Shown here piece by piece: positions 1-42,039 of a DNA stretch of 42,039 nucleotides. This DNA comes from a virus: the IMG/VR virus record IMGVR_UViG_3300035670_000483, positions 1 to 42,039 of that record. One strand, given 5' to 3'. A program made the position numbers and the translations under genes. Every line of letters begins with the position of its first letter. Positions within the stretch are counted from its first letter, which is position 1. The notes under the pieces were generated by a model that worked only from the letters and a program-made list of their open reading frames with translations, was not told where the DNA came from and searched no databases.

Positions 1-205
1 GGAATCAGGCCAGCTAAGAAGGCTATCGCCAAACTCTCTGTATCGTTCCCTGTGAGGTTCACAGTCTCAGCCTGTACATTCCCCGTAGTGAAGGACTGGC
101 GTTGCTGTACGGTCTTTTTAGAGGCCTTGGTGACAGTGTTTACTACACCGGCCTGGTCTACGTCTACATTAGGAGAAACCTCAGAAGACTCCTCCTGTGC
201 GACAG
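1..205. repeat. left copy of 205-bp end overlap
   Basis: These bases recur at 41835-42039 in the same orientation. The only difference I see is position 78 (A) against 41912 (G), which is silent in the gene crossing the junction (Asn codon AAT or AAC on the minus strand). Joining the ends restores one uninterrupted reading frame, so this is best read as the overlap of a circularly assembled genome and not as the packaged terminal repeat. Confidence 0.93.
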
Positions 206-368
206 CAAGGCCAATGCCTTGCTTGGTGGTGGTTTTACCTACCTGTGCAGTAATCCCCGGCTCAGCACCGACAGCAGCCTTAGCCACATCCCCAGCGATA
301 GACACAGGGGACAGGCTTGAGCAGCCCGTTAGTGCTAGGGCTAGGGTAAGTGCAGCTAATGCTTTCAT
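1..368 (-). CDS. spanin-like lipoprotein, N-terminal part (cut by window start)
   Basis: The start codon at 368 overlaps the terminase stop as ATGA. The protein opens with a short signal peptide and a lipobox, MKALAALTLALALTGC, so Cys16 would be lipidated and the protein anchored in the outer membrane. A periplasmic stretch rich in Thr, Val and Gln follows. The frame continues without a stop across the window end into 41834-41711, where a hydrophobic segment and a short tail complete a 163-residue protein. An N-terminal lipid anchor plus a C-terminal membrane helix is the layout of one-piece (u-) spanins, which join inner and outer membranes in the last lysis step. That function is inferred from architecture and from its place beside holin-like and lysozyme genes; I do not recognise the sequence itself. 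Confidence 0.75.
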   Translation of the reverse strand, partial: MKALAALTLALALTGCSSLSPVSIAGDVAKAAVGAEPGITAQVGKTTTKQGIGLAVAQEESSEVSPNVDVDQAGVVNTVTKASKKTVQQRQSFTTGNVQAETVNLTGNDTESLAIAFLAGLI

Positions 369-2113
369 CGTGTTCTACGTCTCCCATTAGAGCGTGACTT
401 GGAGCATCCCCCCGGGATACCCATAGGGTTCTGCATGAACTGTTTCCAGTCATCTAGCTTACGCTTCTCAGCGTTGGCTTCCTCGTCCACTTCCAATGCA
501 GCGGTGAACATTGCCACCATGCCAGCCAGTGCTTCCACACGGTCATCGTGAGCCAGTGAGCCACGGTCTGGAGTAACATTGGACAACTGATAGAATAGAC
601 TGAACTCTGGCCCATTATTCTTGAGCTTACGGCAAGCCTTCATGTCCTGTTCAATCACTTCTTGGTGTATAACCAAGCGATGTCTCTTCATGACGTGATT
701 GAGGCGGCCTATGATGCGCAGCTCCTTTTGCCCTGTACTGTACTTACCTTCCACGGCTATGCCTAACTTCTGGCGGTTAATCTCAGCACGGAACAGGGCT
801 GGTACAGTACCGTGCCCCATGTTGTCCTCTATCTCTAGGTAAGTGCAGCCTAGCTCTGCCAACTGGGACACGCACTCCCGTATGTTGTCCTCAGTCTGGC
901 CTCCATGATAGATAATCTGGGCAAGGTCGTGGATGTACGGGCCAACAGCCGTGCCTACATGGCACACCGATTCATCAGAGCCACCCCCTGCCGGGTCTAG
1001 GTAAGCCTTAACCTCTCCCTTGATAACCCAGTCATCAGAGACCGAGGCTGGGCTATACATATAGCAGGGGTGTACTGGAAAGTCAGGGGGTAACTCCACT
1101 CGGAACTTAGGCAAGGAAGACCAGTGCATAATCTCAGGAATGGAGTCAGAGCCCCCTGCCCACACTATCAAGTCTTGCAACTTTAACTGCTGCCGCATAG
1201 CATCGGACAGGGTAGTGTCCAGCATGAACTGTAGCTGGAAGCCATGCTCTTGGTAGTCCAAGAACTTCTTGATTAAGTCCTCTTCGGAGTACCGGCCCAA
1301 GTCTACTGAGCGGCCCTTAGTCCCGTCTAGCCCGTACCCTGTGCGCAGTGTAGGGTTATCCAGCATCTGCCTCTTAATGATAGGTGCGAGTAACCCACCG
1401 TACCGTTCTTCCTCATCAGGAGAAGGGAAGCGCCCCGGCCAGATACGGACTGTGTAGCCACGGCTAGGTAGGGTGTTGTAAATACTGTCCTTGGTCTGTG
1501 GCGTCCCCAGGTAGATAATCTTACCGTGGGTACAGATAGCCGAGAACTCCTTGGTCAGGGTAAGCAGCATAGCCCGGTTAGTTGCAGACATACCGTTGCG
1601 GGTAGTCTCAATATCATCTGCCAATAGAATATCTGCACGATTACCTTGGAGCTGGCCTGTGATACCTATGGACTTCACAGAGGGTTGCTTGTCCACACCA
1701 CGCAGGGTGTAATGGACGTCGAACCCCTCGGACATACTAGCCCGGTCTCCAGCAGCCTTGTCAGGGCGGAGATAATCAAGCCTATCCCAGTTAAGAATAG
1801 ATTTGACCATTGCATAGCTCATTGTATTAGCGAAGTCCTCACCTGCCGATACAATGAGTACCCGTGTCTTAGGGTCTAGTACAAGTGCCCACAGGGCGCG
1901 GGCCAAGGCTATAGTAGACTTAGCCTCACCCCGTTGGGCCATTACACATATATTATCCAACTCATCGCTGGACAGAAACCTGCCTATATCAGCTTGGATT
2001 TCAGTTAGGGAGAAGCCTAGCCACTCAAAGTAATCCCGCAGGAACAACTCAAAGTTCCCCTCGTAATGCTGGCGCATGATAAGGGCTTTACCAAAGCGGG
2101 TCTTTAAGTCCAT
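365..2113 (-). CDS. terL: terminase large subunit (DNA packaging ATPase/nuclease)
   Basis: This 582-residue protein is the motor that cuts concatemers and pumps DNA into the prohead through the portal. A Walker-A-like loop of the T7 gp19 type lies near residues 59-67 (AQRGEAKST), a Walker B strand near 160 (ADILLADDIE), and the nuclease half begins around residue 370 with LDPAGGGSDES, carrying acidic metal-binding residues. Length fits the T7-like family. It follows the small subunit after a 9-base gap with a good ribosome site, and its stop overlaps the start of the lipoprotein gene. The C-terminus is basic (SRSNGRRRTR). Confidence 0.95.
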   Translation of the reverse strand: MDLKTRFGKALIMRQHYEGNFELFLRDYFEWLGFSLTEIQADIGRFLSSDELDNICVMAQRGEAKSTIALARALWALVLDPKTRVLIVSAGEDFANTMSYAMVKSILNWDRLDYLRPDKAAGDRASMSEGFDVHYTLRGVDKQPSVKSIGITGQLQGNRADILLADDIETTRNGMSATNRAMLLTLTKEFSAICTHGKIIYLGTPQTKDSIYNTLPSRGYTVRIWPGRFPSPDEEERYGGLLAPIIKRQMLDNPTLRTGYGLDGTKGRSVDLGRYSEEDLIKKFLDYQEHGFQLQFMLDTTLSDAMRQQLKLQDLIVWAGGSDSIPEIMHWSSLPKFRVELPPDFPVHPCYMYSPASVSDDWVIKGEVKAYLDPAGGGSDESVCHVGTAVGPYIHDLAQIIYHGGQTEDNIRECVSQLAELGCTYLEIEDNMGHGTVPALFRAEINRQKLGIAVEGKYSTGQKELRIIGRLNHVMKRHRLVIHQEVIEQDMKACRKLKNNGPEFSLFYQLSNVTPDRGSLAHDDRVEALAGMVAMFTAALEVDEEANAEKRKLDDWKQFMQNPMGIPGGCSKSRSNGRRRTR

Positions 2114-2122
2114 ACGTTCTCC

Positions 2123-2398
2123 TTAGTTCAGTAATCCTTTGCTAATATCGTCCAGTTCCTCTTGGGCCTTGGACATGAGGGCGGCACGGGCACTAGCCTT
2201 ACCCCCCTCCAGTTCCGTCCGCAGCCGGGCCAGCTCGTCCATATCCTCGCGTTCAGCAGTAACGTTGTTGTCCTTTAAGAACTTGGCGATAACCGCAGCG
2301 AATGGGGCAGATACAGGCAAGGCAGCGGCCTTACAACGTATCAACTCATCCTCCATGACCTGTGCCAGAAGCTCATGTAGGCCTGCTAGATTAGCCAT
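2123..2398 (-). CDS. terS: terminase small subunit
   Basis: This 91-residue, mostly helical and charged protein lies directly upstream of terL, where T7-like phages encode the DNA-recognition subunit (T7 gp18 position). It has a predicted coiled region around DMDELARLRTELEGGK. The sequence is weakly conserved in this family, so the call rests on size, composition and position. A GGGAGGGG sequence just upstream serves as ribosome site. It is preceded on the minus strand by a GCCCC/GGGGC hairpin at 2419-2433. Confidence 0.75.
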   Translation of the reverse strand: MANLAGLHELLAQVMEDELIRCKAAALPVSAPFAAVIAKFLKDNNVTAEREDMDELARLRTELEGGKASARAALMSKAQEELDDISKGLLN

Positions 2399-2418
2399 AA
2401 AGGCCCCTCCCTGTTATA

Positions 2419-2433
2419 GCCCCGTGATGGGGC
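2419..2433 (-). terminator. hairpin between tailspike and terminase genes
   Basis: A GC-rich 5-bp stem (GCCCC, loop ATCAC, GGGGC) lies just upstream of the small terminase gene. It lacks a U run on the minus strand, so it may be an RNA-processing or attenuation hairpin and not a full terminator. Confidence 0.4.
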
Positions 2434-2670
2434 CTTGTTATTATAGCGGGCTGCTCGACGTCTATGACGCAACCCTCGGACTGCCAAATCCCGCCAAGTG
2501 ACCTGATGACAGCTCCAGTTACGCTGATGTCAATTGGCGGCAATCCTGATAGAGCTCCGGCAGTGATGAAGCACAACGCCGACGCGCTGCTAAGTGACCG
2601 TGACAAGCTAATCCGTTGGCAGAAGTGGTACGAAAAGCCCCTCAATCGAGGGGCTTTGTTTTTATGCTGA
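2434..2670 (+). pseudogene. plus-strand o-spanin (Rz1-like) remnant
   Basis: One of very few plausible plus-strand coding stretches. From 2434 the frame reads LVIIAGCS, a lipobox, then a Pro-rich segment (CQIPPSDLMTAPV) and a C-terminus NADALLSDRDKLIRWQKWYE, the style of LysC/Rz1 outer-membrane spanins. A stop codon at 2425-2427 lies just before the lipobox and there is no start codon for a signal peptide. An internal ATG at 2464 has no ribosome site. The frame runs on through a terminator hairpin at 2634-2657. I infer a fragment of a foreign lysis cassette brought in with the tailspike module. The phage already has its own lipoprotein, so this piece is probably not needed. Confidence 0.45.
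2634..2657. terminator. bidirectional rho-independent terminator
   Basis: A perfect 10-bp stem (AAAGCCCCTC, loop AATC, GAGGGGCTTT) is followed on the plus strand by GTTTTT and on the minus strand by TCG after three T. It ends minus-strand transcription of the tailspike gene at least in part, and would be a strong terminator for the plus-strand spanin remnant. Confidence 0.8.
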
Positions 2671-4872
2671 AAAAATTGGTTTAAAGCGTAACGCCTCATC
2701 CTGTGGTGTGACGACTCGTATATCAAATGCGCAGCTTTCACCATCAAAACCACTGGGCGCAGTGTTCGCGCTGACTGTTGCGATACCAACGCCAGCATTT
2801 ACCGTCACCTGTGGCGGATTAGTTCCAGCCTCCCACAGTTTTGTCAGTGCCAAGACAGCAGTGGCAAGACCAGAGACTCCTCGCAGAACAACCCGATAAG
2901 CCGCTGCACCATTGTCCCCTGTTTGTGTCAGGGTAATGTCTATAACATCATGCACAAAACCACCAGTATAGCTAACCTCTAGCAGTCTAATCCCGGCCTT
3001 AGTCAGAGGTCTTACGATGTGGTATGGCCATACAGCGTCTGAAGCCTCCATGGCAGATGGCAGCTTAGATAGCGGGTGTATCCGCATATTTACGTTGTTG
3101 GCATAATGCGAATACCCGGAAGGCGTTGCATCGAAATAGACTTTACCGCTGGTGCCGCCAAAGCATACGTTGCTGGCATAAATCGGCTTCGTGCTGCCCA
3201 TGTCTCTAATGACGGGCTGGTTGCCAGATATAAGCGCATCGTCAGGACTAAAAACGTTCGCTACGCCAGCGGTGCGAGTTGAGCCTTTATGCACCCACAC
3301 CCCGGCATTATAACCAGCCCCTGATGGCGTATCCCGTGGGCATAGTAGGTTTCCAACCACTGCCGCATCAGCGCCTTGTGCATCTGATGGGTGCAATTGA
3401 TCGCCTATCGTGATTTCGCCCTGCTCATCGTCAGGATACAGACAGTTGTTGTGTGACAACACACCACTGATTAGTACTCGGTTATATTGCTCACCTGTGT
3501 TCGGTGATTTAAGAACCCATGCTCCGTGCTTTTTACATCCATTAAACGAACTTGCTCCAACCACGGCATCTGAACCCCCAGCGATGTCAATACCACCGCC
3601 ACCAGTTGAACCACTACCAACAACCGCTGCGGTAACTACTCCATGATTACTGTTGCTGTAATAATGACTGTCAGTCGTGTTTGCGCTAGCCATGCCAGCC
3701 ATAACAACAGAGTCCGTGTTTGTAGTGCCTATTCCGTTGTGATAGTCAGCAGAATTACCTAGCATCAGCATTAAGCTGCCGTTTCCGCCCTCGATGGCAT
3801 GACCGCCAGCTCCTGTTGAGTGGTTCCCAATGGCCTTCTGCCCCTTCTTTCCACCGTACATAATCACGGGGAAAAAATGAACATTTGCACCAGTTGGCTG
3901 ATATGGTAGGAGTGTTGCCTGCCCATTGCCGTCAAACGACGTATTGATTACGCAACCGCCATCTGCATTCATCTGCATAAAGCTGTATGAATCAACAGAG
4001 CCGGAAGTCCCGCTGGCGTAAGATCCCGGCTTAACTTTAAACACTCCAGGGCCTGAAATTATCGCCGCGTCCTTAGTAATAGCTCCGCTTGTACCAGTGG
4101 GTTGTGCCAGCAGTTCCATATCAAAAAGACCAAACGAGGCGTTGCTCGCAATAGTCGCCTGCAAGGCTGCGGTATCGTCTGCAACTCCATCTCCAACCCC
4201 GCCAGCATCCCTAACACTAACCATATCACGCAAGGAAAACTTGTCGTTGCGAATGCGCAATGCTCCGGCAAGAAGATCATCCCGCAACACAACATCCGTG
4301 CGATCAATCCACCCACCAGCGCCAAGCGGCGTAGGCGTTGAGCCCGCAGGAACAGTTTTAGGGAAAGAGCCAGTCCAGCCATAGCGATGCCCGTCTGAAT
4401 GAAGCAGCGTTTGTTGTACTGTCTGTAATGAGGCATACCCAGCAGCGAATGTGCCTACCTGGATATAGTCAGTAGAGCTAGCTAGAAGCTGGGCTAAGGC
4501 TGCCTCAGCATCCTCAGATGCTTGCAGCACAGACTCCTCTAACTCCTTAACTCCAACCACATTATCCTGTAACTCCTCTACCCGGTAACTTTCCTGGGTA
4601 AAATTAGTGTCCACATTACGGGCAGTAAAGGCTGCCCCTGTGGCGAACTTATGGAGGGGCTCTACTTGGGTTACACGGGACAGCTTAATTACTACCCCAT
4701 CAGCCGGAGCCACTGCGAAAGTCACAGTGGCATTAGTCCGGTTGTAGGTAAAGCCAACAGTCACAACCTCCCCATCAAGGGTGACCTCTAAAGCAGAGTA
4801 TGAGGGCATTGGCTGGTTAACTGCGAACACAGTCTGGGCACCATTGCCCACGTACTTGCTAAAAGAACTCAT
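2662..4872 (-). CDS. tailspike / tail fiber with pectate-lyase-type beta-helix
   Basis: This 736-residue receptor-binding protein has two unlike parts. Residues 1 to about 140 match the T7 gp17-type particle-binding region (starting MSSFSKYVGNGAQTVFAVNQ), followed by a short coiled stretch. Around residues 140-230 is the linker common in enterobacterial tailspikes (SDGHRYGWTGSFPKTVPAGS, then GAGGWIDRTD), then DAGGVGDGVADDTAALQAT, the entry to a right-handed beta-helix that binds or cleaves surface polysaccharide. The remainder is Gly/Asn-rich beta-helix and a C-terminal domain. Catalytic residues cannot be assigned by eye. The distal part looks more AT-rich than its neighbours and abuts the foreign spanin remnant, so it was probably acquired as a host-range module. 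Confidence 0.85.
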   Translation of the reverse strand: MSSFSKYVGNGAQTVFAVNQPMPSYSALEVTLDGEVVTVGFTYNRTNATVTFAVAPADGVVIKLSRVTQVEPLHKFATGAAFTARNVDTNFTQESYRVEELQDNVVGVKELEESVLQASEDAEAALAQLLASSTDYIQVGTFAAGYASLQTVQQTLLHSDGHRYGWTGSFPKTVPAGSTPTPLGAGGWIDRTDVVLRDDLLAGALRIRNDKFSLRDMVSVRDAGGVGDGVADDTAALQATIASNASFGLFDMELLAQPTGTSGAITKDAAIISGPGVFKVKPGSYASGTSGSVDSYSFMQMNADGGCVINTSFDGNGQATLLPYQPTGANVHFFPVIMYGGKKGQKAIGNHSTGAGGHAIEGGNGSLMLMLGNSADYHNGIGTTNTDSVVMAGMASANTTDSHYYSNSNHGVVTAAVVGSGSTGGGGIDIAGGSDAVVGASSFNGCKKHGAWVLKSPNTGEQYNRVLISGVLSHNNCLYPDDEQGEITIGDQLHPSDAQGADAAVVGNLLCPRDTPSGAGYNAGVWVHKGSTRTAGVANVFSPDDALISGNQPVIRDMGSTKPIYASNVCFGGTSGKVYFDATPSGYSHYANNVNMRIHPLSKLPSAMEASDAVWPYHIVRPLTKAGIRLLEVSYTGGFVHDVIDITLTQTGDNGAAAYRVVLRGVSGLATAVLALTKLWEAGTNPPQVTVNAGVGIATVSANTAPSGFDGESCAFDIRVVTPQDEALRFKPIFSA

Positions 4873-7800
4873 TTAGTCTTCCTCTTTAAGTGCATTCTGC
4901 AATGCCCGTGAGCCGGGGATTACAGATACAAACGGTAACATACTCATGGTTGTAGCAGCCAATCCTTTACCATCTAACTGAGCAGCTTGGTTAGCAGCCC
5001 TGTACATCTTGTCAGCATATAACAAACCAGGGGAGCCAAAGCCCCGCTGTGAGCCAGACAGGATACCCAACAACTCAGACCCTAAGCCCATCACCGGAAC
5101 ATACCCAAAAGCGCGTTTAACTACTTCCTTCTGGGATATGTTGGGGTCGTTGTTGATAGCCATGTTAGCGGCTACTGCCATACACGCCATAGGGTACTGA
5201 TACGCCAGCAGCATGGCTACTCCAGCAGCACCGTCATTCTTCATCGTGCTAAGCAGCACCTTATTCTGTGCAGCCAGTGTGAATGAGCGGAAGGTGAACA
5301 GGAACTTACCCAGTGAGCTGAACTGGGCAAAGGCTGGGATTTCACCAAGCTGCATCCGCAGTACAGAATCATCAGCCATGCGTAACAGAGCAGTATTCAT
5401 CTCCAACCATACATCCCTATCCCACTTGTCAGGAGCAGTGCCGAACTGGTCGAACTGCTGCTTGAACTTGGCTAGCTGTGCGCTTGATACACCGTACCGC
5501 TGCATAGACTTGATAGCCCCAGCATCTCCATCAGCAGCCTTGCGCACTATCTGGACAGACAGGGAGGCAATGGTCTTGGCTTGGTGGAAGTGCAGATACT
5601 TCTGGCCTGACAGGAACGGTGTAGCATCACGGGCCAGCTCTGCACGGTGAGCCCAAGGGGACTTTCCTACAGAGAAACCATCTTCGTATACATCCAAGAT
5701 TGGGCGCATACGAATGTCAGATGCAATCTGAGCGGTCAGTACCTCATCCATATCCAAGGCTAGCTGTCTTCCTTCCTTTGTGGCTGCCCGTAGTTCCTTC
5801 CACAATGTACGGGCCTCCGGCACAGACCGTAGCATAGCTGCCAGTGTAGTGCCTGCTCCATGCTGGGCCATAATCTTGAAATAATCCAAGGTCTGCCAGA
5901 ACGGGGAGGAGCCAAGGGCCACGGCCTGTGTCATAGCTGCCAATGTGCGGAGTGCCTCAGGTACGTTCTCACCTACAGGGTTGCCCAGCAGGTAATTCAC
6001 AGAACCATTAAACAACTGCTTAGCCTCTACCTTATCAGCCGGGTCAGCAATAGACTCAGAGATTTCCTTCCAAGCCTTGTCAATGTCAGTCTGGCGTTGC
6101 AGGCCAATCTTCCACAAGGCCATCCGGCCAGATATACGGCGGTTATAGCTCTCATACAGGGTAGCCAAGTCATGACTGAATAAGTCCCCAATAGTCTGTG
6201 TACCAGTTCCAAGGGGCATAGAGTAATCCAACTTGACCCGGTATTTCAGCATAGGGGGCTTACCTGCGTCATTAGACTCTGTGCCAAGCATGGCAATGGC
6301 CTTGTCAATATCCTCCTCAGGTAATCCAGACCGGGCCAGCATAGCCTTCAAGGTATCCCGCGAAGCGTTATCAACGTGAACATTAGGCTGCTCAGTCAGA
6401 TTCACTTTGGACTTGGCCCGTTCAATCATGGCATAGGCTACGGCCTTGACGGTATCCAAAGTCATGGTAGGGTTAGACTTCAACACTGAGGCGGCCAGTT
6501 GGTCACGTACAGCAGTCTTGCCCATTACCGCCTCAAGCTCTTGTAGCAGGCCAACTTGCATACGGCGAGGGACGTAGTTCTTGTTCTTCGCTGCAAAGCC
6601 TGCCTCGGCCATGCCGAAGTCCTCTAGGCGCTTGGCAACGTACTGGCCGTACTCGGCGTATCTGTCAGCCAGTGCAGCTACAGTATCATCAGGGGTTACT
6701 CGTGCAGCACCAGTAGCATTCCGGCCTTCCATCTCCCGCATGACCTTATTGTGTAAGGCAAGCTGGGCTTGGCGGTACCCTTTGTTATCCCTGAACCGGC
6801 GCAGCACAGACCAACCTTCACGTTGCAGTGCTTGCATGGTCAGTGCCTCAGCCTGTTCCAGCTTCACAGTATGGTCTGCGTACAGGGTACGATAGATGCT
6901 GGAGGCGTTAGAGCTGGTCTGCTCAATAGGGTCTGCCAGTAGCTTACTAGCCCACTCGCTGGCCTTATCTGACAGGCTGGACAGGGACTTATACAGACTC
7001 CACTCCAGCCGGTACCGGCCGGTGCTGGTCTTGGACACGGAATTAAGGCTGATGTTCAGTTCCCGCGAGATTGTGGAACGGGCAGCAGTACTCTCAACCC
7101 CTGCCTCCAGCAGACGGTCAGCGGTCATCAGCACGTCCTGCAAGGCAGTCCATGTGTTGACCGGCAGGCCCAGCAGCTCGGTTACCCGCTGCACAAACTC
7201 CTTCCAAGCAGACATACCGGAGGCAGTTTTAACTGTGCTCAAGTATTGCTGGAAGTTCGTGTTGGTCAGCCCCCAAGTCAGGAACTCGTCCAAGTTGTCA
7301 AAGGCATTGTGCTGGGTACTGAACATAGCTTTCTCACTGTCGGAGAAGGCTTGCTTGTCTACAGGGCTAGCAGCATCAAACTCTGCTTTACGGGCAGTGT
7401 ACTGGGCCTTGGCCTTATTAAACGCAGAGTTCAGGCGGGAGTACTCTACAGTCTTAGCAGCACGGGCAGCGTCCAAGGAGTGGATAGTAGCGGCATGGGT
7501 CATCTCATGCAGTGCCGTTGTGTACCCCAAGTCCTTTAACTCCACTTGGATAGTACGGCCTGCGTCTGACTCAGTAACCACTGTCCGGCCTAGGGCTTTA
7601 CCGTAAGGTGACTCTGCTACATTACCTACCCGTATACCCTGCTCAGAAAGGGCCTGTAATCGAGTTGCTACACGGTCTGCAACCACACGCATACCCTTAG
7701 TAGGGGCAAGGTCTACAAGCGCTCTAGCAGCGTCTGGGAGGGGTTTATTCAGCACGTGCTGTCTAATCACAGCGGTCTCATCAGCACTGGCTAGGAATCC

Positions 7801-8730
7801 CTTGTCACGGGCAGGGTACTGCACCAATCCGTCTGCATCACGGGTAAGAACAATCTCTAGCTGAGGTGGAGCAATCTCGTCTGCCCTCTTAACAATCTCA
7901 GCAGCATCTGCCTGTGCCTTCACAGCCTGCGTAGCGCCGTCCATAGCATCTTTGGCTTGGGTAGGTATAGTCTCGACTATCGGCTCCACAGGCTTGGCTG
8001 TAGGGGTCTCTATAGCCGCTTCTACAGTAGTCCCTTTAACTGGTGGCTTATACACAGCCATACTGGCCGCACCATTCACTAAAGTGTTGAGGACTATTTC
8101 CTCTGCGGATACAGGACGTACCTCAGTAGCGGCAGCAGCTACAGCCCCTGCCCCAGCAGCAGCCAGCACACCGGTAGCAATACGGCTAGCCTTGACGGCA
8201 TGACCTGCACCAAGGGATACAGCATCTGCCAATAGATACACAGGGTCTACAGCCTGTACCACAAAGTTTAGCACCGGGCTAGCGGAGGCCAAATCGTACT
8301 GCTCACGCTGGGCAAGCAGGGCTTTAGTTCTCTCAGAAAAGCCCTCTGGACTACGGGCTTTACTCAGGTAATTAATATCATCAGGGCTTACAGGGAACTG
8401 CAAAGCCTTAATGTCTTCCATTGAGTTGTACCCTGCCACAGGAATCTCGGCAGGGTCTAGCAGGTACTTACCAATCAGATAGGTATCGGTGCTTTTAACA
8501 GCAGCTCCAAGACGCTCCACATAAGTGGAGTTGTCCCGGACTTCCTTAGCGGCCAGCACTTCCTTGCGCTGGGTCTGCTTGGCCTCAACAATATCTGCCA
8601 AGGCCTTGGACTGGAACTGCTCTGGGGCCAGTTGGCTAGGAACATAACCAGGGGCACTGGCCTCAAGTGCGCTTAGCGTAGAGCTAGTGTCCAGCAATGA
8701 GGCGGAGCCCCCAATCATGTTATCTGCCAT
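4873..8730 (-). CDS. internal virion protein D-like (large ejected core protein) with HExxH motif
   Basis: At 1285 residues this is the largest gene, at the T7 gp16 position between the other internal virion proteins and the tailspike. Such proteins form the core stack and are ejected to make a channel across the envelope. Around residue 407 it reads LHEMTHAA, an HExxH zinc-peptidase signature, with DNLDEFLTWG about 75 residues later offering a candidate third ligand, as in gluzincins. Ala-rich segments near residues 180-200 (GVLAAAGAGAVAAAA) and 1165-1190 could meet membrane. The stop nearly overlaps the tailspike start (TAAATGAG). The core-protein role is well supported by position and size; peptidase activity is an inference. 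Confidence 0.85.
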   Translation of the reverse strand: MADNMIGGSASLLDTSSTLSALEASAPGYVPSQLAPEQFQSKALADIVEAKQTQRKEVLAAKEVRDNSTYVERLGAAVKSTDTYLIGKYLLDPAEIPVAGYNSMEDIKALQFPVSPDDINYLSKARSPEGFSERTKALLAQREQYDLASASPVLNFVVQAVDPVYLLADAVSLGAGHAVKASRIATGVLAAAGAGAVAAAATEVRPVSAEEIVLNTLVNGAASMAVYKPPVKGTTVEAAIETPTAKPVEPIVETIPTQAKDAMDGATQAVKAQADAAEIVKRADEIAPPQLEIVLTRDADGLVQYPARDKGFLASADETAVIRQHVLNKPLPDAARALVDLAPTKGMRVVADRVATRLQALSEQGIRVGNVAESPYGKALGRTVVTESDAGRTIQVELKDLGYTTALHEMTHAATIHSLDAARAAKTVEYSRLNSAFNKAKAQYTARKAEFDAASPVDKQAFSDSEKAMFSTQHNAFDNLDEFLTWGLTNTNFQQYLSTVKTASGMSAWKEFVQRVTELLGLPVNTWTALQDVLMTADRLLEAGVESTAARSTISRELNISLNSVSKTSTGRYRLEWSLYKSLSSLSDKASEWASKLLADPIEQTSSNASSIYRTLYADHTVKLEQAEALTMQALQREGWSVLRRFRDNKGYRQAQLALHNKVMREMEGRNATGAARVTPDDTVAALADRYAEYGQYVAKRLEDFGMAEAGFAAKNKNYVPRRMQVGLLQELEAVMGKTAVRDQLAASVLKSNPTMTLDTVKAVAYAMIERAKSKVNLTEQPNVHVDNASRDTLKAMLARSGLPEEDIDKAIAMLGTESNDAGKPPMLKYRVKLDYSMPLGTGTQTIGDLFSHDLATLYESYNRRISGRMALWKIGLQRQTDIDKAWKEISESIADPADKVEAKQLFNGSVNYLLGNPVGENVPEALRTLAAMTQAVALGSSPFWQTLDYFKIMAQHGAGTTLAAMLRSVPEARTLWKELRAATKEGRQLALDMDEVLTAQIASDIRMRPILDVYEDGFSVGKSPWAHRAELARDATPFLSGQKYLHFHQAKTIASLSVQIVRKAADGDAGAIKSMQRYGVSSAQLAKFKQQFDQFGTAPDKWDRDVWLEMNTALLRMADDSVLRMQLGEIPAFAQFSSLGKFLFTFRSFTLAAQNKVLLSTMKNDGAAGVAMLLAYQYPMACMAVAANMAINNDPNISQKEVVKRAFGYVPVMGLGSELLGILSGSQRGFGSPGLLYADKMYRAANQAAQLDGKGLAATTMSMLPFVSVIPGSRALQNALKEED

Positions 8731-8740
8731 TCATGGCCTC

Positions 8741-11686
8741 CTATTTAGGTAGAGCATAGACATCCCCAGCGGACGCATAGGGGGACTTTCCTTCTTTCTT
8801 GCGTTTGATGGCCCACTGCACAGCTTTATCTACAATCGCCTTAGTTGGGTCATTCCCTTCCAGCAAGTAGTTAAGCTCATCTTTGGTAAGCGTAGGCACT
8901 ACTGTAGGGATTTGTTCCTCCCCATCCCCAAAGTCTACCCCCACGCTTATTTCGGTAGCTACACTACCACTACCATCTTTCATGGGTATAGCTCCGAAGT
9001 AGCCTGTGCCCTTAGAAGTACCGTCAGGACGAGTGCCAAATCCACCCATAGCTTCCAGTAGCGTATTAGAGTACCACTGTTTTCGGGTGTCCTGTGCCGC
9101 CTTAAATTCAGTGGTATTCTGCAAGGCTACCATCGCACTGGTCACATCCTTTGAAGAAATAGCCATAGCCAAGTCCTTGTACTTGTCAGCCCAGCTCACC
9201 CCGGCTTGGTAGCCGAAGCCTATCAGGAACATAGCCTGACCTGGGTTATCCATGTCCCACCCCAGTTTAGGGGCAGTGTCCTTGGCCTTACGGGCAGTAT
9301 ACCCAGTATGCTGTGAGAAGGATGTGCTAATGTCCTGCTCAGTCAGCTTTCCGCCAGCGCTGGCGTTAGGGTAGAACGGGGAGTTAAAGTGTACCCCTAC
9401 CCCGGCAGTCTGGCCGTTGCCATCCTTGTACGGGGTATCTCTAATCCCTTCGAACTCCACAAGGGATTTACGGACGTTGTACATCACGTCCTCGCGCACC
9501 CCAGCAGTGTTCCGTCCAGAGATACGGACAGCCCCTGTAGGAGAACTGATTAACTCCCCCTCACCGTATACACGACTAGTAGCCCGACTTTCTTCCATGA
9601 ACAGACGTTCTGCCTTGTTCTTGATGAGCCGATTGTCTAACACTACCGGTTCACCGGACTGAGTACCGTCCGAGTCATTCCAATAGTACGCTTTGACTTG
9701 ACCATCCCGAGTCACCTCGTAAGTCACAGAGGTGTCCTCACGCTTAGGGGTAGCTTCCCCTACAGCATTGCCAAAGAACCCTGTAAGAGCTGCCTCCCCA
9801 CCGGATGGGTCTAGCTGCATAATCTTCTCAGGAGTGGTGCCTCTAGGTAGAATCATCTGTGCACCTGGGGTGGTTAGAGTATCACCTACCCGCACTACCC
9901 GCTTCATCAAGGCGGCACTGGCTTGCAGCATAACCTCATCGTCGGTAAGTAAGGGGTCTAAGGTCAACGCATTACGAGCCTCCTCTTGGAGACCTACTCG
10001 CAAGTTCTCTACCTCAGCACGGGTACCCTTAGGTTCTTCACCGAATAAGGTACGGGACTGTATAGCCAACCCTGCCTGTGCCTTGGATGGACCACTCACC
10101 AGCCCCTTAGTGGCAGTCCAGAAGCGGCTTAACCAGCCTGACGTATCCACACTATCCCCAATACGCTTAATAGTGGATTCCTGCTGGGCGTACATGGCAG
10201 CCTTCTGGCCTGGGTTCATAACTTGCATTTGCTGCATCTTCTGGGTATAACCCAGTGCAGCCTGCCCCAAGTCTACCCCATTGCTAACACTAGCCACTAG
10301 GTACTGGAACTTGTGTGCAGCCTCATCAGACATACCGGACATATAAGCGGTAGCAGGGAGATAGTCCCCCTTGCGTTGAGCCTCAATGACTTGCTGGAGC
10401 ACAGTATTAACAGCGTTAACCCCATCTTGGTCTAGCATGGCAGAGTCCACCACACCCATCCGGTTAATCACTGTGTCTAGGTACTCCCCTGACTTCTTGT
10501 ACGCTGCGGTGTACCCCTGCTTAGCACCTATGTCTGCCAGAGTCAGTGCAATCTGCCCAGCGGTCTGGTTAGCCTTGGTACCTACACGGATAGCCGCGTC
10601 CACAGCCTCTTTAGGGGTATACCCCAACTGATTCAGCTTGGTGTTGTCCCCGTACATCAGGGCAGCAGCGGCATCCCCATCCTTGGACTTCTGTTTGTTC
10701 AAGGTCAGAAATTTAATGTCATCTGCCACCGTGTTCTTAACCACGCCGGAGCTAACCAGTGGAGTCTGGATTTCCTTGTACTGGTCCCAAGTCAGAGTCT
10801 GTGTACCATTCTCAAGCCCGGCCCACATCTGGGCATACGCCTGCATAGTCTGTTGGCTGTCTTGGTACCGGAAGTAATCCTTGGTAGCCCGAGTATCTGA
10901 CCACAAACTCTCTCTCAGAGCAGGGTCTTGAATCAGGTCGGTGTTTAGCACAGCACTTACGATGTTGTACAGGCCCCGCTCATTAGCGAGTTGCAGAGTA
11001 CTCTTGACCAGCTTGGACTTAGTCTCATCAGGCATATCCGACCGGTACACACTCTGCACCCAGCTAGCGGCATCAATGAGTTGCACTTGTGGGTCTGAGC
11101 CTGCCTTCACCCGGTCAACCATAGCCATAGCATCAGCCTGCATGGCCTGTACTTTGAGGCCAGTCAGATACCCTGCATGGGCAGACTGGTGGGCCTTGAT
11201 TAGCCCAGCCTCAGTGGTGAGCCGGTCTTGCATGACGGCTGCACCATCCTCTGCGTTCAGCTTGGCTAGTGTAGGGTCTACCTGGGCAGAGCCTTTTTGC
11301 AGCACTTTATAGAACTCGTCAGGGGATAACTTTGCGTACTCATTCATCCTCCCCATAATGTCGGAGGATTGCTTAGCTACAGCCAGCTTAGCAGTGGTAG
11401 TCTGGAACCCCCGGCTGGTAGCGGATTGTGTCATCCATGAGGTATCTAGTTCTGCCTCAGATACGCCTAGCATAGCAGCCCGGGCACCGGCCAACACTGC
11501 TTGGTCTTGTTCACTCTGGAACTGTTTCTGGAGTATCCCAGAGGCGAAGTTCAGAATACCCTCCCCTACCTTGGATAAACCCCCTGCTGTTGGGCTAACC
11601 TGTCCAGGGCTAAATGCTGTACCAGCCACTTGGACTCGGCCTTGCGGCCCCTGTACGGCTGGGCCATTAAATTCAACTCTAGGCAT
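8741..11686 (-). CDS. internal virion protein with C-terminal lysozyme-like domain
   Basis: The protein has 981 residues with the start at 11686 (MPRVEFNGP, preceded by GGAGGG); an upstream TTG in frame would add four residues but sits on the ribosome site. It occupies the T7 gp15/phiKMV internal-protein slot. Around residues 740-880 is a T4-lysozyme-like fold start: FEGIRDTPYKDGNGQTAGVG, with Glu, Asp nine residues on and Thr five residues further (one shorter than the usual six). A virion lysozyme that opens the cell wall during DNA entry is known in phiKMV relatives. The extreme C-terminus has the common phage module SVGVDFGDGEEQIPTVVPTL. The N-terminal two-thirds is helical and Gln/Ala-rich. 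Confidence 0.88.
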   Translation of the reverse strand: MPRVEFNGPAVQGPQGRVQVAGTAFSPGQVSPTAGGLSKVGEGILNFASGILQKQFQSEQDQAVLAGARAAMLGVSEAELDTSWMTQSATSRGFQTTTAKLAVAKQSSDIMGRMNEYAKLSPDEFYKVLQKGSAQVDPTLAKLNAEDGAAVMQDRLTTEAGLIKAHQSAHAGYLTGLKVQAMQADAMAMVDRVKAGSDPQVQLIDAASWVQSVYRSDMPDETKSKLVKSTLQLANERGLYNIVSAVLNTDLIQDPALRESLWSDTRATKDYFRYQDSQQTMQAYAQMWAGLENGTQTLTWDQYKEIQTPLVSSGVVKNTVADDIKFLTLNKQKSKDGDAAAALMYGDNTKLNQLGYTPKEAVDAAIRVGTKANQTAGQIALTLADIGAKQGYTAAYKKSGEYLDTVINRMGVVDSAMLDQDGVNAVNTVLQQVIEAQRKGDYLPATAYMSGMSDEAAHKFQYLVASVSNGVDLGQAALGYTQKMQQMQVMNPGQKAAMYAQQESTIKRIGDSVDTSGWLSRFWTATKGLVSGPSKAQAGLAIQSRTLFGEEPKGTRAEVENLRVGLQEEARNALTLDPLLTDDEVMLQASAALMKRVVRVGDTLTTPGAQMILPRGTTPEKIMQLDPSGGEAALTGFFGNAVGEATPKREDTSVTYEVTRDGQVKAYYWNDSDGTQSGEPVVLDNRLIKNKAERLFMEESRATSRVYGEGELISSPTGAVRISGRNTAGVREDVMYNVRKSLVEFEGIRDTPYKDGNGQTAGVGVHFNSPFYPNASAGGKLTEQDISTSFSQHTGYTARKAKDTAPKLGWDMDNPGQAMFLIGFGYQAGVSWADKYKDLAMAISSKDVTSAMVALQNTTEFKAAQDTRKQWYSNTLLEAMGGFGTRPDGTSKGTGYFGAIPMKDGSGSVATEISVGVDFGDGEEQIPTVVPTLTKDELNYLLEGNDPTKAIVDKAVQWAIKRKKEGKSPYASAGDVYALPK

Positions 11687-11698
11687 GTAGCCCTCCAA

Positions 11699-12292
11699 TT
11701 AGAATGAGAAAGAGCCTGTGAAGGCTTTCTTGTTGCTTGTGGTACTGCCTCTTGAGAAGGCCCCAGAGATACTCCCCCATGCCCCAGACAGCAGGCTCTG
11801 TGTGCCCTCTATCCCGGCGGTATTGAACAGGCCCTGGGCAGCCCCGCCAAGGATAGCCCCCAGCCCAGATGAGGGCTTGGCAGCGTACTGCATACTGCTT
11901 GATGCAGCGTTGGTAATATCCCGGATAGATGAGTTCAGGTTCAGGTTGGTAATCTGGAAGTTACTCTCGGTCTGGGCAGCAGACTGCACCACTTGGCGCT
12001 GAATATCGGCAGCCGCTGCTTGCACAGAGTTGCCCACAGTGCCGGAGCTGGCGGTACCCACTGATAACAAACCTAGGGCAGAGGATGCCGCCTTACTCTG
12101 GTCGAATAGTTCCTGAGCAGTCTGCTGTCTAGCCAGTCCCCTCTGGATGTTCACAGTAGAGATTGCCTGGGCTGCATTGGCCCATGTCTGGATATTGGCC
12201 TTCTTGGCCGCGTTCCATGCGGCCTTACTACTTGAGTTACTGAGCATCCCGGTTAGGCCACCCAGTACAGAACCAAACAATAGCGCTGACAT
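11699..12292 (-). CDS. internal virion protein B-like
   Basis: This is a 197-residue Ala/Ser/Gln-rich protein, start MSALLFGSVLGGLTGMLSNS, with a hydrophobic N-terminus and a long helical middle (QTAQELFDQSKAASSALGLL). It is at the T7 gp14 position, right after tail tube B and before the large internal proteins; gp14 analogues form part of the core and cross the outer membrane on ejection. The start overlaps the tail-tube stop as TAATG, so translation is coupled. The ribosome site is GGAGG inside the upstream gene. Confidence 0.78.
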   Translation of the reverse strand: MSALLFGSVLGGLTGMLSNSSSKAAWNAAKKANIQTWANAAQAISTVNIQRGLARQQTAQELFDQSKAASSALGLLSVGTASSGTVGNSVQAAAADIQRQVVQSAAQTESNFQITNLNLNSSIRDITNAASSSMQYAAKPSSGLGAILGGAAQGLFNTAGIEGTQSLLSGAWGSISGAFSRGSTTSNKKAFTGSFSF

Positions 12293-14685
12293 TATAGCCT
12301 CCTAATCCGTCTATTAACTCGTAACACATAGTCCAACTGTTGCAGGTTCATGTCCCACACACCATTGGCAGAGAAGGTCACAGCAGAGGACTCTGTCTCT
12401 ACTCGACAAGGGATTACTACCTTAGCAGTACCAGCCACTGGCCTAGCCAGTAAGCCTAGCTCCCTAGATTCCCAGCTAATACCCAGCCCAGGGAAGTCAT
12501 CTGCTACTACCCCACCCCTATCCTCTATCTTCACAAAGAACTCTGTGGAGTACGATACTAGGGCCGTGTAATGCACTAGGGTAATCTTATTAGAGCCTAG
12601 GTAAGCCCCGTTCCTATCATACACCCTAGGGGGAGACGGGACGTACTCAGAGGTAAAACGTGTCCCTATGTATATCTTGGACGAGTCATATAGTGCTCCG
12701 AGGTATATCCGGTAGTTCACATCATCCCAAGACTTAATCTCCACTTGAGAGCCAAAGTACTGCCCCTCAGCTACAGACGCTATAGCATTGTCCACACCTA
12801 GCCCTTTAAGCACAGCGTACTGTGTAGGGTCTGGCATGGTGATGTACGGCGTCTCAGTGTCCCATCCTGTCGGACTCAGTAAACTGCAACAGTCAGCAGG
12901 CAGCATGTACCGGTCAGCTTGTACGTTCCCAGCCCCCTCCCGCAAGTTCACTGTGCAGATGAACGGGACGTACTGAGCTGAGCCCTCAAAGTAAGCAGCG
13001 GTTAGCACATTCATGCTATCCCGTACAAACCACGCAGCCAGCACTGGCAAAGGGAACTCCCACTTGTGCCAAGCCGACTGTTGCTTACCCTCCGATGTCC
13101 ACAGGTACTCATGCACTACCAGCTTGTTACGTTCCCCAGAGGGGGCGATAGCCAAGATAGGGTTAGTGGTGGAGTCTGCCATGAATCTGGCAGTACCTTG
13201 TAGGTACTCTGGGATATGGGATGTAACCTGCAAAGCCTCGTACTGGGATTCAGTGTACTGGCTAGGCAGCATCTCCATCATACTGAAAGTACTTGAGGAT
13301 GTGGGGGAAACAAAGAACATGGATTTGCCGGTCGCAACAGGAGGGACTGTAGGACTCATATCGTACGATGTACTGAGTACTATAGTGGCGTTGCTTGGAG
13401 TTATTGCAGTGGTGCGGCCCGGGACTACAGCTTGGTACTTCCTAGCCATAACCAACAGGTCTGCGTTGTAAGGGATTGCGTATTCAAAGTCAGCACCCCC
13501 AGCACCGGAGCTGGCAATACTGATGGTGTCGGAGGCTAGGACTTGGGCCACAGTCTCCCGGTAAAAGTTGTACGGGGACTTGCTGGAGCTGAACAGGACA
13601 TTAGGCCCAGCCAGAATGCACAGGCGGCCCTGATACGCACCTAGCCCGGTGATGCCATAGCTTAGGAACTCAGGATCTGGGTTGGTGTTGTCATCCCCTG
13701 CCAGTCTCCCCGGCCAAGTAACGGCCTGATAAGCCCAGCCTGAGTTATCCTCAAGGGCCATAGGCATATTAGTAATTGACTCGGTGGAGCCCCATGCACC
13801 ACACTCCACCCAGCGTGAGCGGGAGTGGGTGTACCGGTAATATGTGTAGAAGTTGGTGTTACCTACCCGCATAATAAACCCATCCGCAGTGGAGGGTAGC
13901 TTGGCGGGGAGGTTAGACTCTAACGTGGTTTCATTCCGGTTGGAGGCCAGCATATAAGTGCTACCTGATGTGGTAGTCACCGTTACATACTGCTTAGTGC
14001 CAAGGGCCTGCACATACACATACGGCCCTTCCCGAGTCACAGAGGCCAGCCCAGCCGTGGCTAGGTTAGCTATCAGCATGTCATACAACTGGGTAGCAAT
14101 GTACTCAGCAGTGGCCTTGGCAGGGTCTCCAGCGGTAGTCCCATCTGGAGTCGTGTAGGTGGCTGTGTACGATGTGTTGTTTGTCTCAATAGTTACCTTG
14201 TACGCTTTGGAGAAGGCCCCTGCCAGTGGGTAGAAGTACCCGGCTAGGTCTGGGTTAATCCCTGGCGATACAGGAGCTACCGCAGTAGGCTTCTTCTCTT
14301 TGTTAGCCACGAATACTGTGGCCCCTACAGTGCTGAATCGGATGTTAGTCGGGTCAGTAGCTTGTAGGTAAGTCTTGGCCGGAAGCACAGACATGCTAGC
14401 GTCTTCCGGGACAATTAAGGTAACCCCTGTACGGGTGTTCACAATCACACAGACAGTACCATTACCAATGTCGGTCTGGTACTGGGCCAGCTCATCCTTT
14501 GTCGCGTCCACTGAGAAAGTAGGGACACTGTACTGGTACCGGCGGGAGCCAGGGCGTCTACGCAGCCCAGTCACTAGATCACACAGCATGTTGTTCTGGA
14601 CAGCACACTGGTTAGGCTGGCGGGAGAAGAACACCTGTTCAGATACACCGCCTAACAGAGATTCGTAGGTGCCTTCATAGCTCAT
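12292..14685 (-). CDS. tail tubular protein B (nozzle)
   Basis: The 797-residue length and N-terminus (MSYEGTYESLLGGVSEQVFFSRQPNQCAVQNNM, here given only as a pointer to residues 1-33; key part GGVSEQ) match T7 gp12-type nozzle proteins. The RRPGSRRY segment near residue 40 is typical of the family. It is rich in beta structure, Tyr, Thr and Pro. It lies immediately after tail tube A, with which it forms the short non-contractile tail. Confidence 0.93.
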   Translation of the reverse strand: MSYEGTYESLLGGVSEQVFFSRQPNQCAVQNNMLCDLVTGLRRRPGSRRYQYSVPTFSVDATKDELAQYQTDIGNGTVCVIVNTRTGVTLIVPEDASMSVLPAKTYLQATDPTNIRFSTVGATVFVANKEKKPTAVAPVSPGINPDLAGYFYPLAGAFSKAYKVTIETNNTSYTATYTTPDGTTAGDPAKATAEYIATQLYDMLIANLATAGLASVTREGPYVYVQALGTKQYVTVTTTSGSTYMLASNRNETTLESNLPAKLPSTADGFIMRVGNTNFYTYYRYTHSRSRWVECGAWGSTESITNMPMALEDNSGWAYQAVTWPGRLAGDDNTNPDPEFLSYGITGLGAYQGRLCILAGPNVLFSSSKSPYNFYRETVAQVLASDTISIASSGAGGADFEYAIPYNADLLVMARKYQAVVPGRTTAITPSNATIVLSTSYDMSPTVPPVATGKSMFFVSPTSSSTFSMMEMLPSQYTESQYEALQVTSHIPEYLQGTARFMADSTTNPILAIAPSGERNKLVVHEYLWTSEGKQQSAWHKWEFPLPVLAAWFVRDSMNVLTAAYFEGSAQYVPFICTVNLREGAGNVQADRYMLPADCCSLLSPTGWDTETPYITMPDPTQYAVLKGLGVDNAIASVAEGQYFGSQVEIKSWDDVNYRIYLGALYDSSKIYIGTRFTSEYVPSPPRVYDRNGAYLGSNKITLVHYTALVSYSTEFFVKIEDRGGVVADDFPGLGISWESRELGLLARPVAGTAKVVIPCRVETESSAVTFSANGVWDMNLQQLDYVLRVNRRIRRL

Positions 14686-14688
14686 ACA

Positions 14689-15243
14689 CTAACCCCATAA
14701 AGCCCGTTCGTACTTACGCCAGCTAAGCCGTTGCCTAGAGGAGAAGTTACGTTGTCTTGAGTGCTCAGCATTGAGCAAGTCTAGTGCCTCTTGGGCCTCT
14801 GCTTGGTACATCTGAGCGTTACTGTCTAGCCCAATGTCCACACCATACGCCTTAATAGCAGCTTGGTTAGCCACTACCACGCGGGCCTGCATAGGCATGT
14901 CCTCAAAGGCTATGTCAATGCTGCGGGTGCCTGACACACTATCGGTAATAATGTCAGTGTCATTCAGGGTGTCATACAGCTTGCTGCCCAAGATAACGAA
15001 TCGATTAGATTCATCTGCCTGGAAGGACAAGGTACCTGTCGGGATGTAGATGTACCCTGAAATGTCAGGGGATAACGTGCACCGCCAGTGATTAAACCAG
15101 TACCCGTGCAGCAGGATAACCTGGCGTCTAGCGTCTAGCTCAGACAGGGCCAGTTGCACAGTGGGGTGCCGGGTATCTACTGTGGTAACAGGATGCTCCC
15201 CTAGGGCGCGTAGTATGAGGTTCACAGCCTCAAGTAATAACAT
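14689..15243 (-). CDS. tail tubular protein A (gatekeeper/adaptor)
   Basis: This 184-residue protein has the T7 gp11-type N-terminus (LLEAVNLILRALGEHPVTTV) and the family motif HGYWFNHWRCTLSPD near residue 45. It forms the ring between portal and nozzle. The start is preceded by CTAGGAGGTACT. The gene is separated from the tRNA by about 150 bases with no gene that I can find. Confidence 0.93.
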   Translation of the reverse strand: MLLLEAVNLILRALGEHPVTTVDTRHPTVQLALSELDARRQVILLHGYWFNHWRCTLSPDISGYIYIPTGTLSFQADESNRFVILGSKLYDTLNDTDIITDSVSGTRSIDIAFEDMPMQARVVVANQAAIKAYGVDIGLDSNAQMYQAEAQEALDLLNAEHSRQRNFSSRQRLSWRKYERALWG

Positions 15244-15391
15244 AGTACCTCCTAGGGGAGTTAAGCAAAGAACCCCACCGCCCTCACAAGTAGGTGGCAG
15301 GGCCGTGATAAGGTGCCCCTACCTCAAGGTATCCATAGTAGGAAAGTGCTCAAGGGAAGAGGACTTTAGCCACGCGTCCGTAGCCTTCGTT
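15244..15391 (-). other. non-coding gap between tRNA and tail tube A
   Basis: No open frame and no second tRNA fold were found. A CCACC/GGTGG pairing near 15285-15300 could form a weak hairpin upstream of the tail tube A ribosome site. Confidence 0.4.
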
Positions 15392-15467
15392 TGGTGCCTG
15401 TTGTAGGAATCGAACCCACGACATCCTCGTTACAAGGGAGGCGTTCTACCAACTGAACTAAACAGGC
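15392..15467 (-). tRNA. tRNA-Thr (anticodon UGU)
   Basis: On the minus strand the 76 bases fold into a full cloverleaf. The acceptor stem is GCCTGTT with AACAGGC, the D arm GTTC/GAAC, the anticodon loop CTTGTAA reads UGU (Thr, ACA codons), and the T arm GTGGG-TTCGAAT-CCTAC has one G-T pair. CCA is encoded after discriminator A. The base pair closing the anticodon loop (31:39) is C-C, a mismatch. It lies downstream of the capsid terminator, inside the late transcript. Confidence 0.95.
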
Positions 15468-15473
15468 TTAAAT

Positions 15474-15515
15474 AGAAAAGCCCCGTATGCTGCCTGAGCA
15501 GTCAGTGACGGGGCC
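15474..15515 (-). terminator. late rho-independent terminator after the capsid gene
   Basis: On the minus strand a stem GCCCCGT/ACGGGGC encloses a second stem-loop (CTGC/GCAG) and is followed by TTTTCT. The position after the major capsid gene matches T-phi of T7, which trims transcription of downstream genes relative to capsid. Confidence 0.82.
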
Positions 15516-15542
15516 GTTAGGTAACTCTTTATAGCTTCAATC

Positions 15543-15566
15543 AAGGCCCCTCGTTGGAAGGGCCTT
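15543..15566. other. intergenic hairpin of the AACAAAG...CTTGATT family
   Basis: On the minus strand AACAAAG, then a 7-bp GC stem AAGGCCC/GGGCCTT, then GATTGA. Two near-copies occur at 36699 and 37086. On the plus strand the T-rich side could act as a terminator; on the minus strand it is more likely an RNA-processing site just after the capsid stop codon. Confidence 0.55.
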
Positions 15567-15579
15567 TGTTCAAGCTAAA

Positions 15580-16566
15580 TTACGCTTCGGTAGACACACA
15601 AGCAACCGCATCTGGCCGGAGCTGAGATACAGTGTACATGTGGTAGCTGTCAATGACAGAACCAAAGTCACGGTCATCCTGCCAAATCTTGGTTTCCATC
15701 GGCTTGGCCTCAACAGTCACCAATGCCAAGTCAGGGATGAAGGTAATCATCTGACGCTGGGACTGGGCAGCGGTAATGTTGAAGGCGGTGCCCAAGATAT
15801 GAGAGGTGATGGCGGTGTTGGTAGTCGGGATACGCGGGGTTTCAATCACACGTACACCATTCAGCACTGCAATGCGGCGCTGTGCGAAGTCGTTCACACC
15901 CACACCCCCAGTGAACTCGACATTCATCAGCTTCTTATGGTTCAGCAAGACAGTGAACCAGTCCGGGCTAACCAAGGTCACAGCGCGACCTACATCAACA
16001 TCACGCTTAATCAACTGGTTCAGGTTGTCTTGGTGGGCCTTGCACAGCACATCCGCATCAGCCTCAAGGTCAGTGCCGCCCAGAGTAACCTTCTTCAGGA
16101 TACCGTCATTGAAGGCCGGTTTCAGGTGGGCAGGGGCCACGAAGTCAGCGCACTTCATCAGTTGGATGATATGGGCCTCGTCAAACGCCTTGGCTTGCTG
16201 AGTACCGATGTTACGGGTGTAGGTTGCGCGGAAGTCCGGCGCAGTCCAGTCATCTTGGAAGTCAATAGGCACACGCACATAAGATACGGTGTCTACAGTG
16301 ACTACCAGCTTTTCAGACCGGATTGGGCTGGAGTCGAGGGATTCCCCGTACTTGCGGCCCTTGACTGCCACAGAACCGATACGGTCACCGCGCCAAGTAT
16401 TGGACTGTCCTTGTACAGACTTGAACGTGGTGAGGCCACGCATGATGGAGTTGTACATGAACTGGCTTTGGATATTGCTGTCATATACTTCAAGGTGAAT
16501 GTCCGTAGCAGAGGTTGCGCCAGCCCAATGTGGGCGGGCGGATACACCGTTATAAACAGTTGCCAT
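15580..16566 (-). CDS. major capsid protein
   Basis: This 328-residue protein starts MATVYNGVSARPHWAGATSA after an AAAGGAAAAG ribosome site. Sequence style matches phiKMV/T7-like HK97-fold capsid proteins: an early SQFMYNSIMRGLTTFKSVQG segment, a central PAHLKPAFNDGILKKVTLGG, and VSPDWFTVLLNHKKLMN. It is flanked upstream by the scaffold gene and downstream by two hairpins including a strong terminator, as expected for the most expressed late gene. Confidence 0.95.
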   Translation of the reverse strand: MATVYNGVSARPHWAGATSATDIHLEVYDSNIQSQFMYNSIMRGLTTFKSVQGQSNTWRGDRIGSVAVKGRKYGESLDSSPIRSEKLVVTVDTVSYVRVPIDFQDDWTAPDFRATYTRNIGTQQAKAFDEAHIIQLMKCADFVAPAHLKPAFNDGILKKVTLGGTDLEADADVLCKAHQDNLNQLIKRDVDVGRAVTLVSPDWFTVLLNHKKLMNVEFTGGVGVNDFAQRRIAVLNGVRVIETPRIPTTNTAITSHILGTAFNITAAQSQRQMITFIPDLALVTVEAKPMETKIWQDDRDFGSVIDSYHMYTVSQLRPDAVACVSTEA

Positions 16567-16586
16567 GTTTTACTTTTCCTTTTGAA

Positions 16587-17522
16587 TTAATAACCAAGTG
16601 CCCGAGCTTGGGCGCGTTGCTGTACCAGTGCTTCGTACTGGCTGTTGTATTGTGGGGAGCCCACAGGGTACTGCTTAGACAAAGCCTGCTCGGCCTTGGC
16701 GAACGCCTCCTTGGTCATAGCCCCTGCCCCAGTAGCCTGATTCCCTTGCAGGAAAGGCTGCTGAACGAATGGTACTGAACCGGACTGACGGGCAGTCTGG
16801 AGGATTTGTTGCACAGCGTACTGCACTTGGGCAGGGTTCCCCGAATCAACCATACTGGCTAGGACAGCCTGTACTTCTGCTGGGGCATTCTGCTTGAACG
16901 CGGTAACTGCTGCTTGCCACTGCTCGGCACCCCCGGCCATAGTGTGGACTTGGTTAACTACTTGCCCTACACGGGCATCCTCGTATTGCACAAGGGCGGT
17001 GAACTGTTGGGCTAGGACAGCCGCGCGTTCTGGGGCTACTTGCTGGAGGTACTGCATGTTAATGAAGGCAGGATTCTTCGCCTCCCATGCTGGGCCAAAA
17101 GCCTGCAATAAGTCTACCTTAGAGTCACTAGCCAGCATCTGAATGCTAGAGGCCAGGGCTTGGCTGGTAGGGTCTGTGAATTGTAGGTCAGGGCCATCAG
17201 TACTAGGGGCTACCGGAGCTTGTACCGGCACTTGAGGTTGAACCACAGGAGCCACAGCTTGAGGCATAGCAGGTGCTTGAGGCGCTGGCACCGGTGGCAC
17301 AGGCTGAGCCCATTGCTGGAAAGGCTGTTGCACAGGCGGCTGTACCGGCTGCTGGGGTTGCTGCCACTGGGCATAAGGCGAAGGAGCAGGTGCAGGATTG
17401 CCGATAAAGACCGGCTGAGCAGGGTTGCCTTGGAGAGTGCTTTGCACCGGTGGAGCTGTCCACGCTTGCTGCGGGGCTGTAGGTTCTGGTTGACCCACAG
17501 GGGCTGGTTGTTGCTCATACAT
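16587..17522 (-). CDS. capsid assembly scaffold protein
   Basis: The 311-residue protein sits between portal and capsid. Residues 1 to about 110 are extremely Pro/Gln/Ala-rich with repeated QPVQPPVQQPFQQW-like units; the rest is helical with a C-terminal coiled region (SKQYPVGSPQYNSQYEALVQQ) typical of T7 gp9-like scaffolds, which bind capsid subunits through the C-terminus. The low-complexity N-terminus also opens long shadow frames on both strands. Confidence 0.9.
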   Translation of the reverse strand: MYEQQPAPVGQPEPTAPQQAWTAPPVQSTLQGNPAQPVFIGNPAPAPSPYAQWQQPQQPVQPPVQQPFQQWAQPVPPVPAPQAPAMPQAVAPVVQPQVPVQAPVAPSTDGPDLQFTDPTSQALASSIQMLASDSKVDLLQAFGPAWEAKNPAFINMQYLQQVAPERAAVLAQQFTALVQYEDARVGQVVNQVHTMAGGAEQWQAAVTAFKQNAPAEVQAVLASMVDSGNPAQVQYAVQQILQTARQSGSVPFVQQPFLQGNQATGAGAMTKEAFAKAEQALSKQYPVGSPQYNSQYEALVQQRAQARALGY

Positions 17523-19040
17523 TTACATTCCTCCTAACTGAGTAGATAAAGCCTGTTGGGCTTCTAGCCCTTGTTGTACTTGTTGTTGGCCCTGCTGCAT
17601 TTCCTGCTTAACCTCTGGTGGCGTCTTGTACCGAGAGAGGTTGACCCCGTTGGCTGAGAAGATAGTCTCAATCACAGCGGTTGGGCTTAGGAAGTTCTGG
17701 GCTACCTGATTAATCTGGGCCACTGCGGCCACGGCATTCAAGGCATCGCTCAGGGCGGTGAGTAGCTGCTGGGCATCCACAGACCGGCCTAGTGCGTCAA
17801 GCCCAGCAATAACCTCCAGCTCCAGCACGTTCTGCACGATGTCCGGCACCAGCCCGGCATCAATCTCAGACAGCAATACACGGGCCAATGGAATCTGGAG
17901 AGTACTGGCTAGGTTGGAGTACGGGCCGCCCAGAGTCTTCTCAGTCTCCCGGGCTACTAACCGGACTTCTTCGGCAGTAGTACGCTCGGAGTCCCGTTGG
18001 ATACCTGAATACATGAACGCCCGTGACAGGCGCATAGTGATGGCGTTGATTTCCTCAAGGGCTTGTGCTGACTTGTGGTAATCCCCAGATTCATACGCCG
18101 TTACTGTAGTGCCTTGAGGGGTGTTAATGAACTCCCCACAATCTGCCCCGGTCAGTTCATCCTTAACCAACCCCTGTGCGTTAGTCAGGTGCAGGACCCG
18201 CAATGCCTCTTGCAAGTACAGGGCAGAGGACTCACTGAGCATACTCAGACGGGAGAAGTCCCCTGAATATTCCTCTACCAGCCCACGGGCGTAGTGGTCA
18301 CCCGCCTTGAGGTTCCAAGTTGGGAACATCCAAGGGCAAGTCTTAACAGGGTACTCGGCCATACCCAGTGGATAATCCGTTACAGAGTCCACCTGTTGGC
18401 TCACAGCGTACATCTGGCGGTCAGGTTGGTACTGTATGCGGGTGTATAGGTACAGGCTTTCTGTTGGCTGGCGCTGACCTAGCTTGGCCTGCAAGTCCTT
18501 AGGTAAAGACTGGTACGCTACCTTCTCACGGATGATAGCGTCCAGTACAAGCCCACGCCCATCGCGCCGGACAACAAAGTTATCCAGTGCGTACACAACG
18601 TAGGTCTTACTGTTAGTGTCTCTACGCAAGCAACACTGCCCGGTAGCAATCAGGTGCTTCACAGCAAGGATTAGGGCAGCATAGCCGCCCTCTGCCCTGG
18701 AACGCTTAACCAGCATCTCCTCCAGCAGGATTAAGGCATCGTTCAGGTCAGTGGTTGTACCCCGTTCCTCTGCCGCCGTGCGGGTATCCTGAGATACATC
18801 CAGCTTAACGAAACGGCGGGTAGCGGGGAACAGCAGCTCTGTGAGCTTGGCTGACAAGTTGTTCAGCAGCATAGACCCTACGGATTGATAGTCCCGCCGT
18901 ACCTCAGCCTGTTCGGCACTGAGCTGGTCTTCTGTTACAGATAGCAGGGAGGCTACTGTGAACTTTGCGTACTGTCTGGACTTGTCTACCACCCGCTGGT
19001 CAGTGTAGTTCTGAAATAGGGACTGGTAGGATTCGTTCAT
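17523..19040 (-). CDS. portal / head-tail connector protein
   Basis: This 505-residue protein belongs to the T7 gp8 type. The start is the ATG at 19040 in a TGATG overlap with the upstream stop; a GTG three bases earlier is possible. Family features include SVGSMLLNNLSAKLTELLFP near residue 55, KTCPWMFPTWNLKAGDHYARG near 240, and a Gln-rich C-terminal tail. The dodecamer forms the vertex through which DNA passes and docks terminase and the tail. Confidence 0.95.
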   Translation of the reverse strand: MNESYQSLFQNYTDQRVVDKSRQYAKFTVASLLSVTEDQLSAEQAEVRRDYQSVGSMLLNNLSAKLTELLFPATRRFVKLDVSQDTRTAAEERGTTTDLNDALILLEEMLVKRSRAEGGYAALILAVKHLIATGQCCLRRDTNSKTYVVYALDNFVVRRDGRGLVLDAIIREKVAYQSLPKDLQAKLGQRQPTESLYLYTRIQYQPDRQMYAVSQQVDSVTDYPLGMAEYPVKTCPWMFPTWNLKAGDHYARGLVEEYSGDFSRLSMLSESSALYLQEALRVLHLTNAQGLVKDELTGADCGEFINTPQGTTVTAYESGDYHKSAQALEEINAITMRLSRAFMYSGIQRDSERTTAEEVRLVARETEKTLGGPYSNLASTLQIPLARVLLSEIDAGLVPDIVQNVLELEVIAGLDALGRSVDAQQLLTALSDALNAVAAVAQINQVAQNFLSPTAVIETIFSANGVNLSRYKTPPEVKQEMQQGQQQVQQGLEAQQALSTQLGGM

Positions 19041-19279
19041 CACAGCCCCAGACTGGAGCTAAGCCCAGAGCCAGTAATCTTCTTCTTCTTGCCAAGGGTA
19101 TCTGTGGATGTAGTGGTGCCGCCGGTCTCTACTACCGGCACATTCTCAAGGCCGAGGTCCTGGCTGAGGTTGGCCTGTAACTGGGCAGCCTGCATCTGAG
19201 ATGCGGATGGGCCCGGGATTTTAATCTCAGGGGCGCCAAGTCCAATAACGTTAGCCACCTTCTTAACAACTTTACTCAT
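19040..19279 (-). CDS. small conserved late protein upstream of portal
   Basis: This is a 79-residue protein starting MSKVVKKVANVIGLGAPEIKIPGPSASQ, with a basic N-terminus and a Ser/Thr/Gly-rich tail containing GKKKKITGSG. Similar short proteins sit before the portal in phiKMV-like phages. The start overlaps the upstream stop as ATGA, with GGAGAG as ribosome site, and its own stop overlaps the portal start, so the three are translationally coupled. Function is unknown; a virion or assembly role is suggested by position only. Confidence 0.75.
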   Translation of the reverse strand: MSKVVKKVANVIGLGAPEIKIPGPSASQMQAAQLQANLSQDLGLENVPVVETGGTTTSTDTLGKKKKITGSGLSSSLGL

Positions 19280-19710
19280 CGCACTCTCCTATGATAAATG
19301 CAGTATTTATTGCCGGACACTCTATGAGTCCAAGATATAGTCTGTACTCCACTAGCCTTGGCTATCTGGGTAAGGGACTGAATGAGCCATGCTTGTTTAC
19401 GGTGGGCGGGCTCTGCGTAGGCTACCATGCAGGACATGGTTACACCCACATGCGGGTCTTGCTCAGGGATTATGATTGCCATCCCTACCGGGCAGCCACC
19501 AAACATCAGACGGACTTCATAGAAGTCCCCCATGCCTTGTAGCTGCTCTATGTAGTAATTGTATAGCTCTTGCGGGGAGTACGCCCTAGCCGTCTCTGGG
19601 CGCTCCAGCACAATGCTTTGCACTACTTTCCACCAGTACCTGTGTAGGTTGGCAGATGTAATCACCTCACACTGCACATAGTATTCTGACGGTACTGTTA
19701 ACTCACTCAT
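19276..19710 (-). CDS. GNAT-like acetyltransferase-fold late protein
   Basis: The protein has 144 residues, start MSELTVPSEYYVQ at 19710 with GGAGG ten bases upstream. The body has the alternating strand-helix pattern of GNAT folds: FYEVRLMFGGCPVGMAIIIP, then VGVTMSCMVAYAEPAHRKQAWLIQSLTQIAKASG, ending with YCIYHRRV. A textbook R/Q-x-x-G-x-G/A loop is not present; AEPAHRKQAW is the nearest. Proteins like this precede the portal in phiKMV relatives. The enzymatic activity and substrate are not known. Confidence 0.6.
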   Translation of the reverse strand: MSELTVPSEYYVQCEVITSANLHRYWWKVVQSIVLERPETARAYSPQELYNYYIEQLQGMGDFYEVRLMFGGCPVGMAIIIPEQDPHVGVTMSCMVAYAEPAHRKQAWLIQSLTQIAKASGVQTISWTHRVSGNKYCIYHRRVR

Positions 19711-19871
19711 CGCACCATTGCCTCCACAGCAGCTATCACTTCCTGAGTTCCACCAGACCACATCAAGGTACGGTCATTGTACTCTGGGGTGATTGTGTAC
19801 GGTGGGAATCTATCTTTCAGGTACTGTAGCTGTGCCTTTGTGAAGTACAACTCTGGTTGATTATTGTTCAT
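19707..19871 (-). CDS. small first late protein
   Basis: This 54-residue protein (MNNNQPELYFTKAQLQYLKD...EAMVR) is not recognised. It is the first gene after the two phage-type promoters, with the start only 26 bases from the predicted transcript start at 19897 and a GGAGGCGAG ribosome site. Its stop overlaps the next start as ATGA. The overlap, ribosome site and coding style argue it is real. Confidence 0.72.
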   Translation of the reverse strand: MNNNQPELYFTKAQLQYLKDRFPPYTITPEYNDRTLMWSGGTQEVIAAVEAMVR

Positions 19872-19893
19872 CTCGCCTCCGTATCGTAGGGGC

Positions 19894-19914
19894 CTTCATA
19901 GTGCTGTGTTTCAT
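19894..19914 (-). promoter_or_regulatory. phage RNA polymerase promoter P2
   Basis: The minus strand reads ATGAAACACAGCACTAT then GAAG, identical to P1 and P3. CACTAT followed by GAAG matches the core and start of the SP6 promoter (CACTATA then GAAG) and is close to that of T7, so the predicted first base is G at 19897. The resulting leader is only 26 bases before the 54-residue gene. Confidence 0.8.
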
Positions 19915-20051
19915 AGGCTGTGTCTCCGTTGGATACTCTTATAGGCTGTCTCTATATCAACACCGGATAGCCTATGGTTTCTGTATAACCTTTGCAGGTA
20001 GTAGCTGTAACTTCTGTATCTAGGTTTACACATCAGCAGGTCATGTTCCTC

Positions 20052-20197
20052 ATCTATTACCTTGCCTCTCTAACTTCCGTTAGTGTACTGGTGTACCACC
20101 TCCCTCTTCTGTGCGGGTGTGTGAAGGGATTCTCATCCAGCTAAGTATTTATCCTTAGCCATGCTGCCCCATAGGGGCCCGCGGGAAGCCTTGCTTC
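20052..20197 (-). ncRNA. structured leader RNA, copy 1 (late transcript)
   Basis: Starting at the predicted +1 of promoter P1, the RNA can form: hairpin GAAGC-AAG-GCUUC (20197-20185); GCCCC-UAU-GGGGC (20178-20166); GCUAAG/CUUAGC (20159-20140); GGAU-GAGA-AUCC with a GNRA loop (20138-20127); CCC/GGG around a conserved ten-base loop GCACAGAAGA (20117-20102); GGUG-GUA-CACC (20100-20090); CUAAC-GGAA-GUUAG (20083-20070); then the conserved GAGGCAAGGUAAUAGAU. The inverted copy at 39178 keeps all of these with compensatory changes in three stems. It contains no gene. Role is unknown; it could be a regulator, a packaging or replication RNA, or a stability element of late mRNA. Confidence 0.8.
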
Positions 20198-20214
20198 ATA
20201 GTGCTGTGTTTCAT
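20194..20214 (-). promoter_or_regulatory. phage RNA polymerase promoter P1
   Basis: Same 17+4 base element as P2 and P3 on the minus strand, with predicted first base G at 20197. It overlaps the TAA stop of the methylase-like gene. It would drive the late genes through the structured leader. Confidence 0.8.
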
Positions 20215-20897
20215 TAAGCCTTTGAATTTGCTAGGAATACTGCCTTGGCAAAACCCCTTGGAGTAGCCGAACGTATGTTCTTAGTCTTTAGAGATTTACC
20301 ACCCAACTTTTTATACTGATCTGAATAGCCAGCCTCTACCGTGACTGGGTCCTTTGTAGGCATCACGAACCCCCCGCCAGCCCATATGCAGGTTTTCTTT
20401 GGGTAGGCATCCCTAGGCTTAATATACTGAGGGTACTGTGGGTGCTGGTCTCCCTCAGGAAGGTATCCCCCGTACTCCCACGGATGAAACGTATAATCTG
20501 GTTTTCTCCAGAGGGTTGATAATACCGATACCGGGTTCTCCGCACCCCAAGGACAAGAATATAGCTCACCTACTTCTTGTACTAGCTTGGCTAACCTAGC
20601 CGCATGTATTTGTATGTCAGGGTTAACCGCTAGTTTCTTCTTGAAGTGTGCAGTTCCGCTTACGGCTAGATGGGTGCACTCAGGGAAACCAAACACAAAC
20701 TGCACCCCCTCACCTACCAGCTCACCTATAGATTGGGCACTATTGGGGTATAGCCACATTCCTACTGTTATGTGAAGCCCGTTCCTATGTACCCCCTCAG
20801 GGTGCTGCCCATCAAAGCACCAGCACTCATACCCAGCATCTAGCCAAGGTTGGGCCATAATCCCAGTAAAGTCATACAAAAATATAGCTTTCTTCAT
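20214..20897 (-). CDS. cytosine-methylase-like protein
   Basis: This 227-residue protein begins MKKAIFLYDFTGIMAQPWLDAGY, a degenerate SAM-binding motif I of C5-methylases. FGFPECTHLAVSG at about residue 70 stands where motif IV (PCQ) is expected, here Pro-Glu-Cys; GAENPVSVL near 120 resembles motif VI (ENP/ENV); the C-terminus ATPRGFAKAVFLAN is shared by a family of phage proteins loosely annotated as C5 DNA methylases. The Pro-Cys pair is broken by Glu, so activity on DNA is uncertain. It follows the RNA polymerase gene by 16 bases. Promoter P1 overlaps its end. Confidence 0.65.
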   Translation of the reverse strand: MKKAIFLYDFTGIMAQPWLDAGYECWCFDGQHPEGVHRNGLHITVGMWLYPNSAQSIGELVGEGVQFVFGFPECTHLAVSGTAHFKKKLAVNPDIQIHAARLAKLVQEVGELYSCPWGAENPVSVLSTLWRKPDYTFHPWEYGGYLPEGDQHPQYPQYIKPRDAYPKKTCIWAGGGFVMPTKDPVTVEAGYSDQYKKLGGKSLKTKNIRSATPRGFAKAVFLANSKA

Positions 20898-20913
20898 AAG
20901 AGATTCTCACTAA

Positions 20914-23349
20914 TTAACAAAAGAAGAATTGGCTTGAATTTACATAGTCTAATTCTAGTGTGCCTATGCTTAACTCCGGCATGTTGTACTGTGCCGCCAG
21001 CTCAGCTAATACAGTACAAGTCTTGTGCATATTAACAAATTCCCGCCGGAGTATATTGTGCAGCCTGCCAGCATCCGCTGCATGTGTACCAAAAGAGTCA
21101 TGGACAGATACGAACTGGATGCCCTCTATATGGCAGGTGTCCAGAGTCTTTAACAAGTGGCTAGCATCCAAGCTGTGTACGAAGTTAGGGCTAATACCGT
21201 TGGCTGCTTTGTTAGGCTCAGGAACGTTAGTACGGTTGTACACCTGTATGCTACGGGTCTTGTACACCCCTAAGGCTACATGCTGTTTGTGTTCCTTCCC
21301 GTACTGATTGACTACCTGAGCCCCTGTAGGTGTAGTCCACATTACATGTTTCCCTTCTTGAGCAGCATTACGGGCCAACTTACGCAACCAGTCCATACAT
21401 TCTACAGCCGCCGGCACCACGTCCCGCATACTGGCCATGAACTTGCTGGCAAGATATAAACCAAGCCGTCTAGTGGAGTACCCTTCAGGGATAGCCGCGC
21501 CTGTATCATGCAGGTAATCACACATGTCCCCGGCAATTCCCACAAGGGTAGCCCCATACACAAAGGTCATGACAGGGGGCTTAGCCAATGCCCGAGGGAT
21601 TCCGTGCTCAACCCAGAACTTGGCTTCCAGCAAGTCCTTGCACTCCGGGTCAGCAGCATCCTGCTTGCACCTATCTAGGACTATGCTGGCCGCGTAGCTG
21701 TAAATGTCTGCCTTCTGCCCAGGATGATCTATTAGGTTAGTCCACTTCCCTCCTACTGGGTCACGTAGCAGAGCAGAGAAAACTTGTAACCCGGAACAGG
21801 TGGCATCCCACTGGGTAATGCACCGGCTCATATAAGTCTCTGGGCTGCCTGTGTTAAGGGCGTTGACCAGCTCTAGTGATGCCACATAAGCACACATTGG
21901 GGAGTCTGCCTGCTCCCAGAAGTCTTGATGTAGCTGGGGTATTACTATAGCCTCCCTCAGTCTAGATAGCATCTTCTCAACGTACTGGGCGCGGGAGTCA
22001 AAGCCTTCCTTGTCAAAGCCGAAGCAATTGGCTATATGCACCTTCAACCAGTACAGTCCTTCCTTGCCCAGGGGCTTGGCCTCGGCCAGTTCCAGCAGGG
22101 CCTTCTGGGAGTCTACTCCTTGAGGGTTAAGGGTAGTGTGATAGTACAGGCGGCCCCGTGTGTCTGCATAGGTAGGCAAGTAAATGGCATTATAATCCTT
22201 GACTCGTTGGGCGTCTCGGAGGGCACGATACACAGAGTTAATCACAGACTTGTAAGTCTTCTGCTTGTCATGCCAACGGCGGCGCATGTCCCGGTACCAT
22301 GTACACTCTTGTACCAGTTCTTCATCCCCTCTTAGCTTGGCCTCTTTGATGAATGCAGAGATATTCACTACTCCAGTCAGAAATGGTGGGGTAGGCGGCT
22401 CCCGTGGTGGACTGGGTAGTCCGAACCCGCCTGAGCCTATGACAGCCTCCAGCAGGGTTAGGGCGGCGGCATTAACCCGGTATGGTACAGCACTGAGCTT
22501 ATCCAGTCCTTGCATCACAGGGGACATATCCAGCTTGAGGGCTCGATAGTCCTTACTGCGCATACCAGTAAGCCCCAAGTAATTAACTCCTAACTCCCCG
22601 GAGTAGTACATACCCCCAATTCCTTGGGGGTTAACCGGAACAGGTGGACGGAGTAACACAGGGTTACAGCGGTTAGGGTTAGGCCGCTCTAACACCCCCT
22701 CAATAGACTCCGCTACCTCTGGATGCAGCTCTACAGTGTGGACTGGGCTACCCTTGCCGGTAGCTGTGCGGGTGAACTGGAACAGCCCGGTGCCCTCCAA
22801 GGCATCCACAACCAGTCCGCCTATAGTCACGATGCCGGTAGGCTGTAACTCCGCTGGGGGAATCCCCATGTTGTTCAGGGAGGCCCGTACCGTCCGGTAA
22901 GCATGGTTCACGTCCTTGGTCTTCCGGTCGGCCAGTTGCTCCTGAATAATCTGGCAGTACATGGGGTTAACCTTGCTAGCCCGTTTGAAGTTGTACTCAG
23001 CCAGCACTGCCTTGCCTATCCCTTTGCAGGCCGCGGCCAGTGTGCCTTTGGTAAGGGCCACCTCCACCATGATGGACAGGCCAAGGCAGGCTACCTCTGC
23101 CTCCCCAACATCACGCAACATACCGCGGTAAGCCCCGCCCCAGCCACGGGAGCGGGTCTCGGTAATCTCCTTGAGCTTGGCTTCTACGGCAGGAAGGGCC
23201 AAGGCCATAGCCCGGTACAGCAGGGGTACAGTTTCGTAAGTCCCCTCTGACATACAGCGGCGCACCATGCCCACCCACTCTGTATGCCGTGTCAACAAAG
23301 CCTGTTGCTCATACGCAACGTGTTCTTCAATAGAGAGTTCAGGGAGCAT
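20914..23349 (-). CDS. single-subunit DNA-directed RNA polymerase
   Basis: This 811-residue T7-type polymerase (T7: 883) transcribes the late genes. Palm Asp is in QWDATCSGLQ (about residue 514), the fingers helix KPPVMTFVYGATLVGI supplies Lys and Tyr (about 590-598), and the second catalytic Asp is in SVHDSFGTHA (about 751). The protein ends FFFC, where T7 ends FAFA; the C-terminal carboxylate and aromatic residues reach the active site, so a Cys end is noteworthy. Position directly before the structural genes is the phiKMV hallmark. Its promoters are most likely the three repeats found here. Confidence 0.97.
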   Translation of the reverse strand: MLPELSIEEHVAYEQQALLTRHTEWVGMVRRCMSEGTYETVPLLYRAMALALPAVEAKLKEITETRSRGWGGAYRGMLRDVGEAEVACLGLSIMVEVALTKGTLAAACKGIGKAVLAEYNFKRASKVNPMYCQIIQEQLADRKTKDVNHAYRTVRASLNNMGIPPAELQPTGIVTIGGLVVDALEGTGLFQFTRTATGKGSPVHTVELHPEVAESIEGVLERPNPNRCNPVLLRPPVPVNPQGIGGMYYSGELGVNYLGLTGMRSKDYRALKLDMSPVMQGLDKLSAVPYRVNAAALTLLEAVIGSGGFGLPSPPREPPTPPFLTGVVNISAFIKEAKLRGDEELVQECTWYRDMRRRWHDKQKTYKSVINSVYRALRDAQRVKDYNAIYLPTYADTRGRLYYHTTLNPQGVDSQKALLELAEAKPLGKEGLYWLKVHIANCFGFDKEGFDSRAQYVEKMLSRLREAIVIPQLHQDFWEQADSPMCAYVASLELVNALNTGSPETYMSRCITQWDATCSGLQVFSALLRDPVGGKWTNLIDHPGQKADIYSYAASIVLDRCKQDAADPECKDLLEAKFWVEHGIPRALAKPPVMTFVYGATLVGIAGDMCDYLHDTGAAIPEGYSTRRLGLYLASKFMASMRDVVPAAVECMDWLRKLARNAAQEGKHVMWTTPTGAQVVNQYGKEHKQHVALGVYKTRSIQVYNRTNVPEPNKAANGISPNFVHSLDASHLLKTLDTCHIEGIQFVSVHDSFGTHAADAGRLHNILRREFVNMHKTCTVLAELAAQYNMPELSIGTLELDYVNSSQFFFC

Positions 23350-23364
23350 GGTGTTTCCTTAATG

Positions 23365-23517
23365 CTAGTCAGATTGTTTGTAGTGGGTGCAAGGGCCGGG
23401 CTGGTCATACCCAGGGCATCTCTTACATCTAATATCCAGCTCAGTCTGTACTTCGTGCTTGTACCGCCCGTAATGTGTAACGGACAGGCCAGGGTAGCTT
23501 CTAGCTTCTTCCATCAT
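23365..23517 (-). CDS. small Cys-containing protein
   Basis: This 50-residue protein (MMEEARSYPGLSVTHYGRYK...) has a C-terminal CKRCPGYDQPGPCTHY that may bind zinc. ATG overlaps the previous stop as ATGA, with GGAGG directly upstream; the second ATG three bases on has better spacing. It lies just before the RNA polymerase gene. Not recognised. Confidence 0.6.
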   Translation of the reverse strand: MMEEARSYPGLSVTHYGRYKHEVQTELDIRCKRCPGYDQPGPCTHYKQSD

Positions 23518-23678
23518 TCCTCCAACTTATACCCAAGTACCTTGGCTAATGCCAGGCATCTGTCTGGGTACCGTCTTAAATAAACCTTCGTATGTGCCTT
23601 GAAGGCCGCCTTATCGACAGCCCACAGGGTCACGGCCATATCATTGTACCATAGCCAAGTCTTTTCTAGCTGTGACAT
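23514..23678 (-). CDS. small basic protein
   Basis: This 54-residue protein (MSQLEKTWLWYNDMAVTLWAV...KVLGYKLEE) is rich in Trp, Tyr and Lys. It starts inside the last codons of the DUF3310 gene and its stop overlaps the next start, giving a tightly packed run. An internal ATG at 23639 is an alternative start. Not recognised. Confidence 0.6.
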   Translation of the reverse strand: MSQLEKTWLWYNDMAVTLWAVDKAAFKAHTKVYLRRYPDRCLALAKVLGYKLEE

Positions 23679-24091
23679 AAGTGTTTGTGCTGCTCGTACA
23701 GCTCGGTGTACTTGTCTGACTTGGCAATGTCCTGCTCCAGTGCGTCCTTCTTACCGGCCCGGAGGCGGTACTTCAAGCGGTTGCCTAGGCAGTATCCGTA
23801 GAATTGCTCCTGCGTCATGGTACGGGCAATGACTTGGATGGCCTCTAGGTCTGGGAAGAAGGCGTAATGGGCGGGGGAATCCACCAAGTCCTTAGTAGTA
23901 GTGCTACCTATCCCAACGCAAGGGGCTGGCTCGAAGTCTTTTGAGTACCACCAGCCTAACATATGGTTTGTTTTTATCATCCCCCCATCCATAGAAACAT
24001 CACTTATTACCCCCGTGTGCCCTGCTGGATATAAATCTGGCAAACTATCATTCACCCGCACCACCACATCCCCAACCTTGAACTTACTCAT
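23666..24091 (-). CDS. DUF3310 protein with N-terminal SH3-like module
   Basis: Of the 141 residues, the last 70 (DSPAHYAFFPDLEAIQVIAR...YGYCLGNRLKYRLRAGKKDALEQDIAKSDKYTELY) match the DUF3310/SaV-type nucleotide kinase-like family found in many phages. Residues 1-50 (FKVGDVVVRVND...GHTGVISDV) look like a small beta-barrel of the SH3/KOW type. Function in vivo is unknown. The start overlaps the phosphoesterase gene by eight bases. Confidence 0.8.
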   Translation of the reverse strand: MSKFKVGDVVVRVNDSLPDLYPAGHTGVISDVSMDGGMIKTNHMLGWWYSKDFEPAPCVGIGSTTTKDLVDSPAHYAFFPDLEAIQVIARTMTQEQFYGYCLGNRLKYRLRAGKKDALEQDIAKSDKYTELYEQHKHLCHS

Positions 24092-25055
24092 TCTTTGCTC
24101 CTACCCATCTACCTGTCTCGTCCATAACCATAGGAACCAACACTGGCTCCCCGTTCATAATCACTGCACAGCCCAGCATGGGCTTGTTCTTGGTGTGCTT
24201 TCCGTACGCAAAGGCCAGACTCTTACGGTCAATGCCACAGCCTGCCACCATACCCCAGTACAACCTAGTGCTGGACGCTGCATAGCCTATCTTGAACTGC
24301 CCATGCTCATGCCCTACCGCTACGTTACAGCCTTCATGTGCAGCATCAGCCACTACATCCCCGCTAGCTTGGTGCTTGAACAGGATTAGGCCAAGCGGGG
24401 TGTTAATCTTCCACCCGTCCCGCCATGACCAGCCCGGAGCACCATGCTCAGGGAACAGCACATCCCGGTACTTCTTAATGTACTGCACAGGCAGGCCGTG
24501 GGCCTTGGCCCTGCGGTATATCAGGGAGCCATGGTTACTGTTACAGAGTAGCAGGTTAGGAAAGGCTGTGTGCCACTGCTCCAGCATGGACTTGGCCTTC
24601 TCCAACTCTGCCCCAGCACTGTCTAGGTTAGGGTCTGAATCGTGAAAGCTGATACTGTGTTGGTCAACTTCATCTCCCGCCTGTACTACCAAGTCAGGCT
24701 GCACCTCTGCTGCTACAGCCTTGCAGAAGTCCAGATAGTCTGGGTGGGTGTAGGGTGCATGTAGGTCAGTGATAAACAGGATTCGCTCAGCGCAGTCTGG
24801 GATAAAGGACAAGTCCCCAATATCATCCTCTGGGCTTGGGCTAATCAGGCGCATCTGCTCACGCAGCGCCTTGTCAGCCTTGGCCTGTGAACCCGCATTA
24901 GTGATGAATACCTCCCGCCAATAGCGGGTTAGTTGCCGAGATATGCCCTTGCCAGACAGTCTGGTGAACTCACTGGCCGCCGCCCGGTCTGTCGGGTGGG
25001 CAGTCAGGACTTCCTTGATTTGTGTCGGGGTGAACAGCTTCATTAGCTTCGCCAT
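24084..25055 (-). CDS. metallophosphoesterase (DNA phosphatase/exonuclease family)
   Basis: This 323-residue protein carries the calcineurin-like signature: ILFITDLHAPY (D-x-H), VQAGDEVDQHS (GD), LLCNSNHGS (N-H), and AVGHEHGQF (GHxH), in that order from about residue 90 to 280. Residues 1-80 are a helical domain with basic patches (LTRYWREVF) that may bind DNA. In phiKMV-like phages this gene follows endonuclease VII and is annotated DNA phosphatase or exonuclease subunit. The start overlaps the upstream stop. Confidence 0.85.
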   Translation of the reverse strand: MAKLMKLFTPTQIKEVLTAHPTDRAAASEFTRLSGKGISRQLTRYWREVFITNAGSQAKADKALREQMRLISPSPEDDIGDLSFIPDCAERILFITDLHAPYTHPDYLDFCKAVAAEVQPDLVVQAGDEVDQHSISFHDSDPNLDSAGAELEKAKSMLEQWHTAFPNLLLCNSNHGSLIYRRAKAHGLPVQYIKKYRDVLFPEHGAPGWSWRDGWKINTPLGLILFKHQASGDVVADAAHEGCNVAVGHEHGQFKIGYAASSTRLYWGMVAGCGIDRKSLAFAYGKHTKNKPMLGCAVIMNGEPVLVPMVMDETGRWVGAKNE

Positions 25056-25420
25056 TAGCTTCTCCTCTTGGCAGCAGCCGCAGCCCTACGCTTGGCAGCG
25101 GCCTTCTCTTTCTTCTCTTGTTCAGATAAGTGGCTAGGGTAGGTCAGGCCGGTCCGGGCTGTGCGCAGATACTGCACTGCATTCTCCAGCCACTCCAGCA
25201 GGCTGAGCTGCTTCTTAGCCCGGTTGCTGGCGTTCTCTACCTTGCCTAGCTGGGCGTTGCACCAGCGGTGTACTACGCCCCGTATCTCTCCGGTGGAATG
25301 GTCATGGTCTACCACTGAGTCTGCGTAGACTAAGCTGGACTGGCACAAGGGGCAGATACCCCCTTGCCTGCCCAGTGCATCCCGCCTGTATGAGTTAAGC
25401 TGAGTTCTGGTCAGCTTCAT
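25055..25420 (-). CDS. recombination endonuclease VII
   Basis: This 121-residue enzyme resolves branched DNA before packaging. The family core is complete: ICPLCQSSL, then VVDHDHSTGEIRGVVHRWCNAQLGKVEN, giving a zinc site from CPLC and the WCNAQLG cysteine and a catalytic DHDH. The last 25 residues are a Lys/Ala/Arg tail (KKEKAAAKRRAAAAAKRR) likely to contact DNA. Confidence 0.93.
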   Translation of the reverse strand: MKLTRTQLNSYRRDALGRQGGICPLCQSSLVYADSVVDHDHSTGEIRGVVHRWCNAQLGKVENASNRAKKQLSLLEWLENAVQYLRTARTGLTYPSHLSEQEKKEKAAAKRRAAAAAKRRS

Positions 25421-25445
25421 CTATCCTCCCTTAGGGCCACTATTA

Positions 25446-26390
25446 CTAGCAGCTACCACTACAAATATCATCACCATCAGTAGATTCAGTACTAGGTGTA
25501 AGTCCATACCAAGTCCTCTTGTAAAGACACTCTTGTAACCACTCATCCTGCATCATCCCTAGCTCATACAAGTACCTTGGGAAGCTGTATTCTGGCTCCC
25601 GATATAACCACAACGCGCACCCTTCCGGGAATGGGTTCTGGTCTATGGCCTTGTAAGCCTCTAGGACGCGCTGTGCTGCATCCTTCTCTGAACCAGTACC
25701 ATCCAGTAGGGTGTACGCTGCGGATGCACCACAGGGCTTTCCATGCAGATTAATGAGCCCCTTTATGTTGTCGGCAGTGTCCCCCATCACCATCTGTGCC
25801 CAGAAGAACAGCGGCCCGTGCCCAAGTAGGCTGGCCCCACTGGCCTTCTCCCGCCAGTACAACCGGCCAGCCCCCTCCTTAATGGTGGGGTACAGCTCCA
25901 GGGTGTACGGGTCTAGGTACGGGTACTGGGTCATGCGCAAGTCCTTGTCCTCGGAGTAAACCACACCGGCCTCCTTGAACAAGTAGCTATCCATGATTAC
26001 CCCGTCGTCTGCCTCGTACTCCCTGTGCAGGGCTACCTGCCAGTTGTCAGGGCAGTGAAACATATCTGCCCCAATGGCTTGGCGAAGTGGCTCGACTAGG
26101 GCAGGGCGGGCCTTGCCTGAGCGGTTACCTTGGTATGGCTTAACTCCCAGCAGACTGTACCTTCCGGCCTTCCTACTGTCCCGGCTGGTCAGGTGCAGCC
26201 GGACATGTGAGGCTCGGGCCAGGAACTCAATGGTCTGTACCTCCTTGATGAACCTACGCTTAGCTGTCTCCAGGTTGTCCGTGGTGGCAGCGGCTTTGTA
26301 TATGGCAGCGTCTGCGTCAAGTATAAGGACACGGCCCTGCACCGTGTCCTCAAACTGTTTAGGCAGGCTGTCTAGGCTGAGGCCTAGCAT
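25446..26390 (-). CDS. 5'-3' exonuclease (T7 gp6-like)
   Basis: At 314 residues this is a member of the FEN/5'-nuclease fold that removes primers and degrades host DNA. Acidic metal-ligand motifs appear in the family order: LILDADAAIY (about 25), HREYEADDGV (about 125), YSEDKDLRMT (about 147), and MVMGDTADNIKGL (about 200). ATG at 26390 overlaps the upstream stop as TGATG; a GTG three bases earlier would also serve. The C-terminus is acidic and ends SGSC. Confidence 0.93.
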   Translation of the reverse strand: MLGLSLDSLPKQFEDTVQGRVLILDADAAIYKAAATTDNLETAKRRFIKEVQTIEFLARASHVRLHLTSRDSRKAGRYSLLGVKPYQGNRSGKARPALVEPLRQAIGADMFHCPDNWQVALHREYEADDGVIMDSYLFKEAGVVYSEDKDLRMTQYPYLDPYTLELYPTIKEGAGRLYWREKASGASLLGHGPLFFWAQMVMGDTADNIKGLINLHGKPCGASAAYTLLDGTGSEKDAAQRVLEAYKAIDQNPFPEGCALWLYREPEYSFPRYLYELGMMQDEWLQECLYKRTWYGLTPSTESTDGDDICSGSC

Positions 26391-27241
26391 CACATACCCG
26401 GCATGGTAGGCATACCCGGCATAGGAGGTAATGTTTGGTTAACCGCTGGGGCGGGTACTGGTTCAGGTTGTGCAGGCGGGGTAGGCAGGGAGTCCGGCAG
26501 GGCCTTGCCCCCGGCCCCCAGCATCTGCTCCAGTGGGGAGCCTGAGAAGTTCAGGGCACCCATCAGCTTCTCCTGTACCCAGTTCTTACTGGTGCCGTCA
26601 GGCTTAGTACCGTCAATGTGCAGGCTGTCCCAGCCCTCTTGGGTCGGGGAGTTCCAGAGGAACAACTGGAACAGTTTGTCGTTCTGGACTTCCGGCACAG
26701 GGTACGGGGTCTGCTTGCCAGTCATAGGGTCAACCTGTACAGCCGGGCGGATAGAGTCCAACACTAGGTTCACATAAGACTTCTCACCACTCTTGGTGTG
26801 CTTAATCTCACCAATGAAGCAACTGTTCAAGTGCTGGGCGAAGTGCTGCTTGTCCTGCTTAGGGGTCATCTGTCGGAACAGTTTGAATGCGGTAGACGCA
26901 TCATTGCGGGACAAGTTCAGGCTTTGGCTAGTGATAATGCCGGGGTGCATTACACCGTCCTCCCCCAGGGTGTGGAATGTCTCCCCATTAGGGGCAGTGC
27001 CAAACACTGCGAACTTCAACCAGAACTGGTCTTGGGTCTGGTCAGGCTTGCCTTGCAGCTTGCGTAGCTGCTTGCCAAGTTCAACATACCCAATCAGGCG
27101 TAGGAAGCACGGGCCTTCGGGCAGGACACGGGCCGGGCCTGAGCCGCGTTCCTCGGCTTGGTTAAAGTCCACACCGGACTCGGTAGCATAGGAGTTGGCT
27201 TGGTCTAGCAGGGAGGACAGGGTATTTGCTTGTTCAGTCAT
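26390..27241 (-). CDS. probable single-stranded DNA-binding replication protein
   Basis: This 283-residue protein lies directly after the DNA polymerase gene. The body is a beta-rich domain (PCFLRLIGYVELGKQLRKLQ, FWLKFAVFGTAPNGETFHTL, CFIGEIKHTKSGEKSYVNLVLDSIRP) followed by a long Pro-rich tail (PPAQPEPVPAPAVNQTLPPM). Beta-barrel plus flexible tail suggests an OB-like ssDNA-binding protein standing in for T7 gp2.5, although the tail is not acidic. I cannot confirm homology by eye; family members in phiKMV relatives are mostly called conserved hypothetical. Confidence 0.5.
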   Translation of the reverse strand: MTEQANTLSSLLDQANSYATESGVDFNQAEERGSGPARVLPEGPCFLRLIGYVELGKQLRKLQGKPDQTQDQFWLKFAVFGTAPNGETFHTLGEDGVMHPGIITSQSLNLSRNDASTAFKLFRQMTPKQDKQHFAQHLNSCFIGEIKHTKSGEKSYVNLVLDSIRPAVQVDPMTGKQTPYPVPEVQNDKLFQLFLWNSPTQEGWDSLHIDGTKPDGTSKNWVQEKLMGALNFSGSPLEQMLGAGGKALPDSLPTPPAQPEPVPAPAVNQTLPPMPGMPTMPGM

Positions 27242-27913
27242 GTTTGATTCCTAATGATTTCAGATAGTTACGTTTGAATTTAGCCAAGGCTTCTGCATCT
27301 ACCTTGACGTGTTGCTTCTCGAACATACTGGCCCCGGCCTCAACCTCAACAGGGAACGGTACGTTCAAGGTGTACTCAGGCCAGATGGCCGTGAAGTATT
27401 CTGGGATAACCTCCATAATCCCCTTGATTGCTAGGGCCGCCTCGGCCAGTACGTCTTTGTGACAGTCATAATATGCGGCATCATGCACTTGGTTAATGGG
27501 TAGGCACTTACCCCCAAGGAAGTTCTTGGATAGAAAGTACCGGAACATCAGGCCACAGATTCCCTGCATCCAAAAGGCAGTCTCCCCTTGGATACCGTAG
27601 TTCCGCATCTCAGTAGGCTTATACTGCATAACCTGCTGGCCCTGCACACGGCGTAAGTGCTGGCGGAAAGAGTAACACGTTCCACCTGGGCTACGCCAGT
27701 ATCCTCTCTTGTAAATGCGCCAGACTCCATCATCAGTCTGTTCCCGGTGCATGTTCTTGGCCCCGGTTTCTTCCACCATCGGGAATACCTTAGTCTCATA
27801 GAACTGCTCAACCTCGGGGAACAGTGCCTTCTCTGCGTCAATAAAGGCTTGCGCATCCTCTACTGTACAGCCCGTGGCAAAGGCAATGCCATGAGCTGTT
27901 GCACCATATTGGT
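27234..27913 (-). CDS. DNA polymerase I-type, exon 2
   Basis: This exon encodes residues 568-793 of the spliced polymerase. The first whole codons after the splice give QYGATAHGIAFATGC, completing motif B (R-x3-K-x7-YG) begun in exon 1. Motif C is in INQVHDAAYYD (about residue 710 of the spliced protein), carrying the second catalytic Asp. Exon lengths 1702 and 680 sum to 794 codons including stop. A run from 27779 could be read as a separate frame, but it is the same frame continuing from the splice site. Confidence 0.93.
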
Positions 27914-28553
27914 CTCATGTATTCAACAGGGGGCGTTAGTCCCTGCCCGTTCTCTTATGAACTGCTGCATGTTCCCATGCAGGATAGACTATCTCATCAT
28001 GTGTTCCCACATGCTATGCGCTTCCACCCACTTGGGTGTACTCCCTCTCGGGATAGTCGTTACACCTTACGAAAGGCCAACCAACATTCGTGTTCAATCT
28101 GGTGGCATCTCTTACATACCAACTCCAGATTACTCTTCACGTTATTGTCTCGGTTGTGGTCTTTATGGTGTATCAGGAAGTTAGCATCCTTCTCATGCCA
28201 TTCCCCGCAGTGTGCGCAGAACCCTTCCTGTTCAGCATAAAGGTCATTCAAGAACCACGCCCTATACTTCTGAGAATGGCAGCCTCCCTCGTTAGCCCCA
28301 CCAGACCCGACCCCTGCATTACCCCCGCGCTTCTCGGTACGCTTGTAGCTTTGCTGGCGGTCCTTTACTAACTTACGGAAGGCTTGGCATTCACCGCAGA
28401 ATGGCTGGGAATTCCCGGTAGGTACAAACACAGTAGGGCATGCCCGGCATTTACGCGGCTTATGTTGCATCTTGAATCCTCTCATCTTGGCTCGGTATTG
28501 CCCGGTCTGGGTGTCCACCGAATTCACATAGTTTTACTTGCGCCATTATGTTA
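27914..28553 (-). other. group I intron (640 nt) in the DNA polymerase gene
   Basis: Splicing after GCGT (28554) and before ACCAA (27913) makes the polymerase read KAFAYQYGATAHG. The 5' exon end UUUGCGU pairs with GCGCAAG (28543-28537) across a ten-base loop, with the expected U-G at the splice site (P1). The intron ends in G (27914). GACTAT (28058-28053 on the minus strand) and ATAGTC (27992-27987) are perfect complements and suit P7, with GAGATAGTC in typical context. The intron houses an HNH endonuclease gene in the loop between P1 and the core. Confidence 0.92.
28060..28470 (-). CDS. HNH homing endonuclease in the intron
   Basis: The protein has 136 residues from ATG 28470 (MQHKPRKCRACPTVF), preceded by AGAGG at good spacing; GTG 28527 or ATG 28485 would lengthen it. 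A first zinc ribbon uses CRAC and CGEC; the HNH domain reads FCAHCGEW, then FLIHHKDHNRDNNVKSNLELVCKRCHQIEH, with catalytic His pair and metal-binding Cys pairs. Such enzymes nick intronless alleles to spread the intron. It ends just before the P7 region of the intron. Confidence 0.93.
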   Translation of the reverse strand: MQHKPRKCRACPTVFVPTGNSQPFCGECQAFRKLVKDRQQSYKRTEKRGGNAGVGSGGANEGGCHSQKYRAWFLNDLYAEQEGFCAHCGEWHEKDANFLIHHKDHNRDNNVKSNLELVCKRCHQIEHECWLAFRKV

Positions 28554-30255
28554 ACGCAAAGGCTTTCGGCTTCACATTAGTCCGTAGCTTCTTGTACTCT
28601 TTGTGGTCAGGGTGCGTCTCATCCTTGCACTTCTTGAGGACTTCCTCATAAGGCTCCCCAAGCTGCTGGGCCAGACGCATACAGTGCATGTCTGTGCCGC
28701 TGACCAGCGCCTCCATTAGAGCCTTGTCTTGGCTGAATGCAGCCAAGCCTACCACCTCCAATGCAGAGTAGTCTGCCTCAATGATTACCCCGTCCTCTCC
28801 AAAGCGAGAAACAAACATTTGCTTCACATCGGACGTATCCCCCCGAGGGATATTCTGTAGATTAGGCCGATTAGAGGATAATCTACCGGTGACGGTACTC
28901 GTCACGTTCAGGCTGTGGTGCACAATCCCGCTGGGCTGCGCGTACTGCAACATGCCGGACACCTTCCCGCCATCGTCCTTTAGATAGTACGTCCCAATGT
29001 CCTTGTCCAAGGCGGCCAGCTCATGCATCTGCTTAGGCCCGTTAATGTCCAGAGCAGCCAGTACCTTGAGCACATCCCCGCTTGAGCTGTACACTGGAGA
29101 CCCATCACACAAGGTGCGCTTTCCTACCCACTCATCCTGTGCTACGGCCTTAATGTCCTTGGGCAAGGATTGTATAGGACAGAGCCCCGGGAGTTGGCAA
29201 AGCAAATCCCCCTTCTTGGTCTGTGGTACTGTGCCGGGCACTTCCACAAACTTGGGCTGGCCTTTGTTCTTGCCTGCTTTATACACGGCTTGGTGGGTCT
29301 TGGTTGGTACGTGGTAGTACAGCCCAGAGTTAGCATCGAACATAAGACCATCGTTAGTCCCAGCCTTGAGGCTTTCAAAGTAAGGGGCCAACACTTTCTC
29401 ATAAATAATATTCCCTTCTGCATCCGTCCGGTTAACCCGGCCCTCGTACTTCATCACCCCGCCGAACAGGAAGGATGACACATGGTAGTCCGAGCTGAGC
29501 TTGAACTGGGCCCGTGCCTCCTCCGGCATATCGGCTGGGAGCATGGCGGTAATCTCTGCCCGTAGCTCAGCAGCCCTAGCACTGGACTTCTCAAGGTTAG
29601 ACATGGCTACTTCCATATCAATCTTGAGGCCATTGTGCATACACTCAGAGAAGAACAGCATTCCCTCCATTCTGACCAGTGCCATCATGAGCATACCCTG
29701 CTCGGACAGCTTGGCCCACTGCCTCAGGAATACCTTGGTAGTATTTTCCACGTCCCCTTCCGGGCCTGACAGGTACTCACTCAGCAGCTCAGGGTCAATC
29801 TGTGAAGTCAGGAAGCCCTGCTCCCATAGTATCTTCACCCCGTCCACCTTCTGTGTACCGCCGTACACCGGGGCTATTTCGTCCAGGCTGGGGTATCTGT
29901 CTTGCTGGTGGCTCAGCAGGTAATGCGCGTAGGCGGTACAGAACACCCTCCCCCCTCGCTTGAGGAAGGTCAGGAATTCATCCCGGTAGTGCATCAGCCA
30001 CCATGACATTTCATAAGGGGCGTTGTGCGCCACCAACATATCTACCCCGTCCAGGTGCAGGGCTTTCTTGGCTAACCAGTCCTCCCGGCTAGTGAAGCGT
30101 TCCTCCAGTCTGGGGTGCTGGGTTACTCCCTCTGGTAACATATCCACCAGCCTGTACCCGTCCATGACAACGTAGTTATCAGGGCAGCGTGGTGAGGCCA
30201 GTTCCCCGTACCATGGGTTTGACTCGGTCTCGATATCTCGTATCATTACTCGCAT
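28554..30255 (-). CDS. DNA polymerase I-type, exon 1
   Basis: This exon holds residues 1-567 plus the first base of codon 568. Proofreading motifs: Exo I IRDIETES (Asp7, Glu9), Exo II VAHNAPYEMSW (about 75), Exo III YLSGPEGDVENT (about 165). Polymerase motif A is IEADYSALEV (about 493). The exon stops inside motif B, after RTNVKPKAFA, where the intron begins; unspliced RNA would give a stop three codons later. Replicates the phage genome; T7 gp5 analogue. No thioredoxin-binding loop is obvious. Confidence 0.95.
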
Positions 30256-30443
30256 GGGCGCTGCTCCTTGGTATCAAACCATGGCACAGGATGTTGTATA
30301 ACTTTCTTTACCCTGCCATGAAATGATAGCCAAGCACAATCCACCTCATGGGGCTCTTCTTCATAAAAATACCACGCACCATTCCCATCCATCGCCAAAT
30401 ACTGCGCCCACTCAGGCGCATCTTCCCAACTTGGTTTACTCAT
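30246..30443 (-). CDS. small conserved phage protein
   Basis: This 65-residue protein starts at ATG 30443 (MSKPSWEDAPEWAQYLAMDG), five bases after GAGG. The motif AP(E/D)WA-x-Y followed by Gly-rich and aromatic residues recurs in the C-terminal part of the 295-residue early protein at 35392 and in small proteins of other phages. Function unknown. It sits between helicase and polymerase and overlaps the polymerase start. Confidence 0.75.
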   Translation of the reverse strand: MSKPSWEDAPEWAQYLAMDGNGAWYFYEEEPHEVDCAWLSFHGRVKKVIQHPVPWFDTKEQRPCE

Positions 30444-30450
30444 ACTCACC

Positions 30451-31701
30451 TCAACTGTCTATGAACCTGACCCTTGCCGGGTCGTACTGACACTCACTAC
30501 GCAGATACTGGGGCTTGCCCGGCTTCTGCAACTTAGTCTTAACTATTGACACCCCACGCACCGCTTCAAACTGGGGGTCATCCAGACTGCCTATCATAAT
30601 CTGCAAATCCAACGTGCCCTGTACTGCTGTCTTACTGTCCTTGATGGCAGAGTCGGGAGGGAATAGCATGTTCTTCCCCTCATCTGAAATCTGGGCAGTG
30701 CCCACAGCGATGAAGTTATGCAGGGCAGCCAGCTCTCGGAACTCTGCCCACAGACTTTCCATCAGGTCAGTCCGGTTCCCCGCTGTGCTGGAGTTAGTTC
30801 TGACGTGGGCCACCATGTCCAGCACTACCATGCACGGATTCCATGCCTCAATAATCTGCTCCACCTGGGCCATGCTGGCCTTGTGAATGTCCTTGGGTAT
30901 AACCCGGCAATTGCCTGTAGCCTTGAGGAACTTGGCTTCCATATCCGCCTTGTCCATGCGGGCCAACTCGTCAATGGTCTTACCTAACACAGATTGGTAC
31001 AGCCGGGGAATCCCAAACCGTACCTTAGACTCGTTGTTAAGCCAGAGGATGGGCCGTCCCGGATACAGCTTGGCACACTGGGGCATGAAGTGAGCTAGGT
31101 TATCCAGCAGGAATGTAGTCTTACCCCTGCCTACACGGCCTGCAATCATCACCAAATGCCCCGGCATCAATCCCTTGATGTGCTCGGCTATACTGAGCTG
31201 GCGGAACCGTACCCCCTCATCCCGTTGCATCTCTGCAATGACTTGCATGGGGTCTACGTCCTCATAGTCCATCACTGAGCCAAAGCCCACAGACTTCCTA
31301 GTATCCTGTGCAATCTTCTGCACCTCATAAGTCAGGTCTACCTCTGCCCCATCCTCATAGTCCAGCAGCAGCTTCTGTATCTTTCCTGCGGCTGCCCGCT
31401 CGTACAGTGTTTGCACCACCCCGTCTATGGCAGAGCTAGGTGGGGTGTACGCCTTCATCTGTTCAACCAAGTGCATCAACAGGGTTAGCTGCTCAGGGCT
31501 GGCGCTGGGGCAGCGTAGCCGGATAAAGCTGGCTAGGCCATCCAGCTCCACACAGGAGTGTGTGGGGTAGGCTGCGAAGTACAGGCCGTACCAGTCCAGT
31601 AGGCTGGCCGTGGTAGTGCCTAGTGTTTCCTTAGGCACAGTCGGTATTAGCTGCTTGTACTTGCTGCGCTCCCGCAGTACATGCAAGATTAGCTTGTCCA
31701 T
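30451..31701 (-). CDS. replicative DNA helicase (DnaB/gp4-helicase type)
   Basis: This 416-residue ring helicase lies downstream of the separate primase gene. Walker A is IAGRVGRGKTTFLLDN (about residue 190), Walker B is MVVLDMVAHVR (about 290), and motif H4-like GTAQISDEGKN and the basic SIVKTKLQKPGK finger near the C-terminus follow. The N-terminal 130 residues are helical and may contact primase. GGGGAGGA precedes the start; a hairpin lies in the 76-base gap upstream. Confidence 0.93.
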   Translation of the reverse strand: MDKLILHVLRERSKYKQLIPTVPKETLGTTTASLLDWYGLYFAAYPTHSCVELDGLASFIRLRCPSASPEQLTLLMHLVEQMKAYTPPSSAIDGVVQTLYERAAAGKIQKLLLDYEDGAEVDLTYEVQKIAQDTRKSVGFGSVMDYEDVDPMQVIAEMQRDEGVRFRQLSIAEHIKGLMPGHLVMIAGRVGRGKTTFLLDNLAHFMPQCAKLYPGRPILWLNNESKVRFGIPRLYQSVLGKTIDELARMDKADMEAKFLKATGNCRVIPKDIHKASMAQVEQIIEAWNPCMVVLDMVAHVRTNSSTAGNRTDLMESLWAEFRELAALHNFIAVGTAQISDEGKNMLFPPDSAIKDSKTAVQGTLDLQIMIGSLDDPQFEAVRGVSIVKTKLQKPGKPQYLRSECQYDPARVRFIDS

Positions 31702-31734
31702 GAATCCTCCCCGTAAAGCCTAGTAGGCACAATG

Positions 31735-31757
31735 AACGGCCCTGCATGAAGGCCGTT
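31735..31757 (-). other. hairpin in helicase leader
   Basis: A 7-bp perfect stem AACGGCC/GGCCGTT with a nine-base loop lies about 34 bases upstream of the helicase start. There is no U run on the minus strand, so an RNA-processing or stability role is more likely than termination. Confidence 0.5.
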
Positions 31758-31777
31758 GGGTGTGGCTACAGCCCAGT

Positions 31778-31978
31778 CTATTTAGTTTGGAATGGGCGGA
31801 ACTTATGCAGGGGGCAGCCTGTGCTTGCACAGTCTCGAATATCCCTACGAAAACCTGGCTCTAAATGTTCTACGGTACACCCCATGCACTGGCAGCACAT
31901 AGCATGTATAGCCTTAGACCTAGTTGGGTTTTCTAGCGCCCTAACTATAGGGTTTGTTTGTACTTGCAGCTTATCCAT
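31778..31978 (-). CDS. small zinc-binding protein between primase and helicase
   Basis: This 66-residue protein has a core conserved across many phages: AIHAMCCQCMGC followed by HLEPGFRRDIRDCASTGCPLHKFRPF. Four or more cysteines plus His suggest one zinc site. The start lies one base after the primase stop with GGAGGTATAA upstream. Its role in replication is suggested by position only. Confidence 0.82.
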   Translation of the reverse strand: MDKLQVQTNPIVRALENPTRSKAIHAMCCQCMGCTVEHLEPGFRRDIRDCASTGCPLHKFRPFQTK

Positions 31979-32629
31979 TTATACCTCCAATACCTTAAAG
32001 TGTTGCTTCAATTCCGGCCTGCACTGCACCTGCCTAACCCCGGCCTTGAGCAGCACACACAGCACAGCGTTAATTGTCTGTGTGCTGGCCCTGTCGGACA
32101 TTAGCACACAGTCTCGGTAGTTGTTCATGTACTCACTCGGGTAATGCACTACCTGCACCGGCCCCCCACTCAGCAGCCCTATACAAGCCTGCACCTTCAA
32201 CGGACTGTACCACCGAGCACTAGCCGCCCCTGTATAGTCCAGCCCGTACCAGAACTTGCCTGCATCCGGCAGGTACAGCCGCCCAGTGCTGGGGCTGACG
32301 CGGAGCAGGGTTAAGTACCGGACAAGGCTGTACCTATCCAGGCACTCAGACAGCCCCCTGTGCTCGACCAAGTCCGACACAGTCAGAGAGCGCACATCCG
32401 TAGGGATGCGGCCTGTCTGCACCTTTGGCTTGGGCTGGCCTATGCTGGCGCTGGCCTTGTCTTGTCTTCCCCCGCACCCACACCGGAAACAGAATGCCCA
32501 ATAGTGCCCCTGCTCATTCCCCACAGTCATGGCCTCCCGCTTACCACAGGTGTGCCGGACTTTCTTGGTCTGGCCTACAGCCAGGGCCTTGGCCTGGGGG
32601 AGCCAAGTGGCTGGGTCTAGGCGGCTCAT
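31979..32629 (-). CDS. DNA primase
   Basis: At 216 residues this is shorter than T7 primase and separate from the helicase. An N-terminal zinc ribbon uses RHTCGKREAMTV and FCFRCGCGGR (residues about 25-55). The rest contains strand-helix elements that match a reduced TOPRIM-like region (CVLMSDRASTQTINAVLC near 175-190). It makes RNA primers for the lagging strand. The start overlaps the preceding stop. Confidence 0.8.
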   Translation of the reverse strand: MSRLDPATWLPQAKALAVGQTKKVRHTCGKREAMTVGNEQGHYWAFCFRCGCGGRQDKASASIGQPKPKVQTGRIPTDVRSLTVSDLVEHRGLSECLDRYSLVRYLTLLRVSPSTGRLYLPDAGKFWYGLDYTGAASARWYSPLKVQACIGLLSGGPVQVVHYPSEYMNNYRDCVLMSDRASTQTINAVLCVLLKAGVRQVQCRPELKQHFKVLEV

Positions 32630-33015
32630 ACCCTATACTCCAGTACTGCCCCATATACTCTTTGTAGATGCCCCACTGGGTCATTAAGTAGCTCCCCCAC
32701 ATCCCCGCTTAGCATTATCTCTATGAGGTCTGGTAAAGTCTGCTCTAATCCAGATAGTACTGCGTGTAGCTGCCTACGCATACACTGTATTTCTTTCCCT
32801 GGGTCTTCCATGCCAGCGCATGCGTTGACGCATGAGACGATGCGGAGTGCGTTGGCTTCTCCAGATTCTTCTGTTGGGTATATCCAGCTATTAGGGTGCC
32901 CACAGGTTGAGCCAATAAATCTGCGTGACCCAGCTCCTTCAAATGCTGGTGGCTCAACAATTATCCTCGCGCTTTCACTGCTTAATGCCCAAGGCTCTGG
33001 CGTGTGCTTGCTCAT
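32626..33015 (-). CDS. conserved phage protein (HTPEPW family)
   Basis: This 129-residue protein belongs to a family common in phages of Gram-negative bacteria: N-terminal KHTPEPWAL, a Gly-rich variable part, then EANALRIVSCVNACAGMEDP. Function unknown. The start overlaps the upstream stop, with GGGGGA as ribosome site. Confidence 0.82.
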   Translation of the reverse strand: MSKHTPEPWALSSESARIIVEPPAFEGAGSRRFIGSTCGHPNSWIYPTEESGEANALRIVSCVNACAGMEDPGKEIQCMRRQLHAVLSGLEQTLPDLIEIMLSGDVGELLNDPVGHLQRVYGAVLEYRV

Positions 33016-33272
33016 ACTTCCCCCTCCGCTCTGCTCAGTACCCGCTTGGCTGCCTCAGCACTAGCCGCTGCATCCATAGCCTCAATTACCCGCGCTGTCT
33101 GTGCCCATGCCGGAAGTGTTACCGTGCTCAACAGGGCTTCCATAGTGTGCTCATGCACCCGGTCTTTCCAGTCCATAGCCTCAGAACAGCACAGGCATGG
33201 GCAGCGATCCCCATGCCCCGGACCGGTTAAGGGCACTGTCCAGCGCGGGGCTTGGCCTAATACGCTACTCAT
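33012..33272 (-). CDS. early protein of unknown function
   Basis: This 86-residue protein (start MSSVLGQAPRWTVPLTGPGHG at 33272, GGGAGG nine bases upstream) has a CPCLCC cluster near residue 24 followed by a helical, Ala-rich half. An upstream ATG at 33302 is less likely. Not recognised. Confidence 0.65.
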   Translation of the reverse strand: MSSVLGQAPRWTVPLTGPGHGDRCPCLCCSEAMDWKDRVHEHTMEALLSTVTLPAWAQTARVIEAMDAAASAEAAKRVLSRAEGEV

Positions 33273-33516
33273 TGGGCAGTACCTCCCATTCATCAAATGC
33301 ACTGTTTAACCGCGTGTGCCTAATATCCCCAACGTCATCCACAATATTAAAATCCCCTTCCGTTAAGGGACCAGACGCCACACACCCAGAGGATATTGAC
33401 ACATCAGCATCTCCCGGCCCAGCGACAACCTCATAGATGCCGCCAATGGTTACATCCCTACCCGTAAACCATAGGGCCCTCACCTTAGTACCTTTGGTCA
33501 ACGACTGCTTAACCAT
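33265..33516 (-). CDS. small SH3-like early protein
   Basis: The 83 residues start MVKQSLTKGTKVRALWFTGRD and continue IGGIYEVVAGPGDADVSI, the pattern of a small five-stranded barrel: Gly-Thr-Lys-Val, then Gly-x-x-Tyr-x-Val. Similar modules occur in the 295-residue protein (35392) and the DUF3310 protein. It overlaps genes at both ends by a few bases. Function unknown. Confidence 0.65.
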   Translation of the reverse strand: MVKQSLTKGTKVRALWFTGRDVTIGGIYEVVAGPGDADVSISSGCVASGPLTEGDFNIVDDVGDIRHTRLNSAFDEWEVLPNE

Positions 33517-33838
33517 GAAAACATACTCCCAGCAGAATGATGAACTCAGTCAAGGCAATGCCCAGCAGGGCAGCCCTTTGCAGCCGTACATCTGCCAGTA
33601 CTACCTGTGCGACTTCCCGCTCCAGTTGCAAGGCTTGGGCAAGGGTCTCCTTGCGTTGGAGCTTACGGGACAGGTCGTACTTGCACGCTTGCAGGTACTC
33701 TAACTCGTCCTGCAATCGGTCAGCCCGGCCCTCGGCTGCATTCAGGCGGTCAGCGAACTTCCCTTCCCAGTCTTCTTCGGTACGGGCCAGCTTGGCCTTG
33801 GCGGCCAGCAGGGCCGCTTGTGGGTTACGTTTAGCCAT
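33509..33838 (-). CDS. coiled-coil protein with C-terminal membrane segment
   Basis: In this 109-residue protein, residues 1-85 are an almost continuous charged helix (LAAKAKLARTEEDWEGKFAD, RLQDELEYLQACKYDLSRKL), and the end is hydrophobic (LLGIALTEFIILLGVCF). A tail-anchored coiled coil could sit at the inner membrane from the cytoplasm. It lies in the early block, far from the lysis genes, so a host-takeover or exclusion role is as likely as a lysis role. Confidence 0.7.
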   Translation of the reverse strand: MAKRNPQAALLAAKAKLARTEEDWEGKFADRLNAAEGRADRLQDELEYLQACKYDLSRKLQRKETLAQALQLEREVAQVVLADVRLQRAALLGIALTEFIILLGVCFHG

Positions 33839-33840
33839 GA

Positions 33841-34020
33841 TTATTCCCCCTTCATATACTTTAAGCCTTGGCCAGCGTATGCCCCTATATTAATTAGGAC
33901 TGCCGCTGGAACGTACCACCACAGGAAATCCCAGCCTCCGGTTAGCACTTGAAGCTTATAATAAACAAACGCGCCCGCAATAAACCCAATAACCTGCAGA
34001 ACTTTTAGAAAGGCTTTCAT
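33841..34020 (-). CDS. small two-helix membrane protein
   Basis: This 59-residue protein (MKAFLKVLQVIGFIAGAFVYYK...FLWWYVPAAVLINIGAYAGQG) has two hydrophobic segments. It is one of three neighbouring small membrane proteins expressed early. GGGAGAGAAA lies upstream. Could alter the host envelope or act as an antiholin; no sequence match is recognised. Confidence 0.65.
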   Translation of the reverse strand: MKAFLKVLQVIGFIAGAFVYYKLQVLTGGWDFLWWYVPAAVLINIGAYAGQGLKYMKGE

Positions 34021-34022
34021 AG

Positions 34023-34178
34023 TTATTTCTCTCCCAGTAATTTACACAGCTTGGCCTTCTCCTGCTCGCAGTTGGCCTTGCTGCTGTCTTGATAAAGGGG
34101 ATGCATGTTATCCCCGTCCAGTGTTACAGCCCAGTACAGCCCGGAGGGCGAGCGCTGGACTCGTAGTCTATCAGCCAT
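34023..34178 (-). CDS. small early protein
   Basis: This 51-residue soluble protein (MADRLRVQRSPSGLYWAVTLD...KLCKLLGEK) has two cysteines. The start lies inside the upstream gene's end and its stop is three bases before the next start. Not recognised. Confidence 0.6.
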   Translation of the reverse strand: MADRLRVQRSPSGLYWAVTLDGDNMHPLYQDSSKANCEQEKAKLCKLLGEK

Positions 34179-34290
34179 TTAGCCACCCCACAAACTCTAC
34201 AGCCAGTAGGCCAACTCCGGCCCAGAAGGCCACACATATGGCCAGGATTAAGGCCCATGCGGATAACACACCCCAGTTAACCTTAGTCAT
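34171..34290 (-). CDS. very small membrane protein
   Basis: The 39 residues contain one long hydrophobic helix (VLSAWALILAICVAFWAGVGLLAV). The start overlaps the upstream stop as ATGA and its stop lies inside the next gene, which argues for coupled translation. Not recognised. Confidence 0.6.
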   Translation of the reverse strand: MTKVNWGVLSAWALILAICVAFWAGVGLLAVEFVGWLNG

Positions 34291-34502
34291 AACTGCTCCT
34301 GTTGGTGCTTGTAGTTGCGCTTCCACTGCTCCAGTTGCTCACCCCACGGCCCATCTTCCCGGATGTAAGCCCAGTACGGGGCACGGCCCTGGCCTGTGTC
34401 CCGGGTCAGGATAGCTACCCGCCCGTCCTCGGTGTCTTGGAGCTGCGCTGTGCTGGCCGTACCCTGGGCCGTGTCCTGCACCATGTTGTCGAATGTACTC
34501 AT
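34287..34502 (-). CDS. small early protein
   Basis: The 71 residues start MSTFDNMVQDTAQGTASTAQ at 34502, eight bases after GAGG. The middle (GRVAILTRDTGQGRAPYWAYIRED) suggests a small beta sheet, followed by a charged helix (WGEQLEQWKRNYKHQ). Not recognised. Confidence 0.65.
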   Translation of the reverse strand: MSTFDNMVQDTAQGTASTAQLQDTEDGRVAILTRDTGQGRAPYWAYIREDGPWGEQLEQWKRNYKHQQEQL

Positions 34503-34562
34503 TTTATTAACCTCACTCCACCCTTGCCAAACTATTGCACTCATCTCGGCGCTGGTCAGGTG

Positions 34563-35283
34563 CTAAATTAGTCCAGCAGAAAGGACTCTGAATGCTGTTG
34601 CAGCCACAATTGGTACTTGTCCATTTCGAATCCCGTCAGTGCGGCCCACGTCTCTGGCCATCCCATCATCCATTCCTCGAAACGTGGACAATGCACTCTT
34701 CCAATCTCGGTCTTGCGGAATGGGTTTGATGATCCGCCCCCATTCGTCCAGTCTTCCAGCTATGTGGTTCACTCCGCCATTCACTCCGCTTGGGGTAGGC
34801 AAGAATCCACATTCTATCTCGCTTGTGAATTTTGCCGAGGTGCCAAGCTCCAAGCACGCACCATCTAGAGTCATACCCCATCTCGGCAAGGTCTGACAAG
34901 ACAATATCCAATCCTCTAGTCCTAAGCAGCGGGGAATTTTCTGCGAACACAAGACCAGGCCCAACTTCCCCAATGATTCTTGAATATTCCTTCCATAATC
35001 CGCTGCGGCTTCCATCAATTCCAGCGCCTTTGCCTGCGCTGCTAATGTCCTGACATGGGAATCCTCCTGTGATAATGTCGATCTTGCCGCACCAGGGATT
35101 TCCGTTAAATGTCGATACATCATCCCACATTGGGAATTTATCGAGAACTCCATCTCTTTGCCTTTGTTGCAGGCAAGCTCTTGCGTCGTCTCTAATCTCA
35201 ACTGCGCACACGGTATTGAATCCAAGTAGTTTTGAAGCGAGAAGTCCACCGCCCCTTCCTGCAAATAATGCCAACTCATTCAT
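34563..35283 (-). pseudogene. cytosine-C5 DNA methyltransferase, frame broken
   Basis: From 35283 the frame gives motif I LALFAGRGGGLLASKLLG, motif IV GGFPCQDISSAG with the catalytic Cys, motif VI FAENSPLL and motif VIII HKRDRMWILAYP, then continues as non-homologous residues to a stop at 34666. The +1 frame picks up exactly there: PSGVNGGVNHIAG, then DDGMARDVGRTDGIRNGQVP IVAATAFRVL, which contains motif X, to the stop at 34563. One C too many in the C4 run at 34792-34795 explains the shift. The joined protein would be about 239 residues with a very short target-recognition domain. It may be a dead gene, a sequencing error or +1 frameshifting; intact, it would methylate phage DNA against restriction. 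Confidence 0.85.
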
Positions 35284-35308
35284 ATTCCCTCCTGTTGGTT
35301 ATACCTAG

Positions 35309-35338
35309 AAAGCCCTGTATCACGCTGCACAGGGCTTT
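35309..35338. terminator. bidirectional hairpin terminator
   Basis: A perfect 10-bp stem AAAGCCCTGT/ACAGGGCTTT with a ten-base loop lies between two early genes. On the minus strand it ends in CTTTCTAGG, a short U run, so termination may be partial. Confidence 0.6.
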
Positions 35339-35391
35339 GTGGGTACAGCCTACCCAACCCTACAGGGCTAGGCAGGCTATTCGGTACAGGC

Positions 35392-36279
35392 TTATTTAGG
35401 CTGTTTCAGGCGACGGGCTGCCTTAGGGCGGCAATTGGCTACCCCTTTCACTGTATCCTCTACCCCGCCCCCGTAAGCTAGGCGGGCACCCTTAATTACG
35501 TCCTCTAGGAAACTGCCCGCGGGGGATACATATACCGCCCAGTCCGGGGCACCTTCAAAGTCCTCGGCAGAGCCCCACAGGATTTCCCATTCAGGCTTGG
35601 CTGGCTCTGGTTCAGACTGGGATGGGGCAGGGCATGGCTCCATATCCACCCACGGTTCCGCCACCCCTTGGGGGTAAGCATCCCCAGTGTCTGTGAAGAA
35701 CGGGCAACCTGTTCCGTTATCCCGTTGTAAGGTTGTAATGGTGCCAGGCTCAAAGTACCAACTCTTAATAACCCGGAACCAGTCCCCCTCCTTGGCCCCC
35801 ACTGGCCGCCCATTAGCCTCACGCTGCACAGTCGGCTCGGGATGTGGCTCTTGGGCAGGCTCTGCGGCCTTCTTGGGCTTGGCTAGGCGATAGGCAACAA
35901 TATCCCCACAGTACCCCACATGGTTCCAGTGGTAGTTATAAGCACCTAATGCAGACACTTTCTTGTACTTCTCCCCGTCCCGGCGCTTAACATCAATCAG
36001 AGTCCCTTCCGGCACAGGGCATTCCCCACCTTCCCACTTAATCCACGGGCGCTTGGCCTTCTTGGGCTTGAGGGGCTCAACAAAGTCTAGGTGCATGCAG
36101 GCCCCCGGCCCCCCATCCGCAATGTTGTAGGCGCACTCCCCGGAAAACAGGGGGTTTTTGGAGCCATCGTCCTCGAATAGAGTGACGGTGGCCCCTTCCT
36201 TGAACCCGCAGACATGGTTATGTAGTACCTGGAACTTGTCCCCTACCTTGTAACCCAACTTCTGACACGGTGTTTTCAT
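35392..36279 (-). CDS. multi-module early protein with repeated SH3-like units
   Basis: This is a 295-residue protein from ATG 36279 (GGAGA upstream); the open frame extends further but without a ribosome site. It has four parts: a barrel-like unit KVGDKFQVLHNHVCGFKEGA then VTLFEDDGS; a unit WIKWEGGECPVPEGTLIDVK ending DIVAYRLAKPKK, known from other phage proteins; a second barrel KEGDWFRVIKSWYFEPGTI then TTLQRDNGTG; and a C-terminal GAPDWAVYVSPAGSF that resembles the 65-residue protein at 30246. Pro/Glu-rich linkers join them. Modular binding protein of unknown target. Confidence 0.75.
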   Translation of the reverse strand: MKTPCQKLGYKVGDKFQVLHNHVCGFKEGATVTLFEDDGSKNPLFSGECAYNIADGGPGACMHLDFVEPLKPKKAKRPWIKWEGGECPVPEGTLIDVKRRDGEKYKKVSALGAYNYHWNHVGYCGDIVAYRLAKPKKAAEPAQEPHPEPTVQREANGRPVGAKEGDWFRVIKSWYFEPGTITTLQRDNGTGCPFFTDTGDAYPQGVAEPWVDMEPCPAPSQSEPEPAKPEWEILWGSAEDFEGAPDWAVYVSPAGSFLEDVIKGARLAYGGGVEDTVKGVANCRPKAARRLKQPK

Positions 36280-36508
36280 GTTTATATCTCCAGTAATTAA
36301 TGGGCACTGTAAATCCAGCCAGCACAGCCCTAACCTAAGGCCGTCTTGGCTGGAATCACACCCAGGCCGTGCCAGTCTATGTGCTGGTCGGTGCTGGTGT
36401 ACCCGTACCCCCGTCATAATCAGGGGAAGTGGGCTAGTCTCTCGGCCCTCACAGACGGGCCTCAGCATCTGGACAGGTACGCACCCCTGTCTGGTGTAGT
36501 GCTGGACT
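36280..36508 (-). other. 229-base gap without a clear gene
   Basis: An open frame upstream of the 295-residue gene crosses it, but no start there has a ribosome site and the residues (Arg/His/Pro-rich) do not look coding. No strong hairpin followed by T was seen. Confidence 0.4.
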
Positions 36509-36664
36509 TTAAGCCTTAGCGGTTACAGTGTCAACCCGTTTCCACCATGCCTCGTTGCTACCAGGGCAATTACCCTTTTGAGTGTCGAGGCGGGCAGTGT
36601 CACGGGCCGGACGGGCCTTGTTCTGCTTGCGCTGTCCCTTACGGGTGAACTGTGGCGTCGTCAT
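36509..36664 (-). CDS. small basic early protein
   Basis: The 51 residues start MTTPQFTRKGQRKQNKARPA at 36664 after GGGGAAA. Very Lys/Arg-rich in the first half, with WWKRVDTV near the end, so it may bind nucleic acid. Not recognised. Confidence 0.6.
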   Translation of the reverse strand: MTTPQFTRKGQRKQNKARPARDTARLDTQKGNCPGSNEAWWKRVDTVTAKA

Positions 36665-36698
36665 ACTGTTTCCCCTTGTTGCTGTCTGTCCGTTAATC

Positions 36699-36722
36699 AA
36701 GCCCACTGCCTAGAATGGGCTT
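36699..36722. other. intergenic hairpin (AACAAAG...CTTGATT family)
   Basis: Minus strand: AACAAAG, 7-bp stem AAGCCCA/TGGGCTT, then GATTAACGGACAG. Almost the same flanks surround the hairpin at 37086 and the stem of 15543. It lies just upstream of the ribosome site of the 51-residue gene. Confidence 0.6.
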
Positions 36723-36731
36723 TGTTAACGG

Positions 36732-37061
36732 CTACTTATATTTTCTCATTATGTCTCTGGCGTACTCTGCTGAGTGCCCCGCCTCTAGCTGTATGCGCTC
36801 CAGCACACCCACCGCCTGATCTATCATGGTGATCAGTTGTTCCCTTGTGTATCGTGTAGGGTTCATTAAGGAGCTAATAACCCCTTGTAAGAAGTCCTCG
36901 CTGGGTAACTGTGGTAGAATCTCCCCCTCTACATCGGAGGGCAGATTAACCAGCGTAGCCGAGTATTCCAAGGCATTCACCGCGTCCCGTTGTAAGTCCC
37001 CAGTATACCCCCGAGCGAGTGCCGGGTACTTTATGCACTCCGCAATCTTCCAGTAATCCAT
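36732..37061 (-). CDS. early protein of unknown function
   Basis: This 109-residue, mostly helical acidic protein (MDYWKIAECIKYPALARGYT...HSAEYARDIMRKYK) starts after GGAGGCTAC. No motif recognised. Flanked on both sides by near-identical hairpins (37086 and 36699), as though the gene-plus-hairpin unit had been inserted or duplicated. Confidence 0.7.
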   Translation of the reverse strand: MDYWKIAECIKYPALARGYTGDLQRDAVNALEYSATLVNLPSDVEGEILPQLPSEDFLQGVISSLMNPTRYTREQLITMIDQAVGVLERIQLEAGHSAEYARDIMRKYK

Positions 37062-37085
37062 GTAGCCTCCTACTGTCCGTTAATC

Positions 37086-37108
37086 AAGGGCACTTGCCAA
37101 GTGCCCTT
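37086..37108. other. intergenic hairpin (AACAAAG...CTTGATT family)
   Basis: A perfect 10-bp stem AAGGGCACTT/AAGTGCCCTT with a three-base loop, flanked on the minus strand by AACA and GATTAACGGACAG, identical flank to the hairpin at 36699. Confidence 0.65.
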
Positions 37109-37118
37109 TGTTAGCGGT

Positions 37119-37346
37119 TCAGTCAAACAAATCCCCATCCCCAAACAAGTCGCCAAGGATGGCCCCAGTTACACTTCCACCTACTATGGTTCCTAAGATG
37201 GCGCTGTCTGTAGCGTACCCCACTACGGCGGATAACAAGGCATCACCAGAACTAGGCTGAGGTGGGTTCACCTTGCCGACCAGTTTACACCAGCTTGCGT
37301 GGTACTCCCCGTTAGGCTTGCCGCAGTATGTACAGAAGTTGCTCAT
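37119..37346 (-). CDS. small zinc-ribbon protein with Gly-rich hydrophobic tail
   Basis: The 75 residues start MSNFCTYCGKPNGEYHASWC at 37346 after GAGGAGA. Cys-x2-Cys and His-x3-Cys may bind one zinc. The second half (DSAILGTIVGGSVTGAILGDLFGDGD) is Gly-rich and hydrophobic, like a short membrane hairpin. Not recognised. Confidence 0.7.
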   Translation of the reverse strand: MSNFCTYCGKPNGEYHASWCKLVGKVNPPQPSSGDALLSAVVGYATDSAILGTIVGGSVTGAILGDLFGDGDLFD

Positions 37347-37396
37347 ATTTGTCTCCTCAGTTGCTTGTATGGGCCAGCCAGTAAACAAGCCCTTGC

Positions 37397-37525
37397 TCAG
37401 TGTACAGCCCCGCCAATACCGGCTTGTGCTGACCCTTCCGTACTATCTGGTAACAGGCCGGGCCGGTACAGGTTCAGGGCGATTGTAGCGTGGCGGTGGG
37501 CTAGGGTTTGGTTGTTACTCTTCAT
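37397..37525 (-). CDS. possible small early protein
   Basis: The 42 residues (MKSNNQTLAHRHATIALNLY...) start at 37525 with GAGGG eight bases upstream, overlapping the end of the previous gene. The ribosome site and overlap favour a gene, but the sequence is not distinctive. Confidence 0.4.
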   Translation of the reverse strand: MKSNNQTLAHRHATIALNLYRPGLLPDSTEGSAQAGIGGAVH

Positions 37526-37901
37526 CGTCTTGTCCCTCTTCCTCGACAATCCACTCGGAGGGGGCCCAGTCGGAATGGCTGGTACAGTCGGCAATCATGG
37601 CCCATACTGCCATGGGACAGTGTAAGCCACCAAGGCCCGCGTCACGCAGGGCTTGCGCTGCTGACTCTGCTGACTCTGCTCCCAGGCTATCAAACATGGC
37701 GTCCTGATTGTCGGTGTGCTGGAGTACTTCTAGTGCCTTGCTGTAGTAAATGCAGAACTCGTGTCCGTCAATTACTTCGTACAGGCACTGGTCGGCGTAT
37801 TCTTCAGCGTCCCCGTCCCAGGTAAATCCCTGCTCCAGTGTGTCTGCCTTAACTTGGTCAACAATAGATTTGATTTCAGTCCAGTATTCGTGTGCGTTCA
37901 T
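37515..37901 (-). CDS. acidic early protein
   Basis: The 128 residues start MNAHEYWTEIKSIVDQVKAD at 37901 (GGAGTAATACC upstream). Strongly acidic, ending EEEGQDDEE. Acidic early proteins of T7-like phages are often DNA mimics or inhibitors of host enzymes, but no motif identifies a target here. Confidence 0.72.
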   Translation of the reverse strand: MNAHEYWTEIKSIVDQVKADTLEQGFTWDGDAEEYADQCLYEVIDGHEFCIYYSKALEVLQHTDNQDAMFDSLGAESAESAAQALRDAGLGGLHCPMAVWAMIADCTSHSDWAPSEWIVEEEGQDDEE

Positions 37902-37934
37902 GGTATTACTCCTATTATGGGGCCGGTATGGCTT

Positions 37935-37976
37935 CCCTTGTTGAGCCCGTCTAGTCTTAAACGGGCTGGGCAAGGG
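37935..37976 (-). other. two-part hairpin between early genes
   Basis: Outer stem CCCTTG/CAAGGG and inner stem AGCCCGT/ACGGGCT around a ten-base loop, directly after the stop codon of the 41-residue gene. A T7-like RNase III site or attenuator is possible. Confidence 0.55.
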
Positions 37977-38102
37977 TTAGTCGTTAAAGTAAGCGGCTTG
38001 TGTATCAGCGTCACAGGCCAGGGTTATGCCAGCGTCTAGCAGGTCAAGACAGTCCTGCAAGGTTAACCAGCGGTAGTGATCACATAATGTTAGGGTGGTC
38101 AT
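37977..38102 (-). CDS. very small early protein
   Basis: The 41 residues (MTTLTLCDHYRWLTLQDCLD...AAYFND) have three cysteines and an acidic, leucine-rich character. It starts four bases after the previous stop and ends directly before a hairpin. Not recognised. Confidence 0.5.
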   Translation of the reverse strand: MTTLTLCDHYRWLTLQDCLDLLDAGITLACDADTQAAYFND

Positions 38103-38106
38103 GTTG

Positions 38107-38382
38107 TTAGGCCTTGTTCCCGTTAAGTATATACGCCGCCTTAATGTTCCAATCCTTTAGGGTATGCGCGGGAATATCATCTTTGCCCGTCCCGTTGTTC
38201 CAGTACCCCACCGCAATGTGCAACGGGTGGATCTCGTACCATCCCCAGGCAGTGCCATCACAGTTTGGGTGCCGGTTAGTGCGGCGTTCTATCTTAGGGG
38301 CATCCCTGGAGTACCCTTTGCCGCCGTACCTTACTATATGGCGATTCCACGCTTCTAAATACTCTGCGGGCTCTTTAAGCAT
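38107..38382 (-). CDS. early protein of unknown function
   Basis: The 91 residues start MLKEPAEYLEAWNRHIVRYG at 38382, nine bases after GAGGAGG within the preceding gene's last codons. Rich in His, Trp and Tyr (GTAWGWYEIHPLHIAVGYWN). The longer open frame upstream lacks a ribosome site. Not recognised. Confidence 0.68.
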   Translation of the reverse strand: MLKEPAEYLEAWNRHIVRYGGKGYSRDAPKIERRTNRHPNCDGTAWGWYEIHPLHIAVGYWNNGTGKDDIPAHTLKDWNIKAAYILNGNKA

Positions 38383-38386
38383 TGAT

Positions 38387-38665
38387 TTAAACCTCCTCCT
38401 CACCCATCCAAGCAACCACTTGGCGGGACAGCTCACGACAAGCCTTGCGCCCAGGATTATCCTCCAAAGCCTCATACGGGGCAGGTAGTACGTCGTGGAT
38501 ACGGCGGCGGATTCGTAGTTCTGAGTCCCCAGGGTGGGCGATGCACGCCGCCCGCCCAGTCATGCTGAACGGTTTACCTGTGATGGTGTTACCGTGCCAG
38601 TCCGGCAGTGCTACCCACAACTTACCATCTACGTCTTTAGTTACTTCACAGTCAAATATTTTCAT
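38387..38665 (-). CDS. early protein of unknown function
   Basis: This 92-residue protein (MKIFDCEVTKDVDGKLWVAL...CRELSRQVVAWMGEEEV) starts with strands and ends in basic helices (SELRIRRRIHDVLPAPYEAL). GGGGAAAC precedes the start. Not recognised. Confidence 0.68.
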   Translation of the reverse strand: MKIFDCEVTKDVDGKLWVALPDWHGNTITGKPFSMTGRAACIAHPGDSELRIRRRIHDVLPAPYEALEDNPGRKACRELSRQVVAWMGEEEV

Positions 38666-38694
38666 AATTGTTTCCCCTTAGTTATTTGGCTTGT

Positions 38695-38734
38695 CTTATT
38701 ACTAGGCACTGGCTGGCAATGCCTAGGGTATAAG
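38695..38734 (-). other. two-part hairpin between first and second early genes
   Basis: Outer stem CTTAT/ATAAG and inner stem CTAGGCA/TGCCTAG; lies directly between the first early gene and the ribosome site of the second. Confidence 0.5.
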
Positions 38735-38742
38735 ACGGGCTA

Positions 38743-38943
38743 TTACAGGGCGGGGCCCTCGTTCTCCAGCTCGTAGTAGTATTGATGGTTCCGCATGAAC
38801 TCCCGGTTACATGCGGGGCACATGTGGCAGAAATGCTCAATCGGCATATCATACTGTTTAGCTTCCCAACGTATATTGGCCTCTTGTGACTTGGTCAGCT
38901 CCCGGCGGCAATTGTCACAGTGCATAATGGATTCAATAATCAT
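38743..38943 (-). CDS. first early protein, zinc-ribbon type
   Basis: The 66 residues (MIIESIMHCDNCRRELTKSQ...FCHMCPACNREFMRNHQYYY) show Cys-x2-Cys pairs at CDNC and CPAC plus extra Cys and His, consistent with one treble-clef or ribbon site. It is the first gene after the candidate early promoter, a position often used for host-takeover proteins. AGGAGA lies seven bases upstream. Confidence 0.72.
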   Translation of the reverse strand: MIIESIMHCDNCRRELTKSQEANIRWEAKQYDMPIEHFCHMCPACNREFMRNHQYYYELENEGPAL

Positions 38944-38963
38944 AGGGGGTATCTCCTAGTAAT

Positions 38964-38994
38964 CCGCCTGTATGCCCTTCGGGCTGCTAGGCGG
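38964..38994 (-). other. hairpin in the early leader
   Basis: Stem CCGCCT/AGGCGG with an inner GCCC-TTC-GGGC, placed between the candidate promoter start site and the first early ribosome site. It may protect the 5' end of the early transcript. Confidence 0.5.
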
Positions 38995-39016
38995 TGTATC
39001 TCGTTTCGATGGAGTA

Positions 39017-39046
39017 ACCTTAGCAAAGCGGATTTATTGGTGTCAA
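39017..39046 (-). promoter_or_regulatory. candidate host sigma70 early promoter
   Basis: On the minus strand TTGACA (39046-39041), an 18-base spacer ending in the extended element TGC, then TAAGGT (39022-39017). The -35 is perfect, the -10 matches three of six. It lies about 75 bases upstream of the first early gene in an AT-rich stretch, the only such candidate I find there. Confidence 0.5.
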
Positions 39047-39160
39047 ATTTATTTTTAGTCTTGTGTGTAAAGTTTGATGTATATCACATTCTTCAGTCTA
39101 ATCAGTACCTAAAAACAGGGGTATTTACCAGTCTAAAACTCCTTATATATCAATAACTAA

Positions 39161-39181
39161 ATGAAACACAGCACTATGAAG
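39161..39181 (+). promoter_or_regulatory. phage RNA polymerase promoter P3, facing away from the genes
   Basis: Identical 17+4 base element to P1 and P2 but on the plus strand, predicted first base G at 39178. It reads toward the non-coding tract and would be antisense to the late-end genes beyond 40143 if not stopped. Confidence 0.78.
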
Positions 39182-39325
39182 CAAGGCTTCGGGCCCGTCC
39201 CTATGGGACAGCAGGCTCTGGGGAACCGCCCTCAGGGTGGATGAGAATCCCTTCACACACGGGCACAGAAGACCGAGGTGGCACACCATTACACTGATGA
39301 TAATCAGGGAGGCAAGGTGATAGAT
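39178..39325 (+). ncRNA. structured RNA, copy 2 (plus strand, near presumed genome end)
   Basis: Inverted homologue of the leader RNA at 20052-20197. Hairpins: GAAGC-AAG-GCUUC (39178-39190); GUCCC-UAU-GGGAC (39197-39209); a bulged CUGGGG/CCCUCAG; GGAU-GAGA-AUCC (39239-39250); CGG/CCG around GCACAGAAGA (39260-39275); GGUG-GCA-CACC (39277-39287); CUGAU-GAUA-AUCAG (39294-39307); then GAGGCAAGGUGAUAGAU. Against copy 1 the second, fifth and seventh hairpins differ by compensatory base-pair changes (one, two and two pairs). Loops and linkers GCACAGAAGA and CUUCACACAC are unchanged. A 27-codon frame starts in the promoter itself but has no ribosome site and is not kept in the other copy. Confidence 0.8.
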
Positions 39326-40142
39326 ACGGAACCAAGGTAAAGAATCCAATAGATACAGACTGAACCTATAGATATAGATACCAAGGATATGGATACTGAT
39401 ACCCGCTAGCACAGCTCCTAGGTACAGGACAGGTCACGGGGCGGAGCCCCAGGTATAGAGGGTGCAGGACAGAACAGCCCATAGATAGGCCCGGCAGTAG
39501 CCCTGAAAAGAGGTAGGGAACAAGGGCAGGCACCAGCCATAGGTAGCCAAGGAATAGGCATAGGGTAGCCAAGGGATAGGCCAGGGTAGGCAAAAGAGGT
39601 AGGAGGGTAGGCCAGTAGGCACAGGGAGGTAGCCTAGGGATAGGCAGAAAAGAGGTAGATGGGTCAGGACACTCCCCAGCCCACCCCTCCCCACCCACCA
39701 CCGCCAAGCCCTACCAAGCCCGGCAGAAGCCCTAGCCAAGCCCAACAACAGGGCGGAGCCCTAGTACTAGTAGGTGCAGACCAGTCCAGCCCAGCACAGG
39801 CCCCGGACATAGCCCTAGCCATGCACCAACCAGACACCATGGCTGCCCACCGCCTAGCCTGTACACACTACACATAGCACACACAAGACAGGCAAGGAAC
39901 AGGCCCTAGGACAAGCCCAGGGCCATACCCTATGCCTACCCATAGCCTATCCCCATGCAATGCAGCATAGAGCGTTCTAGGGCCATCCCCGGCCATGCTA
40001 TAGGCCCAGCCTAGGCCAGGGTAGGCACTACCCCCGGTCTAGCCCAGCCCCAGCATGGCGGGTACCCCTACGGGGGAAAGGGAGGGGCTGGCTGGGTCGA
40101 GGACACCCTCGCAAATCTGCACCATTTTTAGCCCGAACCGGT
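39326..40142. repeat. low-complexity TAGG/CCTA-rich non-coding tract
   Basis: About 800 bases without a convincing gene on either strand. From about 39380 the plus strand is built from degenerate short units such as GGTAGGC, GGGATAGGC and GTAGCC, turning to CCTA/CCCAGC-type units after about 39670. A unit GGGGC-GGA-GCCCC followed by an AGGTGCAG-like stretch (39438-39450 on) recurs at 39750-39762 as AGGGC-GGA-GCCCT. T7-like phages carry arrays of short repeats beside their terminal repeats, so the physical genome ends and packaging site probably lie here. Confidence 0.6.
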
Positions 40143-40718
40143 CTACACATAAGGCCACGGTAAGTCCGTAGTGCCTTCATAGAAGGTCAACCACCAGAAC
40201 ACAGGGCTTGCTGCCTGAGCACTGTGGTTAGTAAATGTGAACACGTGCTGCCGGTTAGGGCCTAGTACAGTCTCCTTACCCGGGGCATCTGTCCCAATCT
40301 TGGAAGACCCTGTACCTGAGCCTATAATTGAGAATGGCCGGAGATACTGCACCCCCTGCACTGTAACTGTAGGGTTAGTAACCACAGTAACCTCTGTCGT
40401 ATTAGCACTGGTCGTGTTGGCATTGGTTGGCGTTGGTACAGCCGTACCTCCTGTGAAAGTACAAGAGTGTGCAGCACTGTACTGCAACTCTGTAGCGCCC
40501 CCACCAAAGGTGATTATACGGCTCTTAATCAGCACTGGCTTGCTTCCGGTAGTGAACCCTATGGTAACAGTAGCCCCTGCCCCTATAGTTGCAAAGCGGG
40601 TACTTACATCAAACTCTACTCCGTTCTTAACATTCGCCTCGGTATAGCTCTGCACAGTGAAAGCCCTGCGCCCAGCTAGGACTGACAACAGCCAGCCCCA
40701 TACCCCTGCTTTACCCAT
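40143..40718 (-). CDS. late protein of unknown function, likely virion-associated
   Basis: The 191-residue protein starts MGKAGVWGWLLSVLAGRRAF, then is beta-rich and Thr/Val/Gly-rich (VEFDVSTRFATIGAGATVTIGFTTG, here key pieces TRFATIGAG and VTIGFTTG; later HVFTFTNHSAQAASPVFWWL). Such composition suits a head or tail decoration protein. It is the last gene before the non-coding tract, coupled (TGATG) to the 71-residue gene. Not recognised. Confidence 0.7.
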   Translation of the reverse strand: MGKAGVWGWLLSVLAGRRAFTVQSYTEANVKNGVEFDVSTRFATIGAGATVTIGFTTGSKPVLIKSRIITFGGGATELQYSAAHSCTFTGGTAVPTPTNANTTSANTTEVTVVTNPTVTVQGVQYLRPFSIIGSGTGSSKIGTDAPGKETVLGPNRQHVFTFTNHSAQAASPVFWWLTFYEGTTDLPWPYV

Positions 40719-40933
40719 CAGTAAATCTCCACCTTACACCCAGCCGGAATGACTAGGCCGGTAGGGTCTGTGAAGTCAATCTCTGTGTGGGCACTAATTT
40801 GGTACTCATCCACTACCACTGGGGTAGTATCAGCCGTACCCACCACCGTGACGGCCTTCCCTGGAGCAACATACACCAGACACTTCCGTAGGCCCATCTC
40901 GGACACAAGTGTGTCGGTTGTGAGTAATCTCAT
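40718..40933 (-). CDS. small late protein, likely virion-associated
   Basis: This is a 71-residue beta-rich protein (MRLLTTDTLVSEMGLRKCLV...TGLVIPAGCKVEIY). AAGGAGC lies upstream and the stop overlaps the next start. With the 191-residue partner it forms a two-gene unit after lysozyme. Not recognised. Confidence 0.68.
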   Translation of the reverse strand: MRLLTTDTLVSEMGLRKCLVYVAPGKAVTVVGTADTTPVVVDEYQISAHTEIDFTDPTGLVIPAGCKVEIY

Positions 40934-40942
40934 ACCCGCTCC

Positions 40943-41386
40943 TTAGAGCATACGGATAGCGTCAATCATATCAGTGGCACGGACAGGGGTTTGCTTCATC
41001 CACTTAGATGCTTGGATGCCAGAGATAGCCCCACGGAAATCCCCTGCCTTGAGCAGCGGGTACGACCCAGTGAACACAGCCTTGAAATCCCCGAGTTGGA
41101 AGTTAGCACTGGCCAGTACAACCATGAACCACGAGTGATGGATTCCAAGCTCAGCGGCCTGTTCCTCTGCCTTCTTAACCGCTTTCTGGCAGTCCTTAGC
41201 GAACCAGTCCGAGACCTGTTTCTCGGTGACAGCATCCCCCAGTTTAAGGGACTTCAACTCAGTGCCCGTTAAAAGGTGCCCAATGCCAGCTGTAAGCTTT
41301 CCTAGGTGGTCAGCATACACTTGCATTACCTTACCCTCGCGCTTCGCTAGGAGGCCTTCTAGGGCCTTTAAATCAACCTTGTACAT
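40943..41386 (-). CDS. endolysin, T4-type lysozyme
   Basis: The 147-residue protein starts MYKVDLKALEGLLAKREGKV at 41386 after AAGGAG; the longer open frame upstream is not used. The glycoside hydrolase 24 triad is intact with T4 spacing: Glu17, Asp26, Thr32 in REGKVMQVYADHLGKLTAGIGH. It cuts peptidoglycan glycan strands. No signal peptide, so release needs the holin-like protein encoded just upstream. Confidence 0.95.
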   Translation of the reverse strand: MYKVDLKALEGLLAKREGKVMQVYADHLGKLTAGIGHLLTGTELKSLKLGDAVTEKQVSDWFAKDCQKAVKKAEEQAAELGIHHSWFMVVLASANFQLGDFKAVFTGSYPLLKAGDFRGAISGIQASKWMKQTPVRATDMIDAIRML

Positions 41387-41394
41387 ACGACTCC

Positions 41395-41778
41395 TTATTG
41401 TCCCCAGAACATTCCAGCAGCCTGCAACAGGCCGGACACATCCCCGGACTTCCATGCAGCCACAGCAGCGGCTACAACAACAACAAACCCGGCCAGCCAT
41501 TTCAGGCCACGGGCAGCCCCACTGAGCAACTTCCCAGCGGCTTGTAACGTAGTCTTAATCTCTTGAATGTCTTCCACAATCTTTAGCTTCTCCAGTACAA
41601 GGTTCCACCGCTCATCCCCTTCTTTCTGGGCAGCGCGGAACGTCTCGGCCAAGACCTCCACACGGGCTACTACCTCATCCACCTTACTGACATGGCCCAT
41701 AGCCTGTTGCTCAAGATGGCATACCCGTGTCTCCAGCTTCCCCAGTTCCCGATACAGCTCTTTGCTCGGCTCTTCCAT
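41395..41778 (-). CDS. holin-like protein (coiled coil plus C-terminal membrane helix)
   Basis: In this 127-residue protein, residues 1-75 form a charged coiled coil (LYRELGKLETRVCHLEQQAM, VARVEVLAETFRAAQKEGDE), and residues about 90-110 are hydrophobic (LKWLAGFVVVVAAAVAAW). This XhlA-like design, next to lysozyme and spanin genes, suggests the holin or a holin partner. It begins inside the end of the spanin-like gene in another frame. An inner-membrane spanin subunit is a less likely alternative because the membrane helix is at the C-terminus. Confidence 0.6.
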   Translation of the reverse strand: MEEPSKELYRELGKLETRVCHLEQQAMGHVSKVDEVVARVEVLAETFRAAQKEGDERWNLVLEKLKIVEDIQEIKTTLQAAGKLLSGAARGLKWLAGFVVVVAAAVAAWKSGDVSGLLQAAGMFWGQ

Positions 41779-42039
41779 TCGTATGTCTCGCCCATGCTGG
41801 TGCAGGTAGCACCCAAAGTAATAACAACAGGGGCGGAATCAGGCCAGCTAAGAAGGCTATCGCCAAACTCTCTGTATCGTTCCCTGTGAGGTTCACAGTC
41901 TCAGCCTGTACGTTCCCCGTAGTGAAGGACTGGCGTTGCTGTACGGTCTTTTTAGAGGCCTTGGTGACAGTGTTTACTACACCGGCCTGGTCTACGTCTA
42001 CATTAGGAGAAACCTCAGAAGACTCCTCCTGTGCGACAG
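41711..42039 (-). CDS. spanin-like lipoprotein, C-terminal part (cut by window end)
   Basis: Right-hand copy of the gene that begins at 368. It ends with a membrane-spanning stretch SLAIAFLAGLIPPLLLLLWV and a 25-30 residue polar tail (RHTNGRAEQRAVSGTGEAGD), then stops at 41711, overlapping the holin-like gene by 68 bases. Joined to the left part it makes 163 residues. See the entry at 1-368 for the function argument. Confidence 0.75.
   Translation of the reverse strand, partial: VAQEESSEVSPNVDVDQAGVVNTVTKASKKTVQQRQSFTTGNVQAETVNLTGNDTESLAIAFLAGLIPPLLLLLWVLPAPAWARHTNGRAEQRAVSGTGEAGDTGMPS
41835..42039. repeat. right copy of 205-bp end overlap
   Basis: Direct repeat of 1-205 with a single difference (41912 G, 78 A), silent in the lipoprotein gene. 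Confidence 0.93.

Follow-up and report, generated by a model that had tools for sequence, protein, structure and literature searches.

The structured RNA described here is very probably real: two inverted copies of it occur in one phage genome, each beginning exactly at the start of a predicted phage promoter, and the two sequences differ in a way that preserves their fold. As far as we have searched, it would represent a previously undescribed class of structured phage RNA located next to a promoter. Tentatively, we read it as the 5′ leader of a leftward transcript made at the genome end, which would have been duplicated onto a late promoter and which most likely acts in cis. The analysis covered a virus record of 42,039 bases (IMGVR_UViG_3300035670_000483; the window), in which genes lie on the minus strand. 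Coordinates are collected in Table 1.

Two copies of the RNA preserve a common fold

A preliminary description of this DNA had proposed that the predicted transcripts from promoters P1 and P3 start with homologous RNAs. Both the positions and the inverted homology were borne out. BLAST aligned the two regions as inverted repeats with 80% identity over about 173 nt, and 108 of the 148 columns in the alignment of the two RNAs are identical. The shared fold contains 12 doubly compensated base pairs and 2 pairs changed on a single side, together with 21 invariant pairs and none that is broken. Five compensated pairs in three stems had been listed previously. The listed changes are all present (U-A to C-G in stem 2, GG/CC swaps around GCACAGAAGA, and G-C to A-U and U-A to C-G in the last stem), but the full count is 12.

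The evidence for covariation comes from two paralogues in one genome, and was assessed against nulls obtained by column shuffling and by random substitution. Shuffled alignments (n = 1000) contained a mean of 2.4 compensated pairs and a maximum of 7. RNAalifold gave an energy of -47.0 kcal/mol for the two copies, compared with -18.9 ± 3.6 kcal/mol for shuffled alignments (z = -7.8). As a guard against circularity, we also derived the structure from one copy and scored it on the other. This gave nine compensated pairs, whereas 20,000 random-substitution trials had a mean of 1.1–1.3 and never exceeded 7; the other copy also had far fewer broken pairs than the null predicts. Taken singly, the P3 copy had a folding energy that did not stand out (z -1.3), and that of the P1 copy was moderate (z -2.95). 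The earlier claim that RNA structure is under selection thus stands against both nulls. A promoter region might instead have been duplicated recently, with a leader that is under no selection; only two sequences are compared, and promoter duplications are common in the phiKMV-like group. As not one of the 1000 shuffles or of the 20,000 random-substitution trials reached the observed compensation, this explanation is extremely improbable.

The signal depends on the strand. The reverse complement of the alignment folded with -33.6 kcal/mol, against -47.0 kcal/mol for the forward strand (z -4.2 and -7.9, respectively), and G-U pairs occur among the conserved pairs of the fold. The weaker signal of the reverse complement, together with the conserved G-U pairs, indicates an RNA made from the predicted transcribed strand. 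This asymmetry, and the exact start of the domain at the predicted transcript start, argue against an element acting as DNA, such as a replication origin, or a site of recombination or packaging with hairpin-forming strands. Phage promoters double as origins in T7, and inverted copies at the end and in the middle of the genome would suit such an element, which we nevertheless consider very unlikely.

Three other identities were considered and rejected. Reading frames are interrupted and are not common to both copies, which excludes a coding sequence; there is no T-run behind the last hairpin, as an intrinsic terminator would require; and the CUGAUGA of the P3 copy, reminiscent of a hammerhead ribozyme, sits in a hairpin that reads CUAACGG in P1.

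Table 1. Positions of the RNA copies, promoters and neighbouring features in the window, and of promoter pairs in related phages
Feature	Position	Strand	Remarks
P3 copy of structured RNA, 147 nt	39178..39324	+	12 compensated pairs with P1 copy; covariance model R1
P1 copy of structured RNA, 145 nt	20053..20197	-	same alignment and covariance model R1
Long-range helix, 5′ strand (GCUUCGGGCCC)	39186..39196	+	columns 9-19 with 84-87 and 96-102; 4 compensated pairs
Long-range helix, 3′ strand	39261..39279	+	bulge ACAGAAGA at 39265-39272
P1-copy long-range helix, 3′ strand with bulge ACAGAAGA	20098..20116	-	5′ strand at 20179-20189
Hairpin S2, GUCCC-UAU-GGGAC	39197..39209	+	1 compensated pair
Hairpin S3	39215..39238	+	nearly all replaced between copies; 4 compensated pairs
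Hairpin S4, GGAU-GAGA-AUCC	39239..39250	+	GNRA loop; invariant in alignment
Hairpin S6, CUGAU-GAUA-AUCAG	39294..39307	+	2 compensated pairs
P3, predicted phage-RNAP-type promoter	39164..39181	+	exact 18-mer; leftward in genome sense; equivalents in relatives
P1, predicted promoter	20194..20211	-	exact 18-mer; 3 nt past end of methyltransferase-like gene
P2, predicted promoter without the RNA	19894..19911	-	exact 18-mer; upstream of structural genes
Methyltransferase-like gene, phrog_757	20214-20897		adjoins P1
40-codon ORF (MCKPRYRSYSYYLQRLYRNHRLSGVDIETAYKSIQRRHSL)	20007-20095 region	-	between P1 RNA and P2
Non-coding stretch of predicted P3 transcript	39325..40142	+	inferred to hold terminal repeat
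Large terminase gene	365-2113
Lysis-type genes	41778-40143		followed by 1-kb intergenic stretch, then early genes
205-bp contig end repeat	1-205 and 41835-42039		between terminase and lysis-type genes
G014 promoter pair	22103/613		RNAP-forward coordinates; terminal repeat 1-416
G019 promoter pair	21196/459		RNAP-forward coordinates
G020 promoter pair	20098/367		RNAP-forward coordinates
J8-65 promoter pair	19869/549		RNAP-forward coordinates
LIMEzero promoter pair	20741/655		RNAP-forward coordinates

Architecture of the fold

A long-range helix of 11 bp closes a multiloop with three hairpins (S2, S3 and S4). Its strands pair GCUUCnnGCnn with nnGC-[ACAGAAGA]-nnGAGGU, in which ACAGAAGA is an invariant bulge of 8 nt. 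The 3′ domain consists of hairpin S6 and a weaker closing helix with one compensated pair. Loops had been described as constant between the copies, which holds for the GNRA hairpin S4 but not throughout, as the loop of the last stem is GAUA in one copy and GGAA in the other, and S3 is almost wholly rebuilt.

A separate 3-bp hairpin had also been drawn around GCACAGAAGA. The swaps on which it rested are present, but this hairpin uses half the columns of the long-range helix, and the same GG/CC swap recurs in the 5′ segment at columns 14-15 and 18-19, so that the small hairpin is better read as part of that helix. With the other helices fixed, the long-range helix was favoured over the small hairpin by about 7 kcal/mol in both copies, and it had a probability of 0.59 in the alignment ensemble, against 0.37 for the hairpin. 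The unconstrained minimum-energy fold of P1 alone used the small hairpin, and two states of similar energy are therefore possible. On these models the CGG/CCG hairpin probably belongs to the long-range helix. Alternatively, the 5′ segment may form a hairpin, GAAGC-AAG-GCUUC, or it may mediate dimerisation via an 8-nt palindrome, which is kept in both copies (CGGGCCCG, CCCGCGGG) despite base changes; predicted dimers lie about 7-11 kcal/mol below two monomers.

The palindrome and the dimer energies would also suit a non-coding RNA acting in trans. Such an RNA would be produced from two gene copies and cut from longer transcripts, and would bind terminase, a host RNase or a defence protein, or dimerise. 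The conserved loops, bulge and linkers resemble a binding surface, and two source loci would raise dosage. However, the long-range helix explains the palindrome columns equally well, an RNA acting in trans does not need the same promoter-start register in both copies, and we found no terminator or processing signal at the RNA end. We regard a trans-acting RNA, including the packaging RNA guessed at in the preliminary description, as somewhat less likely than a cis-acting leader, but as its one serious competitor.

Promoters and predicted transcripts

The 18-mer AAACACAGCACTATGAAG occurs three times in the window without mismatch, where 0.04 copies would be expected by chance. Repeated near-identical promoters are found here together with a gene for a single-subunit RNA polymerase (RNAP), as in a T7-type promoter set, and relatives have the same arrangement; P1, P2 and P3 are predicted transcription starts. 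P1 and P2 are positioned after the RNAP region, while P3 lies upstream of the early genes and is directed away from them. P1 and P3 each directly precede about 150 nt of homologous sequence. The predicted P1 transcript reads through the 40-codon ORF, which had no homologue in phages or relatives, and on into late genes; structural mRNA could also come from the nearby P2, without the RNA. No ORF follows the RNA in the predicted P3 transcript. The first part of the sequence behind the P3 RNA (39426-39625) is purine- and G-rich by composition, the stretch contains tandem-like short repeats, and no ATCTGTT pause site was found near P3.

The phage is a divergent phiKMV-like autographivirus. Compared with the enzymes of LIMEzero and J8-65, its RNAP reaches an identity of no more than about 39% and its large terminase one of about 55%, and families of both the large and the small subunit of a T7-type terminase were found. 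The gene order (terminase, lysis-type genes, 1-kb intergenic stretch, early genes) indicates that the contig is circularly permuted, and the terminal repeat is therefore not directly visible. We infer that the true genome end lies at about 39.3-40.1 kb, with the terminal repeat within the non-coding stretch behind the P3 RNA, a position taken from relatives. As the 205-bp repeat at the contig ends falls between the terminase and lysis-type genes, it is probably an assembly overlap rather than the phage terminal repeat.

Two further RNA features were seen elsewhere in the window. The DNA polymerase gene is likely to contain a group I intron at 27912-28554 (-), where the Rfam Intron_gpI model matched with 29.4 bits, under its gathering score; the alignment with the J8-65 DNA polymerase falls into two segments that part at residues 594/596, and the interval encloses an HNH-like ORF (28060-28527). 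A tRNA gene (15395-15467, minus strand; Rfam tRNA, 66.4 bits) lies downstream of the major capsid gene.

Searches for homologues

Rfam covariance models gave no match for the RNA, and no hit to the pRNA-type family at E <= 1. A blastn search of the RNA against 50,697 phage records returned no homologue. Degenerate motif scans of viral (IMG/VR) contigs and bacterial genomes yielded few hits, none of which matched the covariance model, and model R1 found nothing credible in 32 whole records or in the loci related to RNAP (80) and to terminase (13). One weak hit (L017; 14 bits, E 0.75) was treated as chance, and promoter-like matches in other viral contigs proved to be unrelated DNA. Neither Rfam nor the phage collections searched thus include the RNA; the preliminary description had known of none like it in T7-like phages. 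It had also proposed looking among related phages for homologues that share the pairing, and none turned up.

Leftward end promoters and leaders in related phages

Self-comparison of related genomes revealed a recurring inverted pair: one promoter coincides with the end of the RNAP gene or lies close to it, and its copy near the left end reads leftward (Table 1). In one relative (G008) the forward copy is instead upstream of the RNAP gene, at a distance of about 1.6 kb. The window phage fits this arrangement, as a late promoter stands beside its RNAP gene and the copy at the early genome end reads leftward. With up to two mismatches allowed, LUZ19 (L167) contains the motif TATGTCACMYACANNGGA four times and no more, at 21118, 21315 and 35593 (+) and at 748 (-). 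The motif is distinct from the phage-specific promoters of the GenBank annotation (CGACCCT...CTACTCCGG). The leftward copy has the terminal repeat (1-472) on one side and the annotated sigma70 promoters (913-1182) on the other. In both LUZ19 and G014 the leftward promoter is oriented so as to read into the terminal repeat. A role in head-on interference with the early host promoters was rejected, because the LUZ19 leftward promoter is upstream of them and directed away. A description of the leftward promoter was not found in the literature searched, which did not extend to most subscription papers; in JG068, a phage promoter is reported to overlap the first of the host promoters at the left end (PMC3765740).

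The LUZ19 leftward leader is carried by 94 Pseudomonas phage records. It is strongly conserved over its first ~85 nt, with an invariant 6-bp hairpin, and continues into variable purine-rich sequence. The leftward leaders of LIMEzero/G004 and of Bonnellvirus are hairpin-rich with moderate signals (z about -2.3), and the G014 leader pair contains 6 compensated pairs (z = -2.8). Covariation was not significant in the five leader pairs of G003, G008, G010, G013 and G029, and a z of -4.2 for the LUZ19 pair was left uncounted on account of its poor alignment (36/92 columns identical). The leftward leaders of LUZ19, phiKMV, LIMEzero and J8-65 resemble the arrangement at P3, with a left-end promoter, which at P3 too would be directed toward the terminal repeat, and then a hairpin- and purine-rich non-coding leader; most of them do not share a long leader with their late promoter, whereas the window phage does. 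In several relatives the late copy has a short 5′ UTR and the long leader is found on the leftward copy only, so that the leader appears to belong first to the leftward transcript. By covariance model, the window RNA has neither sequence nor fold in common with these leaders, that of LUZ19 included, and a function common to them would therefore be an extrapolation.

These comparisons bear on whether the RNA could be an mRNA leader, either shielding phage transcripts at the 5′ end or adjusting how the 40-codon ORF and the late genes behind P1 are translated. Stable 5′ structure commonly protects mRNA, and the predicted course of P1 transcripts would allow it. Against this stand the lack of an ORF behind the P3 RNA, an ORF behind P1 that has no homologue, a second promoter (P2) that would drive the late genes without the RNA, and the relatives whose long leader is only on the leftward copy. 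We consider an mRNA leader unlikely. Regulation of late translation, another of the roles guessed at earlier, loses ground with it, since the comparative evidence favours the leader of an end-transcript.

Discussion

The promoter and its folded RNA are probably a real control element. The covariation, the strand preference and the exact promoter register of both copies are counted in favour of a cis-acting leader of an end-transcript, as are the predicted P3 transcript with no ORF following, the leftward promoters and conserved leaders of relatives, and the occurrence of P2 without the RNA. In this element a promoter for the phage RNAP would be joined directly to a folded RNA of 147 nt, and two transcripts would begin with that RNA; the leftward copy, at P3, is presumably the primary one. 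From P3 the phage RNAP would make a non-coding transcript, the folded RNA first and then outward through the terminal repeat, and would hence cross the concatemer junction during replication. The nascent RNA would fold behind the polymerase and act in cis on that polymerase or on the transcript, and the effect could be processive transcription of the end region, or an end prepared for replication or packaging. The P1 copy would give the same property to the late transcript.

Such an arrangement would work like the putL/putR pair of phage HK022, but with a single-subunit polymerase. We know of no put-like activity on an RNAP of this type. HK022 makes two homologous structured nascent RNAs downstream of two promoters, with putL just past its promoter; they are ~70 nt long, with two stem-loops, and their target is the E. 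coli RNAP, a multi-subunit enzyme (PMC9378689). The window phage likewise has two homologous copies behind promoters of opposite direction, P1 (-) and P3 (+), but its RNA is ~147 nt long, has at least five helices and follows a promoter of the single-subunit-RNAP type. It is not a put RNA, as neither its length nor its stem-loop count agrees, and the anti-pausing or antitermination that put RNAs exert on the transcribing RNAP might be extended to it by analogy only.

Two other systems invite comparison. The pRNA of phi29, 120-174 nt long, is a non-coding RNA whose gene lies at the left end of the phage genome, as that of the window RNA would. The window RNA is not a pRNA, as it has no Rfam match and its phage has a T7-type terminase instead of the phi29-type packaging ATPase; to our knowledge, a T7-type terminase is not known to use an RNA. 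The T7 promoters phiOL and phiOR read rightward, and we know of no folded leader of the present kind at T7 end promoters. The activity proposed here for the phage RNAP at the terminal repeat does have a parallel in T7, whose RNAP pauses at the concatemer junction, where its activity has been tied to maturation and packaging (Zhang and Studier 2004, as cited in PMC3276506).

It is possible, though we hold it with considerable doubt, that phiKMV-like phages in general use an unrecognised leftward end-transcript with a structured 5′ RNA needed for replication, maturation or packaging of the end, and that in the present phage this RNA has become a large, duplicated fold acting directly on the single-subunit RNAP or on terminase. 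We know of no structured RNA described at the start of transcripts made by T7-type polymerases in the Autographiviridae. The LUZ19 motif suggests that the annotated phage promoters may not be the real late set. If the leftward end-promoter is active, an overlooked transcript would be added to a well-studied phage group, and a question would arise that can be tested in LUZ19 with the laboratory host PAO1: why the phage polymerase transcribes outward through the terminal repeat.

Follow-up and report, generated by a model that had tools for sequence, protein, structure and literature searches.

The T7 promoters phiOL and phiOR, which are read by the phage polymerase, have roles in replication and in concatemer processing, and both face in the same direction as the T7 genes. 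Together with the T7 promoter A0, they appear to be the nearest parallel to P3, the terminal promoter that is the subject of this work. Like P3, phiOL and phiOR are located near the genome ends (T7 positions 405 and 39229), but P3 faces in the direction opposite to the genes and would transcribe into the left terminal repeat. A0 is, like P3, near the left end and directed toward the terminus, being annotated as a leftward promoter at position 224; however, A0 is read by the host polymerase, whereas P3 has the same sequence as P1 and P2, which are phage promoters. The T7 left end also differs from the window, i.e. the whole 42,039-nucleotide stretch of viral DNA analysed here, in that it has no long U-poor tract. 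In the cases of KP34 (promoter S2, positions 475-490) and JG068 (left promoter), a phage promoter lies, as with P3, within the left non-coding region of a phiKMV-like phage, but both of these face the genes. A further likeness is with the pRNA of phi29, a phage non-coding RNA made from a genome-end promoter, which is short and fully structured; the RNA predicted for the window has no Rfam match. The phiKMV-like phages are a large group with therapy candidates among its members, and, to our knowledge, the replication and maturation of their DNA ends are largely undescribed.

Genome layout and the outward-facing promoter P3

The ends of the 42,039-base record overlap by 205 bp with 1 mismatch, giving a circle of 41,834 bp, and the window is a complete, circularly permuted phiKMV-like phage genome. 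T7-type terminase, head-tail connector and nozzle proteins are encoded, and the best phage matches of the RNA polymerase are from phiKMV-like Autographiviridae. The minus strand carries all of the long ORFs as well as the tRNA, with the order, from approximately 39,000 downward, being early genes, replication, RNA polymerase, methyltransferase, P2, P1, structural genes and terminase; the lysis region follows the terminase, spans the contig ends and stops at 40143. Because the contig closes on itself via the end overlap, the region from 40143 to 42039 is part of the late/lysis end. Since the gene at its edge is a homologue of ORF57, the final gene of the LIMEzero genome, 39,182-40,142 corresponds to the left non-coding end, a region also present in LIMEzero, J8-65, phikF77 and phiKMV. 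The relevant genes and promoters are as follows:

365-2113, minus strand: large terminase subunit (53-54% to LIMEzero and J8-65)
19894-19914, minus strand: P1, late promoter without a P2-type leader (exact 21-nt copy)
20194-20214, minus strand: P2, late promoter (exact 21-nt copy)
20914-23349, minus strand: single-subunit phage RNA polymerase (PF00940; 39% identical to the LIMEzero RNA polymerase)
38990-39160, minus strand: AT-rich putative early-promoter region, divergent from P3, recognised by eye only, with a TTGACA-like element near 39042-39047
39161-39181, plus strand: P3, outward phage RNA polymerase promoter (exact copy of P1 and P2)
40143-40718, minus strand: last late gene, homologue of LIMEzero ORF57 (by homology)

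The 21-nt sequence ATGAAACACAGCACTATGAAG has exactly three exact occurrences in the genome, i.e. P1, P2 and P3, and none of 100 dinucleotide shuffles contained a match to it, even with 3 mismatches allowed. P2 and P1 are positioned after the RNA polymerase gene plus one methyltransferase gene and read into the late genes; P3 faces out of the early end. The earlier note had P3 on the plus strand with all genes on the minus strand, and this arrangement is confirmed; given the strand of the long ORFs and tRNA, P3 points away from all genes. With respect to the properties by which promoters for phage single-subunit RNA polymerases are recognised, a cognate polymerase gene is present, and the near-identical copies are intergenic, with one being downstream of the polymerase gene. 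A consensus scan reported no plus-strand sigma-70-like site at P3 and no minus-strand promoter site in 38990-39160. On this sequence evidence, the classification of P3 as a phage RNA polymerase promoter is well supported, and the enzyme encoded at 20914-23349 should read P1-P3.

The start of the P3 RNA is predicted at 39178 from alignment with T7-type promoters together with the start in KP34. The mapped RNA start of KP34 directly follows its promoter. Two KP34 repeats, one located just after the RNA polymerase gene and the other at the left end of the genome, are promoters as judged by 5'-RACE and in vitro transcription (PMC6834552). The finding of promoters via repeats also succeeded for VSW-3, the promoter sequence of which was tested in vitro (PMC9624206).

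Some other features of the genome merit mention. The gene between the RNA polymerase gene and P2 encodes a DNA methyltransferase (phrog_757; 20214-20897, minus strand) and shares its end with P2. Approximately 700 bp at 34587-35290 are, at the DNA level, 75-76% identical to a Vibrio phage C-5 cytosine methylase, which likely reflects gene transfer; Vibrio phage 1.091.O, the one methylase carrier examined, has a P22-like portal, coat and tailspike. A lone tRNA gene (15395-15467, minus strand) is flanked by structural genes.

Paired leader RNAs behind P3 and P2

The approximately 150 nt behind P3 align with the approximately 150 nt behind P2; P1 is without a leader of this type. Two predicted RNA features result:

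39178-39325, plus strand: structured leader RNA of P3 (covariation with the P2 copy)
20050-20197, minus strand: P2 leader, a homologous structured RNA ahead of the late genes (alignment and covariation)

The leader fold comprises a 5' hairpin, a four-way junction and two more hairpins. All 32 of the 32 modelled pairs are kept in both the P3 and P2 copies, with double changes at 9 of them; when the model was shifted along the alignment by 1 to 6 columns, no version kept more than 13 pairs or had more than 2 double changes. An unguided consensus fold (alifold) of the two leaders has an energy of -42.8 kcal/mol, compared with a minimum of -27.2 among 100 column shuffles, and the alifold consensus contains 11 double changes, compared with a maximum of 6 among 100 column shuffles. 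The minimum free energy of the leader is unremarkable (z -0.03, -1.49 and -1.13), i.e. it is covariation, not minimum free energy, that supports the structure. The proposal of a structured RNA after P3 in the earlier note is borne out, and is stronger than when first made, because there is a second copy behind P2. In being present as two compensating copies, the leader is a candidate RNA element on the late mRNA.

A covariance model of the leader, applied to 91 sources, recovered both window copies and gave no convincing relative outside this genome, with one further match at E 0.59. A match of 18.8 bits at 24445-24550 (plus strand; E 0.0042) is within coding sequence and was judged to be due to chance. 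The leaders of G007 and G018, which are among the further genomes considered below, are duplicated at the sequence level as well; we do not claim a structure for these, as their consensus folds fail to beat column shuffles.

Leftward terminal promoters in related phages

Comparison with ten named relatives reveals a leftward phage promoter at the left end in six. The matches in LIMEzero, J8-65, phikF77, phiKMV and LIMElight were reached by 0-1 of 100 shuffles; that in Lidtsur, for which the shuffle test was not significant (7 of 100), rests on a 16-nt exact inverted match. KP34, KpV475 and JG068 have a gene-facing (rightward) terminal promoter, and VP93 has a promoter in neither direction in the ten-relative comparison. 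The scan of the named relatives covered 320 nt behind the RNA polymerase gene; P2 of the window lies farther away, so the identification of P3 rests on its exact copies. No leftward phage promoter is present among the annotated features of the LIMEzero, J8-65, phikF77, phiKMV, LIMElight and Lidtsur records.

We extended the comparison to 32 further genomes, i.e. near-full-length contigs found by terminase alignment, of which several resemble close Pseudomonas relatives of phiKMV, with which they share promoter letters, and are not independent. A leftward promoter match was observed at 0-1 of 60 shuffles in 22 of the 32 and at 2 of 60 in one more. The opposite strand carries a promoter at 0-1 of 60 shuffles in five, alone in G015 and G029 and as part of divergent pairs in G016, G017 and G026, and seven have a promoter on neither strand. 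At the junctions of the three genomes with divergent pairs (L062, L065 and L080, respectively), one phage promoter is directed toward the genes and the other toward the genome end. In VSW-3 (L152, 34846-35550), the terminal promoter faces the genes, and the non-coding tract that comes after it in that direction is poor in T and rich in A and G. A search of viral_contigs by RNA polymerase, exact promoter or conserved leader motif yielded no relatives.

Misassembly is an alternative explanation for the orientation of P3 that was raised in the earlier note; the P3 segment would have been inverted through the exact inverted 31-nt match common to P2 and P3. It is very unlikely, as independently sequenced relatives have the promoter in the same place and orientation and as the P3 and P2 leaders differ at many positions. 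The promoter and its conservation are well supported; its function we infer.

Judged by title and opening of the abstract, none of the papers listed in the literature searches describes a phage promoter that faces leftward at the end of a phiKMV-like genome. The portions consulted of PMC3765740, PMC10134795, PMC7316996, PMC5537680, PMC4411677, PMC11317132, PMC6834552, PMC9624206, PMC13029058 and PMC12272871 contain no mention of one. An earlier report of a leftward terminal RNA is possible.

The U-poor tract, the predicted genome terminus and their possible roles

The features between P3 and the last late gene are as follows:

39178-40100, plus strand: predicted terminal run-off non-coding transcript, U-poor (T 12.6% vs 25% in the genome)
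39505-39658, plus strand: three GAAAAGAGGTAG-type repeats (at 39505, 39591 and 39647), with the motif of the terminal-repeat inner edge in relatives
39670-40100, no strand assigned: predicted direct terminal repeat (DTR) of ~430 bp (from the DTR edges of relatives and the purine to C-rich switch)
40085-40130, no strand assigned: predicted left genome terminus, cut 40100|40101 (GGGTCGA|GGACACCCTCGCAAATC...ATTTTTA matches J8-65 and others)

The plus strand from P3 to 40100 is the most U-poor stretch of the genome, with the lowest composition windows overlapping the tract. It is purine-rich first and C-rich nearer the genome end, and the four ORFs tested in 39143-39877 have no PHROGs match. Its description as repeat-rich holds, in that it contains GGTAGCC-type and GAAAAGAGGTAG repeats. 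In seven of the seven genomes examined (the window, LIMEzero, J8-65, Lidtsur, phiKMV, phikF77 and LIMElight), no other stretch is as U-poor as that between the promoter and the genome end.

With respect to the terminus, relatives with known terminal repeats (either annotated or derived from contigs, with contig overlaps of 24-127 bp set aside as probable assembly overlaps) have the outer edge of the repeat within a conserved motif, and in most of them the inner edge follows a AAAAGAGG-type purine motif. The presumption that a genome end lies near the tract is supported by this homology, 40100|40101 being a match to the terminus motif of the relatives. The position of the inner edge near 39670 is uncertain, and three copies of the inner motif are apparent in the sequence. 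With the terminus at 40100|40101 and the repeat at ~39670-40100, the P3 RNA would run off the genome end, which is predicted to be ~920 nt from P3. The purine motif at the DTR inner edge in several phiKMV-like phages is of the CAAAAGAGGCA type (window copies at 39505, 39591 and 39647, plus strand) and may be a terminase or polymerase-pausing signal.

In all six of the DTR genomes examined, including KP34 and KpV475, in which a leftward promoter was not detected, the low-U bias stops at the left edge of the DTR, with normal base use beyond. This observation bears on antisense control, another proposal of the earlier note; for this, a transcript made on concatemers would pass 40143 and silence the last late/lysis genes. 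On closed or concatemeric DNA, the orientation of P3 does oppose 40143-42039, but mature linear DNA cannot yield the antisense part. Such control is not favoured, as the U-poor signature does not continue past the genome end (40100 in the window, with 40143 being reached only on concatemers), and we consider it improbable.

In 29 of 29 genomes that have a leftward promoter, A, which corresponds to U in the leftward RNA, is less frequent on the transcribed side (mean 10.4% vs 25.7%). This comparison is unbiased for six of them (the window, LIMEzero, J8-65, phiKMV, phikF77 and LIMElight). It is biased for the 23 from the further set (the 22 with matches at 0-1 of 60 shuffles and G008, with 2 of 60), since the region searched for their promoters was itself chosen by its position relative to the most A-poor window. 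KP34, KpV475 and G015 retain a U-poor terminal tract though their terminal promoter faces the genes, so the bias is not strictly tied to the promoter. It may thus be that the bias is a DNA-level property, related to ejection, terminase binding or strand mutation, with the promoter being incidental or serving only for local opening. The three genomes that are biased without a clear leftward promoter, and the conserved purine motif at the DTR inner edge, which is consistent with protein recognition of DNA, are in accord with this possibility; however, the bias starts at or near the promoter in cases where the promoter was found independently of composition, and in VSW-3 it is to the right of the rightward promoter that the T-poor stretch lies. 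A DNA-level origin is, in our view, unlikely.

In terms of calculated hybrid-minus-duplex energies, the part of the genome that most favours a hybrid in the transcribed direction is the pre-repeat tract, with no window lower. On the same measure, the tract in phiKMV, phikF77, Lidtsur and LIMEzero falls within the lowest 0.12-0.53% of windows, and its rank is more modest in J8-65 (3.7%) and LIMElight (4.2%). These energies would favour an R-loop or a run-off transcript for end copying or maturation.

We propose that P3, via the phage polymerase, would drive an ~920-nt non-coding RNA, the path of which would include the folded leader, the U-poor tract and the terminal repeat before run-off at the left genome end. 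Because U with A forms the weakest RNA:DNA pairs, this U-poor, purine-rich transcript may remain paired with its template, forming an R-loop that covers the genome end, and the R-loop, or the polymerase on it, may serve end replication or the processing of concatemer junctions. That the terminal run-off transcript forms a stable RNA:DNA hybrid that serves replication or maturation of the terminal repeat is quite possible, if somewhat short of probable. A broader proposal, in which an outward promoter in the phiKMV-like group gives rise to a U-poor R-loop that reaches the genome end and is required for copying or duplicating the terminal repeat, with the folded leader, in two co-varying copies here, marking the terminal RNA and the late mRNAs, is more doubtful. 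The prediction of an outward, non-coding transcript that is dedicated to the genome end, as proposed in the earlier note, is well supported by sequence and holds across relatives. The sequence support extends to the identity and orientation of the promoter, the structure of the leader, the low U content of the tract, the position of the terminus and the conservation in relatives; a role in priming replication or in acting at the terminus would fit with this anatomy.

Alternatively, the transcript may act in trans as a free RNA, either in the packaging motor like phi29 pRNA or as a sponge for a host RNA-binding protein or ribonuclease, in which case its low U content would shield it from RNase E. 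The conserved folded leader at its 5' end, its long non-coding body and its repeat part, which folds better than shuffles (z -2.79), are compatible with such action, but the pre-repeat body is no more structured than shuffles (z +1.35), the body sequence differs between genera, and Rfam gave no family match in the tract at gathering score and nothing relevant, i.e. weak chance matches only, at E up to 10. The evidence for a GGA/CsrA-type sponge is mixed: A-N-GGA motifs are above shuffles in phiKMV (4 of 200 shuffles reach the count) and phikF77 (2 of 200), but GGA alone shows no enrichment in the three genomes considered, i.e. the window, LIMEzero and phiKMV. Overall, we regard action in trans as unlikely.

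With regard to the R-loop proposal, the tract is a candidate for an R-loop that a single-subunit RNA polymerase would form in nature, and the conserved, unannotated promoter with its predicted non-coding RNA at the genome end provides a precise element for deletion tests.

The leaders of late mRNAs behind the RNA polymerase gene in phiKMV-type phages (G022-G027) are likewise purine-rich; thus, purine richness is not special to the genome end. In VP93 (L013), an A-poor tract is present near 42251, within the record and 1.3-1.7 kb from its right end, and the annotated ends of VP93 may be misplaced.
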